NCBI GenBank assembly: GCA_023957215.1
Contig: JAMLHH010000015.1
Location: 1-64,000 of the forward strand
Source: Chitinophagales bacterium
Lineage (GTDB): Bacteria > Bacteroidota > Bacteroidia > Chitinophagales > JADIYW01
Length of the DNA: 64,000 nucleotides
Direction: 5' to 3'
Part shown: positions 1-64,000 of the stretch, piece by piece
Numbering within the stretch: position 1 is the first letter of the stretch
How the letters are laid out: each line of letters begins with the position of its first letter
Notes under the pieces: model-generated
The model's database searches: none
The model's input: only the letters and a program-made list of their open reading frames with translations
What the model was told of the DNA's origin: nothing
Program-made: the position numbers and the translations under genes

Positions 1-36
1 AAGCCCTGAAGGTTTCTCCTCTCAGGGCTTTTTTCT
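1..36 (+). terminator. Rho-independent terminator
   Basis: A 9-bp perfect stem (AAGCCCTGA / TCAGGGCTT) with a 12-nt loop is followed by a T run. On the plus strand it would end a gene lying before the window. It may also serve the minus-strand operon that ends near 63, but the sequence beyond position 1 is not visible. Confidence 0.7.
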
Positions 37-62
37 ATTCGGCATAATGTTGTAGGCAGTTT

Positions 63-182
63 TTATTTGTTCGTCAGCCAAAAGTAGATTGCAAGTCCGA
101 GCATTATTATTGTCTTAATGTTGCACCAAGTCAGTTTAAATTTTGGGGTTACTCGTTTACAACTTTCTGTTTTGTAGTCCAT
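63..182 (-). CDS. small membrane protein, 39 aa
   Basis: This is an open frame with an ATG 7 nt after the stop of the preceding DUF6789-like gene, the spacing of a translationally coupled gene. The product would be 39 residues: a charged N-terminus with two Cys and two Trp, then one hydrophobic C-terminal segment suited to a single membrane span. The frame can be extended upstream to 257, but that part only overlaps the neighbouring gene in another frame, so I prefer the short form. I do not recognise the family. Its reality rests on position and composition. Confidence 0.4.
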   Translation of the reverse strand: MDYKTESCKRVTPKFKLTWCNIKTIIMLGLAIYFWLTNK

Positions 183-189
183 AATTTTC

Positions 190-639
190 TTACTTTGTTG
201 CACAAGAATTGTCAGCACAATAAGTGTTTCCAACAGTTTTTGCCACTGCCATTCCAAAAATAATGTGTCCCATTAAACTACCTATCATTGTCAGCATCAT
301 TGAGCCTTCCATTTTAGGCATTGGCATCATTGCTCCCATAATTGCCATCATAATTTGAGCAAAGACAAACGCAATAATTCCAAAAACTGCACCTTTAAGC
401 CAAACATTACTGATTTTGTGTTTGAAAATGCACAAATAGGTGTAAGCAAATGCAAACATTATTCCTATCATAAAGTGCATAACCCAACCAACAAAAACGG
501 GCATTCCTAACATTCCCGAAAGCATTTCGGGTGGTGACATTTTTGGTATTCCCATCATTGGGGCAACCATCATTACTACGGTCATTATGGCTGTGCCTAT
601 AATTCCCGCTAAAATTGATTTCTGAATTTTACTGTTCAT
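190..639 (-). CDS. DUF6789-like multi-pass membrane protein
   Basis: A 149-residue, very hydrophobic, Met-rich protein with about four predicted membrane spans and short loops. The glycine-rich first helix (residues 8-30) and the overall pattern resemble the DUF6789 integral membrane family. The short C-terminal tail carries two Cys. It is the fourth gene of a minus-strand run: sigma factor, YceI, thioredoxin, this gene, then a 39-aa small protein. It starts 10 nt after the thioredoxin stop. No enzymatic motif is visible. The co-transcription suggests a role in envelope or redox stress, which is inference only. Confidence 0.6.
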   Translation of the reverse strand: MNSKIQKSILAGIIGTAIMTVVMMVAPMMGIPKMSPPEMLSGMLGMPVFVGWVMHFMIGIMFAFAYTYLCIFKHKISNVWLKGAVFGIIAFVFAQIMMAIMGAMMPMPKMEGSMMLTMIGSLMGHIIFGMAVAKTVGNTYCADNSCATK

Positions 640-649
640 TTCTTTGATT

Positions 650-1096
650 TTAATTGTTTGTAAATTTTTGTCCTAATTCAATGAGTTCGTTTGGGTTATG
701 ATAACCACCTGATATTCCTACCACTTTTCCATTTCCGTCTATGAAAAGTAATGACGGAAAACTGCGTAGTCCATACTTTTGCATTAGCATTGCACCATCT
801 CCTTGTTCTCCGTCAAAAGCTACGTTTACAAAATTTTGGTTGTAATAAATTCCAACTTCTGTATTTGAAAAAGTCTTTGCTTTTAACTTTTTACAAGGTC
901 CGCACCAAGTCGCATAAATATCCAAGAAAATCAACTTGTTTTCTTTTTTTGCAAGTTGTAAGGCTTCTTCCCAAGTTCCTTTGTGGAACTGTATGCCTTC
1001 TTTTGTGTCGGCTTTGAAATCCACTTTTGGATTTGCAAAGGCATAAACAGCCACCAATACAATGGCTGAAAATGCTATGAATAATAAGTTTTTCAT
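650..1096 (-). CDS. thioredoxin-family protein, exported
   Basis: A 148-residue protein with an N-terminal signal or anchor segment (residues 1-21) and one thioredoxin fold. The redox motif WCGPCKK follows the strand LIFLDIYAT, and the cis-Pro loop appears as RSFPSLLFI. The pattern is that of periplasmic thiol-disulfide oxidoreductases (DsbD-gamma or thioredoxin-like). Both active-site cysteines are present, so it should be catalytically competent. Its start overlaps the stop of the upstream yceI by one base, which indicates one transcript. With YceI and an ECF sigma factor it forms a plausible envelope-stress cassette. Confidence 0.85.
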   Translation of the reverse strand: MKNLLFIAFSAIVLVAVYAFANPKVDFKADTKEGIQFHKGTWEEALQLAKKENKLIFLDIYATWCGPCKKLKAKTFSNTEVGIYYNQNFVNVAFDGEQGDGAMLMQKYGLRSFPSLLFIDGNGKVVGISGGYHNPNELIELGQKFTNN

Positions 1097-1698
1097 TATT
1101 TCATTCTGTTTAATTCCATTGGAATATGGATACGAACTTCGTCACCAACCACCATTGTTGCAGCCCAACTTCCTGTGCCTACTCCAAAGTCTGTTCTGTT
1201 GATAGTGGTGTCAATTACTACACCTAAAATGATTGTCCCTTTCATCATTGGGTGTTCCATTTCACCCGTAATTTTCATTGGCAAAATCACATCTTTCGTT
1301 TTGTCCTTAATAGTCAGTTTTCCGTAAACTAAAAACTCCTTGTCTGACTTCTTTTCAATTTTTGTAGATTTGAAAGTCATATTAGGAAAAGATTTGGCAT
1401 CAAAGAAGTCTGCTGATTGCAAATGTTTATCACGTTTGCTGTCGTCTGTGCTTACGGTTTTTACAGAAATTGTAAAATCTGCTTTGCTGGATTGTAGATT
1501 GTTTGGGTCAAACTGAAAGTTGCCGTCAAAAGTCTTGAACTTTCCTGTTACTGCCGAAAAGAAGTGATTGATTGAGAAGTTTACAGAAGTGTGCGACTTG
1601 TCTAACTTCCACATTGTAGCGTTTTGTGCGTTTGCTGTGAACACACCCATTACAGTTATAAGAACTGCGAAACCAAATTTTTTGATTGTTGAAACCAT
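1096..1698 (-). CDS. YceI family periplasmic protein
   Basis: A 200-residue protein with a signal peptide ending near ANA (about residue 24), followed by one YceI-like lipocalin domain. Diagnostic features are the opening WKLDKSHTSVNFSINHFF and the central block with DDSKRDKHLQSADFFD. YceI proteins bind isoprenoid or other lipid ligands in a beta-barrel and are often induced by stress. The gene follows the ECF sigma factor after a 95-bp gap that carries the palindrome GTCGCCAATATTGACGAC. It overlaps the thioredoxin gene downstream by one base. The family call is solid; the ligand is unknown. Confidence 0.9.
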   Translation of the reverse strand: MVSTIKKFGFAVLITVMGVFTANAQNATMWKLDKSHTSVNFSINHFFSAVTGKFKTFDGNFQFDPNNLQSSKADFTISVKTVSTDDSKRDKHLQSADFFDAKSFPNMTFKSTKIEKKSDKEFLVYGKLTIKDKTKDVILPMKITGEMEHPMMKGTIILGVVIDTTINRTDFGVGTGSWAATMVVGDEVRIHIPMELNRMK

Positions 1699-1722
1699 TT
1701 TGATAAATTTTTAAATGTTATG

Positions 1723-1740
1723 GTCGCCAATATTGACGAC
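1723..1740. promoter_or_regulatory. palindromic operator-like site before yceI
   Basis: The 18-bp sequence GTCGCCAATATTGACGAC is palindromic apart from one mismatched pair and lies 25 bp upstream of the yceI start. Its core AATATTGACG recurs in inverted form upstream of the sigma-factor gene (2408-2444), so both promoters of the operon may be read by the same regulator. No regulator gene is visible next to it. Confidence 0.4.
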
Positions 1741-1793
1741 TTGAACCTTTATACCAATGGTTTCAAAAAATCACCCAAGCAACTGAAATATTT

Positions 1794-2345
1794 TTATTTT
1801 TTTTCTTTTTGCTCGTCTTCTTCCTTTACTTTTCTGATTTGCTCAACGCACTTATGTTTCTGATTTTGAGCGTTATGTTTTGTTGAGTAGCCGTATTCTT
1901 GCTGTATTTGCTCAATGGCTTTTTCTTTGAAAAAAATATCGTGAATTAGTCCTTTGCAATGCTCAGTGATTTGGTGCATATAGTTTTGCAACTTGTCCCA
2001 ATAGTTTTTTTCTTGTTCTATGGCAAGGTTAATGTCGTCAAAAAATTTATTGTCGTGAAGTTCGGTAAACTCAACTTCTCTGTAAGAAGTTCTCAACCGT
2101 TTTAACCACAAATTTTTAGCGATAGCCATAATGTAGGTCTTGATAGAAGCGGTAAGTTGGAAATTGTCTTGTCGTAATTTCTCTACCAAAACAAGCATTG
2201 TGTCCTGAAATACGTCTTCGGCATCATCTGTCCGTCCGTTATTGTTAGTTACGAAACGGTTTACCATTCCGAAATACTCTTTGTAGAGTTGTCCGAAAGC
2301 GTTGTTGTTTTCGCCTTTCAAGTCGTCTATTACTTCGGTTGTCAT
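1794..2345 (-). CDS. RNA polymerase ECF sigma factor
   Basis: A 183-residue sigma-70 family protein of ECF length. Region 2 is clear: FGQLYKEYFGMVNRFV near residue 17, then DAEDVFQDTMLVLVEKL and the helix IKTYIMAIAKNLWLKRLR. Region 4 is weaker: IEQIQQEYGYSTKHNAQNQKHKC, a helix-turn-helix with the usual linker, and a lysine-rich tail. No anti-sigma gene is adjacent. It leads a minus-strand run with yceI, a thioredoxin and a membrane protein, so it probably controls their expression. The ATG at 2345 gives a normal N-terminus for the family. Confidence 0.85.
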   Translation of the reverse strand: MTTEVIDDLKGENNNAFGQLYKEYFGMVNRFVTNNNGRTDDAEDVFQDTMLVLVEKLRQDNFQLTASIKTYIMAIAKNLWLKRLRTSYREVEFTELHDNKFFDDINLAIEQEKNYWDKLQNYMHQITEHCKGLIHDIFFKEKAIEQIQQEYGYSTKHNAQNQKHKCVEQIRKVKEEDEQKEKK

Positions 2346-2407
2346 TCTGTTATTTTTCTGTCTGCTTGTTCTTGGTTAGCGGTTCGGTAAAATTGCCTAC
2401 AACATCC

Positions 2408-2444
2408 ATATTGACGCCATTACTCCATTCTATTGCGTCAATAT
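2408..2444. promoter_or_regulatory. inverted repeat upstream of sigma gene
   Basis: Perfect 10-bp arms ATATTGACGC and GCGTCAATAT are separated by 17 bp, 63 bp upstream of the sigma-factor ATG. The arm matches the core of the palindrome before yceI. It could be an operator, or half of a recombination-site hairpin, because a GTTGTAGGC box follows directly (2394-2405). Confidence 0.4.
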
Positions 2445-2468
2445 TGCTTATGTGTGAAGATATTTTTG

Positions 2469-3377
2469 TCAATCTTTTTTATTTTTATCAAATATAAAAG
2501 ATTCATATATACTATCCAAGGGACTTTTTAAAGTTTTGTTGTTGATACTCATAATTTTGGTGTAGATTTCGGTAGTCTTGATGTTGGAATGCCCAAGAGC
2601 TTGTTGAATATATCGGATGTTGATTCCTTTTTGCATCAGATGGGTGGCGAAGCTGTGTCTTAAAGTGTGGGGCGTACTCCAAGGATTACTTCCGGTTTCT
2701 TTTACTGCTGTCCTAAATATATTTTGAATACTTCGAATGGAATATTGTCCGCCATCCTGACCTTCAAACAACCAGTAGGATGGTTTATAGGCTTTGTAAT
2801 ATTCTCTCAGCAAATCCAGAACATAAGGACTTAACACCGTGTGCCGGTCTTTTTTACCTTTGCTGTCTTTGATGAAAATAAAGCCTTCCTTACTATGTAT
2901 GTCTATGATTCTCAATCTTGTTGCCTCACTTATTCGTAGTCCGGCACTATAAATTAAATGCAAAATAACTCTGTGTTTTATATTTTTGGGTTGGTTAATA
3001 ATAGCGGCTACTTCTTCTATGCTTAGCACATTTGGAAGATTCAAGCTTTTTTTGGGTCGTGTGATTTGATAATATTCTCTCGGTTTTCCTAATGTATGTT
3101 CGTAGTAGGATTTTATTGCATTGATAATTGTATTTTGATTCGTTTCTCTGATTTTATATTTTGTTATCAAATGATATAGATAACCTTCGATTTGTTCTTT
3201 GGTTATCTCGCTATATTCCATATAATCAAAGTATTTAAAGAACTGTTTTAAAGCACCTTGATATGTCAGTATCGTTTTGCGTATATGACTTGTGGCGGTT
3301 TTCAAAGCACTTTCTTGTCCGCTTGCAACAAACTTACTTAAATGCACAAAACTTGAATTTACCACTTCACCCGCCAT
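2469..3377 (-). pseudogene. tyrosine integrase, 3' part of split gene
   Basis: A 302-residue open frame holding the core-binding and catalytic domains of a Bacteroidota tyrosine recombinase. The catalytic set is complete: R148 in YSAGLRIS, K173 in DSKGKKD, H237 and R240 in HTLRHSF, H263 in LGHS, and nucleophile Y272 in EIYT. The KSPLD ending resembles integron integrases and their relatives. Residues 1-35 are not integrase-like: they are encoded by the recombination-site end of an inserted cassette. Residue 36 onward (ILTYQGALKQFF) continues in frame from Thr132 of the upstream fragment at 4152-4562. Intact, the protein would have been about 399 residues. The fragment may still be translated, but it lacks the N-terminal arm. 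Confidence 0.8.
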
Positions 3378-3401
3378 AAGTTATATACGCTGTTATGCAA
3401 C
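3279..3401 (-). repeat. attC-like imperfect palindrome
   Basis: Arms at 3279-3300 and 3369-3390 are inverted copies with 3 mismatches in 22, separated by 68 nt. The outer box GTTATGCAAC lies at 3392-3401, and its partner GTTGCATAAC lies at 4158-4167, at the far end of the cassette. That is where the terminal bases of an attC fall after linear integration. The length and the paired inner and outer boxes match integron attC sites. Confidence 0.65.
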
Positions 3402-3812
3402 GGCTTTCTTTTTAATTATCTCATTTCCAAAGATTTTCAAGATTAACGGACTAAAAATCAGTTCCGGTAAAATTGCTGGCAAATAGAAAAACAAGAACAT
3501 AATGTCAATCGGTAAATGCCAAAATGCCCAAATAAAATACGAACTTATGATAGTCAGGATTCTTGTCAGGATAATAACTGAAATGCTTGTCAGCAAAGAC
3601 TTTTTGTTCTTGTAAAGCACATATCCTTGAAAAATCGCTCCCAATAAAAACGTTATCGACCCTAAAAATAGAATCAGAACTAAAAGTTCAATTATTGGTG
3701 TCGGTTCTTGTTCCATTACTTGTCGATAGTCAAATTTGCTATGTAACTTTCGAGTTCTATTGTTCTTTTTCTTGTCAGGTCGAGTTTTGTCTGGGCTGCA
3801 ACAGGAATCCAC
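3393..3812 (-). CDS. small multi-pass membrane protein (cassette)
   Basis: A 139-residue frame. The first ~30 residues overlap the upstream LprI-like gene and are charged and Cys-rich, so a start at the internal Met 33 (about 3716) is more likely and gives about 107 residues. The remainder has three to four hydrophobic segments (ELLVLILFLGSITFLLG, ISVIILTRILTIISSYFIW, DIMFLFFYLPAILPELIF). I do not recognise the family. It is the second gene of the inserted cassette and stops just before the recombination site, as cassette genes usually do. Confidence 0.6.
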   Translation of the reverse strand: MDSCCSPDKTRPDKKKNNRTRKLHSKFDYRQVMEQEPTPIIELLVLILFLGSITFLLGAIFQGYVLYKNKKSLLTSISVIILTRILTIISSYFIWAFWHLPIDIMFLFFYLPAILPELIFSPLILKIFGNEIIKKKAVA

Positions 3813-4135
3813 ATTGTTCCTTGCATATCGTAGTAGAGTTGGTTTGAAAATTCAATCTCTTTGTCTCGATATTCAATCCATTCTCTTTGAGCGATTTTTA
3901 GTTTTTCTTTTTGCTCAGTTGTCAGCAAGTCCAATAGCTCTTTGTATGCTTTGTTTAATTCAGTGTCCCATTTTTCTGTTGCCGTACTCACACAGTCGGT
4001 CATTCCTTTAGTTGTGTAGTTTTCACTTGAGTTAAGACAATCTTGAAGTTCCTTGTCAATTTGGTATGTGCTGTCGACCTGTCCGTAAGTGATTACAGAG
4101 AAAATGGTCAATATCATTGTCAGCACGATTTTCAT
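3716..4135 (-). CDS. LprI/DUF1311 family secreted protein (cassette)
   Basis: A 139-residue protein with a signal peptide (MKIVLTMILTIFSVITYGQ) and one DUF1311 (lysozyme-inhibitor LprI-like) domain. The family pattern shows as DCLNSSENYTTKGMTDCV, then the Trp-rich centre EKWDTELNKAYKELL and REWIEYRDKE. Members are periplasmic or secreted; one mycobacterial member inhibits lysozyme, and most are uncharacterised. It is the first gene after the 5' junction of the inserted cassette, starting 31 bp from the junction. It ends where the membrane-protein gene begins. The family call is good; function here is unknown. Confidence 0.75.
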   Translation of the reverse strand: MKIVLTMILTIFSVITYGQVDSTYQIDKELQDCLNSSENYTTKGMTDCVSTATEKWDTELNKAYKELLDLLTTEQKEKLKIAQREWIEYRDKEIEFSNQLYYDMQGTMWIPVAAQTKLDLTRKRTIELESYIANLTIDK

Positions 4136-4151
4136 TGTTTACGTTGTCTTT

Positions 4152-4562
4152 TTAGCTGTTGCATAACGTAGAAGCTTTAAGACCTTTGAGAACTAGTTTC
4201 TGCTCATTTTGTGCCAATGCTTCATCCATTTTTTGACTGCAAACGATTTTAGGTGTTGGGGGAGGATTAATCTGATTTTGAATACTTAATTTACCTTCAA
4301 ATAAGGTTTTGACTTTTTTAATATTTTCCTCTGTGTTTATAAGACTCCAAAGTTTTTGTTGAGGATGATAAAATGAAGAATTTATTTTTTTGAATACCTC
4401 TCTTTCTTCTTTGAAAAAGTAGGGGATAAACACCTTAAATCGAGATGCTTTTATTTGCGGTATAAATAAAATTATTTTTTCTTGAGAGTTCTTTTCCATA
4501 AGAAAATTTATTGTTACTATAAATATATGTAAAAAAATTACAGTTATAAAGTTGATTATCAA
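4152..4562 (-). pseudogene. tyrosine integrase, 5' part of split gene
   Basis: A 136-codon frame. From Met22 it shows the N-terminal extension typical of Bacteroidota integrases (FIPYFFKEEREVF, then QKLWSLINTEENIKKVKTLFEGK), followed by the start of the SAM-like core-binding domain (NEQKLVLKGLKAST). The frame is intact to Thr132 (codon 4169-4167). The last four codons and the stop come from the inserted cassette. Joining Thr132 to residue 36 of the downstream fragment gives an uninterrupted integrase. The true start is probably Met22 rather than Met1, because residues 1-21 are hydrophobic and unlike the family. Confidence 0.75.
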
Positions 4563-4570
4563 ATATAATT

Positions 4571-4614
4571 GTTCTTATCCGTTAAGAACGATTAACTGTA
4601 AATTACTATATTTG
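4571..4614 (+). promoter_or_regulatory. promoter with inverted repeat, zinc-ribbon gene
   Basis: A -7 box TATATTTG at 4607-4614 fits the Bacteroidota consensus TAnnTTTG and lies 29 bp upstream of the ATG at 4643. Just before it is a perfect 7-bp inverted repeat GTTCTTA / TAAGAAC (4571-4589). It could be an operator shared with the divergent integrase gene that starts at or below 4562. Confidence 0.5.
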
Positions 4615-4642
4615 ACTTAATTATACTTTATATTACTATAAA

Positions 4643-4990
4643 ATGAAAAATTGTAAAGTTTGTGAAAAGCCAATAAAAGGGAGGTCAGATAAAATTTTTT
4701 GTTCCATAGAATGTAAAAATTATTATCACAAAAAGCTCCGATTTGCTACAAAAATGGCTGCCAAACAAATTGATGGTTATTTAAAACGCAACTATAAAAT
4801 TCTGTTGGAACTTTTAGGTGGCAATAAAATCCAAGTAAAAGTATATCGCAATCAATTATCCCAAAAAGGATTCAGATTTCAATATCATACACATTTTTAT
4901 ATTAACTCTAAGAACAAAATGTATCATTATCTTTATGATTTGGCTTGGATGGAGTTTTCTGATGATGAAGTATTGATAATTAGACATTAG
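4643..4990 (+). CDS. zinc-ribbon protein of unknown function
   Basis: A 115-residue protein that starts with a Cys4 zinc ribbon: CKVC near residue 4 and FCSIEC near residue 19, followed by KNYYHKK. The C-terminal ~70 residues are mixed basic and aromatic (YLKRNYKILLELL, GFRFQYHTHFYIN) with no catalytic motif I can name. Similar small zinc-ribbon proteins are frequent in Bacteroidota accessory regions. It diverges from the split integrase gene and shares its upstream region, so it may have travelled with that element. Function unknown. Confidence 0.7.
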   Translation: MKNCKVCEKPIKGRSDKIFCSIECKNYYHKKLRFATKMAAKQIDGYLKRNYKILLELLGGNKIQVKVYRNQLSQKGFRFQYHTHFYINSKNKMYHYLYDLAWMEFSDDEVLIIRH

Positions 4991-5187
4991 TTTTATTTAT
5001 AGGGAATGATAAGAATGCTATCACTTAATTTAGCGAATGCGATGGTCTATCGTCTGAGACCTGTCGTCACTTTTGTCAGCAAAAAACAGATGATGCTCCA
5101 CTCTGCCACTCACGCAGCTTAAATGCAGAAATGTTTTCTATTTCAATAACTGTGATTTAAAAAATTCATTTTTCTCTCAGTAAAAAC

Positions 5188-6984
5188 TTAAAGGATACTG
5201 AGCAAGTCATCTTTAGATAGATTTTTAAAAGAATTTTTGTCGGTATGAATTAAATCCTCTACGAGTTTTAATTTCTTTTCTTGTAGTTTCATAATTTTCT
5301 CTTCGATAGAATCTGGAACTATTAATCTAATGGCTATGACATGGTTTTTTTGTCCTATTCTGTAAGCTCTATCTATAGCTTGATTTTCTACAGCCGGATT
5401 CCACCATGGATCGATAATGAAGACGTATTCTGCTTCTGTGAGATTTAGTCCGGTACCACCGGCTTTAAGGCTGATTAAAAATACACGCACTTCGTCGTTC
5501 TCTTGAAATAGATTGACCTGTTCTTCTCTATTTCTGGTTTTCCCGGTCAAGTATGCATATTTAATATTCTCTTGTTCTAGTTTTTCTTTAATCAAATCCA
5601 GCATACCTACAAATTGTGAAAAGACCAACACCTTATGTTCGTTTTTTAATTTATCGATTTGTTGCATGAGTTCTTCGATTTTGGAAGATTGATTCCCGTA
5701 GTATTCTTGATCAGATAGCAATGCCGGTGAATTACAAATTTGTCTAAGTTTTGTCAAGCCTTGTAATACATGCAAAGATGATTTGTGTAGCTCTTCTTCT
5801 GAAATACCTAATAAATACTTTTGAAATTCGGCTTTATATAAATCATAAACCTTTCTCTGCTGAGCTCCCATTTCACAGGTAATTATCATTTCTGTCTTAT
5901 CAGGTAATTCTTTTACTACTTGTTTTTTTGTTCGTCTCAAAATAAATGGATGTACTTTTTGTTGTAACTCTTTAGCTATGATTTCGTCTTGAAACTTATC
6001 TATGGGAGTGGCATAATCTTCTTTGAATTTCTTCATTGAGCCTAACAAACCCGGCATTACAAAAGAAAGTTGTGCATATAAATCAAAGGTGGAGTTCTCG
6101 ACAGGCGTACCTGTCGCTGCTATTCTCTGGTTGGCTTTTAATAGTCTTACGGATTTATATCGCTGAGAGTTTGGATTTTTGATAGCCTGCGACTCATCCA
6201 AAACTATAATATTGAAGTGAAATTTTTTAAGCTCTTCAATATCCGAAATGAGAGTCCCGTAAGTAGTAAGTATCAAATCATGTTTCTTAAGTTCGTTGTT
6301 ATCTATGTTTCTATTTGAACCATAAAGTACAAGATAGTTGATGTGTGGAGCGAATTTTTCAAGTTCTTTTTGCCAGTTAAACAATAGAGAAGTAGGCACT
6401 ACGACTAAATTTGTTTTTCCCTTTTGATAACCGGCTAAGAAATAAGCTATAATCTGTATTGTTTTCCCCAATCCCATATCATCGGCGAGAATCCCACCAA
6501 AATTAAAATCATTTAAAAAACTTAACCAGTTAAGTCCTTCTTTTTGATAATCTCTCAAAGTGGCTTTCAATTTCTTGGGAATTTTAATGTTTTCTATAGA
6601 TTGAAAGTTGTTGAGCTTTTCTTTCAAGTGCATAATTTCAATTTTAGCATCATTATCTATAACTTCTTCATTAAACAGTGTGTCAATTAAAGTGAAATTA
6701 CTTTTATGAGTTCTGACACTATTATCTTTAACTTCTCCGACTCTGAAATATTTCCGAAATTTTTCTATCCATTCTTTAGGAAGTATTCCCTTCGTGCCAT
6801 CTCCTAACTGTACATATCTTGTCTTGTTAAGAATAGCCTTTTGTACATCTTTTAAATTTATTTTTTGATCTCCGAAAGAGATGTTTGTTTCAATGTCAAA
6901 CCAGTCTATACCCGATTTGACCTGAGTAGATATTATAGCTTTATTGGTATTATAATTTTCTTTATTGATTTCTTTAAATCCCAT
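5188..6984 (-). pseudogene. SNF2-family helicase, C-terminal half
   Basis: 598 codons holding the full SNF2 ATPase. It begins with the tail of a DUF3670/SNF2-associated segment (GIDWFDIETNISFGDQ). The motifs are Walker A-like ADDMGLGKTIQ, motif II LDESQAIKNP, motif III ATGTPVENS, then helicase C with VFSQFVGMLD, KAGGTGLNLTEA and motif VI QAIDRAYRIGQ. It is in the same register as the SWIM-domain half upstream (7096-8901), but 111 nt with several stops separate them. That linker is coding in another frame. The catalytic half alone has every motif, and an ATG at 6984 could start it, so a residual product is possible. Confidence 0.8.
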
Positions 6985-7095
6985 AATGATATAGCCGTTT
7001 TTTTGCCAATCATTGAAGGCTTTTAAGAACCATTCATCTTCTATAAAATCTTCTTATTTAAGTAAAAAAAGTTTGTTTTAGGTAGCTCATTAAAA

Positions 7096-8901
7096 TTAGG
7101 ATGAGATGTTTGGAGGTGTTTTAAATAATTTTTCTTTTTCTGTATTTCTTTGAATAGAATAAGTATCTCCTTTGTCATCTAAATAAAAAATTGACTCTTT
7201 AGATAAAACAGCTATTTCTTTGTTTTTATATGCTATAACAGGTGTGATAGTTATCCAATCTTCCACCTCTGATAGGTAAATTAAATACTTATCTATTTGA
7301 TTTAGCTGATTTTTACTAATCAACTGTTTTGTAGCCTTTTGAACATAACTATACTTGATATTGACTAATGACTCCAGCGGGTCTAAAACTTGATTTTTAA
7401 AAGCAGGAAAGTTGGATTCCATGATAAGAACTTTATAGTCAAAGTTTTCAAAAAAATCCAGCAATTCTTGAATGACATTGTTTTCAATAAAATACAAGGT
7501 GTCATTATTTATAAAGAGATTGTTTTTCAAATCTAACTTAGTGGCATCTATTTTTTTCTCTTCAATAAATAACTTTAGCTGAAGTTCGTAGAGAGTTCCT
7601 TTTTTATTAACCTCTATAACAATATCTAAGCCGGCTATTTTTAGTGAAATGGGTTTTATTTTTCTTGGAGTAATAGTTTCGTAGAAAGAATCACCGTGCA
7701 TAATATATGCTTCGAGTCCTAATGGATTTTTGAAGATTTCTTTAATTTGTTTTTTTATAAATGATGATTGATCTACTTTTTGATGATATGGTTTATAATT
7801 ATCCTCATCATTAGTGTAAAAAGAGGCATAAAACTGAATTTCCTCTTTATTAGAAAGAAGACTAATTTTCTCCCCAATATTGAGAGTATTAATTGGTGAC
7901 TTTATTTCCCCTTTTTGAGTAATAGAAGACATCATGATTTTAAAAGTATATTCTTCATAAGCATCTATCACTACTATAAACTCTTTACTGCCTATTGCTT
8001 TAGACCTTACTTGTGGAAATTCAAAAGGTTTAAAAAGGTTGTCTTTTAGTAAATTCAAATTTTCATCAGTTGTTGAAAAAAAGTGGTTGTTTGTATCTAA
8101 AGTGATATTGCTAAAATCATCTATGTTAAATTGGAAGAAGTTTTCTATCTCTTGATCATTTAAATCGTCTAACTTATTTACTTTGGCAATTTTTCTAAGT
8201 GCTTGGTTTCTTTTTTTCTGATCAAAACCATATTGGATAATTTTGCTTTCAAATACTTCTTGTAAAAGATACGATAAGTGCTTACAAATTTTGTTGTTTT
8301 TAGACTTGCAAGAACAAGTTAAAATACAATTCTCATGGTCTTGTTCAATTGTAGTTTTATAATTTCTTCTATCATAAAAGTCCTCAATATCAGCCTCTAC
8401 TTTATTCAATTTTAATGGTTGATAAGATGGATAAAAATCTCTATCTCTATAAGAGACGGAAATACTTTTAAGCTCCTGAATACTTAAATCTTTTAACTGT
8501 TTGTTTTTAATCAAAAAACGTCCAAGAGCTTCTCTTTCTACTTCTAATAAAGGTAAGATGATAGCATCTTCTACTTTGTTTTCAGCTTTTTTAAAATGAG
8601 GAGAATTGCTATGCATTTTTTTATCTGCTTCTACAAGAACTCTAACTATGTGTTTGCAATATCCTTCAAAATCATACGCACAGGTGCAGTGTGCAGATAC
8701 CACTCTATCTATATTGTACTCAATATTAATTTGATACATACTGGTTCCCCAGACAATGGCCGAGATAGAGTCTTGGTCAAGTTTTAAGCTGATTAGCTGA
8801 CTGTCATTATATCGACTTTGTGTTTTAAAGCTCGTGTTGTGTGTAATAAAATCTTCAAAGGGTTTAAAAAATAACTCCATAAAGTAAATATATGCACACA
8901 A
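7096..8901 (-). pseudogene. SWIM zinc-finger half of SNF2 helicase
   Basis: 601 codons forming the N-terminal half of a Bacteroidota SWIM-SNF2 protein. A SWIM finger reads CTCAYDFEGYCKH, and a second degenerate one reads CSCKSKNNKICKH. The long middle region is unconserved. The start is probably Met8 (MELFFKPF) at 8880. The frame closes after PPNISS. In the next frame the same DNA encodes NYLKHLQTSHPNFNEL and FFYLNK, the residues expected at this point, and then returns to the first frame at EDFIEDEWFLK. A +1 event near 7129-7139 (an A-rich run) and a -1 event near 7050-7056 account for this. The intact protein would be about 1236 residues. Confidence 0.75.
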
Positions 8902-8968
8902 ATTATAGGGTTACATATTAATGATGAAGAATAATTATACACTTATTTTTAAAATTGTTGAAAAATGT

Positions 8969-9643
8969 TTATATCAAACTCACACCGTTCAAATCGGTGG
9001 TCAATATATCTGACATATAATCGAAGAAAGGGCGGATACTTTGAAAGTATTCATCAACTTGAGTGGCAAAATGCTCTGATAATACTTCTTCGTCAGTGAA
9101 ATAATGACAAAATCTCCATTGTTTGAGATTGATTAAATCTATATCGGGATGTTGATTATTAAAGCCGGATGGCGCATTGATGAGGATTTCGCCAAAGATT
9201 TTATCCCAATGGTTTTCTAATTCTTTATCTGATAAAATATCCCGTATTTCGTTGGAAGAAGTTTCCCATTCTTTGCGGACACGTTTCAAATCACTACTAT
9301 TAGGATTCCAAAAACCTACTTCGATAAAAGATTGGTCGTCAGGCTCGATATGAATATAATAACCACCTCTTAACGTCGGTTTTCTCCGCATGTATTCCGC
9401 AGCTATATATCTTTTGTAAGGAGTCTTGTCTTTGGAAAACCGAAGATCGCGATAAATGCGATACATTCTCCATTTTTCTATATCATCGTGTTGACCCAAT
9501 AAATCGGCTATTTCAGCGAAGACTTGTTTTACTTCGGTTGCTAAGGCTTTATATGTGAGTTTGTGCTTTTCAAACCATTCTCTATTATTATTGACTCTTA
9601 TTTCCCGTAGAAAATCAAAAGCCTCTTGCGGTATTTTTGACAT
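8969..9643 (-). CDS. DUF2461 domain-containing protein
   Basis: A 224-residue protein matching DUF2461 (TIGR02453) across its whole length: FLREIRVNNNREWFEKHK at the N-terminus, RIYRDLRFSKDKTPYK in the first third, and GGYYIHIEPD followed by GFWNP. These blocks define the family, which is widespread in Bacteroidota and has no established biochemical function. Length is normal. It is monocistronic, between the helicase gene and pgsA. I see no signal peptide or membrane segment, so it is probably cytoplasmic. Confidence 0.9.
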   Translation of the reverse strand: MSKIPQEAFDFLREIRVNNNREWFEKHKLTYKALATEVKQVFAEIADLLGQHDDIEKWRMYRIYRDLRFSKDKTPYKRYIAAEYMRRKPTLRGGYYIHIEPDDQSFIEVGFWNPNSSDLKRVRKEWETSSNEIRDILSDKELENHWDKIFGEILINAPSGFNNQHPDIDLINLKQWRFCHYFTDEEVLSEHFATQVDEYFQSIRPFFDYMSDILTTDLNGVSLI

Positions 9644-9844
9644 AAAGTACTAAGGTAAACGAAAATGTACAAAACCGAAAATGGGAACTCCATTTTGGCG
9701 TGAAAGAGTACAAATAGGAAATTTTTGTAATAGAAATAGTTAAAAGAATGTATAAAACGAGATGGTCTAAACTTAAATCCAAAATAAAATGATAAGTTTG
9801 TACGTAATTGCTTTTTAGAGCGAATTTCAAAATAGCTTGTCTTA

Positions 9845-10426
9845 GTGAAACATATACCCAATATATTAAGTGCTTTGCGTATTCTGATGGTGCCGGCTTT
9901 TCTTTATTTCTACTGGCAAGATGATATCTCTCTGATAGTTTTGGGCTTTATCATCTTTTTGATGGCTACTGTCACAGATTTCTTGGATGGATATATAGCA
10001 AGGAAATATAATTATCAGTCTGCATTAGGAGCTTTTTTAGACCCTTTGGCTGATAAATTTTTGACTTTTAGTGCTTTTATTTCACTGCCACTCATCAATA
10101 ACGAGCTATTTCCTTGGTGGGCAATTTGCATCATACTTTTCAGAGATATCTTTATTACACTTTTGAGGGTATGGGCAAAATATAAAAATGCTACCATGAA
10201 GACAAGAATTATCGGTAAGGTGAAAACGGTAGTGCAGTTTGTCTTTTTATACTTTGTTTTGTTTTTGGGTGCATTTAAAGGCTATCCGAGCTGGTTGGGG
10301 GTATTGGCAAAAGATATATTGAGCAATACTGAAATTATCTTTTCTTTGACCGTCTTTGTGGTTGCATTTACGGTGTATAGCGGTATAGAATATACTATTA
10401 AAAACAGCCGGCTTTTTAGCTTTTGA
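9845..10426 (+). CDS. pgsA: CDP-diacylglycerol-glycerol-3-phosphate phosphatidyltransferase
   Basis: A 193-residue integral membrane enzyme that makes phosphatidylglycerophosphate, the committed step to phosphatidylglycerol. The CDP-alcohol phosphotransferase signature D-G-x2-A-R-x8-G-x3-D-x3-D is complete: DGYIARKYNYQSALGAFLD then PLAD. The N-terminus KHIPNILSALRILMVP is the standard family opening and supports the GTG start at 9845. There are four or five membrane spans. It is followed one base after its stop by pgpA, which dephosphorylates its product, so the two form one operon. Confidence 0.93.
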   Translation: MKHIPNILSALRILMVPAFLYFYWQDDISLIVLGFIIFLMATVTDFLDGYIARKYNYQSALGAFLDPLADKFLTFSAFISLPLINNELFPWWAICIILFRDIFITLLRVWAKYKNATMKTRIIGKVKTVVQFVFLYFVLFLGAFKGYPSWLGVLAKDILSNTEIIFSLTVFVVAFTVYSGIEYTIKNSRLFSF

Positions 10427-10427
10427 T

Positions 10428-10901
10428 ATGAAAAGTTTTAAGTTATGGCTTTCTGCCGGATTGGGAGCGGGCTTTCTTCCGAAATCTCCGGGGACATGGG
10501 GAAGTTTAGTATCTTTAATTCCTATCTATTTCATTCTGATTTCTGCACATCCTTTTACCTATTTGTCTGTATTTATTATACTCAGTTGTGTCATTAATCT
10601 TTGGGTGGCAGATGTGAGTGAAGATACTTGGGGCAAAGATCCCTCTAAAATGGTAATAGATGAATTTGCCGGACAAGGAGTCAGTTTTTTGGCTGTGGCA
10701 TATTGGGGAGTGGTATTGCCATTACCGGTCGCGTTATTGTTGGGTTTTATATTTTTCAGATTTTTTGATATTCTCAAACCTTTGGGGATTAATCGGCTTC
10801 AAAGTTTTAAAGGTGGCTTCGGCATTCTCTTGGATGACTTATTGGCAGGAGTGTACGCAATGGCTTGTCTGCAAGTACTTATTTTGACCGCCGGAATTTG
10901 A
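10428..10901 (+). CDS. pgpA: phosphatidylglycerophosphatase A
   Basis: A 157-residue membrane protein of the PgpA family, which converts phosphatidylglycerophosphate to phosphatidylglycerol. The family motifs are present: GAGFLPKSPGTWGSL at the N-terminus, DEFAGQG with the acidic residues needed for Mg2+ in the middle, and GGFGILLDDLLAGVYA near the C-terminus. The ATG follows the pgsA stop by one base. Together they supply consecutive steps of one pathway, which confirms both calls. Confidence 0.93.
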   Translation: MKSFKLWLSAGLGAGFLPKSPGTWGSLVSLIPIYFILISAHPFTYLSVFIILSCVINLWVADVSEDTWGKDPSKMVIDEFAGQGVSFLAVAYWGVVLPLPVALLLGFIFFRFFDILKPLGINRLQSFKGGFGILLDDLLAGVYAMACLQVLILTAGI

Positions 10902-10919
10902 TTCACTTATAGCCATATA

Positions 10920-11684
10920 TTACAAACTGATAAATCTCACTTCTTTATGATAAAACTTTCTTGTCCCGTCATCGGTCTTTATGGTGAGCTGCCCGTCTTT
11001 TTCCACGTTTTGTATGCTTCCTTTGAAAGAAGAGAGAGAATCAGAGAACAATAGTTCTTCATTTAACCCTAAGAGTACTTGTAGATAACGTTGATGTATT
11101 TTTTCGTATTGACCACTTTTCAAAAACAGATAATTTTTTTCAAGTATTTCTAAAAGCCTGATGCAGGTTTCTTCCACATTGCCTTGATAGCCGTTTAATA
11201 TCATAGAACTTGCCGTTGTCAGTCCCGGGAAATTTTCTTGGTTGACATTGAGACCGATTCCGATGATAGACGTTAGCACAGTAGAGCCTTGAATACTGTT
11301 TTCTATTAAAATGCCACACACTTTTTTTCGGTCTATCATAACATCATTGGGCCATTTGATTTCAATTTTTTTATCTTTTACTTTTTCGCATAAAAGTTCA
11401 TAGACGGAAAGGCAAGTAGCCATACTTAATAAAAACTGTTCCGTAACTTTTAAAAAACCGGTGAGGAACAAGACCGAAAAGGTAAGATTCTTTTCAGCTT
11501 CCGCCTGCCAAGAATTGCCGGACTGACCTTTACCTTTAGATTGTTTGTCTGCCATTATGACAAGTCCGTCAATTGGCTTGTTATTTGACAACCAGTCTTT
11601 GAGAAAAGTATTGGTGGATGAAATCTCTTTTAACTGTATTAGAAACTTTCCTGTAAATAATGTGTTGATTGTAGAAGGATTCAA
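10920..11684 (-). CDS. birA: biotin-[acetyl-CoA-carboxylase] ligase
   Basis: A 254-residue biotin protein ligase of the class I type without an N-terminal DNA-binding domain. It activates biotin with ATP and attaches it to carboxylase carrier domains. Visible motifs are EISSTNTFLKDW, the biotinyl-AMP loop KGKGQSGNSW (GRGRRG type), IKWPNDVMI with the catalytic Lys, and KVCGILIE. The C-terminal ~45-residue SH3-like domain is present. It is convergent with pgpA and divergent from rsfS, with which it shares a 47-bp intergenic region. The carboxylase subunit at 15585-17213 belongs to a biotin-dependent enzyme that would depend on this ligase. Confidence 0.93.
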   Translation of the reverse strand: MNPSTINTLFTGKFLIQLKEISSTNTFLKDWLSNNKPIDGLVIMADKQSKGKGQSGNSWQAEAEKNLTFSVLFLTGFLKVTEQFLLSMATCLSVYELLCEKVKDKKIEIKWPNDVMIDRKKVCGILIENSIQGSTVLTSIIGIGLNVNQENFPGLTTASSMILNGYQGNVEETCIRLLEILEKNYLFLKSGQYEKIHQRYLQVLLGLNEELLFSDSLSSFKGSIQNVEKDGQLTIKTDDGTRKFYHKEVRFISL

Positions 11685-11731
11685 TTTGATTTTTAGATAA
11701 AAATAATTTTAAACAAGAATAAATAAAAAAT

Positions 11732-12109
11732 TTGAGAGAAGCAAAAGCTATAAAGGTGGATGATGATGAAATTTTGAGCGAGATGATCATCAAAATGATT
11801 CAAGATAAAGGAGGGGAGAATATTATTAGATTAAATCTTTCCGAAATAAGTGATGCAGTTGTGGATTATTTCATAATTTGTCATGCATATTCTAAAACAC
11901 ATGTTAAATCAATAGGAGATTTTGTAGAAGTAAAAGTAAAAGAAATGTTTAAATCGCTAAATTTGCATGTGGAGGGACGAAATAATGGAGAATGGGTGCT
12001 GATAGGTGCCGGTAATATTTTGGTGCATATCTTTCTTGAAGAAAAAAGAGAATATTATCAATTGGAAGACCTTTGGAGTGATGCTGAGATTAAAAAATAC
12101 GATAACTAA
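11732..12109 (+). CDS. rsfS: ribosomal silencing factor RsfS
   Basis: A 125-residue RsfS/YbeB/Iojap protein, which binds uL14 and prevents premature subunit joining. The family blocks are DYFIICHAYSKTHVKSIGDFVE, EGRNNGEWVLIGAGNILVHIFLEE and YQLEDLWSDAE. The usual D in VVDYFIIC is there. The frame starts with TTG at 11732, and no better ATG lies upstream. It is followed 23 bp later by ftsH, an order common in Bacteroidota. Confidence 0.93.
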   Translation: MREAKAIKVDDDEILSEMIIKMIQDKGGENIIRLNLSEISDAVVDYFIICHAYSKTHVKSIGDFVEVKVKEMFKSLNLHVEGRNNGEWVLIGAGNILVHIFLEEKREYYQLEDLWSDAEIKKYDN

Positions 12110-12132
12110 TTTAAAGAATACGATAAAATTTC

Positions 12133-14121
12133 ATGGAAAGATTGCCTGATAAAAAAAATAAAAAGCCTACAAAATCTAAATTTAGCTTTTACTGGATTTA
12201 TGCCATTATTATTATTGCATTGATAGGCTCACAGATGTTTCAAGCGAGTAATAATGCGGCCTCAGACATTACTATTCCTACTTTTTTAAACGACTTGTTA
12301 CCAAGTGGTGATGTTAATAAAGTGGTGGTGGTCAATGGGAAGACAGCAGAAGTATATCTTAAAGAAAGCGCATTTGAAAAAGAGAGATACAAAGATTTGG
12401 AAAAATCTAAAATGGGCATATTGAGTCGTGATCCTCAATATAGATTTACCATACCCTCAAGTGATTATTTTCAAGGGCAAATAGATAAAGTAGTAAGCAC
12501 CCTTCCTGCTGATAAAGCGATTAAAGTAGAATATGTGGATCGTGAAAATATGATGGGCGTTCTCTTGTCATGGTTGCTTCCATTGCTTATACTTTTTGCT
12601 ATTTGGATGTTTGTCATGCGTAGAGTAGGGAATAGCATGGGAGGTCCTGGCGGTCAAATATTTAATATTGGAAAATCTAAAGCTTCTCTTTATGAGAACG
12701 ATTCTACACAGGTTGCTGTTACCTTTGACGATGTGGCGGGGTTGGATGAAGCTAAAGCCGAGGTGGCAGAAGTAGTAGATTTTTTAAAAAGCCCCCAAAA
12801 ATATACTTCTCTCGGAGGAAGTATTCCCAAAGGTCTTTTATTGGTAGGCTCTCCCGGTACAGGAAAAACCTTGTTGGCGAAAGCTGTTGCCGGAGAGGCA
12901 AAAGTGCCTTTCTTTTCCTTGTCGGGTTCTGATTTTGTAGAGATGTTTGTAGGAGTGGGTGCTTCGAGAGTTCGAGATTTGTTTAAACAGGCTCGTGAAA
13001 AAGCTCCTTGCATTATTTTTATTGATGAAATAGATGCGATAGGTAGGACACGCGGACGTAATATGATACAAAGTAATGATGAACGTGAAAATACCTTGAA
13101 CCAGATGTTGGTGGAGATGGACGGGTTTGGAGGTGATACGGGAGTGATTATTTTGGCGGCGACCAATAGACCGGATGTATTGGATCCTGCTTTATTGAGA
13201 CCGGGGCGTTTTGACAGGCAGATTTCAATTGATAAACCGGACTTAAAAGGAAGAGAACAGATTTTTAAAGTCTATCTGAAAAAGATAAAAATCGGCGCAG
13301 AAGTCAGAGCGGATAAATTAGCTTCTTTGACACCCGGATTTGCCGGTGCTGAAATTGCCAATGTGTGTAATGAAGCAGCTTTGATTGCTGCAAGAAAAAA
13401 TAAATCTTCAATAGATCTTCAAGATTTCCATGATGCTATTGATAGAGTGATAGGTGGTCTTGAAAAGAAAAATAAGATTATTTCACCACAGGAAAAAGAA
13501 ATCATTGCTTACCATGAAGCAGGACATGCGATTTGTGGTTGGTTTTTGGAACATGCGGATCCATTGCTGAAAGTGACCATTATACCGAGAGGAGAAGCGG
13601 CGTTAGGATATGCACAATATCTACCTAAAGAACAATATCTATACCGAACCGAACAACTGAATGACATGATGTGTATGACATTGGGAGGCAGGGTAGCTGA
13701 AGATATTGTTTTTGGTAAAATTTCTACCGGTGCGCAAAACGATCTTCAAAAAATCACCAATATGGCTTACGGAATGGTAACGGTTTATGGAATGAATGAC
13801 AAAATAGGTAATATCTCATTCTACGATCCTCAAAATGAAAATTCTTTCACCAAGCCTTATTCTGAAGCGACGGCACGTGAAATAGATGAAGAGGTAAGAA
13901 AGATGGTTAGTGCCGTCTATCAGCGTACCAAAGATACCTTAATTGAAAAGAGAGAACAATTAGAGATATTGGCAAAAGCACTCTTAAAGAAAGAAATTTT
14001 ATTCAAATCCGACTTGGAGGATTTAATAGGTAAAAGACCTTTTGATATAGATGAGGAACTAGATACGGATGCTGTCAGCGAAGTGATTCCGTCTGATAAA
14101 AACATTGCTTCTACGAATTAA
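12133..14121 (+). CDS. ftsH: ATP-dependent zinc metalloprotease FtsH
   Basis: A 662-residue membrane-anchored AAA+ protease that removes misassembled membrane proteins and regulators. Two membrane spans lie near residues 17-36 and 139-157 with a periplasmic segment between. The AAA module has Walker A GSPGTGKT (239-246), with Ser in place of the usual Pro at position 2, Walker B IIFIDEIDAI, and the SRH ATNRPDVLDPALLRPGRFD. The protease zinc site is HEAGH (461-465). Length and order are normal. It follows rsfS and precedes a YwqK-type lipoprotein. Confidence 0.97.
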   Translation: MERLPDKKNKKPTKSKFSFYWIYAIIIIALIGSQMFQASNNAASDITIPTFLNDLLPSGDVNKVVVVNGKTAEVYLKESAFEKERYKDLEKSKMGILSRDPQYRFTIPSSDYFQGQIDKVVSTLPADKAIKVEYVDRENMMGVLLSWLLPLLILFAIWMFVMRRVGNSMGGPGGQIFNIGKSKASLYENDSTQVAVTFDDVAGLDEAKAEVAEVVDFLKSPQKYTSLGGSIPKGLLLVGSPGTGKTLLAKAVAGEAKVPFFSLSGSDFVEMFVGVGASRVRDLFKQAREKAPCIIFIDEIDAIGRTRGRNMIQSNDERENTLNQMLVEMDGFGGDTGVIILAATNRPDVLDPALLRPGRFDRQISIDKPDLKGREQIFKVYLKKIKIGAEVRADKLASLTPGFAGAEIANVCNEAALIAARKNKSSIDLQDFHDAIDRVIGGLEKKNKIISPQEKEIIAYHEAGHAICGWFLEHADPLLKVTIIPRGEAALGYAQYLPKEQYLYRTEQLNDMMCMTLGGRVAEDIVFGKISTGAQNDLQKITNMAYGMVTVYGMNDKIGNISFYDPQNENSFTKPYSEATAREIDEEVRKMVSAVYQRTKDTLIEKREQLEILAKALLKKEILFKSDLEDLIGKRPFDIDEELDTDAVSEVIPSDKNIASTN

Positions 14122-14181
14122 TTTGTTAATTTTTTACCTTCTACACAATTCTTTATATTTTTATTGAAGTAAAATGTAGTT

Positions 14182-14886
14182 ATGTCTAATTGTCATTTAA
14201 CCAAGTGTCTTGCACTTTTTCTCGTGCTTATCCTGATGATAAGTTCTTGTAAAATTGAAAAAGTGAAAGAAGTGGATAGGAAGATAGACAGTGATATGCG
14301 TGAAGTCTATTTTGTACTAAAATCTGATACAAGTATAAAAGAGGGTGCCTATTTTAGGTTGGATACTAAAAATGATACATTAGAGAAAAGTTTTTACGTT
14401 AATAACCAATTAGATGGCCAGCGCATTCTGTATTACCCCAATGGTCAGGTCAAGATTATAGAAAACTATATTGGAGGTCAATTTAATGGTTCTTACCTTC
14501 TATACTTCGAAAATGGTGCTCTCAAACAAACGGCTAACTATGAAAACGGTGAAATGAATGGTGAACTAAAAAACTATTATGAAAACCCTTACGGTCAAAT
14601 AAAAGAAAGCTTTTTCTTATTGAATGGTATTGAAAATGGTCCGTATAAAAAATATTATAAGAATGGTCAGATAGAAGAGGAGGGAACTTATAAAGATGGT
14701 TTAAAGGAGGGAGACTTTAAAGAGTACTATGAAAATGGGGTTTTACATGCCGAAGGGAAATATTTGGGAGACTTTGAAGATGGCAATGTAAAAGTTTATG
14801 ACAGTACCGGTGCATTGTCAAGAGTATATGTGTTTGAGAATAAGAAGATTATCGAAACCATCAAACCTGACAAAGAAAACCATTGA
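14182..14886 (+). CDS. YwqK/MORN-repeat lipoprotein
   Basis: A 234-residue lipoprotein: signal peptide with lipobox ISSC (Cys about residue 23), then six or more short repeats of the MORN/YwqK type, each of about 23 residues. Examples are YYPNGQVKIIENY, YFENGALKQTANY, YYKNGQIEEEGTY and YYENGVLHAEGKY. In Bacteroidota these proteins are common, surface- or periplasm-located, and uncharacterised. The antitoxin label attached to YwqK does not fit an exported lipoprotein without a toxin neighbour. It lies after ftsH and before two tRNA genes. Confidence 0.8.
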   Translation: MSNCHLTKCLALFLVLILMISSCKIEKVKEVDRKIDSDMREVYFVLKSDTSIKEGAYFRLDTKNDTLEKSFYVNNQLDGQRILYYPNGQVKIIENYIGGQFNGSYLLYFENGALKQTANYENGEMNGELKNYYENPYGQIKESFFLLNGIENGPYKKYYKNGQIEEEGTYKDGLKEGDFKEYYENGVLHAEGKYLGDFEDGNVKVYDSTGALSRVYVFENKKIIETIKPDKENH

Positions 14887-14928
14887 AAAATAGGGCGATA
14901 AAAATGTTTCTTTTTTGGATGAAGACTC

Positions 14929-14958
14929 TTGTATTTACAATATAAGTTTATATATTTG
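14929..14958 (+). promoter_or_regulatory. promoter of tRNA-Lys
   Basis: TTG at 14929-14931 and the -7 box TATATTTG at 14951-14958 are separated by 19 bp, the textbook Bacteroidota housekeeping promoter, 23 bp before the tRNA-Lys gene. Confidence 0.75.
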
Positions 14959-14981
14959 CACTCGTTATAAAAATAACGCTT

Positions 14982-15054
14982 GATTCAGTAGCTCAGCTGG
15001 TAGAGCAATACACTTTTAATGTATGGGTCCTGGGTTCGAATCCCAGCTGGATCA
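14982..15054 (+). tRNA. tRNA-Lys (anticodon TTT)
   Basis: A 73-nt cloverleaf. The acceptor stem GATTCAG / CTGGATC pairs with one G-T wobble. The D arm GCTCAGCTGGTAGAGC, anticodon loop CTTTTAA (anticodon TTT) and T arm GGGTTCGAATCCC are all present. CCA is not encoded. A clear promoter precedes it, and tRNA-Leu follows 33 bp downstream, probably on the same transcript. Confidence 0.97.
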
Positions 15055-15087
15055 CAAAGCTTTTAAAGCTTAGTTCTTATAAAGAAA

Positions 15088-15170
15088 GCCCACGTGGTGA
15101 AATTGGTAGACACGCCACTTTGAGGGGGTGGTTTCCTAAGGATGTGCTGGTTCGAGTCCAGTCGTGGGCA
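15088..15170 (+). tRNA. tRNA-Leu (anticodon GAG)
   Basis: An 83-nt class II tRNA with acceptor stem GCCCACG / CGTGGGC, a D arm beginning GTGGTGAAATTGGTAGACAC, the anticodon stem CCACT / GGTGG with loop TTGAGGG (anticodon GAG), a long variable arm, and T arm GGTTCGAGTCC. The long variable arm and GAG anticodon identify leucine. CCA is not encoded. Confidence 0.96.
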
Positions 15171-15584
15171 CTGCAATATCTATTAGATTTTCCTTTATTT
15201 CTTCACTAACAAAAAAATCAAACTTTCATCTATTCTTTATGTATAAGATGTAAAGACATGAAAGTCGGATAATACATTTAGATGCCTTATTAAAGACAGA
15301 TTTTTATTATCTATACTTTTAAAGTAGTACTACTTATTAACCTAGATTCAGCACTATAGCAATTCCTACAACAAAATGCCATTTCACATCTACTGCGATA
15401 ATTCATTCCGCCATGATTCAATTATTATTTTGTGCCTGTCTTGTATCATTTCGTTTCGCTTAAATTCCTAACACAATGTCTGAGTTAATGCCGATTCTCG
15501 AAAACGCATCATCTTTAGGTAATCCTGATTCGTATCCTACTGTACCTTGCAATTCATACTTTGTTCCTTGTAATTTCTAATAAT
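15171..15584. other. intergenic region without a visible gene
   Basis: About 410 bp between tRNA-Leu and the stop of the carboxylase gene. I find no frame with protein-like composition, no tRNA, no repeat shared with the rest of the window, and no clear terminator. Confidence 0.5.
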
Positions 15585-17213
15585 TTACACCTGTAACACC
15601 CCTACATTAAACTTCTCCACCGGTGCATGATTGGCTGCTTCGATACCCATAGAAATCCATTTTCTGGTATCCAAAGGATCGATGATATCGTCTATCCAAA
15701 GTCTGGCTGCCGCATGATAAGGAGAGGTTGTTCTGTCGTAGCGTTCTGTAATTTTAGTGAGCAATTTATTTTGAGCATCTTCGTCAGGTTCTTGACCTTT
15801 CGCTTTCATCGAAGCCACTTGAATTTGTAGTAAGACCTTAGCCGCTTGTTGACCGCCCATCACAGCGATTTTAGATAAAGGCCAACCGACAATCAAACGT
15901 GGATCATAAGCTTTTCCACACATGGCATAATATCCTGCACCATAAGCATTTCCAACTACGATAGTGAATTTCGGCACAGTACTATTAGATACAGCATTGA
16001 CCATTTTTGCACCGTCTTTAATGATGCCACCATGTTCAGAACGGCTGCCTACCATAAAACCTGTTACATCTTGTAAAAAGACCAAAGGGATTTTTTTCTG
16101 ATTGCAAAGCATGATAAATCTTGCAGCTTTATCGGCAGAGTCAGAATATATCACACCACCAAGTTGCATTTCACCTTTACCACTTTTTACAATGTTTCTT
16201 TGATTGGCAACTATCCCGACAGACCAGCCGTCAATACGCGCATATGCACAGACAATTGTTTGCCCATAATCAGCTTTATATTCAGTAAACTTAGAGTCAT
16301 CCACCAATCTTTTGATGATTTCTCTCGTTTCATAAGGTTTATGAGTAGCACCGCTATAGATGCCATAAATTTCTTCTTGTTTGAGTGCCGGAGCTATCGC
16401 TTCTATACGATCAAAACCAGCATTTCCCCTTTCACCGAAATGAGAAACCAAACCTTTTATCGTATCGAGACAAGTTTGGTCATCCGGCATATTGTAGTCA
16501 CAAACACCACTGATGGCAGTTTGTGTTTTCGCACCACCTAGAGTTTCTTGATCTACATTTTCACCGATTGCCGCTTTCACCAAATACGGACCCGCTAAGA
16601 AGATAGAACCATTTTTATCCACTATCAAAGCTTCATCTGACATGATAGGCAAATATGCGCCACCAGCAACACAGCTCCCCATAATAGCAGAAATCTGTGG
16701 AATACCTTCTGCTGACATTTTAGCATTATTTCTAAAAACTCTTCCAAAATGTTCTTTATCTGCAAAAATTTCATCTTGTAAAGGCAAAAATACACCTGCG
16801 CTATCCACCAAATAGATGATTGGCAACTTATTTTCCATCGCAATTTCCTGCGCTCTCAAGTTTTTCTTACCCGTAATCGGAAACCATGCTCCCGCTTTCA
16901 CAGTCGCATCATTCGCCACGATCATACACATCCTACCCGAAACATAGCCTATTCCGGCTACGACTCCTCCTGATGGACAGCCTCCGTATTCTTCATACAT
17001 TCCTTCCCCTACGAAAGAGCCTATTTCTAAAAACTCAGAACTTTCATCTGTCAGATAATCAATACGTTCACGTGCCGTCATCTTACCGTTCTTATGTTGG
17101 GAATCGATTTTCTTTTGACCGCCGCCGAGATGTATTTTCTTCAGTTTGGATTTCATTTCATAAATTGCCAATTTCATGGCATCCTCATTCTGATTAAATT
17201 CTATTTCGTTCAT
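15585..17213 (-). CDS. acyl-CoA carboxylase carboxyltransferase (beta) subunit
   Basis: A 542-residue crotonase-fold carboxyltransferase that moves CO2 from carboxybiotin to an acyl-CoA. N-terminal KMTARERIDYLTD and EEYGGCPSGGVVAGIG are typical. The acyl-CoA oxyanion region SCVAGGAYLPIMSDE and the GSRSEHGGIIKDGAKMVNA and VGNAYGAGYYAMCGKAYDP blocks are nearer to methylcrotonoyl-CoA carboxylase beta than to propionyl-CoA enzymes. The substrate cannot be fixed from sequence alone. The alpha (biotin carboxylase/BCCP) subunit is not in the window. A -7 box TAACTTTG lies at 17239-17246 on the minus strand, 26 bp before the ATG. Confidence 0.88.
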   Translation of the reverse strand: MNEIEFNQNEDAMKLAIYEMKSKLKKIHLGGGQKKIDSQHKNGKMTARERIDYLTDESSEFLEIGSFVGEGMYEEYGGCPSGGVVAGIGYVSGRMCMIVANDATVKAGAWFPITGKKNLRAQEIAMENKLPIIYLVDSAGVFLPLQDEIFADKEHFGRVFRNNAKMSAEGIPQISAIMGSCVAGGAYLPIMSDEALIVDKNGSIFLAGPYLVKAAIGENVDQETLGGAKTQTAISGVCDYNMPDDQTCLDTIKGLVSHFGERGNAGFDRIEAIAPALKQEEIYGIYSGATHKPYETREIIKRLVDDSKFTEYKADYGQTIVCAYARIDGWSVGIVANQRNIVKSGKGEMQLGGVIYSDSADKAARFIMLCNQKKIPLVFLQDVTGFMVGSRSEHGGIIKDGAKMVNAVSNSTVPKFTIVVGNAYGAGYYAMCGKAYDPRLIVGWPLSKIAVMGGQQAAKVLLQIQVASMKAKGQEPDEDAQNKLLTKITERYDRTTSPYHAAARLWIDDIIDPLDTRKWISMGIEAANHAPVEKFNVGVLQV

Positions 17214-17238
17214 TCTTGGTTTTGAATTGTGTAAGCGC

Positions 17239-17246
17239 CAAAGTTA
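17239..17246 (-). promoter_or_regulatory. -7 box of the carboxylase gene
   Basis: TAACTTTG on the minus strand matches TAnnTTTG exactly, 26 bp upstream of the ATG at 17213. I see no TTG at the ideal upstream spacing. Confidence 0.5.
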
Positions 17247-17325
17247 ATAATTTTCTATAAGTCGTCACCATTTATTGGTAGATGTCTTCAAATGTTCTAT
17301 TTTATATTGTATCATATATAGATAA

Positions 17326-19065
<1,740 letters not shown>

Positions 19066-19285
19066 TCATGTAGTAGTTTTTTAATAGCAAAAAACTTAGG
19101 TGAAAATAATCATCAAAAACAAATTATAATATCTATACACTCGTTCATCGGCACATTGATACATTGGCACGTTGATTTAAACTTTGTGTGTAAAAAAACT
19201 GTTATAGTTTTCAATTGTGGATATACCAATCCTTATAAAAACTTTTTAAGATTATAAATTCGCAGAAAAATATTCATAAATAGTA

Positions 19286-20776
19286 ATGAAACTTGAAAAT
19301 ACAGATGATACTCACGTAGTTATGATAGGTGCAGGTATCATGAGCGCAACTTTGGCAGTGATGCTCAATAAGATGAATCCTCAAATAAAAATCACCATCT
19401 TTGAAAAGCTAGATGCTATCTCCGCTGAAAGTTCTGATCCTCTCAATAATGCAGGTACCGGTCACTCGGGTTTTTGTGAACTAAATTATACTCCCGAAGA
19501 TGAAAATGGAAACATTGATATCACCAAGGCGGTAGATACGGCTTTGGCATTTGAGAAATCTAAAGAGTTCTGGTCTTTTTTGATTGAACTTGGTTTTTTT
19601 AACTCTCCTGAAAAGTTTATTCGCTCTGTTCCTCACATGAGTATAGTATGGGGAGAAGATGATGTCCGATTCCTTAAAAAACGTTGGAATGAAATGAAAC
19701 AGCACCCACTCTTTAGTTCAATGGAGTTTTCCGATGATCATGAAAAACTAAGAGAATGGATTCCACTCATTATGAAAGATCGTAAGGAAGATGAAGTAAT
19801 GGCTTGCACGCACATGGCTTTGGGTACAGATGTTAATTACGGAGCGCTTTCACACATGTTGATTTTAAATTTGGTCATGGAAGAAAGTGTCGATTTGCAA
19901 ATTGCCCATAAAGTAAAAGATATCAAGAAACTTCAAAATGGGAAATGGTCTATCAAAGTCAAAAACTTGACTACGGACAAATCAAGAACTGTACAAGCTG
20001 ATTTTGTTTTTATCGGTGCAGGTGGAGGAGCATTGAGATTGTTGGACAAATCCGGAATTGAAGAATCTAAAGGCTTTGGAGGTTTCCCTGTCAGTGGTCA
20101 ATGGCTGATTTGTGATAAACCTGAAATCGTCAAGCAGCACCATGCGAAGGTTTATGGAAAAGCAAAAATCGGTGCGCCACCTATGTCAGTACCACACATG
20201 GACTCTCGTTTTATAGATGGACAAGAGAAATTGCTTTTTGGTCCTTATGCGGGATTTTCTACGAAGTTTTTAAAGCACGGTTCCCGATTGGATTTTGCTA
20301 AATCTCTTGAGTTTGATAATATCATGCCTATTCTTTCTGCCGGTATTCACAATATATCTTTGACAAAATACCTGATAGGAGAAGTGGTGAAAAATAAAGA
20401 AGATAAAATGAAAACTTTGCGCGAATTTTTTCCGAATGCCAAAGATGAAAATTGGAAGGAAGAAGTAGCGGGGCAACGTGTGCAGATTATCAAGAAAGAT
20501 GAAAATGGTAAAGGTATTTTACAATTTGGTACTGAAGTAGTCAGTTCTAAAGATGGAACTATTTCTGCATTATTGGGAGCATCTCCGGGAGCTTCAACGG
20601 CAGTTAAAATTATGCTGGACTTGATAGAGAAATGTTTCTCCGAAAATATGCCGGAGTGGGAGATCAAACTGAGAGAGATGATACCATCTTATAAAAATAA
20701 TAATATTGATGCTGATTATATCCGACATAGTAGGATTCGTACTTCTGCCGTTCTGAAATTGAATGTTTCAGAATAA
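19286..20776 (+). CDS. mqo: malate:quinone oxidoreductase
   Basis: A 496-residue FAD-dependent peripheral membrane enzyme that oxidises malate to oxaloacetate and passes electrons to the quinone pool. The N-terminal dinucleotide fold is VVMIGAGIMSATLAVML. The family block LNNAGTGHSGFCELNYTPE follows, and later GGFPVSGQWLIC and LGASPGASTAVKIMLDL. Length is as expected for Mqo. It is a single-gene unit, closed by a strong terminator at 20798-20824. The quinone-linked enzyme can replace or accompany NAD-malate dehydrogenase in the TCA cycle. Confidence 0.96.
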   Translation: MKLENTDDTHVVMIGAGIMSATLAVMLNKMNPQIKITIFEKLDAISAESSDPLNNAGTGHSGFCELNYTPEDENGNIDITKAVDTALAFEKSKEFWSFLIELGFFNSPEKFIRSVPHMSIVWGEDDVRFLKKRWNEMKQHPLFSSMEFSDDHEKLREWIPLIMKDRKEDEVMACTHMALGTDVNYGALSHMLILNLVMEESVDLQIAHKVKDIKKLQNGKWSIKVKNLTTDKSRTVQADFVFIGAGGGALRLLDKSGIEESKGFGGFPVSGQWLICDKPEIVKQHHAKVYGKAKIGAPPMSVPHMDSRFIDGQEKLLFGPYAGFSTKFLKHGSRLDFAKSLEFDNIMPILSAGIHNISLTKYLIGEVVKNKEDKMKTLREFFPNAKDENWKEEVAGQRVQIIKKDENGKGILQFGTEVVSSKDGTISALLGASPGASTAVKIMLDLIEKCFSENMPEWEIKLREMIPSYKNNNIDADYIRHSRIRTSAVLKLNVSE

Positions 20777-20797
20777 TGGATTCTTAAAATAAACGAG

Positions 20798-20824
20798 AAG
20801 GCTACCCACAAGGTAGCTTTTTTT
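20798..20824 (+). terminator. terminator after mqo
   Basis: The stem GCTACC / GGTAGC (extended by flanking A/T pairs) has a 5-nt loop and is followed by a run of seven T, 25 bp after the mqo stop. Confidence 0.85.
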
Positions 20825-20954
20825 ATGTGTGGGAAATACTAATCTTTTATAATTATCAAAAAAAAAGACATATTCTCAAACCTTTTGTACTTTTTATTGG
20901 TTACTTTTAAGTGTAAGATATTCTATTTTATAAATTAAACTAAAACAAAATACT

Positions 20955-21566
20955 ATGGCAAAAAGAAAAGTATTGGGACCGCAAAGATTGGGTCCTTTGA
21001 CTCCTTTAGTGGGAGAATGGGAAGGAAATGTGGGAGTAGATGTTTCTTATCATAATGACGATGAAATCACTGGTAAAACGACTTACTACGAAAAAGCTTG
21101 GTTTAAACCGATTCCTACACAAACTAACGGGAAACAAAAACTGGAAGGATTGTTTTACAAATCTACCGCATGGAGACATGGAGAAGAAGCGATGGAACCT
21201 TTTCATGATGAAGCAGGTTTTTTGCTATGGGATAAAATAAATAAGCAAGTAATAAGGACAGTCGTCTTCGGCAGAGGTATTGCTATTCAGGCCGGAGCAA
21301 CGGCAGAAGCCCAAGACGATGAAATAAACTTTAAAGCGACTATAGGTGATCCTGCCTATGGTATTCTTCAAAATAAATACTTATTGGAAAATGCCGAACT
21401 GAGAAGTTTTGAAAGTACTTTCAAATTTAACAATGACGGAAGTTTTACACATTCATCAGAAATTGTCTTGAAACTTTCAGCAATGGGTGGTGAGGAAATG
21501 AAGCATACCGATATTAATACACTACAAAGAATTAAAAGTTATCATGTAGGTGGTGACGATAAATAA
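20955..21566 (+). CDS. heme-binding beta-barrel (nitrobindin-like) protein
   Basis: A 203-residue cytoplasmic protein of the FABP-like/DUF1794 group. GPLTPLVGEWEGNVG at the N-terminus is the nitrobindin opening (P-L-x-G-x-W-x-G). YYEKAWFKPIPTQTN, KSTAWRHG and FHDEAGFLLWD follow. THSSEIVLKL lies near the end. In nitrobindins a C-terminal His ligates heme; candidate residues here are the His in MKHTDIN or KSYHVGG. The role may be in NO or peroxynitrite handling, from family knowledge only. It lies between two terminators, so it is probably monocistronic. Confidence 0.8.
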   Translation: MAKRKVLGPQRLGPLTPLVGEWEGNVGVDVSYHNDDEITGKTTYYEKAWFKPIPTQTNGKQKLEGLFYKSTAWRHGEEAMEPFHDEAGFLLWDKINKQVIRTVVFGRGIAIQAGATAEAQDDEINFKATIGDPAYGILQNKYLLENAELRSFESTFKFNNDGSFTHSSEIVLKLSAMGGEEMKHTDINTLQRIKSYHVGGDDK

Positions 21567-21588
21567 ACTGTTTCTTTTTAGAAAAATG

Positions 21589-21620
21589 AGAGAGCGGTTC
21601 GTCAAAGAATCGCTCTTTTT
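21589..21620 (+). terminator. terminator after the nitrobindin-like gene
   Basis: AGAGCGGTTC / GAATCGCTCT forms a 10-bp stem with one mismatch and a 6-nt loop, followed by a T run, 22 bp after the stop. Confidence 0.85.
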
Positions 21621-21794
21621 AATTTATAAGTTGCCTTAAAATCACTGTCAACTAACAAAATGGCAGACTTCTCAATATAAAGTGTATCGATTTACACACT
21701 TTGTCATTTTTAGGATGATGGCATATAAATTGAAATGAATAAACCCAAATAATCAAAGGATTGTTTAAATTGTACCTATCTAAAAATATAAAAA

Positions 21795-24248
21795 TTGAAT
21801 TTCCAAGATATTAATGATGACGATTTTGAAATGATACCTATGCTATCTATAAATGAAAATGATTTCGAAATAAAAACGGAGGATATTCCTTCTTACTTAC
21901 CCTTACTTCCTCTAAGAAACAATGTGCTTTTTCCCGGAGTTATCATACCCATTTCAGTTGGAAGAGAACGCTCATTGAAAGCAATCAACAAAGCCTATAA
22001 GAGCAATAAATTAATAGGTGTCTTGGCACAAAGAGATATGCAGGTTGAAGAACCTGAATTAAATGATTTGCATAAAGTCGGTACAATAGCAAGGATACTC
22101 AAGATATTAAAAATGCCTGATGGCGCAAAAACCATCATTATTCAAGGTGCAGCACGTTTCAAATTAAAAGATGTTTCTCAAAACGAACCTTTCCTATTGG
22201 GAATCATAGAGTCAATGGACGAGACACAAAATGATGAGATAGACAAGCAAGATTCTAAAGCTTTTATGATCACCATGAAAGAAATAGCATCAAAGATTAT
22301 TGATCTTTCGCCACATATTCCCAACGAATCAAAGATTGTACTCAATAATATCAATAAAATCAAATTCTTAGCCCATTTTATCGCTTCTAATCTCAATATA
22401 GAAATGGATAAAAAACAGGAGCTTTTGGAGATAGAGGATATTAAGTCAAGGGTTAAAAAGGTAATAGAGTATCTTAATTCCGAATTACAAATCTTGGAAA
22501 TTAAAGTGAGTATTCAGGATAAAGCACGTCAAGATATTGACAAACAACAACGAGATTATTTTTTGCACCAGCAGATGAAATCTATTCAGGAGGAATTGGG
22601 AGGAGATTCGATGGGACAGGAAATCAATCGGCTGAAAGAAAAGGCTATTACAAAAAAATGGAGCAAAGATGTTCAAAATTCGTTTAATAAGGAATTAGAA
22701 AAGTTACAGCGTATCAATCCGGCTTCTGCTGAATATGGAGTGGTTTTAAACTGGCTGGATTTGGTGGTAGAATTACCTTGGGAAGATTTTTCTCAAGATA
22801 ATTTTGACTTAAAAAATGCTTATAGTATTTTAAATAAGGATCACTATGGAATAGAGAAAATTAAAGACCGTATTATCGAATATCTCGCTGTACTTAAATT
22901 AAAAGGTGATTTAAAATCGCCTATACTTTGTTTTGTAGGTCCTCCGGGAGTGGGCAAGACATCATTGGGGAAATCAATAGCAAGAGCTTTGGGAAGACAA
23001 TATGTCAGAATGGCTTTGGGTGGAGTGTATGACGAATCAGAAATACGTGGTCACAGAAAAACTTATATCGGAGCAATGCCCGGTCGAATTATACAAAATA
23101 TCAAAAAAGTCAATTCTTCCAATCCTGTATTTGTATTAGATGAAATAGATAAAGTGGGGGCTGATCACCGAGGCGACCCTTCAAGTGCTTTACTTGAAGT
23201 ATTGGATCCGGAGCAAAACAATACCTTTTATGATAATTATTTGGAATTGGATTACGACTTGTCAAAAGTAATGTTTATCGCCACTGCTAACAGTCTGAAT
23301 ACCATCCCTTTGGCATTGAGAGATCGAATGGAAATTATCTATCTGGATGGATATAGTATTGAAGAAAAAGTAGAGATTGCCAAAAAACATCTTATCAATA
23401 AGCAATTAGAAGCACACGGGCTAAAAAAGTCACAAATACAATTACCCAAACAGACTTTGGTCAAATTAATAGATGATTATACCCGTGAGTCAGGTGTCCG
23501 TGAACTCAATAGAGTGATAGCTTCTATAATGAGAAACATTGCTAAGAAAATTGCAATGGAAGAGGAATACAATGTGAAAATTTTACCCGAAGATATTGAA
23601 GCTATTATAGGGAAACCCAAATTTAACCGTGATAAATACACTTCAAACTTGCCGGTAGGAGTTTCTATCGGATTGGCGTGGACTTCTGTTGGCGGTGAGA
23701 TTTTGTTTATAGAGACATCTTTGGCGAAAGGTAATGGTAAAATGACGATTACGGGTAATCTCGGTAATGTGATGAAAGAATCTATTACAGCAGCCCATAC
23801 ATGGATAAAAGCACATCAAGAACAGTTGAAAATTCCCATGGAAGCGTTTAAAGATTGGGATTTGCACTTGCACTTACCCGAAGGAGCAACTCCGAAAGAT
23901 GGGCCATCTGCCGGAATTGCAATCACCACTGCAATGGCTTCTAACTACACGCAGAGACCGATTAGACCTTATTTGGCTATGTCGGGAGAAATCACTTTGA
24001 GAGGAACAGTTTTGCCGGTAGGTGGAATCAAGGAAAAAATATTGGCCGCAAAAAGATCCGGTATTAAAGAAATTATTCTTTGTAAGGAAAATGAGAAAGA
24101 TGTATTGGAAATCAACCAAGAGTTTTTGAAAGGAGTGAAGTTTCTCTATGTCAATAATATCGAAGAAGTTTTGGATTTTGCATTAGAAAAAAAGAAAGCC
24201 CAGCATGCAAAAGTTTTCAAATCGGGGAAAAAAGAAAAGGATAAATAG
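21795..24248 (+). CDS. lon: ATP-dependent protease Lon
   Basis: An 817-residue LonA protease. The N-terminal substrate domain begins at LPLLPLRNNVLFPGVIIP. The AAA+ domain has Walker A GPPGVGKTSLGKS and Walker B VFVLDEIDKV. The protease domain has catalytic Ser705 in GPSAGIAI and Lys748 in GGIKEKI. Length is typical. The frame begins with TTG at 21795; a later ATG (21831) would remove 12 residues outside any domain. It is followed by a small coiled-coil gene and a lysine/alanine-rich protein. Confidence 0.96.
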   Translation: MNFQDINDDDFEMIPMLSINENDFEIKTEDIPSYLPLLPLRNNVLFPGVIIPISVGRERSLKAINKAYKSNKLIGVLAQRDMQVEEPELNDLHKVGTIARILKILKMPDGAKTIIIQGAARFKLKDVSQNEPFLLGIIESMDETQNDEIDKQDSKAFMITMKEIASKIIDLSPHIPNESKIVLNNINKIKFLAHFIASNLNIEMDKKQELLEIEDIKSRVKKVIEYLNSELQILEIKVSIQDKARQDIDKQQRDYFLHQQMKSIQEELGGDSMGQEINRLKEKAITKKWSKDVQNSFNKELEKLQRINPASAEYGVVLNWLDLVVELPWEDFSQDNFDLKNAYSILNKDHYGIEKIKDRIIEYLAVLKLKGDLKSPILCFVGPPGVGKTSLGKSIARALGRQYVRMALGGVYDESEIRGHRKTYIGAMPGRIIQNIKKVNSSNPVFVLDEIDKVGADHRGDPSSALLEVLDPEQNNTFYDNYLELDYDLSKVMFIATANSLNTIPLALRDRMEIIYLDGYSIEEKVEIAKKHLINKQLEAHGLKKSQIQLPKQTLVKLIDDYTRESGVRELNRVIASIMRNIAKKIAMEEEYNVKILPEDIEAIIGKPKFNRDKYTSNLPVGVSIGLAWTSVGGEILFIETSLAKGNGKMTITGNLGNVMKESITAAHTWIKAHQEQLKIPMEAFKDWDLHLHLPEGATPKDGPSAGIAITTAMASNYTQRPIRPYLAMSGEITLRGTVLPVGGIKEKILAAKRSGIKEIILCKENEKDVLEINQEFLKGVKFLYVNNIEEVLDFALEKKKAQHAKVFKSGKKEKDK

Positions 24249-24324
24249 TATTTAACATGTACTATAACATTCATTTAACCTTTAATATCTTAAATCAATA
24301 TAACTTTACTTTAAAATAGATACC

Positions 24325-24630
24325 ATGAAAAACTTAGATTACTTAAAGAGCAATTTAGATCAGTATTTCGAGCAATTAAAAGATCAGATTGAAACCATTC
24401 AAAATGATTTAAAAACGCTACCGGGTGCTATTCAACAAGTTGGAGCCAACAGTCAGGTAGTCTTTGGTGAAGTCAAAATGAAAATAGAGCAAATGACCGA
24501 TAAACTGAAAAGCGGTCAAATCATCAAAAAAAACTTTGGTGATGAAATACAAAATGCCACTCTTGAGATACAAAATTCTTTCAACAAGATTTTGGATGCC
24601 ATCAAAGATTCGATAGAAAGGGCAAAATAA
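24325..24630 (+). CDS. small coiled-coil protein, unknown
   Basis: A 101-residue, mostly helical, charged protein with heptad-like spacing of hydrophobic residues (LDYLKSNLDQYFEQLKDQIETI, then KMKIEQMTDKLKSG). No signal peptide and no known motif. It lies 77 bp after lon and about 140 bp before the lysine/alanine-rich gene. Its composition is similar to the N-terminal ~100 residues of that gene, so the two may be related or partners. Confidence 0.6.
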   Translation: MKNLDYLKSNLDQYFEQLKDQIETIQNDLKTLPGAIQQVGANSQVVFGEVKMKIEQMTDKLKSGQIIKKNFGDEIQNATLEIQNSFNKILDAIKDSIERAK

Positions 24631-24750
24631 TTGGGTTGCTACCAAGTATTGGCTAACCCTTTGTGATGAAAGGGTATCTTTTTGATTATCAGTAACTATT
24701 ATATATTATTTTCTTAATGATTGCTTAAATAATAATGCACGCATTCTATT

Positions 24751-24758
24751 TAACTTTG
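24751..24758 (+). promoter_or_regulatory. -7 box before the Lys/Ala-rich gene
   Basis: TAACTTTG matches TAnnTTTG, 13 bp upstream of the first ATG (24771). The closest TTG upstream is too far for an ideal -33 element. Confidence 0.5.
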
Positions 24759-24770
24759 CGGTCAATATAA

Positions 24771-25619
24771 ATGATGACTATGCAAAAGGACAATATATTT
24801 AAAGCGGCTTTTGATAAGCTTTATCAAGATTATAACGATAAGTTTGAAGAGTTTAAAATGAATCTTGAAACTTTTACCGGCAACTTGAAAGAGCAAGTTC
24901 AAGGACAAAGAGACAATCTGAAAGAGTATCAAGATAAAATTAAAGAAAGAGTTCAAGGTGCTGTTAAGGTAGATGTCGAAAGTATAAAAGACGACATTTT
25001 GACTGAGGCGGAAAATTTTGTAGATGAAGTCAAAGAAAGGGCAGATAAAGTTTTTTCTTTCTTACAAGGTAAATTTGGCAATATAGAAGATACCGTAAAA
25101 GAGACTACTCAAAAAGCAGAAGAAAAAGTTCAGGCAACGACGGGAAAAATCAAAACTGCTGTTAAAGATGTAGAAGCCAAAGCTAAAGAAGCTACTAAAA
25201 CTGCCAAAGAAAATGTTTCAAAAACGGTGAAAGAGACGGAGGCGAAAGCAAAAGAAGTTATTGATAAAGTGGAAGCCAAAGTAGAAAAAGCCAAAACAAC
25301 TGCAAAAAAAGAAGTTGCCAAAGCTGAAAAGGCAGTGAAAGAAACCAAAGCTAAAGCAAGTAAAGCAACAAAAACTGTCAAGACTAAAACTACTAAAGCT
25401 GTAAAAGCAACTGAAACAAAAGCTAAAAGTGTAGTTGATAAAGTAGAAGCTAAGACTGAAAAAACTATTCAAACTGCTACTAAAAAAGTCGCTAAAAAAG
25501 TAGAAGCGGCTAAGGAAAAAATAGCAAAAGGCACAAAAACAACAGCTGAAACAGTGAAAAAAGCTACACAAAAAGTAGTTGATAAAACTGAAGAAGTAAA
25601 AGATACTGTTACAAAATAA
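24771..25619 (+). CDS. Lys/Ala-rich histone H1-like protein
   Basis: A 282-residue protein in two parts. Residues 1-115 are an amphipathic, apolipoprotein-like coiled coil (FDKLYQDYNDKFEEFKMNLET). Residues 116-282 are low-complexity Lys/Ala/Thr/Val with degenerate 11-residue-type repeats (for example VKETEAKAKEVIDKVEAKVEK). The tail resembles histone H1 C-termini and bacterial H1-like nucleoid proteins such as AlgP or Hc1. The head resembles stress-related apolipoprotein A1/A4/E-like proteins. DNA binding is possible but unproven. The start may be the second or third Met (24774, 24780). A strong terminator follows at 25673. Confidence 0.75.
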   Translation: MMTMQKDNIFKAAFDKLYQDYNDKFEEFKMNLETFTGNLKEQVQGQRDNLKEYQDKIKERVQGAVKVDVESIKDDILTEAENFVDEVKERADKVFSFLQGKFGNIEDTVKETTQKAEEKVQATTGKIKTAVKDVEAKAKEATKTAKENVSKTVKETEAKAKEVIDKVEAKVEKAKTTAKKEVAKAEKAVKETKAKASKATKTVKTKTTKAVKATETKAKSVVDKVEAKTEKTIQTATKKVAKKVEAAKEKIAKGTKTTAETVKKATQKVVDKTEEVKDTVTK

Positions 25620-25672
25620 ACGGAGAACTCAGTAAAGGCACACGTTGATCGTGTAAGCATTCGTAGTGTTTG

Positions 25673-25700
25673 GCCTCAATCTTATGATTGGGGCTTTTTT
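25673..25700 (+). terminator. terminator after the Lys/Ala-rich gene
   Basis: The stem GCCTCAATC / GATTGGGGC (one G-T pair) with loop TTAT is followed by six T. Confidence 0.85.
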
Positions 25701-25722
25701 GTGATAGCTTTTCTTCTATAAT

Positions 25723-25757
25723 AAAAGCACTATTATCGAAAGAGAATAGTGCTTCTA
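25723..25757 (-). terminator. terminator of the triple DUF2249 gene
   Basis: A perfect 10-bp stem AAGCACTATT / AATAGTGCTT with a 10-nt loop lies about 20 bp after the stop of the minus-strand gene. T-rich sequence follows on the minus strand. Confidence 0.7.
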
Positions 25758-25775
25758 TGTACGTAATTATGAGAA

Positions 25776-26510
25776 CTACTTTTTGGTCTTAATGACTCTG
25801 ACTTTCCATTTTTCAGGACCTTCTTCTAAATACTCCCATTTAAAAGGTTCTCTACTTTCAGCTTCCATTTGATAGTATAAAGGTTTTGGATCATGATCGT
25901 TGATGAAGATAAAAGCTTCCCCCGGCTTGATATCTGCAAATGCTTTATAAAATATTTCGTGTCTATCCGTAGGTGTATAAGCTCTTACATCAAATTCACT
26001 TACTACAGAATATCCATCATCACCCATTCCTGTATCTGCTTTCTTCGTTATATGTACTACATAATTTCCGGCATCTTGCTTTTTGTAAATCCAAGAATGC
26101 TTGTTTTCAAATTTATTGACAAAAATACCGTGAATCTCTTTGGGGTCGTCTTCTGAAATGATTTCCATGATATCGCCTTCTTTCATCATGCCATAACGAT
26201 GAAATACAACATGCTTCCAATCCTTAGGTTCAACTTTTCTCAGATCCATTAAAGTAGAAATTTCATCAAACTCTCTTCCCTGGGAGTCGTCAGTACGAGT
26301 AACTTTCACTACCCACTCTCTGCCTCCTTTGTTGAGATATTCCCATCCTACTACATCGCCATGAATAGAGCGAAATTCATAATAGAGTGGAAGTGGATCG
26401 TGATCATTAATAAAAGTAAAACTCTCATTGGTCGGTAATTCTTTAAATACCTTTAAAAGTAATTCATGTCTCTTAATAGGTATCAAAACTCTTACATCAT
26501 ATTCTTGCAT
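25776..26510 (-). CDS. protein with three DUF2249 domains
   Basis: A 244-residue protein made of three DUF2249-like units of about 75 residues. Unit 1 (about 1-72) has FTFINDHDPLPLYYEF and a GWEYL..GREWVVKV end. Unit 2 (about 90-155) is divergent: it keeps the strand layout but reads EIISEDDPKEIHGIF. Unit 3 (about 170-244) restores FIFINDHDPKPLYYQM and FKWEYLEEGPEKWKVRV. The HDP motif is the family hallmark. DUF2249 domains occur with hemerythrins and in denitrifiers, and their function is not settled. It is cytoplasmic and probably monocistronic. Confidence 0.85.
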   Translation of the reverse strand: MQEYDVRVLIPIKRHELLLKVFKELPTNESFTFINDHDPLPLYYEFRSIHGDVVGWEYLNKGGREWVVKVTRTDDSQGREFDEISTLMDLRKVEPKDWKHVVFHRYGMMKEGDIMEIISEDDPKEIHGIFVNKFENKHSWIYKKQDAGNYVVHITKKADTGMGDDGYSVVSEFDVRAYTPTDRHEIFYKAFADIKPGEAFIFINDHDPKPLYYQMEAESREPFKWEYLEEGPEKWKVRVIKTKK

Positions 26511-26971
26511 AATTCGTTTTTATGTATATCAATTAATTTGGGCATAAAGATATTTTTGTCTTCTTGATTTAAAAAATTTATAAACATAAAAGCATAATAA
26601 GGTCTTATATTATGACATGTTTTAGACTCAATGAAACGACAAGGGAAAAATTAGACAATTACATTTTTAATAAAATGAGGACTCTTAATTTTAGGGAACT
26701 ATTATAATTAGTAGCCAATTGTTTTGAATGATTAAGTTTTTCCATACTTTCTTGAATGATAATTCTACGTTACATTCCCATATATTCAAAGTGCAATTAA
26801 TATAGGTAAAGTAAAAGTTAAAATAGTATGATGACAATTAGTCTCTGTACCTTGCAAACGATACGGGAAAAATGTAAATGTATTTTAAGGCTAAAATAAA
26901 GTGTAAACTTTTTTAGACCAAGACAATGACAAAATAGGCACTGGACAAATACTTACTGATTAACTCAACAA
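26511..26971. other. intergenic region without a visible gene
   Basis: About 460 bp of AT-rich DNA between the DUF2249 gene start and the PspC-protein stop. I see no convincing frame, RNA gene or repeat. A small RNA cannot be excluded from reading alone. Confidence 0.4.
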
Positions 26972-28531
26972 TTACAAAATCTCGTTCTCACTTTTATCAT
27001 AAGGTATTAAATGACCATTATTCATAATCCAAGTGGTATCCTCGATACGTGAGCGCCGATCATAGCTGTAACCTTTCCGGTGAGCTTGCATATCTACCAG
27101 TTCATTGGCATTTTCAAAATTGACAATTTCTCCTTCAGGTACGTATAAAGTGATTTCTACTGATTGAACTCTAAATTTTGTCGGATTTTTAGCAGATTCA
27201 AGATATTTGTTAAAACTGATTTTATTATCTGTTTGTTGATATTGGTAGATAACGTTCTCTGCATTTTTGATGGCATCACTTTTAGATTTCCCCCTCGCAG
27301 ATATTTCTTCCGAAATGTGAATGTTGTCATCGGCACTTTGTTTGATATTTATTTTTACTATCTGGTTGATGACGCCATTATTCGTAATCTTCCAGTTATT
27401 TGTCATCCACCCAATATTTATATCGGGTTCAAAAAAATGTGGATTATCAATACCCGTGATTACTAAATTTTTGTTTGTGACATCATGTATAAGCGTATCT
27501 TCAATCTGTATTTTTTCTTTGATGGCAAACTGACGAGCTGTGTCTGCTACTCCTAAGCCTGTGATGATAAATGCTAAAAGCGCTATCATCCCCATGCTGA
27601 TCCCTACTGGTCTTTTAAAAGGTCTGATGTTTTTAGAAAATACATGAAAAGGTAAAAGAATGAGAAACAGTATAATAATCCCAAATAAAACGACTAAAGA
27701 TATGATGGCAGAGTAAGCAATGAAATGACTACTGAAAAGTCCGTCAGCCAAAGCAGGAAGCGCCGCAAAAATCGCAAATCCGGATGTAAATAGAACGAAT
27801 ACTAAAACGGAAGAGATGGCGATGAAAACAAACAAGAAGATTGCCTTGAAAAATTGAAAGACAAACTTTATTAAAACTATGACGGCATCAATAATACCGC
27901 TTGAAATTTGTCTAAATGTACCTTTGCTATCAAAGTTTTTGAAGGAATCGCTGACATTATTGATGCCGTCTTTTACATTCTTTTCAATATTATCAATATT
28001 GATAGGAGCACCTTTCATTTGTAGTTTTTCGGATGCAGTTACCGCTTCGGGGACTATGATCCACAAAACGATGTATAGTAAAAATCCGCCACCAATACCG
28101 CCAAACACTAAGATGATAAAAAATAATCTCACCCAGAGAGGGTCATTCAAACCAAGATATTGTGCCAATCCAGAACAGACACCGGCGATAATTTTTTGGT
28201 CGCCATCCCTAAACAATTTCTTTTTTGCTGGTTCATTGTCATAAGTTCGAGTATTTTCTGAAGTATAATCTTGTGTATCGTTACGATGCTGTTCAGGTCT
28301 TCCGAGCATGGCGATGACCTTTTCTACTTGTGGTGTGGTGATAATTTTTATTTGATCTTCAAGAAAAATTTCTGCGATTCGGGATTCAATATCACGGATG
28401 ATTTCATCGCCACCTGCTTCATTTTGATAGATATTATTGAGTGATTGTAGGTAGGTAAAAAGTTTTTCGTATGCATCGTCATTGATATGAAATATCTGAC
28501 CGGCTAAGTTGATATTAAAAGTTTTGTTCAT
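26972..28531 (-). CDS. PspC domain-containing membrane protein
   Basis: A 519-residue protein. The N-terminal ~100 residues are cytoplasmic and include a segment similar to those found before PspC in Bacteroidota (FHINDDAYEKLFTYLQSL). The PspC domain follows: LFRDGDQKIIAGVCSGLAQY, LNDPLWVRLFF, GGGFLLYIVLWIIVP. About four more membrane spans lie between 215 and 330, and an extracytoplasmic C-terminal beta-rich domain ends the protein. It sits 3 bp after a PadR regulator in one operon, a common pairing. It probably senses or responds to membrane stress. Confidence 0.85.
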   Translation of the reverse strand: MNKTFNINLAGQIFHINDDAYEKLFTYLQSLNNIYQNEAGGDEIIRDIESRIAEIFLEDQIKIITTPQVEKVIAMLGRPEQHRNDTQDYTSENTRTYDNEPAKKKLFRDGDQKIIAGVCSGLAQYLGLNDPLWVRLFFIILVFGGIGGGFLLYIVLWIIVPEAVTASEKLQMKGAPINIDNIEKNVKDGINNVSDSFKNFDSKGTFRQISSGIIDAVIVLIKFVFQFFKAIFLFVFIAISSVLVFVLFTSGFAIFAALPALADGLFSSHFIAYSAIISLVVLFGIIILFLILLPFHVFSKNIRPFKRPVGISMGMIALLAFIITGLGVADTARQFAIKEKIQIEDTLIHDVTNKNLVITGIDNPHFFEPDINIGWMTNNWKITNNGVINQIVKINIKQSADDNIHISEEISARGKSKSDAIKNAENVIYQYQQTDNKISFNKYLESAKNPTKFRVQSVEITLYVPEGEIVNFENANELVDMQAHRKGYSYDRRSRIEDTTWIMNNGHLIPYDKSENEIL

Positions 28532-28534
28532 GGT

Positions 28535-28888
28535 TTAGTTTTTATTGTTTTGTGAAAGGGATGTCGTAGCTTTTACGGCGTATTCTAATTCTTGCCATGT
28601 CTGTGCAAGCTCTGTCAAGGCTTGCTGACCTTGTGGAGTCAAAGTAAAGTATTTTCTCGGAGGTCCCGAGCTGGATTCTTTCCATTCATAAGATAGCAGT
28701 CCTGTATTTTTTAATCGTGTAAGTAGGGGATAAATAGTCCCTTCCACAACTATCAAATCGACAGATTTTAAATCATCAATAATATCTGATGCATAGACCT
28801 CACCTTTAGATATTATTCCGAGAATACAAAATTCCAAAACACCTTTGCGCATTTGGATTTTTGTGTTTTCTACATTGATATCTTTCAT
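28535..28888 (-). CDS. PadR family transcriptional regulator
   Basis: A 117-residue winged-helix regulator. The PadR motif begins with MRKGVLEFCILGII and continues with VYASDIIDDLKS and the wing VEGTIYPLLTRLKNTGLLSYEW, ending with PPRKYFTLTPQGQQAL. The short C-terminal helix matches subfamily PadR-s2 (dimerisation by one helix). It leads the operon with the PspC protein. Upstream are two direct copies of TTTGTATTGCA that bracket the -7 box, a probable autoregulatory operator. Confidence 0.92.
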   Translation of the reverse strand: MKDINVENTKIQMRKGVLEFCILGIISKGEVYASDIIDDLKSVDLIVVEGTIYPLLTRLKNTGLLSYEWKESSSGPPRKYFTLTPQGQQALTELAQTWQELEYAVKATTSLSQNNKN

Positions 28889-28913
28889 TTTTTAGCCATT
28901 GTTTTATTCTTAA

Positions 28914-28975
28914 ATTTGCATTGCAATACAAATATATATCTATTATATGGTACTATGCAATACAAAATAGTAAAT
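28914..28975 (-). promoter_or_regulatory. padR promoter with direct-repeat operator
   Basis: On the minus strand the -7 box TATATTTG (28936-28929) lies 21 bp after a TTG. Both elements are embedded in direct repeats that start TTTGTATTGCA, one at each. PadR repressors commonly bind ATGCA-containing repeats over their own promoter, so this is a good operator candidate. Confidence 0.55.
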
Positions 28976-29274
28976 TGAAAAATGATTAATTGTAATTATT
29001 TGATTTTCATTTTTTTGTGATAAAATAAATTTTAATAATTAACTTTTTTTAGCAATTAAGTAAGTTTATCGTGATGTTATTTTACTTTGGCACTCAAACA
29101 ACGTAGAATAAGACTTTTTATTTGTAAGTTGAAAAATTGAAGCAAATCCTTGCCTTAGTATCTAATCATTCAGATAGATATAATTATCAAAGTTTTATCT
29201 GATTTTTAAATAAGAAAGAGACAAAAAACCTTCATCTATGTGATTTGACAGTATGACAATTTCATTTGAAAAAT

Positions 29275-29350
29275 GAAAAAAAGACGAGTTGCCCCGTCTT
29301 TGATGTTCTCACAACGGAATGATCCTTATTGTGAATTGCTTTCAGATTGA
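29275..29350 (-). ncRNA. tracrRNA of the type II-C CRISPR system
   Basis: Read on the minus strand, the region opens with an anti-repeat: 29329-29350 is identical over 22 nt to the array repeat read on the plus strand, so it pairs with crRNA made from the minus strand. After it come TAAGGATCATTCCGTTGTGA (the nexus-like segment typical of II-C tracrRNAs) and a terminator stem AAGACG / CGTCTT (29281-29300) with a T run. A -7-like box TATATTAG lies at 29362-29355. Its position suggests that transcription starts near 29350. The gene is divergent from cas9. Confidence 0.88.
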
Positions 29351-29354
29351 AACA

Positions 29355-29362
29355 CTAATATA
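29355..29362 (-). promoter_or_regulatory. -7-like box of tracrRNA
   Basis: TATATTAG on the minus strand differs from TAnnTTTG at one position and precedes the anti-repeat by 4 bp. The CRISPR repeats carry the similar box TATATTCG, so both guide RNAs may be driven by alike, slightly weak promoters. Confidence 0.45.
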
Positions 29363-29409
29363 ATGGATTTTTTGTATTTTGAACTGTAAACTGTGAAAAA
29401 AGATATCAA

Positions 29410-32400
29410 ATGAAGAGAATATTAGGTTTAGATTTAGGAGCTACAAGCGTTGGGTGGGCTTATGTAATTGAAGGTGAAAGATCTGAAGAGTCAGAAATTA
29501 GACAGATTGGTGTGAGAGTCAACCCTTTAACTGTAGATGAACAAACCAATTTTGAGAAAGGTAAACCGCTAACTACAAATGCAGACAGAACTCTTAAAAG
29601 AGGTATCCGTAGAAACTTGCAACGTTTTAAACTGAGAAGAGAAAACCTAATAGAGATCTTAAAAGAAGCTCAAATCATAGATGGCAACACCAATCTTAAT
29701 GAAGATGGTAAAAATACAACTTTTGAAACTTGGAGTTTGCGAGCAAAAGCTACGACAGAAATGATAGAGCTAAATGAATTTGCAAGAGTTTTGTTAGCTA
29801 TAAATAAGAAGAGAGGGTATAAAAGTAGCAGGAAAGCTAAAAATGAAGACGATGGTCAGGCTATCGATGGAATGAGGATAGCTAAGATCTTATATGAAGG
29901 AAATTTAACCCCCGGACAATTTGTTTTTAATCGTTTAAAAGATGGGCAAAAGTCAATACCTGACTTTTATCGTTCCGATTTGCAAGCAGAATTTGATAAA
30001 ATATGGAATTTCCAAAAACAATTTCATAGTGAGATATTAACAGGAGAGTTTTATAAAGAACTTCAAGGGAAAGGACATCGCGCTACATCAGCTATGTTTT
30101 GGACAAAGTATGGTTTCAATACCGCAGATATTAAGTCTATAGACGATGATTTGAAGACAACAAGAACTATCAAATTAGATAGTAGGACTCAAAAGAAATT
30201 GCAAGCATATAAATGGAGAAGTCAAGCTGTTTCTAAAAAACTAGACAAAGAGGAACTTGCTTATGTATTAACCGAAATAAATAGCAATATCAATAACTCT
30301 AGTGGGTATTTGGGAGCTATATCTGACAGAAGCAAAGAGCTCTATTTTAATAAAATTACAGTAGGGCAATACTTCTACAAACAATTAAAGGAGAATAGGC
30401 ACAATTCTTTAAGGAATCAAGTGTTTTATCGCCAAGATTATTTAGATGAGTTTGAACAAATATGGACTACTCAAGCAAAGTTTCATCCACAACTGACTTC
30501 TAAGTTAAAAGAAGAAGTAAGAGATGTGGTGATATTTTATCAACGTAAATTGAAATCACAAAAAGGCTTAATTAGTTTTTGCGAATTTGAAAGTGAAAAA
30601 ATCATTGTTGCAGGAAAAGAAAGAACCAAGGGATTGCGAGTCGCACCTAAATCTTCGCCTTTATTTCAAGAGTTTAAAATATGGCAAATTCTAAATAATA
30701 TAGTGGTTAAAAAGGCAGGTAGCAGGAAAAGAAAGGTAAAATCAACTATACAAATAAGTCTTTTTGAGGAAGATAATGAAATATTCTCTTTGGATATTGA
30801 GGCTATGCAAGCGTTGTTTGAAGAGTTGAATATAAAAGGAAATTTAAAGAAAAATTCTATTATTAAATCCTTGGGCTACCAGCCCAAAGATTGGGAATTG
30901 AACTATACAGAAGTTGAAGGGAATAGAACCAACCAAGCTTTATACAATGCCTATTTGAAAATTATAGAAATTGAAGGATACAATGAAGATTTATTTAAAT
31001 TGTCTGATAAGGATGAGATTAACGTGGGCGATTTAGAGACACCTGCTCGTGAAATCAAAGAAATGGTTAAGTCTATTTTTAAGGTTTTGGAAATAGATAC
31101 AAATATTTTAGAGTTCAATCCTGAATTAGAAGGAAAAGAATTTGAAAGCCAAGCATCTTATCAGTTATGGCACTTATTATATTCAGCAGAAGATGATAAT
31201 CAAAAATACAGCGAAGAAGATATCATCACTTATGGTAATGAAAATATAGGCTTAAAAAAGAACCTGTGTCAAAAATTCGGCTTCAAACCCGAGCATGCAA
31301 AGATATTGGTCAATGTCACTTTCCAAGATGATTATGGAAGTTTATCGACTAAAGCTATGCGTAATATCATTACTCATCTGATGCAAGGATTTGCTTATGG
31401 AGGAAGAGATGAAAGACCTGATGAACGTAGTGCATGTGAATTGGCAGGATATAGACATTCTAAACATTCATTGACCAAAGAAGAACTGGAAAATAGAAAG
31501 CTTAAATCAAGGCTTGACTTGTTAGAAAAGAATAGCTTGAGAAATCCGGTTGTAGAAAAAATTCTTAATCAGATGATTAATGTTGTGAATACACTAATTG
31601 ATAAAGAAAATGACTTATTAGAAAGTGAGGGTAAAGAGAGAAATTTCCGTTTTGATGAAATACGAATTGAATTGGCTCGTGAGCTGAAAAAGAATGCCAA
31701 AGAAAGAGCAGAAATGACTTTGAATATTAATGCTGCTAAAACAGATCACGAGAAAATAAATAAAATTCTACAAACAGATTTTGGAATTAAAAATCCAACA
31801 AGAAATGATATTATTCGTTATAAATTATATCAAGAGCTTAAAAACAATGGCTATAAGGATTTATATACAAATCAATATATCTCCAAGGAAAAGCTGTTTA
31901 CAAAAGATATAGATATAGAACACATTATTCCTCAATCCAGACTCTTTGACGATAGCTTTTCTAATAAGACCATTGTTTATAGAGCTACTAACATAGAGAA
32001 AAGTAATCAAACTGCTTTTGATTATATCGAAGGGAAATATGGATCACAGAAACTGCAAGAGTATCAAGATAGAATTACTATGCTATTTGAGCATGGCAAG
32101 AAAAATAAAGAAGAAGGAATATCAAAAGCAAAATATCAAAAACTATTAAAAAAAGAGTCTGAGATAGGGGATGGATTTATTGAAAGAGATTTAAGAGATA
32201 GCCAATATATAGCAAGAAAAGCTAAAGAAATTTTATTTGAAATTACTAAATCTATCGTTTCAACTTCTGGACAGATTACCAATAGATTGCGTGAAGATTG
32301 GGGATTGATAAATATAATGAAAGAAATTAACTTGCCTAAATACAGAGCTTTAGGATTGACTGAAATGGAAGAGCGAAAATTTGGGCAAGAAGTAGAAGTT

Positions 32401-33903
32401 ATAAAAGATTGGACGAAGAGAAATGACCATAGACACCATGCTATGGATGCATTGACTATTGCTTTTACCAAACGCAGTTATATTCAATATCTCAATAACC
32501 TAAACGCTAGAAGGAAATCTAATAGTGGAGAAGCGATAAGTAACTCCAATGATAATATAGCTCTGGATTCTACAAGTTTAAAATTATCCACTCGAGATGT
32601 ATTAGGCATAGAAGAAAAAGAAACGGAAATAAGAATAGATGACCAAGGCAATAAAAAAAGAGTTTTCAAAGAACCTATCCTAAACTTTAGGACTATAGCA
32701 AAAGAACATATTGAAAGTATTATCGTCTCTCACAAAGCAAAAAATAAAGTAGTAACAAAGAATAAGAACAAGATATCTGGTAGCAATAAAGTTCAAACGA
32801 CTTTAACACCTCGTGGGCAATTGCATAAAGAAACTGTTTATGGAAAGTATCATATCCAAAAACAAAAAGATGAAAAAATAGGAGCTAAATTCGATTTAGA
32901 AACGATTGAGAAAGTAGCTCATCCACAGTATAGGAAACTTCTGAAAGAACGTTTAGAGCAATTTGGTAATGACCCTAAAAAAGCTTTTGCTGGTAAAAAT
33001 GCACTTTCTAAAAATCCTATATATCTTGATATAAATAAAGAAAAAGTATTGCCAGAATCTGTGAAATTAATATGGATAGAAGCTGATTATTCTATTAGAA
33101 AAGACATTACTCCAGATAATTTTAAAACAGAAAAAAATATAGAAAAAATCATTGATGATAAAGTCAGATCAATTGTACTTGCTAGATTGAAAGAATTTGG
33201 CGGTGATGCAAAGAAAGCTTTTACTGATCTATATAAAAACCCAATCTGGCTAAACAAAGAAAAAGGAATTGTTATTAAACGTGTCACAATAAACGGTGTG
33301 AAAAATGCCGAAGCCTTGCATTATAAAAAAGACCATTTTGGACAGCCAATTTTAGATAGTAATGGGAACGGAATTCCCGTTGATTTTGTAAGTACTGGTA
33401 ATAATCATCATGTAGCGGTTTACAGAGATGAAAAAGGAAATTTACAGGAAAAGGTGGTTCCCTTTTATGAAGCAGTTGTCCGAGTAAATTTAGGTTTAGA
33501 TGCCATTGATAAAACCTATAAACAAAGCGAAGGCTGGCAGTTTCTATTCACCATGAAGCAAAATGAACTCTTTGTATTTCCAAGAACTGAAAGGAAAGAA
33601 GTTGTGAACAAGGAAACAGGTGAAATAACCCTTGATGAAGTGGTTACTTTTGACCCTAATGAAATAGATTTACTAGACCCGAAAAACAAGAAGCTGATTA
33701 GCCCGAATTTGTTTAGAGGACAAAAGTTTTCAATTACTGGATATAAATATGTATTTAGACATCACTTAGAAACAACAGTGGACATTATTAAAAACCTTGA
33801 TGAAGTCGCATATAAACAATTCTCAAATTTAGATTTTGCAAATAGCGTTATAAAAGTCCGCACCAATCATTTGGGAGATATTATTAGTGTTGGTGAATAT
33901 TAA
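29410..33903 (+). CDS. cas9: CRISPR-associated endonuclease Cas9, type II-C
   Basis: A 1497-residue dual-nuclease effector, at the upper size range seen in Bacteroidota II-C enzymes. RuvC-I is LGLDLGATSVGW with D8. The Arg-rich bridge helix follows near residues 60-80 (RRNLQRFKLRRENL). RuvC-II is IRIELARELK with E754. The HNH domain is DIDIEHIIPQSRLFDDS with H838. RuvC-III is RHHAMDAL with H1010 and D1013. All catalytic residues are present, so the enzyme should cleave both strands. REC contains two similar segments (near 175-210 and 320-360). The WED/PI region repeats an FG.D..KAF...KNPI.L motif. The operon is cas9-cas1-cas2 without csn2 or cas4, which defines II-C. Confidence 0.97.
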   Translation: MKRILGLDLGATSVGWAYVIEGERSEESEIRQIGVRVNPLTVDEQTNFEKGKPLTTNADRTLKRGIRRNLQRFKLRRENLIEILKEAQIIDGNTNLNEDGKNTTFETWSLRAKATTEMIELNEFARVLLAINKKRGYKSSRKAKNEDDGQAIDGMRIAKILYEGNLTPGQFVFNRLKDGQKSIPDFYRSDLQAEFDKIWNFQKQFHSEILTGEFYKELQGKGHRATSAMFWTKYGFNTADIKSIDDDLKTTRTIKLDSRTQKKLQAYKWRSQAVSKKLDKEELAYVLTEINSNINNSSGYLGAISDRSKELYFNKITVGQYFYKQLKENRHNSLRNQVFYRQDYLDEFEQIWTTQAKFHPQLTSKLKEEVRDVVIFYQRKLKSQKGLISFCEFESEKIIVAGKERTKGLRVAPKSSPLFQEFKIWQILNNIVVKKAGSRKRKVKSTIQISLFEEDNEIFSLDIEAMQALFEELNIKGNLKKNSIIKSLGYQPKDWELNYTEVEGNRTNQALYNAYLKIIEIEGYNEDLFKLSDKDEINVGDLETPAREIKEMVKSIFKVLEIDTNILEFNPELEGKEFESQASYQLWHLLYSAEDDNQKYSEEDIITYGNENIGLKKNLCQKFGFKPEHAKILVNVTFQDDYGSLSTKAMRNIITHLMQGFAYGGRDERPDERSACELAGYRHSKHSLTKEELENRKLKSRLDLLEKNSLRNPVVEKILNQMINVVNTLIDKENDLLESEGKERNFRFDEIRIELARELKKNAKERAEMTLNINAAKTDHEKINKILQTDFGIKNPTRNDIIRYKLYQELKNNGYKDLYTNQYISKEKLFTKDIDIEHIIPQSRLFDDSFSNKTIVYRATNIEKSNQTAFDYIEGKYGSQKLQEYQDRITMLFEHGKKNKEEGISKAKYQKLLKKESEIGDGFIERDLRDSQYIARKAKEILFEITKSIVSTSGQITNRLREDWGLINIMKEINLPKYRALGLTEMEERKFGQEVEVIKDWTKRNDHRHHAMDALTIAFTKRSYIQYLNNLNARRKSNSGEAISNSNDNIALDSTSLKLSTRDVLGIEEKETEIRIDDQGNKKRVFKEPILNFRTIAKEHIESIIVSHKAKNKVVTKNKNKISGSNKVQTTLTPRGQLHKETVYGKYHIQKQKDEKIGAKFDLETIEKVAHPQYRKLLKERLEQFGNDPKKAFAGKNALSKNPIYLDINKEKVLPESVKLIWIEADYSIRKDITPDNFKTEKNIEKIIDDKVRSIVLARLKEFGGDAKKAFTDLYKNPIWLNKEKGIVIKRVTINGVKNAEALHYKKDHFGQPILDSNGNGIPVDFVSTGNNHHVAVYRDEKGNLQEKVVPFYEAVVRVNLGLDAIDKTYKQSEGWQFLFTMKQNELFVFPRTERKEVVNKETGEITLDEVVTFDPNEIDLLDPKNKKLISPNLFRGQKFSITGYKYVFRHHLETTVDIIKNLDEVAYKQFSNLDFANSVIKVRTNHLGDIISVGEY

Positions 33904-33912
33904 AATTTTTAT

Positions 33913-35156
<1,244 letters not shown>

Positions 35157-35171
35157 TAGTTGATTGAAAAT

Positions 35172-35214
35172 AAAAAATGCCAAGGCAAATTATTTTACAT
35201 TGGCATTTTATACA
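35172..35214. terminator. bidirectional terminator between cas2 and array
   Basis: A perfect 10-bp stem AAAATGCCAA / TTGGCATTTT (35174-35183 and 35200-35209) has A/T runs on both sides. It would end the cas operon on the plus strand and the crRNA transcript on the minus strand, since the two are convergent. Confidence 0.75.
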
Positions 35215-35273
35215 TTTTTTTCTTTGTGATATTCATGTGAAGTCCTGAGTTCATGGGACTTGCAGCCATTACT

Positions 35274-38200
35274 GCTGTCACGAATATAACAAAGAACTCA
35301 ATCTGAAAGCAATTCACAACCTTCCATCGTATGCATGTTCACCGTTGTACGCTGTCACGAATATAACAAAGAACTCAATCTGAAAGCAATTCACAACACC
35401 TACTTATATCACGTGTTTACGACTTTGGCTGTCACGAATATAACAAAGAACTCAATCTGAAAGCAATTCACAACCTCAATTAGGTGCGACACTTAGGACG
35501 ACACGCTGTCACGAATATAACAAAGAACTCAATCTGAAAGCAATTCACAACTCAAATGTTGCTTCATAGCAGTTGAACATTGCTGTCACGAATATAACAA
35601 AGAACTCAATCTGAAAGCAATTCACAACAGTGTTTAATTATAGTACCAAATTTACGTAGCTGTCACGAATATAACAAAGAAATCAATCTGAAAGCAATTC
35701 ACAACTGACTTACCACTCGCATCTCCTGTTACCCGGCTGTCACGAATATAACAAAGAACTCAATCTGAAAGCAATTCACAACTCCAATCATTCAGATCGG
35801 AAAGTTCATTTTGCTGTCACGAATATAACAAAGAACTCAATCTGAAAGCAATTCACAACTGATAAAATACTTCATCGTCAGTAATAATAGCTGTCACGAA
35901 TATAACAAAGAACTCAATCTGAAAGCAATTCACAACAATTATAATAGTAAAAAGTTTCTAAAAATAGCTGTCACGAATATAACAAAGAACTCAATCTGAA
36001 AGCAATTCACAACATAGTATCAAGAAGAAAATACCTTATAGCTGCTGTCACGAATATAACAAAGAACTCAATCTGAAAGCAATTCACAACACGATTTGGC
36101 GAAAGATACGGAGCTATCACGCTGTCACGAATATAACAAAGAACTCAATCTGAAAGCAATTCACAACGTAGTGCTATCTCATCTGTCAATAGGCTGTGCT
36201 GTCACGAATATAACAAAGAACTCAATCTGAAAGCAATTCACAACCTATGTGACCGATAAGCGAAAATTAAAAGGGCTGTCACGAATATAACAAAGAACTC
36301 AATCTGAAAGCAATTCACAACATGTGGATGTCGAATGTGTCTGAAGCGTGAGCTGTCACGAATATAACAAAGAACTCAATCTGAAAGCAATTCACAACAC
36401 TTTGAAACTTTGTTTATCTTGTATTGCGGCTGTCACGAATATAACAAAGAACTCAATCTGAAAGCAATTCACAACACGAAGGCTCAAAATAAATGTCATT
36501 ACCTTGCTGTCACGAATATAACAAAGAACTCAATCTGAAAGCAATTCACAACATCTGTTCCGGTACTTCTACATAAAGTACTGCTGTCACGAATATAACA
36601 AAGAACTCAATCTGAAAGCAATTCACAACAGATTGCATTATCATCCATTATAGATGCATGCTGTCACGAATATAACAAAGAACTCAATCTGAAAGCAATT
36701 CACAACTAGAGAAAATTTGATAAACAAAATAGCAAAGCTGTCACGAATATAACAAAGAACTCAATCTGAAAGCAATTCACAACACTCTTCAAAGCCGTTT
36801 TTTATTATAAAATGCTGTCACGAATATAACAAAGAACTCAATCTGAAAGCAATTCACAACATAACAAAGGTAGTTAAAATATGAAAACATGCTGTCACGA
36901 ATATAACAAAGAACTCAATCTGAAAGCAATTCACAACCTCTAGTCTTTTAGCTGTTTCAGCTGCTTCGCTGTCACGAATATAACAAAGAACTCAATCTGA
37001 AAGCAATTCACAACAATTTTTCTACCTCTTTAATGTAAACGTCTGCTGTCACGAATATAACAAAGAACTCAATCTGAAAGCAATTCACAACCTATTAGTA
37101 GTAATAAAAAAAGATTAATTTGCTGTCACGAATATAACAAAGAACTCAATCTGAAAGCAATTCACAACGAATAGAAGTATCAGGAGTGTTTTTAGTCAGC
37201 TGTCACGAATATAACAAAGAACTCAATCTGAAAGCAATTCACAACGATGCGCATATACATTCGACCTCCCCAATAGCTGTCACGAATATAACAAAGAACT
37301 CAATCTGAAAGCAATTCACAACAATTGTAAAAGAATCCGTTACTGCCCTTTTGCTGTCACGAATATAACAAAGAACTCAATCTGAAAGCAATTCACAACA
37401 ACTTAAAAGTTTTATGCCAATCACATCATGCTGTCACGAATATAACAAAGAACTCAATCTGAAAGCAATTCACAACTTTTAACATTCACATACTATTTTA
37501 TCTGTTGCTGTCACGAATATAACAAAGAACTCAATCTGAAAGCAATTCACAACAAGCCACCTCTGTATGCCGTGTTAACACCAGCTGTCACGAATATAAC
37601 AAAGAACTCAATCTGAAAGCAATTCACAACCAAATTGTTTAAAGATGTCTATATCTTGAAGCTGTCACGAATATAACAAAGAACTCAATCTGAAAGCAAT
37701 TCACAACTTTCGCTTTGTCTGGAAGATCCGCCCGTTTGCTGTCACGAATATAACAAAGAACTCAATCTGAAAGCAATTCACAACATGGTGAAATCTTGAA
37801 TGAAATCACGGTGAGCTGTCACGAATATAACAAAGAACTCAATCTGAAAGCAATTCACAACTTGCATTTTTGAGAAGTGATACAAGAGGTAGCTGTCACG
37901 AATATAACAAAGAACTCAATCTGAAAGCAATTCACAACGATAGTCGTTCTATTACGATTAAAGAGAGAGCTGTCACGAATATAACAAAGAACTCAATCTG
38001 AAAGCAATTCACAACACATGGTGTTGAGACTATCGAGTTAGACTTGCTGTCACGAATATAACAAAGAACTCAATCTGAAAGCAATTCACAACGCGGGAAA
38101 TGTTATAATTGCTTGTCCAATCGCTGTCACGAATATAACAAAGAACTCAATCTGAAAGCAATTCACAACGCTTAGACTGTTGTATAACATCCTTGCTACG

Positions 38201-39093
38201 CTGTCACGAATATAACAAAGAACTCAATCTGAAAGCAATTCACAACTGCTTAAATCTGCATTATTACAAGTTTTATGCTGTCACGAATATAACAAAGAAC
38301 TCAATCTGAAAGCAATTCACAACATTGCTTCATGGCTCATGTATTCAGTTTGTGCTGTCACGAATATAACAAAGAACTCAATCTGAAAGCAATTCACAAC
38401 ATGCTTTAATTGACGATGAAATTCACTTCAGCTGTCACGAATATAACAAAGAACTCAATCTGAAAGCAATTCACAACAACCCTGTCAATCATAGGCAATA
38501 GATTATGGCTGTCACGAATATAACAAAGAACTCAATCTGAAAGCAATTCACAACATAATTGTCATTGTTAAAACTGAAACCATTGCTGTCACGAATATAA
38601 CAAAGAACTCAATCTGAAAGCAATTCACAACACTTCTCAATCGGATTGTAAGCTTTTTTTAGCTGTCACGAATATAACAAAGAACTCAATCTGAAAGCAA
38701 TTCACAACATTGTGTAATCTAATAAATTTCCGCTTTGCGCTGTCACGAATATAACAAAGAACTCAATCTGAAAGCAATTCACAACAATTTATATTAACGC
38801 TACAAAGATAAACGGGCTGTCACGAATATAACAAAGAACTCAATCTGAAAGCAATTCACAACATTTTCTTAACCTTTTCGCTTAAATGGTCTGCTGTCAC
38901 GAATATAACAAAGAACTCAATCTGAAAGCAATTCACAACCAAGAGGACTATAAAAAGAAAGATAAGCCTGCTGTCACGAATATAACAAAGAACTCAATCT
39001 GAAAGCAATTCACAACAGTTGTTTGAAAACGTTGTGCATATCTTTAGCTGTCACGAATATAACAAAGAACTCAATCTGAAAGCAATTCACAAC
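35274..39093 (-). CRISPR. type II-C CRISPR array, 50 repeats, 49 spacers
   Basis: A 47-bp direct repeat (plus-strand start GCTGTCACGAATATAAC, end GCAATTCACAAC) alternates with 30-bp spacers on a constant 77-bp period. First and last repeat starts (35274, 39047) differ by exactly 49 periods, and checks at 36044, 36814, 37584 and 38354 stay in phase. I noticed one variant repeat: the sixth has A for C at 35682. Both terminal repeats are intact. The anti-repeat of the tracrRNA shows that crRNAs are read on the minus strand, where the repeat begins GTTGTGAATTGC, the usual II-C form in Bacteroidota. I saw no duplicated spacers and no spacer matching the rest of the window. Confidence 0.98.
39047..39093 (-). 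promoter_or_regulatory. repeat-embedded promoter (last repeat shown as example)
   Basis: In minus-strand sense each repeat holds TTG, then 21 bp, then TATATTCG, one base away from TAnnTTTG. The box ends 7 bp before the spacer, so RNA would start at or just inside the spacer. The last repeat is the transcription-upstream one; the same element is present in all 50. Confidence 0.45.
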
Positions 39094-39845
39094 ACTGTAT
39101 GGGTAGGGATAAGTTTGAGGCTTTTTGTAAGCGCCATGGTTTTGCGTCTAAACGATATAGAGATAAGTATCGAACCACTGATAGTACAGGTGTTGTTCGC
39201 TTCCCTGACTTAACCATAGGATTAGAGTTGGAACGTATCAATCAGCTATGGGTAAGCGATATAACTTATTACCAGTTGGGACAGCTTTCTACTTATATCA
39301 CATTTATTATGGATGCATATTCGAGAATGATAATAGGCTACAAAGTCTCTAAGCGACTATTCACAGAACAGACCACTCTTGCCGCTTTAGAGATGGCAGT
39401 TAAGAATCGAAAACACGCTAACCTACAAGGGACTATTTTTCACTCGGATGGTGGCGGTCAATATTATGACAAAGAGTTCCTTAATTACACCCATCGGCTT
39501 CGATTACATAATAGTATGTGCATGTATGCTTGGGAAAATGGTAAGGCAGAGCGATTGAATGGCGTTATTAAGAATAATTACTTAAGACATAGAGATATCA
39601 AAACATTTGAGGATTTAGAAATGGAAGTGAGACGTTCAGTGAGACTTTATAATCAGAAAAAGCCTCATTCTGGTTTAAACAGATTGACTCCTTTCCAATT
39701 TGAAAGTTTGTATATTAGCAGTCGGGAGAAATCCGGCGGCGAGAAGTCAACAACGGAAAAACAAACTCACGGCAGAGGGAATAATTACAGCCCTAGGGCT
39801 GTGGGGAGAAATCCAATGGCTCAAATATCACTCCGGAAAATTTAA
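39094..39845 (+). pseudogene. IS3-family transposase OrfB, 5'-truncated
   Basis: An open frame of 248 codons from 39099, which joins the last CRISPR repeat with no gap or leader. The DDE catalytic core (rve) is present: D in LWVSDITYYQ, D in FHSDGGGQYYDKEF, and E in WENGKAERLNGVIKNN, followed by LYNQKKPHSGLNRLTPFQF. The N-terminal helix-turn-helix region and OrfA are missing, so the element has lost its left end and cannot transpose by itself. The C-terminal ~40 residues after FESLY are atypical read-through. It probably cut off the end of the array. Confidence 0.85.
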
Positions 39846-39857
39846 ATTTTATTATAT

Positions 39858-39890
39858 GACCGTGGACGAAAAACGGTCAACCTTTTTTAG
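39858..39890 (+). repeat. right-end hairpin of the IS3 remnant
   Basis: TGACCGT then ACGGTCA form a 7-bp inverted repeat followed by a T run just after the transposase stop. It may be the terminator or the terminal inverted repeat of the IS. The matching left end is absent. Confidence 0.45.
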
Positions 39891-39937
39891 GCATGGACAC
39901 AGTGTTGGTGGCGGAATACCAATCATAAGAAAATAAG

Positions 39938-40014
39938 TTACCCAGCGTCAGCATCGCACTGAGTTCATCGAAGTGAAGGTCATTAATTGATAATGAAAGA
40001 GTATTGCTGGGTAA
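39938..40014. repeat. inverted repeat between IS remnant and hemerythrin gene
   Basis: Perfect 9-bp arms TTACCCAGC (39938-39946) and GCTGGGTAA (40006-40014) enclose 59 bp. The segment could be a hairpin RNA or the footprint of a small mobile element. There is no T run after it. Confidence 0.4.
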
Positions 40015-40122
40015 GAATTTGTTAAAAAACAATGTACATAATTACGCTATATTGACAGAGCATATCAAAAGAAAACTTAGTTTTGTTTTTCGATTTTTTA
40101 CAAAAAGCTTTATAAATATCAA

Positions 40123-40632
40123 ATGAATAAAAGATTATACGATTTTTTTACGGAAGACCATAGAAGAGTAGAGACATTTTTTGAGAAAGCTGTAAAAGAT
40201 ATTGATAATATAGATACGGTTCTATATCAGCAGTTTAAAGTAGGTATTTTGACCCATATCAAAATGGAAGAAAAGGGTTTGTTTCTTGCAGCTCAAGTGG
40301 CTAATGACAATCAACCGCTACCTATGCAAGCACAATTGAGATTAGAGCATGGAGCGATAACTTCATTGACGGTACCTCCACCGGATAGGGAACTTGTAAA
40401 TGTCATCAGAAAACTTTTGGAAATCCATGACAATCATGAAGAAAAACAGGGTGGCATGTATGAAATCTGTGAAAAACTGACCGAAGATCAAACGGATGAA
40501 GTTATAGAAAAGGTAAAAGAAATGGGCGAAGTTCCGATTCACCCTCATAATCCTGCACCTATTGCCGTTGCTGCCGCAAGAAGAGCGGTCGAAAGAGCCG
40601 GTTATGATTATGATGAAATGGCAAAAGGATAG
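40123..40632 (+). CDS. hemerythrin domain-containing protein
   Basis: A 169-residue HHE-type four-helix protein that could hold a di-iron centre. The helix pattern and ligands are visible: FTEDHRRVETFF (His 13), THIKMEEKGLF (His and Glu), LRLEHGAI (Glu, His) and EIHDNHEEKQGGMYE (two His). The C-terminal ~35 residues are a Pro/Ala tail that is not conserved. Family roles include O2, NO or iron handling. It stands alone, convergent with the HsdR-N-like gene. Confidence 0.85.
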   Translation: MNKRLYDFFTEDHRRVETFFEKAVKDIDNIDTVLYQQFKVGILTHIKMEEKGLFLAAQVANDNQPLPMQAQLRLEHGAITSLTVPPPDRELVNVIRKLLEIHDNHEEKQGGMYEICEKLTEDQTDEVIEKVKEMGEVPIHPHNPAPIAVAAARRAVERAGYDYDEMAKG

Positions 40633-40636
40633 TCTT

Positions 40637-41080
40637 TTAATCTCCGAAAATATATTCTCTTTCAGGCACATCATCTAACCATACGTAGTCGCCCGTTTCC
40701 AAATTGAGATGTACGATATAATGTTGTTCCCCATTGGTCAGTAAAAGATAAGGGACTTGTAGCACCTGATTATACAAAGAAGCTTGTTCCATCGTTTTTT
40801 GAGTGATTTTTACTTGTGGTTGCTTGCATTCGATTAAAATAGTAGGTTGGAAATCTCGATTATATACAACTGCATCAAACCGTCTTTTCTTTTCAGCGTA
40901 CTCAATTTGTTTTTCCACACCTATTAAGTAGATGGGATAGTTTTTCCTTTCTACCAAATAAGCCAAAATAAACTGTCTGACTTCTTCTTCGGGAGTGCAA
41001 ACCAGATACTTTTTTCGAATAGGATCAAATATCCATTTTTTACCCTGAGAAATCTTAGTTTTGAAAAACAATGAACTCAA
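40637..41080 (-). CDS. type I restriction HsdR N-terminal domain protein
   Basis: A 147-residue stand-alone HSDR_N domain. It has the PD-(D/E)xK nuclease core: RRFDAVVYN supplies the Asp, and TILIECKQP supplies the E-x-K. TPEEEVRQFILAYLVE at the N-terminus is the usual opening. No helicase domain, methylase or specificity subunit is near, so this is not a complete restriction enzyme. The solo form is widespread in Bacteroidota and its role is unknown. The start and stop are normal. Confidence 0.8.
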   Translation of the reverse strand: MSSLFFKTKISQGKKWIFDPIRKKYLVCTPEEEVRQFILAYLVERKNYPIYLIGVEKQIEYAEKKRRFDAVVYNRDFQPTILIECKQPQVKITQKTMEQASLYNQVLQVPYLLLTNGEQHYIVHLNLETGDYVWLDDVPEREYIFGD

Positions 41081-41146
41081 ATCGTTAGTTTTAAAATTTC
41101 TGTCTAAAATACTTAAAATATATTGTTACTTTAGCATTCAATAATT

Positions 41147-41500
41147 ATGAACTGGATAATAAAATTTTTGCTGAGAGTAGGTGCTGTCATTTTGATTATT
41201 CATTTGACTGCTTTGATGAGATTAAATGAAAACAGTACAAAAGACACAATAGTGATTGTGTCGGTATTCGTTTTAGTACTGAGTCTTTTAAACACTTTCA
41301 TACGCCCTATTTTATCCATACTTTCATTACCTATTACATTTTTGACACTTGGATTGTTTCAGTTAGTCGTAAATACGGCTGTTGTTTTGATGGCAGTCAG
41401 AGTCGTCAGTAATATTGAGATAGATGGGTTTGTCAATGCACTCCTATTTTCCATTTTATTTTCTGCTATCAGTTGGGCTATAGAGCAAATTGTCCCCTGA
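41147..41500 (+). CDS. phage holin family IV-like membrane protein
   Basis: A 117-residue protein with four membrane spans matching the Phage_holin_4_2 / YvlD-type family (FLLRVGAVILIIHL, IVIVSVFVLVLSLLNTFIRPILSIL, LTLGLFQLVVNTAVVLM, ALLFSILFSAISWAI). The motif NTFIRPILSILSLPITFLTLG is characteristic. Despite the name, chromosomal members are not phage lysis proteins. Monocistronic, upstream of clpB. Confidence 0.85.
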   Translation: MNWIIKFLLRVGAVILIIHLTALMRLNENSTKDTIVIVSVFVLVLSLLNTFIRPILSILSLPITFLTLGLFQLVVNTAVVLMAVRVVSNIEIDGFVNALLFSILFSAISWAIEQIVP

Positions 41501-41643
41501 CAAAAAGTTAGTGTAATAGCTATTTTGGAGACAAATTGTCATTTTAGAGAATAAAGAGCTCTCTATTCGTGATAGTTTTTCCTACATAAACATCAAAACT
41601 CATTTCGGTATATTTATTGAAAACAAATAGATACAAAAACGAA

Positions 41644-44274
41644 ATGAATATGAATCCAAATCAATTTACAATCAAAGCACAAGAAGCTATCGCAAGTACT
41701 CAACAGATAGCTTTTGACAGGAAGCATCCATCTATGGATACTTGTCATTTATTGAAAGCGATTTTGGATGTAGATAAAGATTATATACCCCATATTTTAA
41801 CTCAATCCAAAGTCAATATTCAAGTTTTAGAGCAAAAACTCAATCAGATACTCGATAAGCAAGCCATTGTGAGTACGGAGCAAATGAAATATCCTTCACA
41901 AAATATGTCACAGGTTATTATGAAGGCTAATAATCTGATGCGTGAAATGAATGATGACTATGTCTCCTTAGAGCATTTTCTTTTGGCTCTTTTAACCGTG
42001 AATGATGAGACAAGTCAATTGTTAAAAAGCTTGGGACTCCATGAAAAAACTCTAAAAGAAACTATTTTAAAAATCAGAAAAGGAAGCAACGTGCAATCAA
42101 GTAGTCAGGAGTTGACTTTCAACTCATTGGATAAATATGCCAGAAATTTAAACAAGCTTGCCAAAGAGCATAAATTAGACCCGGTCATCGGTCGTGATGA
42201 AGAAATCAGAAGAGTTCTTCACATTTTGTCGAGAAGGACAAAAAATAATCCGATTCTGGTGGGTGAACCGGGTGTCGGTAAGACGGCTATTGCAGAAGGT
42301 ATTGCACATCGTATCATAACAGGTGATGTGCCTGAAAATCTTAAGTCAAAAATCATCTATTCTTTGGATATGGGTTCATTGATAGCCGGGGCAAAATACA
42401 AAGGTGAGTTTGAAGAACGTCTGAAAGCTGTTATCAAAGAAGTCACTGATTCTAATGGTGAAATCATCCTGTTTATTGATGAAATTCATACTTTGGTAGG
42501 TGCCGGAGGTGGCGGTGAAGGCGCAATGGATGCAGCAAATATCTTAAAACCGGCTTTGGCAAGAGGTGAGTTAAGAGCGGTAGGTGCTACCACTTTAAGC
42601 GAATATCAAAAGTATTTTGAAAAGGATAAAGCCCTCGAGCGTAGATTTCAAAAGGTCAATGTAGATGAACCGAGTAAAGAAGATTCCATTTCTATTTTAA
42701 GAGGTCTGAAAGAGCGTTACGAAGCACACCACAAAGTCAATATCAAAGACGAAGCCATTATTGCTGCGGTGGACTTATCTGTTAGATATATTTCAGATAG
42801 ATTTTTACCGGATAAGGCCATAGACTTGATTGATGAAGCTGCTGCAAAATTGAGATTAGAGATAGATTCCGTACCGGAAGAAATAGATGAATTAGAAAGA
42901 AGAGTCAGGCAACTTGAAATTGAGCGTGAAGCCATCAAACGTGAAAATGATACCGTCAAATTAGATGAGCTTTCTAAGCAGATTGCCGATTTGAGTGAAA
43001 ATAGAAATGCTTTACGTGCTAAATGGGAAGAAGAAAAAGGTATCTTAGATACAATACAAAGACAAAAACAAGATATTGAGAATTACAAATTAGAAGCACA
43101 ACAAGCAGAGCGTGACGGCAATTACGGTCGTGCTGCTGAACTTAGATATGGTAAAATCGGTGAAGCAGAAGATGCACTAAAAGTGAGTGAGGGGAAACTC
43201 AAAGAAATGAAAGAGGGTCATCGTCTGCTCAAAGAAGAGGTAGATGCGGATGATATTGCTGAAATTGTAGCCAGATGGACTGGTATTCCGGTGAGTAAAA
43301 TGATGCAATCCGAAAAGCAAAAACTTTTACATCTCGAAGAAGAATTACACAACCGTGTGGTAGGTCAAGATGAAGCCATCAATGCAGTGGCTGATGCGAT
43401 AAGAAGAAGTAGGGCAGGATTAAGTGATGAAAATCGACCAATAGGCTCTTTTATCTTTATCGGTACGACGGGTGTAGGAAAAACCGAATTAGCAAAAGCT
43501 TTGGCCGAACTTTTATTCAATGACGAAAAAGCAATGGTCAGGATAGATATGTCCGAATATATGGAACGCCATTCTGTCTCCCGATTAATCGGTGCACCTC
43601 CGGGATATATCGGTTATGATGAAGGTGGTCAATTGACAGAGGCTGTAAGAAGGAAACCGTACTCTGTCGTCTTATTGGATGAAATCGAAAAAGCACATCA
43701 GGATGTATTCAATATCTTATTGCAAGTGATGGAAGATGGACGATTGACGGATAATAAGGGTCGTGTAGTAGATTTCAAAAACACCATTATTATTATGACT
43801 TCTAATGTTGGTTCTCAGTTGATACAGCAAAATTTTAACAACATACAAAATGAAGGAGATTTGTTTACAGCAACAGAAACGTCTAAAGTTCAAGTTTTTG
43901 AAGAGTTGAAAAAATTAATGCGTCCTGAATTTTTAAATAGGATAGATGAGATCATCATGTTTAAACCATTGACTGAATCTGAAATTACAAATGTAGTCAG
44001 CATACAGTTGGAAGCTTTAAAACATAAACTCAAAGAAAGAGATATTGATATCAGCTTTACGGAGGAAGCTATCCGGTATTTTGGACATGAGGGTTATGAT
44101 CCCCAATTCGGTGCAAGACCTTTGAAGAGATTAATCAATAAGGAAATTGTGAATGAATTGTCAAAAATGATACTATCTGATAAAGTGAAAAAAGATATTC
44201 CCGTAGTGGCAGACGTGATGGATGGTCAAGTGATTTTTAGAAATAAAATCGATATTGATACTCATAATTTGTAA
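41644..44274 (+). CDS. clpB: ATP-dependent chaperone ClpB
   Basis: An 876-residue disaggregase. The N domain starts with [13 protein letters not shown]. The first AAA+ has Walker [14 protein letters not shown] and [15 protein letters not shown]. The M-domain coiled coil runs over about 410-520, and the second AAA+ has Walker [15 protein letters not shown] and [11 protein letters not shown]. The M domain distinguishes ClpB from ClpC and ClpA, and there is no ClpP-binding loop that I can recognise. The frame is open from a TTG at 41617, but the ATG at 41644 gives the standard N-terminus. A terminator follows at 44293. Confidence 0.96.
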
Positions 44275-44292
44275 ATAAAAAACAAGTGTTTG

Positions 44293-44328
44293 AAAGGGAC
44301 TGCTCATAAAGAGTGGTCTCTTTTTTTA
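44293..44328. terminator. bidirectional terminator, clpB / miaE
   Basis: The stem GGGACTGCTC / GAGTGGTCTC (G-T pairs included) with loop ATAAA is followed by seven T on the plus strand. It lies between convergent clpB and miaE. Confidence 0.75.
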
Positions 44329-44338
44329 TAAGTTTTCA

Positions 44339-44932
44339 CTAATGAACTCTATCTCCGCGCAATTCCAAAGACTGCATGATTTCAGCTTCACGATGTAGCC
44401 ATTCTTGCCAACGAGCTTTGACTTTTTCTGTGTCGATATAAGTTTTGGCAATGTCAATAAACATGGTGTAATGGTGTGCTTCTGCAACCATTAGTTTTCT
44501 GTAAAACTCTCTTAATTCCATATCGGAAATACCTTCTGAAAGCAATCTGAATCTTTCACATGAACGTGCTTCTATCAATGCTGCCATTAATAGACGGTCT
44601 AAAAATCTATCCTCAAACTTTCCGCCCTTGGTGACAAATTGTTGGAGTTGGTTGACGTATTCATCTTTACGTTGAAAACCTAATTTCAGACTGCGTTTTT
44701 CTAACTCTTTCAAGACCATTCTAAAATGTACCCATTCTTCGTTTACAACCGGTGTGAGTTGTTCTACGAGATATTGTTTATCAGGATAGGCTTGAATCAA
44801 TGCGATACAGGTAGAGGTTGCTTTCTGTTCACAATAAGCATGATCGGTCAGCACTTCTTCAATGCTTTTTTCGGTAAGATTTACCCATCTCGGATCGGTT
44901 GGTAATTTTAATCCTAACATCGTTTTATTCAT
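44339..44932 (-). CDS. miaE: tRNA-(ms2io6A)-hydroxylase MiaE
   Basis: A 197-residue ferritin-like di-iron monooxygenase that hydroxylates ms2i6A at tRNA position 37. The ligand helices are DHAYCEQKATSTCIALI, VNEEWVHFRMVLKEL, ALIEARSCERF and VAEAHHYTMF. LGLKLPTDPRWVN at the N-terminus is typical. The second Met (44920) is the likelier start, because the -7 box TATTTTTG (44944-44937) lies only 5 bp before the first ATG. Confidence 0.92.
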   Translation of the reverse strand: MNKTMLGLKLPTDPRWVNLTEKSIEEVLTDHAYCEQKATSTCIALIQAYPDKQYLVEQLTPVVNEEWVHFRMVLKELEKRSLKLGFQRKDEYVNQLQQFVTKGGKFEDRFLDRLLMAALIEARSCERFRLLSEGISDMELREFYRKLMVAEAHHYTMFIDIAKTYIDTEKVKARWQEWLHREAEIMQSLELRGDRVH

Positions 44933-45315
44933 GTGACAAAAATAGCTTAAACAATTAGATTAATTAAACAATGTACCGATGTACTGATTTTGCCCACCGC
45001 CTACAGTTTGACTATCCACAGTTTTTATTGATGTAGCAATGTATCAAATCAATATAGACCTTCAAACTCATATTAGAGCGATATTTCAAATAAACAACAC
45101 TCGTACTTTGTATTGACAGTATTTTATTGATGAATGCAAAAAAGTTACCGATGCACGGATTTACAACCAATTAACCCGGAAAGAAATTAGAATGAGGATT
45201 AAAAATCAAAGTCTATAACTTAACTCCTAGTGAAATTAAATTTGTCGTACAAATTTGAACAAGTCAGGAGATGTTGTTCAGCATCTTTTTGACACAGATC
45301 GAAATTACTTAACTT
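44933..45315. other. intergenic region with degraded coding relic
   Basis: About 380 bp with no intact gene. Positions 45228-45275 read as a fragment related to 50195-50145 on the other strand (shared VKLNLS..F.QV coding pattern). Both look like remnants of one decayed gene. The rest shows nothing I can name. The following 45316-45507 has a short open frame of no recognisable family and is not called. Confidence 0.4.
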
Positions 45316-45507
45316 CTAAATAGGATGACGGTATAAGTTACGGACTACAGAAGGAATCTTTAATGTAGGGTTGGAGATAAATTGTCCGTTATCATGGACA
45401 GTCACCAAAATGGTATAACAGCCTAAAGCCATTGCTTTACATCCATAGAGCAAAGTGATTCGGAAATCGTCTGTGTTCTTGCAAAGCAAAGATAAGCTAT
45501 TGACCAA

Positions 45508-46113
45508 TCACACATTGGTACTTGCCTCTTTTGAATACTTAATCAGATAGTATTGCTGCATGGCAAAAGCTTCAAAGGCGTTAATAGGTTTTGCACCACC
45601 AAGTGCTTTACCTAAAATCCAAGACATAGAAGTTTTTTCTAATAGTTGTGCAGCAACAAAAGCATCTTCCAAAGTTTTACCTATGCACAAACTTCTACCA
45701 TCTTCCAGAATAGTTGCAAATCTCCAAAAGGATTTGAATACGGCATCGGAAGGACTTTTGGATATCTTGATATTGATGCCGAGAAGTTGTGCCTGATCAT
45801 CCAAAATGGCTGGGATAGTTTCTTTGACTTGAGAGGCGTATTCTTGACGTGTCATCACAACTATATTAGATCTCCATTTCCAAAATAAAAGTTTCTGAAA
45901 ATAGCTGTCGCCCTTTAATGGAAGTACTTGTAAATCCTCTGCTGTTTGCTCTGATAAAGCTTTGTCCGGATGGGAGAGTAGGAGCTGATTGTTGTCTAAT
46001 CTAACAGCAATCTGTAAAAAATCTACTTTTCCCCAAGTGTGATAACCTTCTAGGTTTGCCTTGAAATATTGAGGTGCGTTTAGAATTAATGCTTGTGCTT
46101 CGGAGAGTTTCAC
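45508..46113 (-). CDS. class II aldolase-like protein without zinc motif
   Basis: A 201-residue protein with weak similarity to class II aldolase/adducin folds. The best region is the C-terminal part, DGRSLCIGKTLEDAFVAAQLLEKT, which matches the GRGxLxxGxxLxEAxxxAE block of the family. The H-x-H zinc motif and the TPSG phosphate loop present in its neighbour are missing. It starts with GTG overlapping the stop of the gene at 46113-46697 (TAGTG). It may be a non-catalytic partner subunit or a divergent enzyme. Family assignment is moderate. Confidence 0.55.
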   Translation of the reverse strand: MKLSEAQALILNAPQYFKANLEGYHTWGKVDFLQIAVRLDNNQLLLSHPDKALSEQTAEDLQVLPLKGDSYFQKLLFWKWRSNIVVMTRQEYASQVKETIPAILDDQAQLLGINIKISKSPSDAVFKSFWRFATILEDGRSLCIGKTLEDAFVAAQLLEKTSMSWILGKALGGAKPINAFEAFAMQQYYLIKYSKEASTNV

Positions 46114-46697
46114 TATGCTGTTTTTTGTTGAGATTCAATAAATAATTTGCAAGCAGCTTCAAGTGTATGCGCTACTTCAAAAGTGTGTTGCATATCTTCA
46201 CCTATACAAAGTACACCGTGATTAGCCATAAGAGCAGCGTTGCTCTTTCCTACAGCTTCGACAGTACCCAGTGTGATAGCTTTACTATTTGGAAGTGCAT
46301 AAGGTGCAGCTTTTATTACTTTAGCACCTAATATTTCTTGATGTTTGGTATCCAAAACTTGAACATCTTTTTGTGTGGCAGCTACTACGGAAGCAAAAAG
46401 TTGATGTGTGTGAATCACCGCTTGAATGTGCGGTCGCGTTTTGTAGATTTCGCAATGCAGTTTCAATTCAGAAGAAGGTTTAAGTCCTTCATAATCCAAA
46501 GTGTAAAAATTAACTATTACCATATCCTCTGGTTCTAGTTCTTGATATTTTCTACCACTCGGTGTGATGACCATACGCTTGTCATCTAGTCTGATACTGA
46601 CATTTCCCCAAGTACGTGCAATTAGACCATCTTTAACTAATTGCTTTCCTGCATCACAAACAATTTTTCTTGCTTCTTGAATATCCATATTATTCAA
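46113..46697 (-). CDS. class II aldolase/adducin family protein
   Basis: A 194-residue enzyme of the L-fuculose-phosphate aldolase / ribulose-phosphate epimerase fold. GNVSIRLDD and ITPSGRKYQELEPEDMV form the phosphate-binding site. The zinc motif is VIHTHQLFASVVAA (His-x-His). GVLCIGEDMQHTFEVAHTLE closes the fold. The likely reaction is retro-aldol cleavage or epimerisation of a sugar phosphate made by the FGGY kinase upstream, with which it overlaps by 8 bp. The exact substrate is unknown. Confidence 0.85.
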   Translation of the reverse strand: MNNMDIQEARKIVCDAGKQLVKDGLIARTWGNVSIRLDDKRMVITPSGRKYQELEPEDMVIVNFYTLDYEGLKPSSELKLHCEIYKTRPHIQAVIHTHQLFASVVAATQKDVQVLDTKHQEILGAKVIKAAPYALPNSKAITLGTVEAVGKSNAALMANHGVLCIGEDMQHTFEVAHTLEAACKLFIESQQKTA

Positions 46698-48216
46698 ACC
46701 TTTCTTGGTTAATATTTTTATAAGTGTTTTTGAGTTGTTGATACACAGCCTGATAGGTTTTGTGTAGTTGACTGTATAAAGCTGAAAACTCTTTTCTAGG
46801 ATGAAAAGTTTTTACTGGATGTATCAACTTCGTCACTTCATCAAAGCTTTTGAGGCTGCCATTTCCTACCATTGCTACAACAGCTGCGCCCATCGCTCCT
46901 GCATTGAGTGCTTGTGATGTCGTGATAATATCTCTTTCTGTAATATCTGCAATGATTTGCATCCAAGTTTCACTTAAACTTCCGCCACCGGTGATTTTTA
47001 GACTTTTAATTTTAAAGCCAAAATCTTTTTCTATGTTGGCAATCGACCATCTGAGATTGTGTGCTATACCTTCAAAGTGTGCACGAGCAATATGTCCTAT
47101 CGTGTGATGATGTGTCAAATTAAAAATAGTCGAACGTGTAGTCGTAGTACTGACTGGACACCTTTCTCCTAAAAACCAAGGAGTCATAATCAGATATTCA
47201 GCACCTTCAGGGCTGGATAAAACTTCTTTTTCTACTAAATCAAAAACTTCCTTTTTAGATAAAGATTTTAATTCATTTTGATAAAAGTTTTCGAGTAGCC
47301 ATTCTGTATTTACACCTGCAGATTCTGTGATACCTACTACAAAGTTCATTTTAGGATCAGCACTTTGTAAAGTGAAAACTCCATTTTTAAACTTAGGTGT
47401 AGTCTTAGTCATCACGCCTACCCAGGCAGAAGTACCAGTGTAAATATGAGCTTCACCCTCTGCAATGGCGGTTGTACCCACTGCCGCAGCTTGTGTATCA
47501 TCACATCCTCCAAAAACTTTTACATGTGTACCCAAACCCATTTCTTCGGCTGCTCTTTCAGTCAGGGTACCTACTAAATCTGTGGATTTTACTAAGTCGG
47601 CTAGTTTATCAGTGCCTACACCTGTGATTTTGAAGAAAATATTTTCCCAGTCTTTATTTTTTAGATTAAAAGCATAAGAACAAGCACCTGACCATTCAGC
47701 CACCATTTTGTCCGTGCTTTTATATTTTAGATATCCGTTGACATCTAAAATTTTATGAGTTTTATTCCAGATTTCAGGTTTCTTATCTTTGAGCCATAAA
47801 AGTTTTGGGATGACGTCTTTTCCTGTAATTTCAACACCTACTATCAGTTTGAAAATTTTTCTACCACCCATTTTATTCATGGCTTTGACTGCATACTCTT
47901 CAGCTCTACCATCTACCCATGAAATATTATTGTATAGTACTTCTCCATCTTTTGACATAGGAATAATTCCCATTGCTTGAGTGGAGTAGGCAAGTGCTTT
48001 GATTTGTTGTGTATCTACTTTTGATTGTACTACCAAATCTTTGGTGACATCACAAATGGCTTTCCAATAATCTTTGGGGTCTTGCTCCACCCATCCTGCT
48101 TGAGGCATAAACAATGGATAGGATGCAGATGAAGAAGCGACGATACTTCCTTCCTGATTGACTAAAATAGCTTTTACGCTACTAGTTCCTACATCATAAG
48201 CCAGAAAATACTCCAA
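46690..48216 (-). CDS. FGGY-family carbohydrate kinase
   Basis: A 508-residue two-domain sugar kinase. YFLAYDVGTSSVKAILVN opens domain 1 with the phosphate-1 Asp. SYPLFMPQAGWVEQDPKDYW is the xylulokinase-like block, and ISWVDGRAEEYA follows. In domain 2, FGGCDDTQAAAVGTTAI holds the catalytic Asp, and LKITGGGSLSETWMQIIADI is the FGGY signature. It is nearest to xylulokinase-type members, but the FGGY family covers many polyols. It lies 6 bp after the aminotransferase gene and overlaps the aldolase. The frame begins with TTG at 48216. Confidence 0.88.
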   Translation of the reverse strand: MEYFLAYDVGTSSVKAILVNQEGSIVASSSASYPLFMPQAGWVEQDPKDYWKAICDVTKDLVVQSKVDTQQIKALAYSTQAMGIIPMSKDGEVLYNNISWVDGRAEEYAVKAMNKMGGRKIFKLIVGVEITGKDVIPKLLWLKDKKPEIWNKTHKILDVNGYLKYKSTDKMVAEWSGACSYAFNLKNKDWENIFFKITGVGTDKLADLVKSTDLVGTLTERAAEEMGLGTHVKVFGGCDDTQAAAVGTTAIAEGEAHIYTGTSAWVGVMTKTTPKFKNGVFTLQSADPKMNFVVGITESAGVNTEWLLENFYQNELKSLSKKEVFDLVEKEVLSSPEGAEYLIMTPWFLGERCPVSTTTTRSTIFNLTHHHTIGHIARAHFEGIAHNLRWSIANIEKDFGFKIKSLKITGGGSLSETWMQIIADITERDIITTSQALNAGAMGAAVVAMVGNGSLKSFDEVTKLIHPVKTFHPRKEFSALYSQLHKTYQAVYQQLKNTYKNINQERFE

Positions 48217-48222
48217 AACTGA

Positions 48223-49698
48223 TTAAAGTGTTTTTTGTACGTTTTTAAATACATTCTCAAATCTGTGCAATGCATCTTCTACGACTTCATCGGTTGTAGC
48301 CATACTCATATATAATCTACTTCCTGCCAAAGTCACAATCCCTTCCGCCATATATGCTGCACCGTATTCTTCCATCAGTTTCTTACGCTCGAAAATACGT
48401 TTTAATACAGAATTGATTTTTAGAATCTCTATTTTTTCAAATAAGGTTCCAGCTGTTTCTAAGTGACAAACAGAACCTTGATTATAGGCTACAAAAGGTA
48501 ATTCATATTGATCAATCAAATTGTTCAATCCTTTTGTCAATTTATCTCCGGCTTGACCAGCTTTTTCACAAGCATTATTTTTGATAATTTCTTGTAAAGT
48601 ATAATACCCGGCGCAACTACTCAATGGATTTGCTGCCATTGTGCCACCGACTTTTACTTTTTTGCCACTCTTACCACCAGCAAGACCAGCAGCTAATCCG
48701 TCCATCAAATCAGCTCGACCTCCGATACCGCCTGCTGCTGGATATCCACCTGCTACAATTTTGCCGAAAATAGTCAAATCTGGTTTTACATCAAAATATC
48801 CTTGAGCACCGGACATTCCAATACGGAATGCGCTGACTACTTCGTCAAAGATTAATAGCGCATCATACTTGTCACATAAAGCACGTACATCTGCGCAATA
48901 CTGTTTATATACAGGATAAGTTCCACTTTCTGGACCTATAGGTTCTAATAAAACTGCAGCTGTTCCTCCTCTAAAACGATTCCATTTCAATGTGCGTTCT
49001 AAAGCCTCTATATCATTAGGTGGTACCGCTTGTGTATCCCAATGCATCATAAAAGGTATTCCTTTCGCATCAAAAAACTTAGTACCAGGTATTCTTAAAT
49101 CATAGACCATTTGATCACTCCAGCCATGATATGCTCCACCTACCTTAATAACCTTTCTTTTTCCAGTTTTTACACGAGCCAGTCTGAGTGCACCCATGAC
49201 AGATTCTGTACCTGAACCCAACATTCTAAACTGCTCAACAGATGGATAGTACTCACAAATTAGTTTTGCTAATTTGATTTCATACTCATGTAAAAGTCCG
49301 GTAGAAGGACCACAAGTTTCTATCAATTCAATACATTTGTCACGTACCGCAGGAAAGTTGCTACCCAAAATTGTAGGACCACCAGCTTGTAAAAAATCAA
49401 TGTATTTATTTCCATCTATATCATACAAATATGCCCCTTCAGCCTTTGTAAACGTCAGTGGAAACGGATAACTAAAAGCTAAATTATGCTGAACTCCACC
49501 CGGAATATATTTTTTTGCTTCCTGATACTTTTCCTTAGATATTTCACATTTAGTATCGTAGTAATTTAAATAATTCTTCAGTGCATCTGGTTGAATATGC
49601 TGTAGTGGAGCTTTGACTAACTTATTTAATTTTTCATAGATAGGTTTTACATCATGATATTCACTGATAGCAAAACCCACTTCTTTTTTTACTTTCAT
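48223..49698 (-). CDS. class III aminotransferase, GSA-aminomutase-like
   Basis: A PLP enzyme of the glutamate-1-semialdehyde aminomutase / class III group, 491 residues from the ATG at 49698. Visible are FLQAGGPTILGSNFPAV, the cofactor block MLGSGTESVMGALRLARV, the Asp loop LLIFDEVVSAFRIG, and the Schiff-base Lys in TIFGKIVAGGYPAAG. The frame is open to 49725, but a -7 box TAACTTTG (49730-49723) overlaps that end, so MKVKKEVGF is the likelier start. It leads the operon with an FGGY kinase and two aldolase-like genes. This indicates catabolism of an amino-sugar or amino-polyol rather than heme synthesis. Confidence 0.85.
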   Translation of the reverse strand: MKVKKEVGFAISEYHDVKPIYEKLNKLVKAPLQHIQPDALKNYLNYYDTKCEISKEKYQEAKKYIPGGVQHNLAFSYPFPLTFTKAEGAYLYDIDGNKYIDFLQAGGPTILGSNFPAVRDKCIELIETCGPSTGLLHEYEIKLAKLICEYYPSVEQFRMLGSGTESVMGALRLARVKTGKRKVIKVGGAYHGWSDQMVYDLRIPGTKFFDAKGIPFMMHWDTQAVPPNDIEALERTLKWNRFRGGTAAVLLEPIGPESGTYPVYKQYCADVRALCDKYDALLIFDEVVSAFRIGMSGAQGYFDVKPDLTIFGKIVAGGYPAAGGIGGRADLMDGLAAGLAGGKSGKKVKVGGTMAANPLSSCAGYYTLQEIIKNNACEKAGQAGDKLTKGLNNLIDQYELPFVAYNQGSVCHLETAGTLFEKIEILKINSVLKRIFERKKLMEEYGAAYMAEGIVTLAGSRLYMSMATTDEVVEDALHRFENVFKNVQKTL

Positions 49699-49722
49699 CG
49701 TATTTGTTGTAGCATTCATATT

Positions 49723-49730
49723 CAAAGTTA
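49723..49730 (-). promoter_or_regulatory. -7 box of the aminotransferase operon
   Basis: TAACTTTG on the minus strand matches TAnnTTTG exactly. RNA starting about 7 bp later would lack the first possible start codons, which fixes the start at 49698. Confidence 0.55.
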
Positions 49731-50363
49731 ATATTTTTTTCTTTTTGGCGGGTAGCCGGACTATTCGCTTGTTTTTTTTAGAGCTCAGCTGTGAAGTTGA
49801 AAACTAGTGGCTTCGAATTATCTTCAGTTACAGTCTTGGTTTTTAACTCTTGGTTCTTGGCTCTAAAAAGAAATCGCTTCTATCCCTACCCGGTTTTCCG
49901 TTTCCAAAATTAAAGGCATTCTACATCAAAAACTTTGACAATTGTTAAAAGCGTTGAAAATGAATTACTAACGTGCCTTTATTTGAGATTTGTTAAATTC
50001 TGAAAAAGTAATTTTTAACGATGAGGACTATCATTTGACCTAATAGATCTATTCCATAGTATTTTGGACATAACTCTATACAACATAATATATGTTAGAT
50101 GAATACAAAAGCGAATTTCGTGTGATAAATGCAATTTTGGAATGATTCTTGACTTGTCCAAATTGATGTGACAAATTTAATTTCACATAGCTGCAATATG
50201 CCCCAAAATTTAGAAGTGATATAGAAGTTTTCGGTAGCGGATTGGAAGAATTACCCAATAATCGGAGATTTGAAATCAAGATATAATTGAGGGCAAGGTT
50301 TTAATTGTCATAAATTTTGTTGAGCAGTTAATTGGTGAGAACACCGGCAGAAAAATGTCACAT
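49731..50363. other. intergenic region with degraded relic
   Basis: About 630 bp without an intact gene. Positions 50080-50279 read on the minus strand as VKLNLSHQFGQVKNH and following residues, similar to a relic at 45228-45275, so it is probably a decayed gene fragment. The remainder (49731-50080) shows only low-complexity T/C-rich DNA. Confidence 0.4.
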
Positions 50364-50645
50364 CTACATCACCGTATTGATAACAATTTGGCTGATATCA
50401 TTTTTAATGGCTTCAAAATCTTTAGCAATAGGATGATTCTTATCCATCAGATAAGAAGGATTTTCTAACTGCTCTGAAATTTTAGAAAGAGAAACTTTTA
50501 TTTCTTCCAAAAGGACTTGATTTTTATAAGCGTGAAAAAGTTGGATAAGTGCGTTTATATCGGAAGTAATATTGAGAGCATCGAGTAGCTTTTTGTTGCC
50601 ACTTTGAAATTGAATCATTTCTTGTATAAAATCCTTGGTTTGCAT
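50364..50645 (-). CDS. hypothetical helical protein, 93 aa
   Basis: A 93-residue, predicted all-helical, charged protein (DFIQEMIQFQSGNKKLLDAL, then HAYKNQVLLEEIKVSLSKI). There is no signal peptide, membrane segment or motif I recognise. It lies alone in a region rich in gene relics, so it may be a remnant, but its codon pattern and the absence of stops favour a real gene. Confidence 0.5.
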   Translation of the reverse strand: MQTKDFIQEMIQFQSGNKKLLDALNITSDINALIQLFHAYKNQVLLEEIKVSLSKISEQLENPSYLMDKNHPIAKDFEAIKNDISQIVINTVM

Positions 50646-50932
50646 ATCTTGATGTATTTTAAAATTGTTGATACTGTATGAGCTTTATTAGGAGTAATTT
50701 GAATTGATTAATCTTTTAAAAAGCCATATTCATATACTTTAGGTTCGATTTTTTCTGCAAGAACTTTTAATTTTTCTCTCAATGTACCAATGAGAATTGT
50801 GTATCGCTTATCCGAACTTTTTTACTACATGACAAAAATATAATCCCTTGATAAACAGCAAATTAATTGTTAAATTATTTGCATAATAGACTGATATTCT
50901 GTATCTTAGGAGAATAATTGCAACATTTTTCT

Positions 50933-51694
50933 ATGGATAAGAATATCAGTCATGAGAGTAAAAGTAATCAACTTTGTGAAGTTTTAAGTAGAAATATCGA
51001 AAAAAATGATTCTATGATAAATAAAGCAAGGATAAAGTTAATAGCCCAAGTAATCTTAGCACTTTGTAAAGTACAAACAGTGAGTTTTCATAAATTAGCT
51101 TTGGCTTTTGACAATGAGAGCAAAGCGGATTCTGTTTATGTAGTGACTTAATTGCTAAGTTGATTTTTGCATTACTACCTGAAAAAGAAAATCTTAGGAT
51201 AACCATCACGACCGAACCAACTGGAAGTTCGGAGAACAGAACATCAATATATTTATGATGAAATTATTGCCTATAAGCATAGCCTTCCCTCTGCTTTTCA
51301 CGATGTTGGACAAGAAGAGGCAACTCAAATAGCGGGAAAGAATCATGAATTCAAAGATTTATCCGTCTTTTCGGAAAAGGTTGTATTGGTTTTATTGTTG
51401 CTGACCGTGAGTTTGTCGGAGAAGAATGGATTGGTTATTTGAACAGAGAAAATTTGAGATATCACATTCGAATACGCAATAATTTTAAAGTTTATCTACC
51501 ACATAAAGATAAGGAAATTCCTGTTAAATGGTTGTTCTCCGGGTTAAAATATGGAGAAATGAAGCATTATTATTAAAAAACACGGGCATAGAGCAAAATC
51601 TATCTTCAAATATGGATTAGAATATATCACAAATATTTTGTTAAACCCTCAAAAACAAGGCTTTGAAATTATTTTATCAAAAATTGTCATGTAG
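50933..51694 (+). pseudogene. IS4-family transposase relic
   Basis: A decayed transposase with several frameshifts and a large internal deletion. From 50933 the first frame reads VILALCKVQTVSFHKLALAF, typical of Bacteroidota IS4 elements, and stops at 51151. Later pieces are found in other frames: ADREFVGEEWIGYLNREN near 51400-51445, VYLPHKDKE near 51490, and the C-terminal KKHGHRAKSIFKYGLEYI to 51694. The C-terminal catalytic Glu region is deleted. No terminal repeats could be identified. Confidence 0.75.
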
Positions 51695-51992
51695 TGAAAG
51701 AAAAGGGAATCAATTTTATCGGTTATGTCTTTCATTTGGATTTGATCCGTTTGAACATCTTTAATAACTAGGGTTTCAAAAAAAAATGAAAAAATTAAAT
51801 TGATAATTTTATCGTTCTCCTTATAAACACGATCTGTGTAACTCTATTTTAGGACAATAAAGTTTTTGTTTTAAAATTTATTTGTCAGGTTTTAGCTGAT
51901 TTATATGATATGAAACATTATATCTGCAAGCTTTGGCAAAAAATGACTCTTTTGGCTTTGTAAAGTGTTGGCTTGTATGTCGGATAAGACAG

Positions 51993-52412
51993 TTAGAAGC
52001 GTTCTAGTTTTGAGAAGAAGAAATTGCCTTCGATGTTAGCATTTTCGTCTGAGTCTGAACCGTGAACAGCATTTTCTCCGATGGAGCTTGCATATTTTTT
52101 ACGGATAGTACCTTTCGTAGCTTCTGCCGGATTAGTCGCACCGATCAAAGTACGGAAATCTTCCACAGCATTGTCTTTTTCTAAAATAGCAGCTACGATA
52201 GGTCCTGAACTCATGAAATCAACCAACTCTCCGTAGAAAGGACGCTCTTTGTGAACTTCGTAAAATTGTCCTGCTTGAGTTTCGGTCAAACGAGTGTATT
52301 TCATCGCTTTGATTTTGAAGCCAGCTTCGTTGATCATTTGTAAAATATTGCCGATGTTGTTTGCTCTCACTGCATCCGGCTTGATCATGGTAAAAGTTAA
52401 ATTTCCTGCCAT
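51993..52412 (-). CDS. ndk: nucleoside diphosphate kinase
   Basis: A 139-residue NDK that balances NTP and dNTP pools by phosphotransfer from ATP through a histidine. [15 protein letters not shown] opens the fold, [16 protein letters not shown] is the Kpn-loop region, and the active-site His lies in [13 protein letters not shown]. Length is normal. A -7 box TAACTTTG lies at 52448-52441 on the minus strand, 28 bp upstream of the ATG. Divergent from the DHH phosphoesterase gene. Confidence 0.96.
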
Positions 52413-52440
52413 TGTTTTATGTTTAAATGAATTTGGAGGG

Positions 52441-52448
52441 CAAAGTTA
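52441..52448 (-). promoter_or_regulatory. -7 box of ndk
   Basis: TAACTTTG on the minus strand matches TAnnTTTG, 28 bp upstream of the start codon. No TTG at the ideal distance. Confidence 0.5.
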
Positions 52449-52574
52449 ATCAAAATCAAGTGGATAAAAGAGCTATGTTAAAAAGATATTTATCTTTATC
52501 GTTAAATTTTGCTCCGAGTAGGATAATGGAGTAATTTTTGAAGATTAAGTAAAAAATATTGACCTTCGCAGGAG

Positions 52575-53570
52575 ATGATAGAAAACATAGATAGCTTAAA
52601 AGAATTATTAACTCAACCGAGAAAAATAACCATTACTGCTCATCAGCGTCCAGATGGAGATGCGATGGGTTCGACTTTGGCACTCAGTGAATATTTATCA
52701 CAGTTTGGACATGAAATCAAGGTGATTTTGCCTACAGAATATCCATTTTATTTTGAGTGGATGCCAGGGGCAAAAGATGCTTGGGTGTATCCTGAACACA
52801 AAGAGGCGGCAGATGAATGGATAAAAAGTTCTGACTTGATTTGTTGTTTGGATTTCAATACTTTGAGTAGAATAGAGCCAATGGATGCTATCGTCAAAGA
52901 GGCTGAAAAACCAATTTTATTGTTGGATCATCATTTGCAACCTGATACTTTTGAGTGGATGCTTCACGATGTGAAAGCTTGTTCGACTTGTGAATTGGTA
53001 CATAGATTTATCAATTTATTTGATGCACAAGCTAAAATCACAGAAGAATGTGCACAGTGTATTTATACCGGAATTTTGACAGATACAGGTGGTTTTTCTA
53101 ATGGAGCTACCAATAAAGCTGCATTTGATATCGTGGCAGATTTGATGGATAGGGGCTTGGATATTTTGTACGTACAACAAGGACTCAATCAAAATAAAAC
53201 AGAGTCGAGATTGAGATTTTTGGGCAATGCGCTACTCAATGAAATGGTCGTCAATCACGAATTGGGAATTGCATTTGTAGTGGTCAATCGCAAAGATGCC
53301 AAAAAATACAATCTTCAAACGGGAGATACCGAGGGTTTGGTTAATTATCCGTTGTCTATCAAAGGAATAGAAATGTCTGTTTTGATTAAGGAGGAAAAAA
53401 GTATTACCAAATTATCTTTCCGTTCTAAAGGAGATATCAATGTTAATGAATTTGCAAGGGTACATTTTGAAGGTGGCGGTCACAAAAATGCTGCCGGTGG
53501 TAAATCTATCTATCCACCGAAATGGTTAATCAATAAAATTACAGAACTTGTCAAAAAATCGAAAAATTAA
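52575..53570 (+). CDS. DHH phosphoesterase (NrnA-like)
   Basis: A 331-residue DHH-DHHA1 protein, of the bifunctional oligoribonuclease / 3'-phosphoadenosine-5'-phosphate phosphatase type. Motifs: ITAHQRPDGDAMGST (DxD metal site), LDFNTLSRIE, LDHH, and GILTDTGGFSNG. The C-terminal DHHA1 end shows GGGHKNAAGG. Substrates in the family are nanoRNAs, pAp or cyclic dinucleotide products. It precedes an FKBP lipoprotein and pdxJ with almost no spacing, so the three probably form one transcript. Confidence 0.9.
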   Translation: MIENIDSLKELLTQPRKITITAHQRPDGDAMGSTLALSEYLSQFGHEIKVILPTEYPFYFEWMPGAKDAWVYPEHKEAADEWIKSSDLICCLDFNTLSRIEPMDAIVKEAEKPILLLDHHLQPDTFEWMLHDVKACSTCELVHRFINLFDAQAKITEECAQCIYTGILTDTGGFSNGATNKAAFDIVADLMDRGLDILYVQQGLNQNKTESRLRFLGNALLNEMVVNHELGIAFVVVNRKDAKKYNLQTGDTEGLVNYPLSIKGIEMSVLIKEEKSITKLSFRSKGDINVNEFARVHFEGGGHKNAAGGKSIYPPKWLINKITELVKKSKN

Positions 53571-53571
53571 T

Positions 53572-54264
53572 ATGCAGCATCAATTATCTTTTAGCTTATT
53601 GCTGACCATGTCTTTTTTTATTTTATCGTGTGGAAATAAAAAAAATAAAGATGCTGACAAAGAATTGGAAACAGTCGTTTTTGATACAGAGGCTTACTTG
53701 AAATCCGAATTGGGCGAAGCTTCCTTAAAAAGGATAGAAGATTTTAGAAATTTAGGTTATGATTCTGTTGTTTACCAACAAGATTTAAAGACGATAGCGG
53801 ATTATGTGGAAAATAATAAAAATGAATTGCTACACACGCGAAATGGTATTGTCTATTATGTAACTGAAAAAGGGAATGGCAAAGTACCTAAAGAGGGTGA
53901 TGAGCTTCACGTACAAGTAGAAACTACTGATTTAGAAGGTGATACTTTATTTTCTACCACTCAATTGGGGCAATATTTGGAGTTTATATTGGGAAAAGGT
54001 CAGGTCGTACCGGCTTGGGATCAATTGTTTGGACGGTTGGAAGAGGGTAGTAAAGTGACGATTATTTCACCATCTGCATTGAGTTATGGTGTGAGAGGTG
54101 TGACTAAGATGGTTTCAAAGAATATAATTTTGAAGTATGATATTACAGTGTTAAAGATTATACAAGATGAAAGTAATGCCGTCAGTAAAGATGCTCCTAA
54201 ATTAGAAGTCAAAAAAGATTCAGCAAAAGGGAAAAGTACTATTCATTCACCTAAAACAAAATAA
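53572..54264 (+). CDS. FKBP-type peptidyl-prolyl isomerase lipoprotein
   Basis: A 230-residue lipoprotein from the ATG at 53572, one base after the preceding stop. The signal peptide ends in the lipobox ILSC. The C-terminal FKBP domain shows GNGKVPKEGDELHVQVETTD and VPAWDQLFGRLEEGSKVTIISPS, then SALSYGVRG. Some canonical active-site aromatic residues are altered, as in many Bacteroidota gliding-linked FKBP lipoproteins. The frame is open from 53548 but the upstream part overlaps the DHH gene. The Lys/Ser-rich tail has no known role. Confidence 0.87.
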   Translation: MQHQLSFSLLLTMSFFILSCGNKKNKDADKELETVVFDTEAYLKSELGEASLKRIEDFRNLGYDSVVYQQDLKTIADYVENNKNELLHTRNGIVYYVTEKGNGKVPKEGDELHVQVETTDLEGDTLFSTTQLGQYLEFILGKGQVVPAWDQLFGRLEEGSKVTIISPSALSYGVRGVTKMVSKNIILKYDITVLKIIQDESNAVSKDAPKLEVKKDSAKGKSTIHSPKTK

Positions 54265-54265
54265 A

Positions 54266-54982
54266 ATGGCTGTATTAAGTGTCAATATTAATAAAATCGC
54301 TTTGATTAGAAATTCGCGCGGAAGGGATTATCCTAATTTGGTCAGAGTAGCTTTGGATTGTGAACGTTTTGGTGCACAAGGTATCACCGTGCATCCCAGA
54401 CCTGATGCAAGGCATGTGAAATATGAAGATTGTGAGCAGCTAAAAGAAGTGATTGCTACCGAACTGAATATTGAAGGATATCCATCTAAGAATTTTATTG
54501 ATTTGGTTAAAAGAGTGAAGCCCACCCAAGTGACTTTGGTTCCGGATGCACCGGATGCGTTGACCTCTGACAACGGTTGGGATACCATCACTCACGAAGT
54601 TTTTTTGAAAGAAGTGATAGCTGAATTGAGAACTGTAGATGCAAGAGTTTCTCTATTTATCAATCCTGATGAAAAGTTGATAGCCGGAGCGAAGGAAGTA
54701 GGAGCGGATAGGATAGAGTTTTATACCGGACCTTATGCTGAAAACTATTCTAAAGATAGAGAAAAAGCTATCGCAGCTTATAAGATTACAGCCCGTTTTG
54801 CTCATGAAATCGGTTTGGGTGTCAATGCCGGCCATGATTTAAACTTAGATAATTTAGCTTACTTAAAACAAGCATTGGTTTATTTGGATGAGGTCTCTAT
54901 CGGTCATGCTCTGATCACGGATGCTCTGTATTACGGATTGGAAAATACGATACAGATGTATAAGAGGTGTTTGGAGGGATAG
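54266..54982 (+). CDS. pdxJ: pyridoxine 5'-phosphate synthase
   Basis: A 238-residue TIM-barrel enzyme that condenses 1-deoxyxylulose-5-phosphate with 3-amino-2-oxopropyl phosphate to pyridoxine 5'-phosphate. LSVNINKIALIRNSRGRDYPN is the start, GITVHPRPDARHV carries substrate ligands, and VTLVPDAPDALTSDNGWD, EFYTGPYAE and GLGVNAGHDLNLDN follow. Length is standard. Its start lies right after the FKBP stop, within the same operon as the DHH protein. Confidence 0.96.
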   Translation: MAVLSVNINKIALIRNSRGRDYPNLVRVALDCERFGAQGITVHPRPDARHVKYEDCEQLKEVIATELNIEGYPSKNFIDLVKRVKPTQVTLVPDAPDALTSDNGWDTITHEVFLKEVIAELRTVDARVSLFINPDEKLIAGAKEVGADRIEFYTGPYAENYSKDREKAIAAYKITARFAHEIGLGVNAGHDLNLDNLAYLKQALVYLDEVSIGHALITDALYYGLENTIQMYKRCLEG

Positions 54983-55079
54983 ACCACAGTCCACAAATGA
55001 AGAACTACGGACGATATATGCCCGTAAGAAAGTTGAAAAAGTAGTCGAAAAGGAAGATTAATTTTAGTGAAGACGTAAA

Positions 55080-55118
55080 AAAAAGAGACTATCCTTTTTA
55101 GACAGCCTCTTTTTTTAT
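55080..55118. terminator. bidirectional terminator, pdxJ / L25
   Basis: AAAGAGACT and complementary AG.CCTCTTT form a stem with internal mismatch, flanked by A and T runs on both sides. It lies between convergent genes. Confidence 0.7.
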
Positions 55119-55134
55119 GATGGAAATGAAAAAA

Positions 55135-55731
55135 CTATTCTTCGTCATCATCATCGTCTGCAGCAGCCAAGCCGGCTTGTCTTGCAGCTCTTGGTATTTC
55201 TACTGAAACGATAGGAATATTTGCTGAATTGATAATTTCAAAACCTTGGTCAGGTAGATTCTTCACTTTGACAGATTGTCCTAATTTTAATTTAGAGATA
55301 TTGATTTCAATTTCATCTTTTAAAGCTTCAGGAAGAGATTTCACTTTTAGCTTTCTTACTTTCACCAAAAGTTTACCACCTTGTCTTACACCCGGAGAAG
55401 TTCCCACTACTTTGATAGGAATTTCAGCTTTAGCGAGGACACCCGGTACTAATTGTTGAAAATCAATATGTAAAATATTATCTGTCGTAGGATGAAATGA
55501 AATATCTTTTAATAAGGCATTATAAGTATTGTCTGCCAATTTGATTTCTACTTGGTAGAAATTAGGTGTATAAACCAAATTTCTTATATCGGATAATGTA
55601 GTAGTAAAATGGATGGTTTCTTTTCCACCACCATAAATAACACAAGGAATCCGTCCGGCTACTCTATCTGCTTTGGTAGCCTTTTTACCAACCTCCGTTC
55701 TCAAGTTGCCGTCAATGGTAAATGTTCTCAT
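55135..55731 (-). CDS. rplY: 50S ribosomal protein L25 (general stress protein Ctc)
   Basis: A 198-residue L25/Ctc long form with the RNA-binding N-domain (EVGKKATKADRVAGRIPCVIYGGG) and the TL5-like C-domain (VKSLPEALKDEIEINISKLKLGQSV). The acidic C-terminal tail ends in DDDDEE. L25 binds 5S rRNA. It overlaps the prs gene by 4 bp, an arrangement common across bacteria. Confidence 0.96.
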   Translation of the reverse strand: MRTFTIDGNLRTEVGKKATKADRVAGRIPCVIYGGGKETIHFTTTLSDIRNLVYTPNFYQVEIKLADNTYNALLKDISFHPTTDNILHIDFQQLVPGVLAKAEIPIKVVGTSPGVRQGGKLLVKVRKLKVKSLPEALKDEIEINISKLKLGQSVKVKNLPDQGFEIINSANIPIVSVEIPRAARQAGLAAADDDDDEE

Positions 55732-56684
55732 AACTTTTCTGTTTTTGATTTTTGTATAAATAATGAATTAATAGATTTAAACTCGTGTGCGTTCCTGATA
55801 GCTCTTGCAAATAAAGAATCTACGGACAGGACTTTAATTTTCTCAGATTCCCTTTTTAAAGGAATGGTATCACAGACCACTAACTCTAACAGATCCGAAT
55901 CTTCGATGCGTTCATAAGCTTTTCCTGAAAGTACGGGATGTGTAATCAGTGCTCTGACACTTGAAGCACCATTTTCCATGATGAGATTAGCTGCTGTCGT
56001 TAATGTACCTCCGGTGTCGATTAAATCATCTACCAAAACTACATTTTTCCCACTGACATCACCTATCAAACGCATAGATTCTACTTCATTGGCTCTCGTT
56101 CTATGTTTATCGCAAATTACCAAATCTCCGCCTAAGATATTAGAATAAGATCTGGCTCTTTTGATACTACCTACGTCAGGTGAAGCCCAACACAAATTGG
56201 GAATATCCAAACTTTCTACATAAGGAATAAAAATAGCAGATGCATCCAAGTGATCTACCGGAATATTGAAGAAACCTTGAATTTGAGGTGCATGTAAGTC
56301 CATCGTCATGATACGGTTGGCACCTGCTGCCGTTAATAGGTCTGCGACTAATTTTGCACCGATAGCCACTCTAGGCTTGTCTTTTCTGTCCTGGCGTGCT
56401 AATCCAAAATAGGGAACTACGGCAATGATATATCCTGCCGATGCACGTTTGGCAGCATCCACTAACATTAACAGTTCCATTAAATTGTCAGATGGAGAGA
56501 AAGTAGATTGAATGATAAAAACAAATGAACCTCTGACGGACTCTTGTATGATAGGTTCAAATTCGCCATCACTAAATTGTAAAACTTCAACATCCGTCAG
56601 ACTGTCACCATAGCTCTTGCTGATTTTTTCGGCCAAACTAAGTGTTGCTCTTCCGGAGATAATTTTTACATCTGGTAAGACCAT
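55728..56684 (-). CDS. prs: ribose-phosphate pyrophosphokinase
   Basis: A 318-residue PRPP synthase that provides phosphoribosyl pyrophosphate for nucleotides, His and Trp. LMLVDAAKRASAGYIIAVVPYFGLARQDRK is divided between the ATP and flexible loops. TMDLHAPQIQGFFNIPVDHL is the metal-binding block. VVLVDDLIDTGGTL is the PRPP-binding loop. Length is typical. A -7 box TATCTTTG lies at 56715-56708 on the minus strand, 23 bp upstream of the ATG. Confidence 0.97.
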   Translation of the reverse strand: MVLPDVKIISGRATLSLAEKISKSYGDSLTDVEVLQFSDGEFEPIIQESVRGSFVFIIQSTFSPSDNLMELLMLVDAAKRASAGYIIAVVPYFGLARQDRKDKPRVAIGAKLVADLLTAAGANRIMTMDLHAPQIQGFFNIPVDHLDASAIFIPYVESLDIPNLCWASPDVGSIKRARSYSNILGGDLVICDKHRTRANEVESMRLIGDVSGKNVVLVDDLIDTGGTLTTAANLIMENGASSVRALITHPVLSGKAYERIEDSDLLELVVCDTIPLKRESEKIKVLSVDSLFARAIRNAHEFKSINSLFIQKSKTEKL

Positions 56685-56707
56685 AGAAGTGTTTTATTAT
56701 TACGGTG

Positions 56708-56715
56708 CAAAGATA
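56708..56715 (-). promoter_or_regulatory. -7 box of prs-rplY
   Basis: TATCTTTG on the minus strand matches TAnnTTTG, 23 bp upstream of the prs start. Confidence 0.55.
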
Positions 56716-56803
56716 GTATTAAAAATACGAATAAGAATGAATAATTTGATTTCATTTTCATCAAATTGTTAACACTTTGCGTTGTTGATAAATGTTAGAC
56801 TTA

Positions 56804-57811
56804 TTAGGATGCGTCGTACATCTGCCGCCAAGGTTGTGCTTGTTCCAATTCATAAGACAATTCTAAAAGCAATCTCTCTTGTCCGTCAGTTGCCGCAAAT
56901 TGAACACCCACAGGCATATCGTTGCTGTCAATTCCCATTGGCAAACAAATAGATGGAGCACCGGAAATGTTTTGCATACCCGGGAAAGGCGCAAAATTAG
57001 CCGTCTTTTCTACAATTTCCCTTGGTGGTAAATGTGGTGAAAAGAAACCGATTTTTGGAGTAGGAAGTGTAGTGACCGGAATCATTAATACATCGTATTG
57101 ACTCATCAATTCATTTTCTTTTTCCTTGATTTTTGTTTTTAAAACCCTTAAAGTTTCGGGAAATTTAAAAATATCTTTTTCAAAACGTTTCATCAACCCA
57201 TAACTAAAAGGTTCTACTTCTTTAGGTGGGATGGTTGCACCAAACATGAGTGGACTGAAACGAATCATCATAAAAGCCAAAAATCCGTAATAATTGAGAT
57301 AATATTGTTTCATTTTCTCTACGTTATACGGCATGGGTATCATCTCTACATAATGTCCTAAAGATTCTAAAAGTTTTGCGGTTTCTTGTTGTACTCTATT
57401 GATATCATCGTGCATATGACCGGTTTCTCCAATAGGTGGGTTTTCAAAAAACGCAATTTTTAGTCTTCTTTTCAGAGGGGCTGTTACATTTCCGATGGCA
57501 GGAAATTTTGGATTTTTGTAAAACTTTTCTGCTTCAGCGTAAAAAGCAGCCGTATCTCTTACACTTCGTGTCAAGACTCCTTCGTAAACCATATTGATGG
57601 GCAGGAATTTTGTGCCGTCGTGATTGACTAATCTTTCTCTTGTTGGTTTTAAACCTACTAATCCACAACAGTTGGCAGGGATTCTGGTAGAGCCGGCACC
57701 ATCATTTGCCTGTGCGATAGCTACCGCTCCACTGGTTACCAAGCTGGCTGATCCCGATGAAGATCCCAATATGTGTAATCGGTATTCCATGGATTGCGCG
57801 TGATACCCCAT
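56804..57811 (-). pseudogene. amidase, C-terminal part of frameshifted gene
   Basis: A frame of 335 codons; real amidase sequence starts at about 57769 with GSSSGSASLVTSGAVAIA, the cis-Ser loop of the amidase signature. The nucleophile region is GAGSTRIPANCCGLVGLKPTR. The C-terminus ends with SICLPMGIDSNDMPVGVQFA as in the family. The first ~14 codons are out-of-frame overlap with the N-terminal piece. The whole gene (56804-58221) is 1418 bp, one base short of a whole number of codons. With that base restored, it is a 472-residue amidase. Confidence 0.8.
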
Positions 57812-58221
57812 CTTTCATTTTCCGTACTACAAATCAATCCTAATTCAGGCATGGTGGATTTGCCGATGTAACTAAGTCCTGTAGATAATAATTGATCTAC
57901 AAAAGCACTGTTCTTCTTTGCCGGTTTGGCTTTAAAAACTCCGGTACCGTGTTGCGTTGGATATCCTTTTAAATCACAATTGTCTTTGATAAGTGTAGGT
58001 ACACCATAGAAAAAACCTTTAACGTTGGCACCTTTGGCGTGTAGAGCTTCGTCATAGGTTTTGATGACCATTGCATTCAGAGCAGGATTGACTTTTTCTA
58101 TTCTGTTAATAGTTGCCTCTACGACTTCGTGAATACTGATGTCTTTGTTTTTGATAGCTTGTGCTATGGATGTCGCATCCCTGTTTCCTAATACGTCATC
58201 TGTAAATGCATGTATGCGCAT
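57736..58221 (-). pseudogene. amidase, N-terminal part of frameshifted gene
   Basis: Codons 1-149 encode a normal amidase N-terminus: SIAQAIKNKDISIHEVVEATINRI, the catalytic Lys in GVPTLIKDNCD, and TRNPWNTDYT, after which the family expects P-G-G-S-S. Here the frame leaves that path and ends after a short nonsense tail. The missing base is near 57777-57785. Amidases of this class hydrolyse varied amides; GatA identity is not supported, because no gatB or gatC is adjacent. A sequencing error is possible. Confidence 0.8.
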
Positions 58222-58310
58222 GTTCGTGTTTTTTTAATGAAAAATGAAAGCTTTGATGAAAGTTTAAAATGATAAATTTATAAAGTGTATCGTCATCGAA
58301 AATCTAAGGC

Positions 58311-58733
58311 TTATTTGGATGTTCGAGTCCAAGTATTCTTTTTTCCTAAAAAGGTTCCACATATATTTCCTTTTAAGAATAAAGTTCCGTCAGGATTCAT
58401 TTTTATTTTCCCGCAATATTCTTTTCCGTCTTTATAAACCTTTCCATTGGGCCATTCTGTCTTGTCGTTGTCCCAAGTGAAACCCCAAACGTAATCTTTA
58501 CCGATAACGGACTCATTTCTCTTTTTAGGGTCTTTATTATAGATATCTTTCTGGTTGGGATTTTTATGCCAGATACATTTCCCTCTCAATTCTCCATTTG
58601 AAGTTTTGTATAATTCGATTTTGGCATCTTTATCTTGCACTAACCATACTCCTAAAACTTCATCGCCGTTAGATGCATAAGCTATGACAGCTGTGAAAGC
58701 CACCATTAAGAATAAAAATACTTTATTCATCAT
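58311..58733 (-). CDS. DUF2147 domain-containing periplasmic protein
   Basis: A 140-residue exported protein with signal peptide ending near AYA (residue 20). The DUF2147 domain runs from GVWLVQDKDAKIELYK to the end, including RGKCIWHKNPNQKD, GFTWDNDKTEWPNGKVYKDG and GTLFLKGNICGTFLG. The family is common in Bacteroidota and Proteobacteria and has no defined function. Monocistronic as far as visible. Confidence 0.87.
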   Translation of the reverse strand: MMNKVFLFLMVAFTAVIAYASNGDEVLGVWLVQDKDAKIELYKTSNGELRGKCIWHKNPNQKDIYNKDPKKRNESVIGKDYVWGFTWDNDKTEWPNGKVYKDGKEYCGKIKMNPDGTLFLKGNICGTFLGKKNTWTRTSK

Positions 58734-58856
58734 TTTTTAAATTTTAGACAATATAATTGATTTTCTCATTAGAGTTTAATAAATATGAATAAAATAATTG
58801 GATTATATCGAAGGCGATATATTCAATATGAATCATTTGATAAAAAGTTGCTTTGA

Positions 58857-59771
58857 TTAGAGGTTGGGAGAAACTTCCAAAGTTTTGAGATATTCTTGCC
58901 TTTGCATTTGAGCTTCTAAAATCTCTTCCAAATATGGTTGGATAATATGATTCATACTGTCTTGCGTATAAATCATTGACTGTGGATTTTGTATCAAATC
59001 GTGCCAAGGTGCCGGCTGATCAAACCGGTATTTTCCATATACAATGACCGGTGTACCTTTTGCTGCTAATTGGTCATTTTTTAAAATCCATTGATTTGCC
59101 CAATTGTATAAAAAATAAGCATGATGATTCAGTAATCTCAGACAACTGTGAGAAGCAGGATAACCGGGCAAGCCATACTGGTGAAAACCAATTCCCTCAT
59201 AATTACTGATATTAAAATTCCAATTTAATATCCAACTTCTATCGACTGTACTTCTGCTTTGTCTTGCTTTCCAATTGGTAAAATACAGTTTTGGAGGTGT
59301 GGGATGTGTCTGTCTTCCACTATTTGTCTGCCCTTGTAAGACGAGTTTTCCATTTTCGTATGCTCCAAAAGCTTGAAACGGATTGGAAAAGATGATAATT
59401 TTGGATATATCTTTGAGTAGTGCAATTTCTTTTGGGAAAGGCATATAAGCATCCAAATCTAAGTCATATCTGTCGGGGACTACTACACTGTCTAATCTTT
59501 TTAGGTAAGTACTGTCTGTCCTGTTGATAGCTATTAGAATATCTAAATGTTGTAAACCTTCGAAAGTTGTATCTTCTTTTCCGGACCAATCAGGTTTGTG
59601 TATTATTTGATAATGAATTTCAGGATGACTCTCTACGGGTTGGGGTTCATCCTTGGTGTCTTCTACCTTCTCAGCCAATGGAGCTTCATTAGCAATTTCG
59701 GCTTTGGTACTGTTATTTTTACAAGAAACCCACAATAAAGTCATCATAAAAAGAGTGTAGAAAAACTGCAT
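58857..59771 (-). CDS. L,D-transpeptidase (YkuD) lipoprotein
   Basis: A 304-residue lipoprotein with lipobox VSCK at residue 17. The YkuD catalytic domain occupies about 105-245. Its signature H-x(n)-SH-x-C-x-R is present as FHQYGLPGYPASHSCLRL, with the catalytic Cys in SHSCLRL (Ser where most members have Gly). It would act on peptidoglycan crosslinks or lipoprotein attachment in the periplasm. A -7 box TATCTTTG lies at 59798-59791 on the minus strand. Confidence 0.88.
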   Translation of the reverse strand: MQFFYTLFMMTLLWVSCKNNSTKAEIANEAPLAEKVEDTKDEPQPVESHPEIHYQIIHKPDWSGKEDTTFEGLQHLDILIAINRTDSTYLKRLDSVVVPDRYDLDLDAYMPFPKEIALLKDISKIIIFSNPFQAFGAYENGKLVLQGQTNSGRQTHPTPPKLYFTNWKARQSRSTVDRSWILNWNFNISNYEGIGFHQYGLPGYPASHSCLRLLNHHAYFLYNWANQWILKNDQLAAKGTPVIVYGKYRFDQPAPWHDLIQNPQSMIYTQDSMNHIIQPYLEEILEAQMQRQEYLKTLEVSPNL

Positions 59772-59790
59772 GGTTTACAAATATTTATGA

Positions 59791-59798
59791 CAAAGATA
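59791..59798 (-). promoter_or_regulatory. -7 box of the L,D-transpeptidase gene
   Basis: TATCTTTG on the minus strand matches TAnnTTTG, 19 bp upstream of the start codon. Confidence 0.55.
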
Positions 59799-60039
59799 TA
59801 GAAAATTCTATGTCATATTTTTTATTGTTTTGTAACCCTATTTTAGCCTATACCTAAATTCCGCACGACTAATTTTTGGTTAGCTGATTTATTTTACAAG
59901 TAGGTTTTTACCTCTATGAGTAGGTTTGGTATGGGCTTTGGTATCCCAAAATCTAATTTTTGAACACAACTTCCCCTACCCAGTTCTGTCACTTGATAGC
60001 TAACTCAGGAGAGCTTTTTGTTTAGATTAAACTCATTTG

Positions 60040-61270
60040 TTTAAGCCAGAGTTAAACTATTTCAATCCGCTTCGTTTTAGGTGGCAAATCATAGTAGGTG
60101 CTTCTGCCAGTTTTGACTATTTTAAGAGGAATACAAATGACTTAAAAATAAACTTCTTTAACTGAAGAAGTATCTATCCTCTACCAGACCAACAAATGAG
60201 TTTATAATGAACCGATAAAGAATATAGGCAAAAGCCGTACGATTAGGTAAACGGTATTATACTCTTAAGTCACTATGAGGTATGTATTTCCAGTTGAAGT
60301 CATTGTTTTTGAATGAAACACACGTTCACTGCCTCCTCTTTTATTGTAGAAAATGATGGCGTCTCGTTCGAAATCGCCCAGTCATTGGTGATGATTGATG
60401 CAAATGTAAGCATCACCAGTAAAAGCATTGGTTTGCCCTTGCGAATTGGGTTGCCTATAAGCAATTATACGGATGGGTACGCTTCCTGAAGTTATATCCC
60501 ATACTATTGGTTTGATAGTTTTCACTCCAATCGTACAGCTATTCCAATTTTCTAATTTAGAAATTGCAGACAAGAGATTTTCAGATTGATTGGCTCTGAT
60601 GAAAAAGTGAGTACCCATCTGATGGAAAAAACCGGTTACTCTCTTCTTTGATGTAAGAACCACTGTCCATCCGTGCTCTTTGTGGATGGATACCTTCTGC
60701 TTTTAATAACTCAATATCTCTTTATGAGTAGCAAGTTGCTCGGTCTTCACGTTGAAGTTTTCCATTTCTGCCTTCAATCGAGGAAATATCTTCGATATTG
60801 CAACACCAGAGAAATATCCTCGTAGCCCTTTATAACTGTAGGTTGCATCGTATTTTTCAGCCGGAGTGAATTACACATAATCACGCACTGGGTGTCTTAT
60901 CTGAGGAGTCAATCTGTTTAAATTGATTGTCTTGGCCAAAAGATTCATACGAGTGTTGATATTGACTTTATTCTCTTTACCTATTTGGTTTGCAGGAAAT
61001 CACAACAGACAATTCTTATTTGCTCTTAGAATTGTATCTGCTGATGGAATTCTCGATTCCTTCAGACGGATTAAGTGTGTTTTCTCGAATGTAGTTAACG
61101 TCTTCGGTTGCACTCCCACCGCAAAATGTTGTGTAGATTGAGCTTAACAGTGATATCAGAATAATCGTATTTTTGGCCTGTATGCCTCTACTACCCAGCT
61201 CGTTATCATATAGAAATCTGCAACTCCATGCTTAGAATAGGTGGCAATCATTGCTATTCGCCAAAGAACT
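60040..61270 (-). pseudogene. IS1380-family transposase relic
   Basis: A heavily frameshifted transposase on the minus strand. Recognisable pieces in order are NELGSRGIQAK (about 61210), TTFCGGSATEDVNYIREN (about 61110), NINTRMNLLAKTINL (about 60960), YDATYSYKGLRGYFSGVA (about 60850), NFNVKTEQLATHKEI (about 60750), RMDSGSYIKEE with the catalytic Asp (about 60680), THFFIRANQSENLLSAI (about 60610), and ERVFHSKNNDFNWKYIPHSDL (about 60310). A C-terminal end like the family lies near 60110. Stops and shifts separate nearly every piece. The boundaries are approximate. Confidence 0.7.
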
Positions 61271-61529
61271 TATATTTGAATTCAATGTTTTGTACATATC
61301 ACTAAAGTAGTGAAAAACATTGGAAGGCTTGCAGCTTCTGCAAGCCTTTATTTATGAAGCTTTCAAGAGGTTATTGTGAATAACGCTTGCGGAATTTAGG
61401 CTATAAGGAAGTTTGTGTTTAAAATTTAAAATCGTTGTTTTTCAGAGATTCTTTAAAAGCACGAAGTTTTTAAAATAGAATGACTTCGTACTTTAAAAAC
61501 TTCGTAAAATTATATTGGATTTTTCTCCT
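61271..61529. other. intergenic region without a visible gene
   Basis: About 260 bp between the IS1380 relic and the PepSY-like gene. It contains two short inverted repeats (AGGCTTGCAG / CTGCAAGCCT at 61325-61348, and GAAGTTTTTAAA / TTTAAAAACTTC at 61461-61503). The first, followed by T, looks like a terminator. Confidence 0.5.
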
Positions 61530-61994
61530 TTAATGGTTGTCCTCTACAGACTGGAAATTTCCATTTGAGTCAAAATGTAAGTCAATATCATTATTTAGCT
61601 CAATCTCATAACCATAAGTTTCATAATCTACTTCTACGATAAATAAATTAGGATAGTGAGCTTGTACGTATTCCAATATATTTTTGGGGAGAAGACCGTC
61701 AGGGATTCTTTGATGATTGCCATCAATATCTGTTACTTTCCCATTGGCATCAAATTCTATTTCAAAACCATTGTCTAATTTGATTTCATAGACTGTACCA
61801 TCGTTATCGGGTGTTATTTTTTTCTCGATTTTAATGATTTTGGCATTGGGAAAATACTCACTGATAATGGTTTGGGATGTGTTGGGAATATTGTTATTGT
61901 TTGTTGGTGTCTGCGCCGTTCCATCTTTTTTACAAGCGATGAATGAAAAGATAAATGTTGCTAAGACGATGATTTTAAAAAAGTGCGATTTCAT
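61530..61994 (-). CDS. PepSY-like lipoprotein
   Basis: A 154-residue lipoprotein with lipobox IACK at about residue 21, followed by one PepSY-like (PF11396-type) unit with two halves. Repeated motifs show as YEIKLDNGFEIEFDANGKVTDID and YEIELNNDIDLHFDSNGNFQSVE. These proteins are periplasmic and usually sit next to two-component systems. It lies about 45 bp after a paralogous gene and shares its orientation with the kinase gene upstream. Function is unknown; sensing or metal-related roles are speculative. Confidence 0.82.
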   Translation of the reverse strand: MKSHFFKIIVLATFIFSFIACKKDGTAQTPTNNNNIPNTSQTIISEYFPNAKIIKIEKKITPDNDGTVYEIKLDNGFEIEFDANGKVTDIDGNHQRIPDGLLPKNILEYVQAHYPNLFIVEVDYETYGYEIELNNDIDLHFDSNGNFQSVEDNH

Positions 61995-62040
61995 ATTTAA
62001 TAAATTTTATTGGTGAAAGATTCTATTTGTTTAAAAGATA

Positions 62041-62493
62041 TTAGTCGTCTATTTTGATGAAGTTTCCTTTGCTATCAAATTCTAATTCTAAACGATTATT
62101 CAATTTGACTTCATATTTCCAAGTTTTCTTTTCAATTTCAACGATTTGTGTAGTTGGGAAATTTTTGGCGATATAGTTTTTGATTTCAGGTAAAATAAAA
62201 CCTGAGGGGATTGCTTTGTATTTTCCTTCTACCTCTTTCCAATTTCCTTCACTGTCAAATTCTATCTTAGTACGATCCTGAAAATAGACCTCATATTCTT
62301 TGACGAAATAATGTTTGGTTTTTTGGGTAATCACTTGCAGTTGATAATCTTTGAAATGTTTGCTAATAAAAGTTTGTGCTTCCTTAGGCAGCTCATTCAA
62401 TTGCAAGACAGTCTTTTGGGCGTATAATTGTAAGCCCATGAATAACAAGGTTATCGTGAAAATACCTTTCAAATAATACATGTTCTTTTTCAT
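62041..62493 (-). CDS. PepSY-like periplasmic protein
   Basis: A 150-residue exported protein with signal peptide ending near YAQ (residue 25), then a PepSY-like domain: PKEAQTFISKHFKDYQLQVI, EYEVYFQDRTKIEFDSEGNW, and YEVKLNNRLELEFDSKGNFI. It is a paralogue of the downstream lipoprotein. It lies about 93 bp after the histidine kinase gene, so kinase, regulator and both PepSY genes may form one regulon. Confidence 0.85.
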   Translation of the reverse strand: MKKNMYYLKGIFTITLLFMGLQLYAQKTVLQLNELPKEAQTFISKHFKDYQLQVITQKTKHYFVKEYEVYFQDRTKIEFDSEGNWKEVEGKYKAIPSGFILPEIKNYIAKNFPTTQIVEIEKKTWKYEVKLNNRLELEFDSKGNFIKIDD

Positions 62494-62586
62494 AATCTAT
62501 CATTTTATGATGAATAATTTTATTTACGATGACAAAGGTGTCACCCAAATCTGGAAAGAATTGGGAATCGCTTAGAAACAAAAGAA

Positions 62587-63861
62587 TTATTTTCTTTTTC
62601 TAAGAGCAAAAATGTGTTTGTCTTGATATTGATATTGAATAGAGAGGGCAGGATAAAGTTGAATTATCGTTTCTACAATAGAAAGACCGAGTCCGGTAGA
62701 TGATTTGCTTTGATTGTTTTTATAAAATCGTTTGAAAATCATTTGTTCGTCTAATTTCTGTTTACCCGGATTTTGAATATAAATGCTGTTCTTTTCTATT
62801 AATATTTTAATGACTGTTTGCTTTTCACTATGAGTAACTGCATTTTTAATCAAATTGAAAATAAGAATGTGTGCAAGTTCTTCATTCATCGAGAAATCAA
62901 AATTTCCATTTTCGATAATTTGAATATGAGCAGTTTTAAAATCGGAAAGCTCAGTCAGATTTTCTACAATAGAGTGTATCAACGGATTAAAATGTATCAA
63001 TTTCTTTTCAGGAAATTGCCCACTTGAAATTTTTGCTAAGGTCAGAAGTGACTTGTTTAAATTTTTTAGACGATAAACTGCCAGATAAACTTCATTGATT
63101 TTTTCTGCAATGGAGAACGAAATATTTTCATCCTCCATCAATAATTCTATTTTATTTGAAATAATGGAAAGTGGCGTTTGCAGCTCATGGGCAGCATTGC
63201 CGATAAAATCTTTTTGGTAATTGTAAATTTTTTCATTTCGCTGTGTCATACCGTACAATTCAACGTCTAACTCATTAAACTCTTTGATGGGAGATTGTAC
63301 ACTGAGGTAATTATTGGATTTATCAATTCGGTATATTTTTAATTTTTTTAGAATGGCATAAAATGGCCGGAGTGCTTTATCCAAAACAAAATAATTGATG
63401 AAAATAATACTGATGACTATTGAAAAATAGAGTACTATCAATGAAAGTAATAAATTTTGCAAAAACTCGTCATCTTCTAAAGTAGAAGCATACACTTCCA
63501 ACTGAAAATACTGATTATTAATGTGAAAGATAGTCTGTAACATTCGGGCAGGATATTCATTTCCCAGTTTGCCGATATTTACTTGGGTGCTGTAAATATG
63601 TATGTTTTCAGAATAATCCTCTCCGGGTAAAGGTGTAATCATAAAATTACCTATTCCAAATTCACGAGTATTCAGTATATCGGTATCTATTTTTGCATTT
63701 GCTATGATACGGTTTTTACTATTGTTTAAACTTTTATCAATGGTGTCATATACCTCTTTGATAATCAACCAATAAAAAGAGGCTGCCCAAATTGCAATAA
63801 TTATCAAAACGGCAATCAATAAGTATCGGTAAGTATAATATTTGAGCGTTCTTTCTTTCAT
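62587..63861 (-). CDS. sensor histidine kinase, membrane-bound
   Basis: A 424-residue two-component sensor. Two membrane spans (about 9-31 and 136-158) bracket a ~105-residue periplasmic sensor region. The HisKA domain has FIGNAAHELQTPLSI with the phospho-acceptor His. The HATPase domain shows the N box LIFNLIKNAVTHS, a short G1 region YIQNPGK, and G2 STGLGLSIVETII. Its ATG overlaps the stop of the upstream response regulator (ATGA). Signal unknown; the PepSY-like proteins downstream are candidate partners. Confidence 0.92.
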   Translation of the reverse strand: MKERTLKYYTYRYLLIAVLIIIAIWAASFYWLIIKEVYDTIDKSLNNSKNRIIANAKIDTDILNTREFGIGNFMITPLPGEDYSENIHIYSTQVNIGKLGNEYPARMLQTIFHINNQYFQLEVYASTLEDDEFLQNLLLSLIVLYFSIVISIIFINYFVLDKALRPFYAILKKLKIYRIDKSNNYLSVQSPIKEFNELDVELYGMTQRNEKIYNYQKDFIGNAAHELQTPLSIISNKIELLMEDENISFSIAEKINEVYLAVYRLKNLNKSLLTLAKISSGQFPEKKLIHFNPLIHSIVENLTELSDFKTAHIQIIENGNFDFSMNEELAHILIFNLIKNAVTHSEKQTVIKILIEKNSIYIQNPGKQKLDEQMIFKRFYKNNQSKSSTGLGLSIVETIIQLYPALSIQYQYQDKHIFALRKRK

Positions 63862-64000
63862 GAAAATTTATATCCTATTCCATAAACAGATTTGATATTG
63901 GCATCGGACTCAAATTGTTGAAGTTTCTTTCTGAGATTTTTGATTTGTGAATAGATAAAATCTAAGCTGTCAGCATCTTCGGTATGATCGCCCCAAACGT
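63858..64000 (-). CDS. response regulator, OmpR family (3' end only)
   Basis: Only the last ~46 codons are in the window: they encode VWGDHTEDADSLDFIYSQIK, then NLRKKL and SVYGIGYKFS. This is the end of an OmpR/PhoB winged-helix domain. The receiver domain lies beyond 64000. Its stop overlaps the kinase start by 2-3 bases, so the two are translated together as a normal two-component pair. Confidence 0.88.
   Translation of the reverse strand, partial: VWGDHTEDADSLDFIYSQIKNLRKKLQQFESDANIKSVYGIGYKFS

Follow-up and report, generated by a model that had tools for sequence, protein, structure and literature searches.

A probable Bacteroidota-type integron lacking the I2 helix, with its integrase gene split by its own kind of cassette

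The window analysed here, the whole stretch of 64,000 nucleotides, very probably begins with a Bacteroidota-type, I2-less, "reversed" integron whose integrase gene was split by a cassette of the integron's own kind. The system works like an integron, yet it is not of the IntI family. On the best reading of the DNA, the split gene would itself be the integrase of an integron, a point absent from an earlier note on this region, and the anatomy of the locus suggests that enzymes of this class are active in cassette recombination. The features on which this reading rests are collected in Table 1.

Table 1. Features of the split integrase locus, with positions in the window
Feature	Positions	Strand	Description
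Split integrase gene, whole	4499 -> 2469	-	Tyrosine recombinase, 894 bp interrupting
Integrase, 5' part	4167..4499	-	HARP-like N-terminal domain, linker, start of core-binding domain
Left boundary, R' box GTTATGCAAC	4158..4167	-	Recombination point G(4167)^TT(4166)
Inserted integron-type cassette	3273..4166	-	894 bp; complete; two genes plus attC (circular form)
Cassette gene 1	3716..4135	-	LprI-family secreted protein; 139 aa; Pfam E 1.9e-21
Cassette gene 2	3393..3716	-	Small membrane protein; reading frame open from GTG 3812; 107 aa when counted from ATG 3716
attC of the cassette	3273..3401	-	R'' GTTGCATAAC at 3401-3392; stem AGCGTATATAACTTATGGCGG / CCGCCACAAGTCATATACGC; right end ...AAAACG
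Right junction	3272..3273	-	Cassette G(3273) ^ target A(3272)
Target, G^AT site			CTTCTACG^ATACTGAC when empty; falls in integrase codons 111-112
Integrase, 3' part	2469..3272	-	Core-binding and catalytic domains
Chimeric ORF	2469..3377	-	302 aa; starts at ATG 3377 inside attC and continues in frame through the integrase 3' part; without the N-terminal domain
attI-like region	2404..2468	-	Directly past the integrase stop; leads to ...GTCAATATGGATG^TT; position and form match relatives
Probable first cassette	49..2403	-	Boxes GTTGTAGGCA (2403-2394) and TGCCTACAAC (58-49)
Genes of the probable first cassette			Named by inspection: ECF-type sigma factor, YceI-like, thioredoxin-like, membrane protein

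The split integrase gene and its inserted cassette

When positions 3273-4166 were excised in silico, ...LKAST and ILTYQG... were joined in an open frame of 378 codons from ATG 4499. The earlier note had proposed this insertion into a tyrosine integrase gene and its in-frame excision, and both were borne out at the junctions; its length of about 399 residues had counted codons 5' of the likely start. As that note also expected, uninterrupted homologues matched the joined sequence: the closest one, in another genome of the order (G119), matched in one piece over residues 4-368 with 57% identity at the protein level, other intact homologues were 36-48% identical, and the alignments were gap-free at the junction. 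No empty site was found at near-identical DNA, the G119 protein being the nearest intact homologue. The catalytic residues R224, K249, H313, R316, H339, and Y348 (numbering of the joined protein) were invariant in the joined protein and 10 relatives, and the joined product is a tyrosine recombinase with the R-K-H-R-H-Y catalytic set of an integron integrase.

In the sequence as it stands, the 5' frame of the gene reads four codons into the cassette and then stops (LCNS*). Other stop codons and frameshifts are absent from the 5' and 3' fragments, and therefore either the insertion was recent or the pieces are still under selection. That the block is a native part of the locus, or that the gene is a plain pseudogene, was ruled out, since the homologues are uninterrupted and the fragments carry no further damage; nor was the LprI gene present in two genomes of the same genus (G001 and G002), where a native block had been named as a possible refutation. 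A search of this assembly for homologues found no intact copy of the split integrase. The full-length enzyme thus appears to be lost in this strain, and an N-terminally truncated form could conceivably be made from the ATG within attC, because this codon opens a 302-aa frame with the entire catalytic part; a single-sequence fold of this chimeric product was uninformative (pLDDT 44). With no intact integrase in the assembly, cassette mobility in this strain would be past, or would proceed via the truncated enzyme or via another source. A palindrome, GTTCTTAtccgtTAAGAAC, lies upstream of the integrase start at 4571-4589 and is a possible operator.

The boundaries of the insert could be placed to the base. 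On the minus strand, the left junction reads CTTCTACG^TTATGCAAC and the right junction CGCAAAACG^ATACTGAC, and circularising the cassette in silico restored AAAACG^TTATGCAAC. The sequence expected at the empty site before insertion is CTTCTACGATACTGAC, and that expected at the junction of the circular cassette is AAAACGTTATGCAAC. The target is a G^WT-like site outside attI and attC, as in attG-type secondary insertions, and the exact G^TT left and G^AT right junctions uphold the proposal of an integron-type cassette inserted at a secondary G^AT target under the GWT rule. The boxes divided between the two insert ends were likewise found where they had been placed: the 10-bp box GTTATGCAAC has three copies in the 2.88-Mb genome, two of them at the ends of the insert. 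The third copy is a chance occurrence inside a transposase gene. Of the proposed cargo, the LprI-like protein and the membrane protein were both recovered, and the start of the second gene was revised to what is probably ATG 3716, overlapping the LprI stop codon. This second gene had no family match, and LprI homologues in 8 other genomes of the order had no flanking attC within the short loci fetched.

On the 3' side of the integrase stop the window reads ...GTCAATATGGATG^TTGTAGGCA. Positions 2404-2468 would be attI, and 49-2403 would be the first, four-gene cassette of the array, whose boxes form the only such pair within these 2.5 kb. The array ends at the contig end, and the first cassette is therefore without a full attC. 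Elsewhere in the same genome, 7 further attC matches were found on five other contigs, and on contig 42 a cassette of ~2.6 kb has matching boxes. On that contig (L080, G000; 2843-5974) an attC is overlapped or directly preceded by an HsdR-like type I restriction gene, and therefore defence genes may be cassette cargo.

attC sites and cassette arrays beside related integrases

In its circular form, the attC of the inserted cassette measures 138 nt including the cassette's own R', which is exactly the usual length among relatives, and it carries the 10-bp R''/R' pair GTTGCATAAC / GTTATGCAAC. Nine sites of other genomes aligned with it along the full 138 nt, and in the alignment with other genomes' sites compensatory changes were seen in 19 of the 25 consensus pairs. 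When the window site was left out and a covariance model was made from 11 sites of other genomes, the model detected the window site at 55.9 bits (E 1.4e-11; 12 kb searched), and this was the sole match at E <= 0.1 across the 64-kb window; the attC-like 3' hairpin of the earlier note was thus found where it had been placed. Rfam gave no match in positions 1-12000. Folding is more stable for the bottom strand of the site (z -5.3), the window's + strand, than for the top strand (z -3.1), and this preference agrees with the requirement of the known integron reaction. The site therefore presents what is looked for in an attC, namely an imperfect hairpin at the 3' end of the cassette, paired R''/R' and L''/L' boxes, and strand-asymmetric folding. 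In the alignments A1 and A2 of these sites, columns 22-25 and their partners contain two frequent A.C mismatches beside an AA/TT step of the stem, which become G.T wobbles on the bottom strand and are a possible strand-choice signal replacing the classical extrahelical bases.

Many intact homologues of the integrase lie with their 3' side within 30-500 bp of a contig end, and repeats were therefore suspected there. Past their stop codons, a short, often hairpin-rich stretch leads to ...AAG/GAG/GGAYG and then to ^TTRNNNGCAA, followed by small ORFs, and the conserved ...AAG/GAG/GGAYG^TT junction 3' of the integrase stop in many relatives occupies the position of an attI. A search of the arrays for R'' side by side with its exact complement failed, since the R' that adjoins R'' is that of the following cassette; cassettes were detected by pairing the start box of each with the complement at its end. 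By this means, chains of 9 (G112), 6 (G148), and 5 (G144) cassettes were found directly 3' of homologous integrases, a 10-cassette chain starting ~8 kb farther on was found in G100, and several other genomes had 2-3 cassettes, while chains of such length were absent from reversed-sequence controls. Tandem cassettes in the same orientation thus form arrays of 2-10 in relatives, and the window shows one partial cassette only. One locus (L027, 1117-2590 and 1-125) has a repeat between its cassettes: a non-coding segment of 336 bp that carries inverted boxes of its own and is possibly a duplicated gene-less cassette.

The attC sites follow the integrase in side and strand. When 80 loci from named genomes, chosen by integrase similarity alone, were scanned with the attC model, 33 of 34 sites were on the integrase strand and downstream of the gene (one antisense duplicate excluded), as were 54 of the 57 matches in the first set of loci. 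The hosts of the integrase-linked loci include Algoriphagus, Flavobacterium, Winogradskyella, Zunongwangia, Seonamhaeicola, and Cyclobacterium. No attC was found in the loci of the less related integrases in the same 80-locus fetch, which were mostly proteobacterial. Within the order, such sites were present in 93 of 150 genomes, and their association with the integrase class was moderate (54 of 72 genomes with the class vs 39 of 78 without it; p 0.002). Because of these 39 genomes, solo arrays or divergent or missed integrases must exist; genomes G110, G115, and G125 are examples of solo arrays or missed integrases.

The integrase class compared with IntI, and alternative explanations

The integrase was placed outside the IntI family because the feature that defines the family, the I2 helix near patch III, was looked for and is lacking in this class. 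The 3' part of the integrase scored 186 bits in two stretches against the NCBIfam model TIGR02249, below its cut-off of 265 bits; in members of the class the matches stop at ~181 and resume at ~238, skipping positions ~182-237, and the alignment to IntI4 (2A3V) is likewise broken at 182-240. KG..R and HxLRH are spaced 64-69 residues apart in every measurable class member vs 106 in measurable true IntIs. In the tree, IntI formed a separate clade (100/100) with the integrase class outside it, the deeper branching being unsettled. The suspicion in the earlier note that the integrase might be non-classical was well founded in these respects, and in the lack of an IntI in the genome itself. The two groups have the C-terminal SPLD-type motif in common, and the nearest solved relatives by sequence were archaeal XerA (4A8E, 5HXY) and IntI4. 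For a structural model of the Algoriphagus homologue (pLDDT 82), the best Foldseek match was the integron integrase IntI4 (2A3V), and a second structure aligner placed XerA, IntI4, and XerH nearest. Three loci of 8.0-9.1 kb each (L115, L118, and L119), from MAGs named Spirochaetota, Firmicutes, and Undinarchaeales, encode I2-less integrases whose N-terminal domain is HARP-like and whose end is of the SPLD type, and therefore the class may extend past Bacteroidota and, as the MAGs are named, into Archaea.

The extra N-terminal domain consists of the first 60-70 residues, is strand-rich, and has an invariant W. In a Pfam search, the sole match of the window domain was HARP (PF07443) at 17.1 bits (E 0.0042; gathering threshold 25 bits), the best E among relatives was 5.7e-6, and DUF5710 matched 7 of 14. 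The top PDB sequence match was the HARP domain of SMARCAL1 (4O66, E 0.058); a structure search with the whole model had no HARP structure among the matches listed, which were filled by integrases. The likeness to SMARCAL1 is thus a weak sequence similarity, and the HARP domain is joined there to an SNF2 ATPase and here to a recombinase. On visual inspection of W...K.W..P motifs, some integrases (L013, of 546 aa, L012, and L092) apparently have two or three tandem HARP-like repeats ahead of the recombinase. Forks and ss/dsDNA junctions are bound by HARP proteins, whose binding to plain ssDNA or dsDNA is not stable (PMC4035279). We hypothesise that the HARP-like domain may perform hairpin recognition in intact relatives, as I2 does in IntI.

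It is unlikely that the cassette was inserted at an attG-type site by a classical IntI, whether of a mobile integron or of an earlier host, and that the split gene was a bystander. Secondary-site insertion by IntI has been documented (attG; Loot 2024, cited in PMC12901181), and in some genomes of other classes of the phylum IntI and attC of this type occur together. However, an IntI above the curated cut-off was missing from the genome itself, where a weak match on contig C53 proved to be an unrelated integrase tail, and from 149 of the 150 genomes of the order; the single case (G030:C40:3592-4530, L075; 422 bits) is in a genome that is without these attC sites and has a partial I2-less homologue. 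Phylum-wide, IntI was found in 105 of 395 genomes, and among those listed the G030 case is the only one in this bacterial class. Furthermore, the window attC is of the type found downstream of this integrase class and matches the sites of its neighbours over its full length, whereas the IntI-type R-box consensus (RYYYAAC / GTTRRRY) fits only 1 of 35 relatives' sites, the window R' being GTTATGC.

Still less probable is that the integrase class consists of ordinary recombinases, Xer-like or phage-like, and that the arrays are moved by something else, such as XerC/D or an unseen enzyme. The closeness of the catalytic part to archaeal XerA and the many genomes with attC and no gene of the integrase class would fit this explanation, but it leaves aside the immediate 3' linkage to a conserved attI-like junction across many families, the near-perfect strand-and-side rule for attC, and the kinship with IntI in the SPLD-type motif and the best Foldseek match. 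Archaeal XerA / NF040815 provides the closest sequence matches for the core-binding and catalytic domains, and unlike the class described here it has no cassette arrays and no HARP-like domain. XerA acts in chromosome dimer resolution. That the cassette was misjoined into the integrase through repeats during assembly or binning is very improbable: the assembly has 70 contigs and the contig start lies 2.5 kb off in a probable repeat array, but misassembly would not yield junctions that are base-exact for the known reaction and leave an in-frame empty site, and the box pair occurs nowhere else in the genome.

Proposed mechanism, known systems and significance

Under the preferred reading, an I2-less integron split by its own kind of cassette, a Bacteroidota-type integron would begin in the window. 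The integrase, a tyrosine recombinase, would belong to the Xer/IntI superfamily, lack the I2 insert, and carry an extra HARP-like N-terminal domain, and comparison with relatives indicates that its gene is read toward attI and the array, both of which would lie just past its 3' end. Recombination between the G^AT secondary site of the integrase gene and a circular cassette would have proceeded via the bottom strand of attC in its folded form. The junctions were read directly; the strand is presumed, as is the recombining enzyme, probably an integrase of the same I2-less class. The insertion would have left R' at one end and the remaining attC at the other, and would have parted the N-terminal domain from the catalytic part.

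This system resembles the IntI integrons (mobile classes 1-3, Vibrio, and other chromosomal ones) in its tyrosine recombinase, its attI beside the gene, its codirectional cassettes, its imperfect-hairpin attC with R and L boxes, and insertion at G^TT. It differs from them in an integrase that lacks I2, falls outside the IntI clade, and has an extra N-terminal domain, in R' boxes of the form GTTRNNNGC rather than GTTRRRY, and in an integrase gene that is read toward the array. The chromosomal integrons of Treponema have the same codirectional layout, but they use IntI, whereas the window-type integrase is without the IntI-specific insert (PMC3607928). Secondary-site cassette insertion, including attG, was already known (PMC12901181, PMC10127599). 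As in the attG-type insertions (Loot et al. 2024, cited in PMC12901181), a single cassette sits at a G^WT-like site outside an array; unlike in those, the target here is the integrase gene itself and the enzyme is apparently not IntI.

The additional domain specific to IntI (the I2 helix) is a required profile in IntegronFinder (PMC9668308). It has been described as necessary for activity, its deletion abolishing that of IntI1, is found in no other protein, and is held to have turned a double-strand recombinase into an integron integrase (PMC7790495). In Bacteroidetes proper, IntegronFinder 2.0 reported only In0 elements, and then one Salinibacter integron (PMC9024848). Searches of the open-licence literature turned up no account of integrons without I2, and priority for the class is uncertain.

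The chances are about even that these loci represent a second, widespread class of Bacteroidia integrons, in which I2-less hairpin recombination proceeds via the HARP-like domain and of which the window integrase is a member disabled by off-target insertion. The many natural cassette arrays tied to I2-less integrases make the claim that I2 is required directly testable, and they may reveal how integrons began, or that they had two separate origins. The window provides a naturally occurring case of a cassette splitting an integron-type integrase. If this reading is true, surveys based on the IntI domain, by which Bacteroidetes have almost no integrons (PMC9024848), overlook a gene-capture system whose attC sites are present in most of the sampled genomes of the order.
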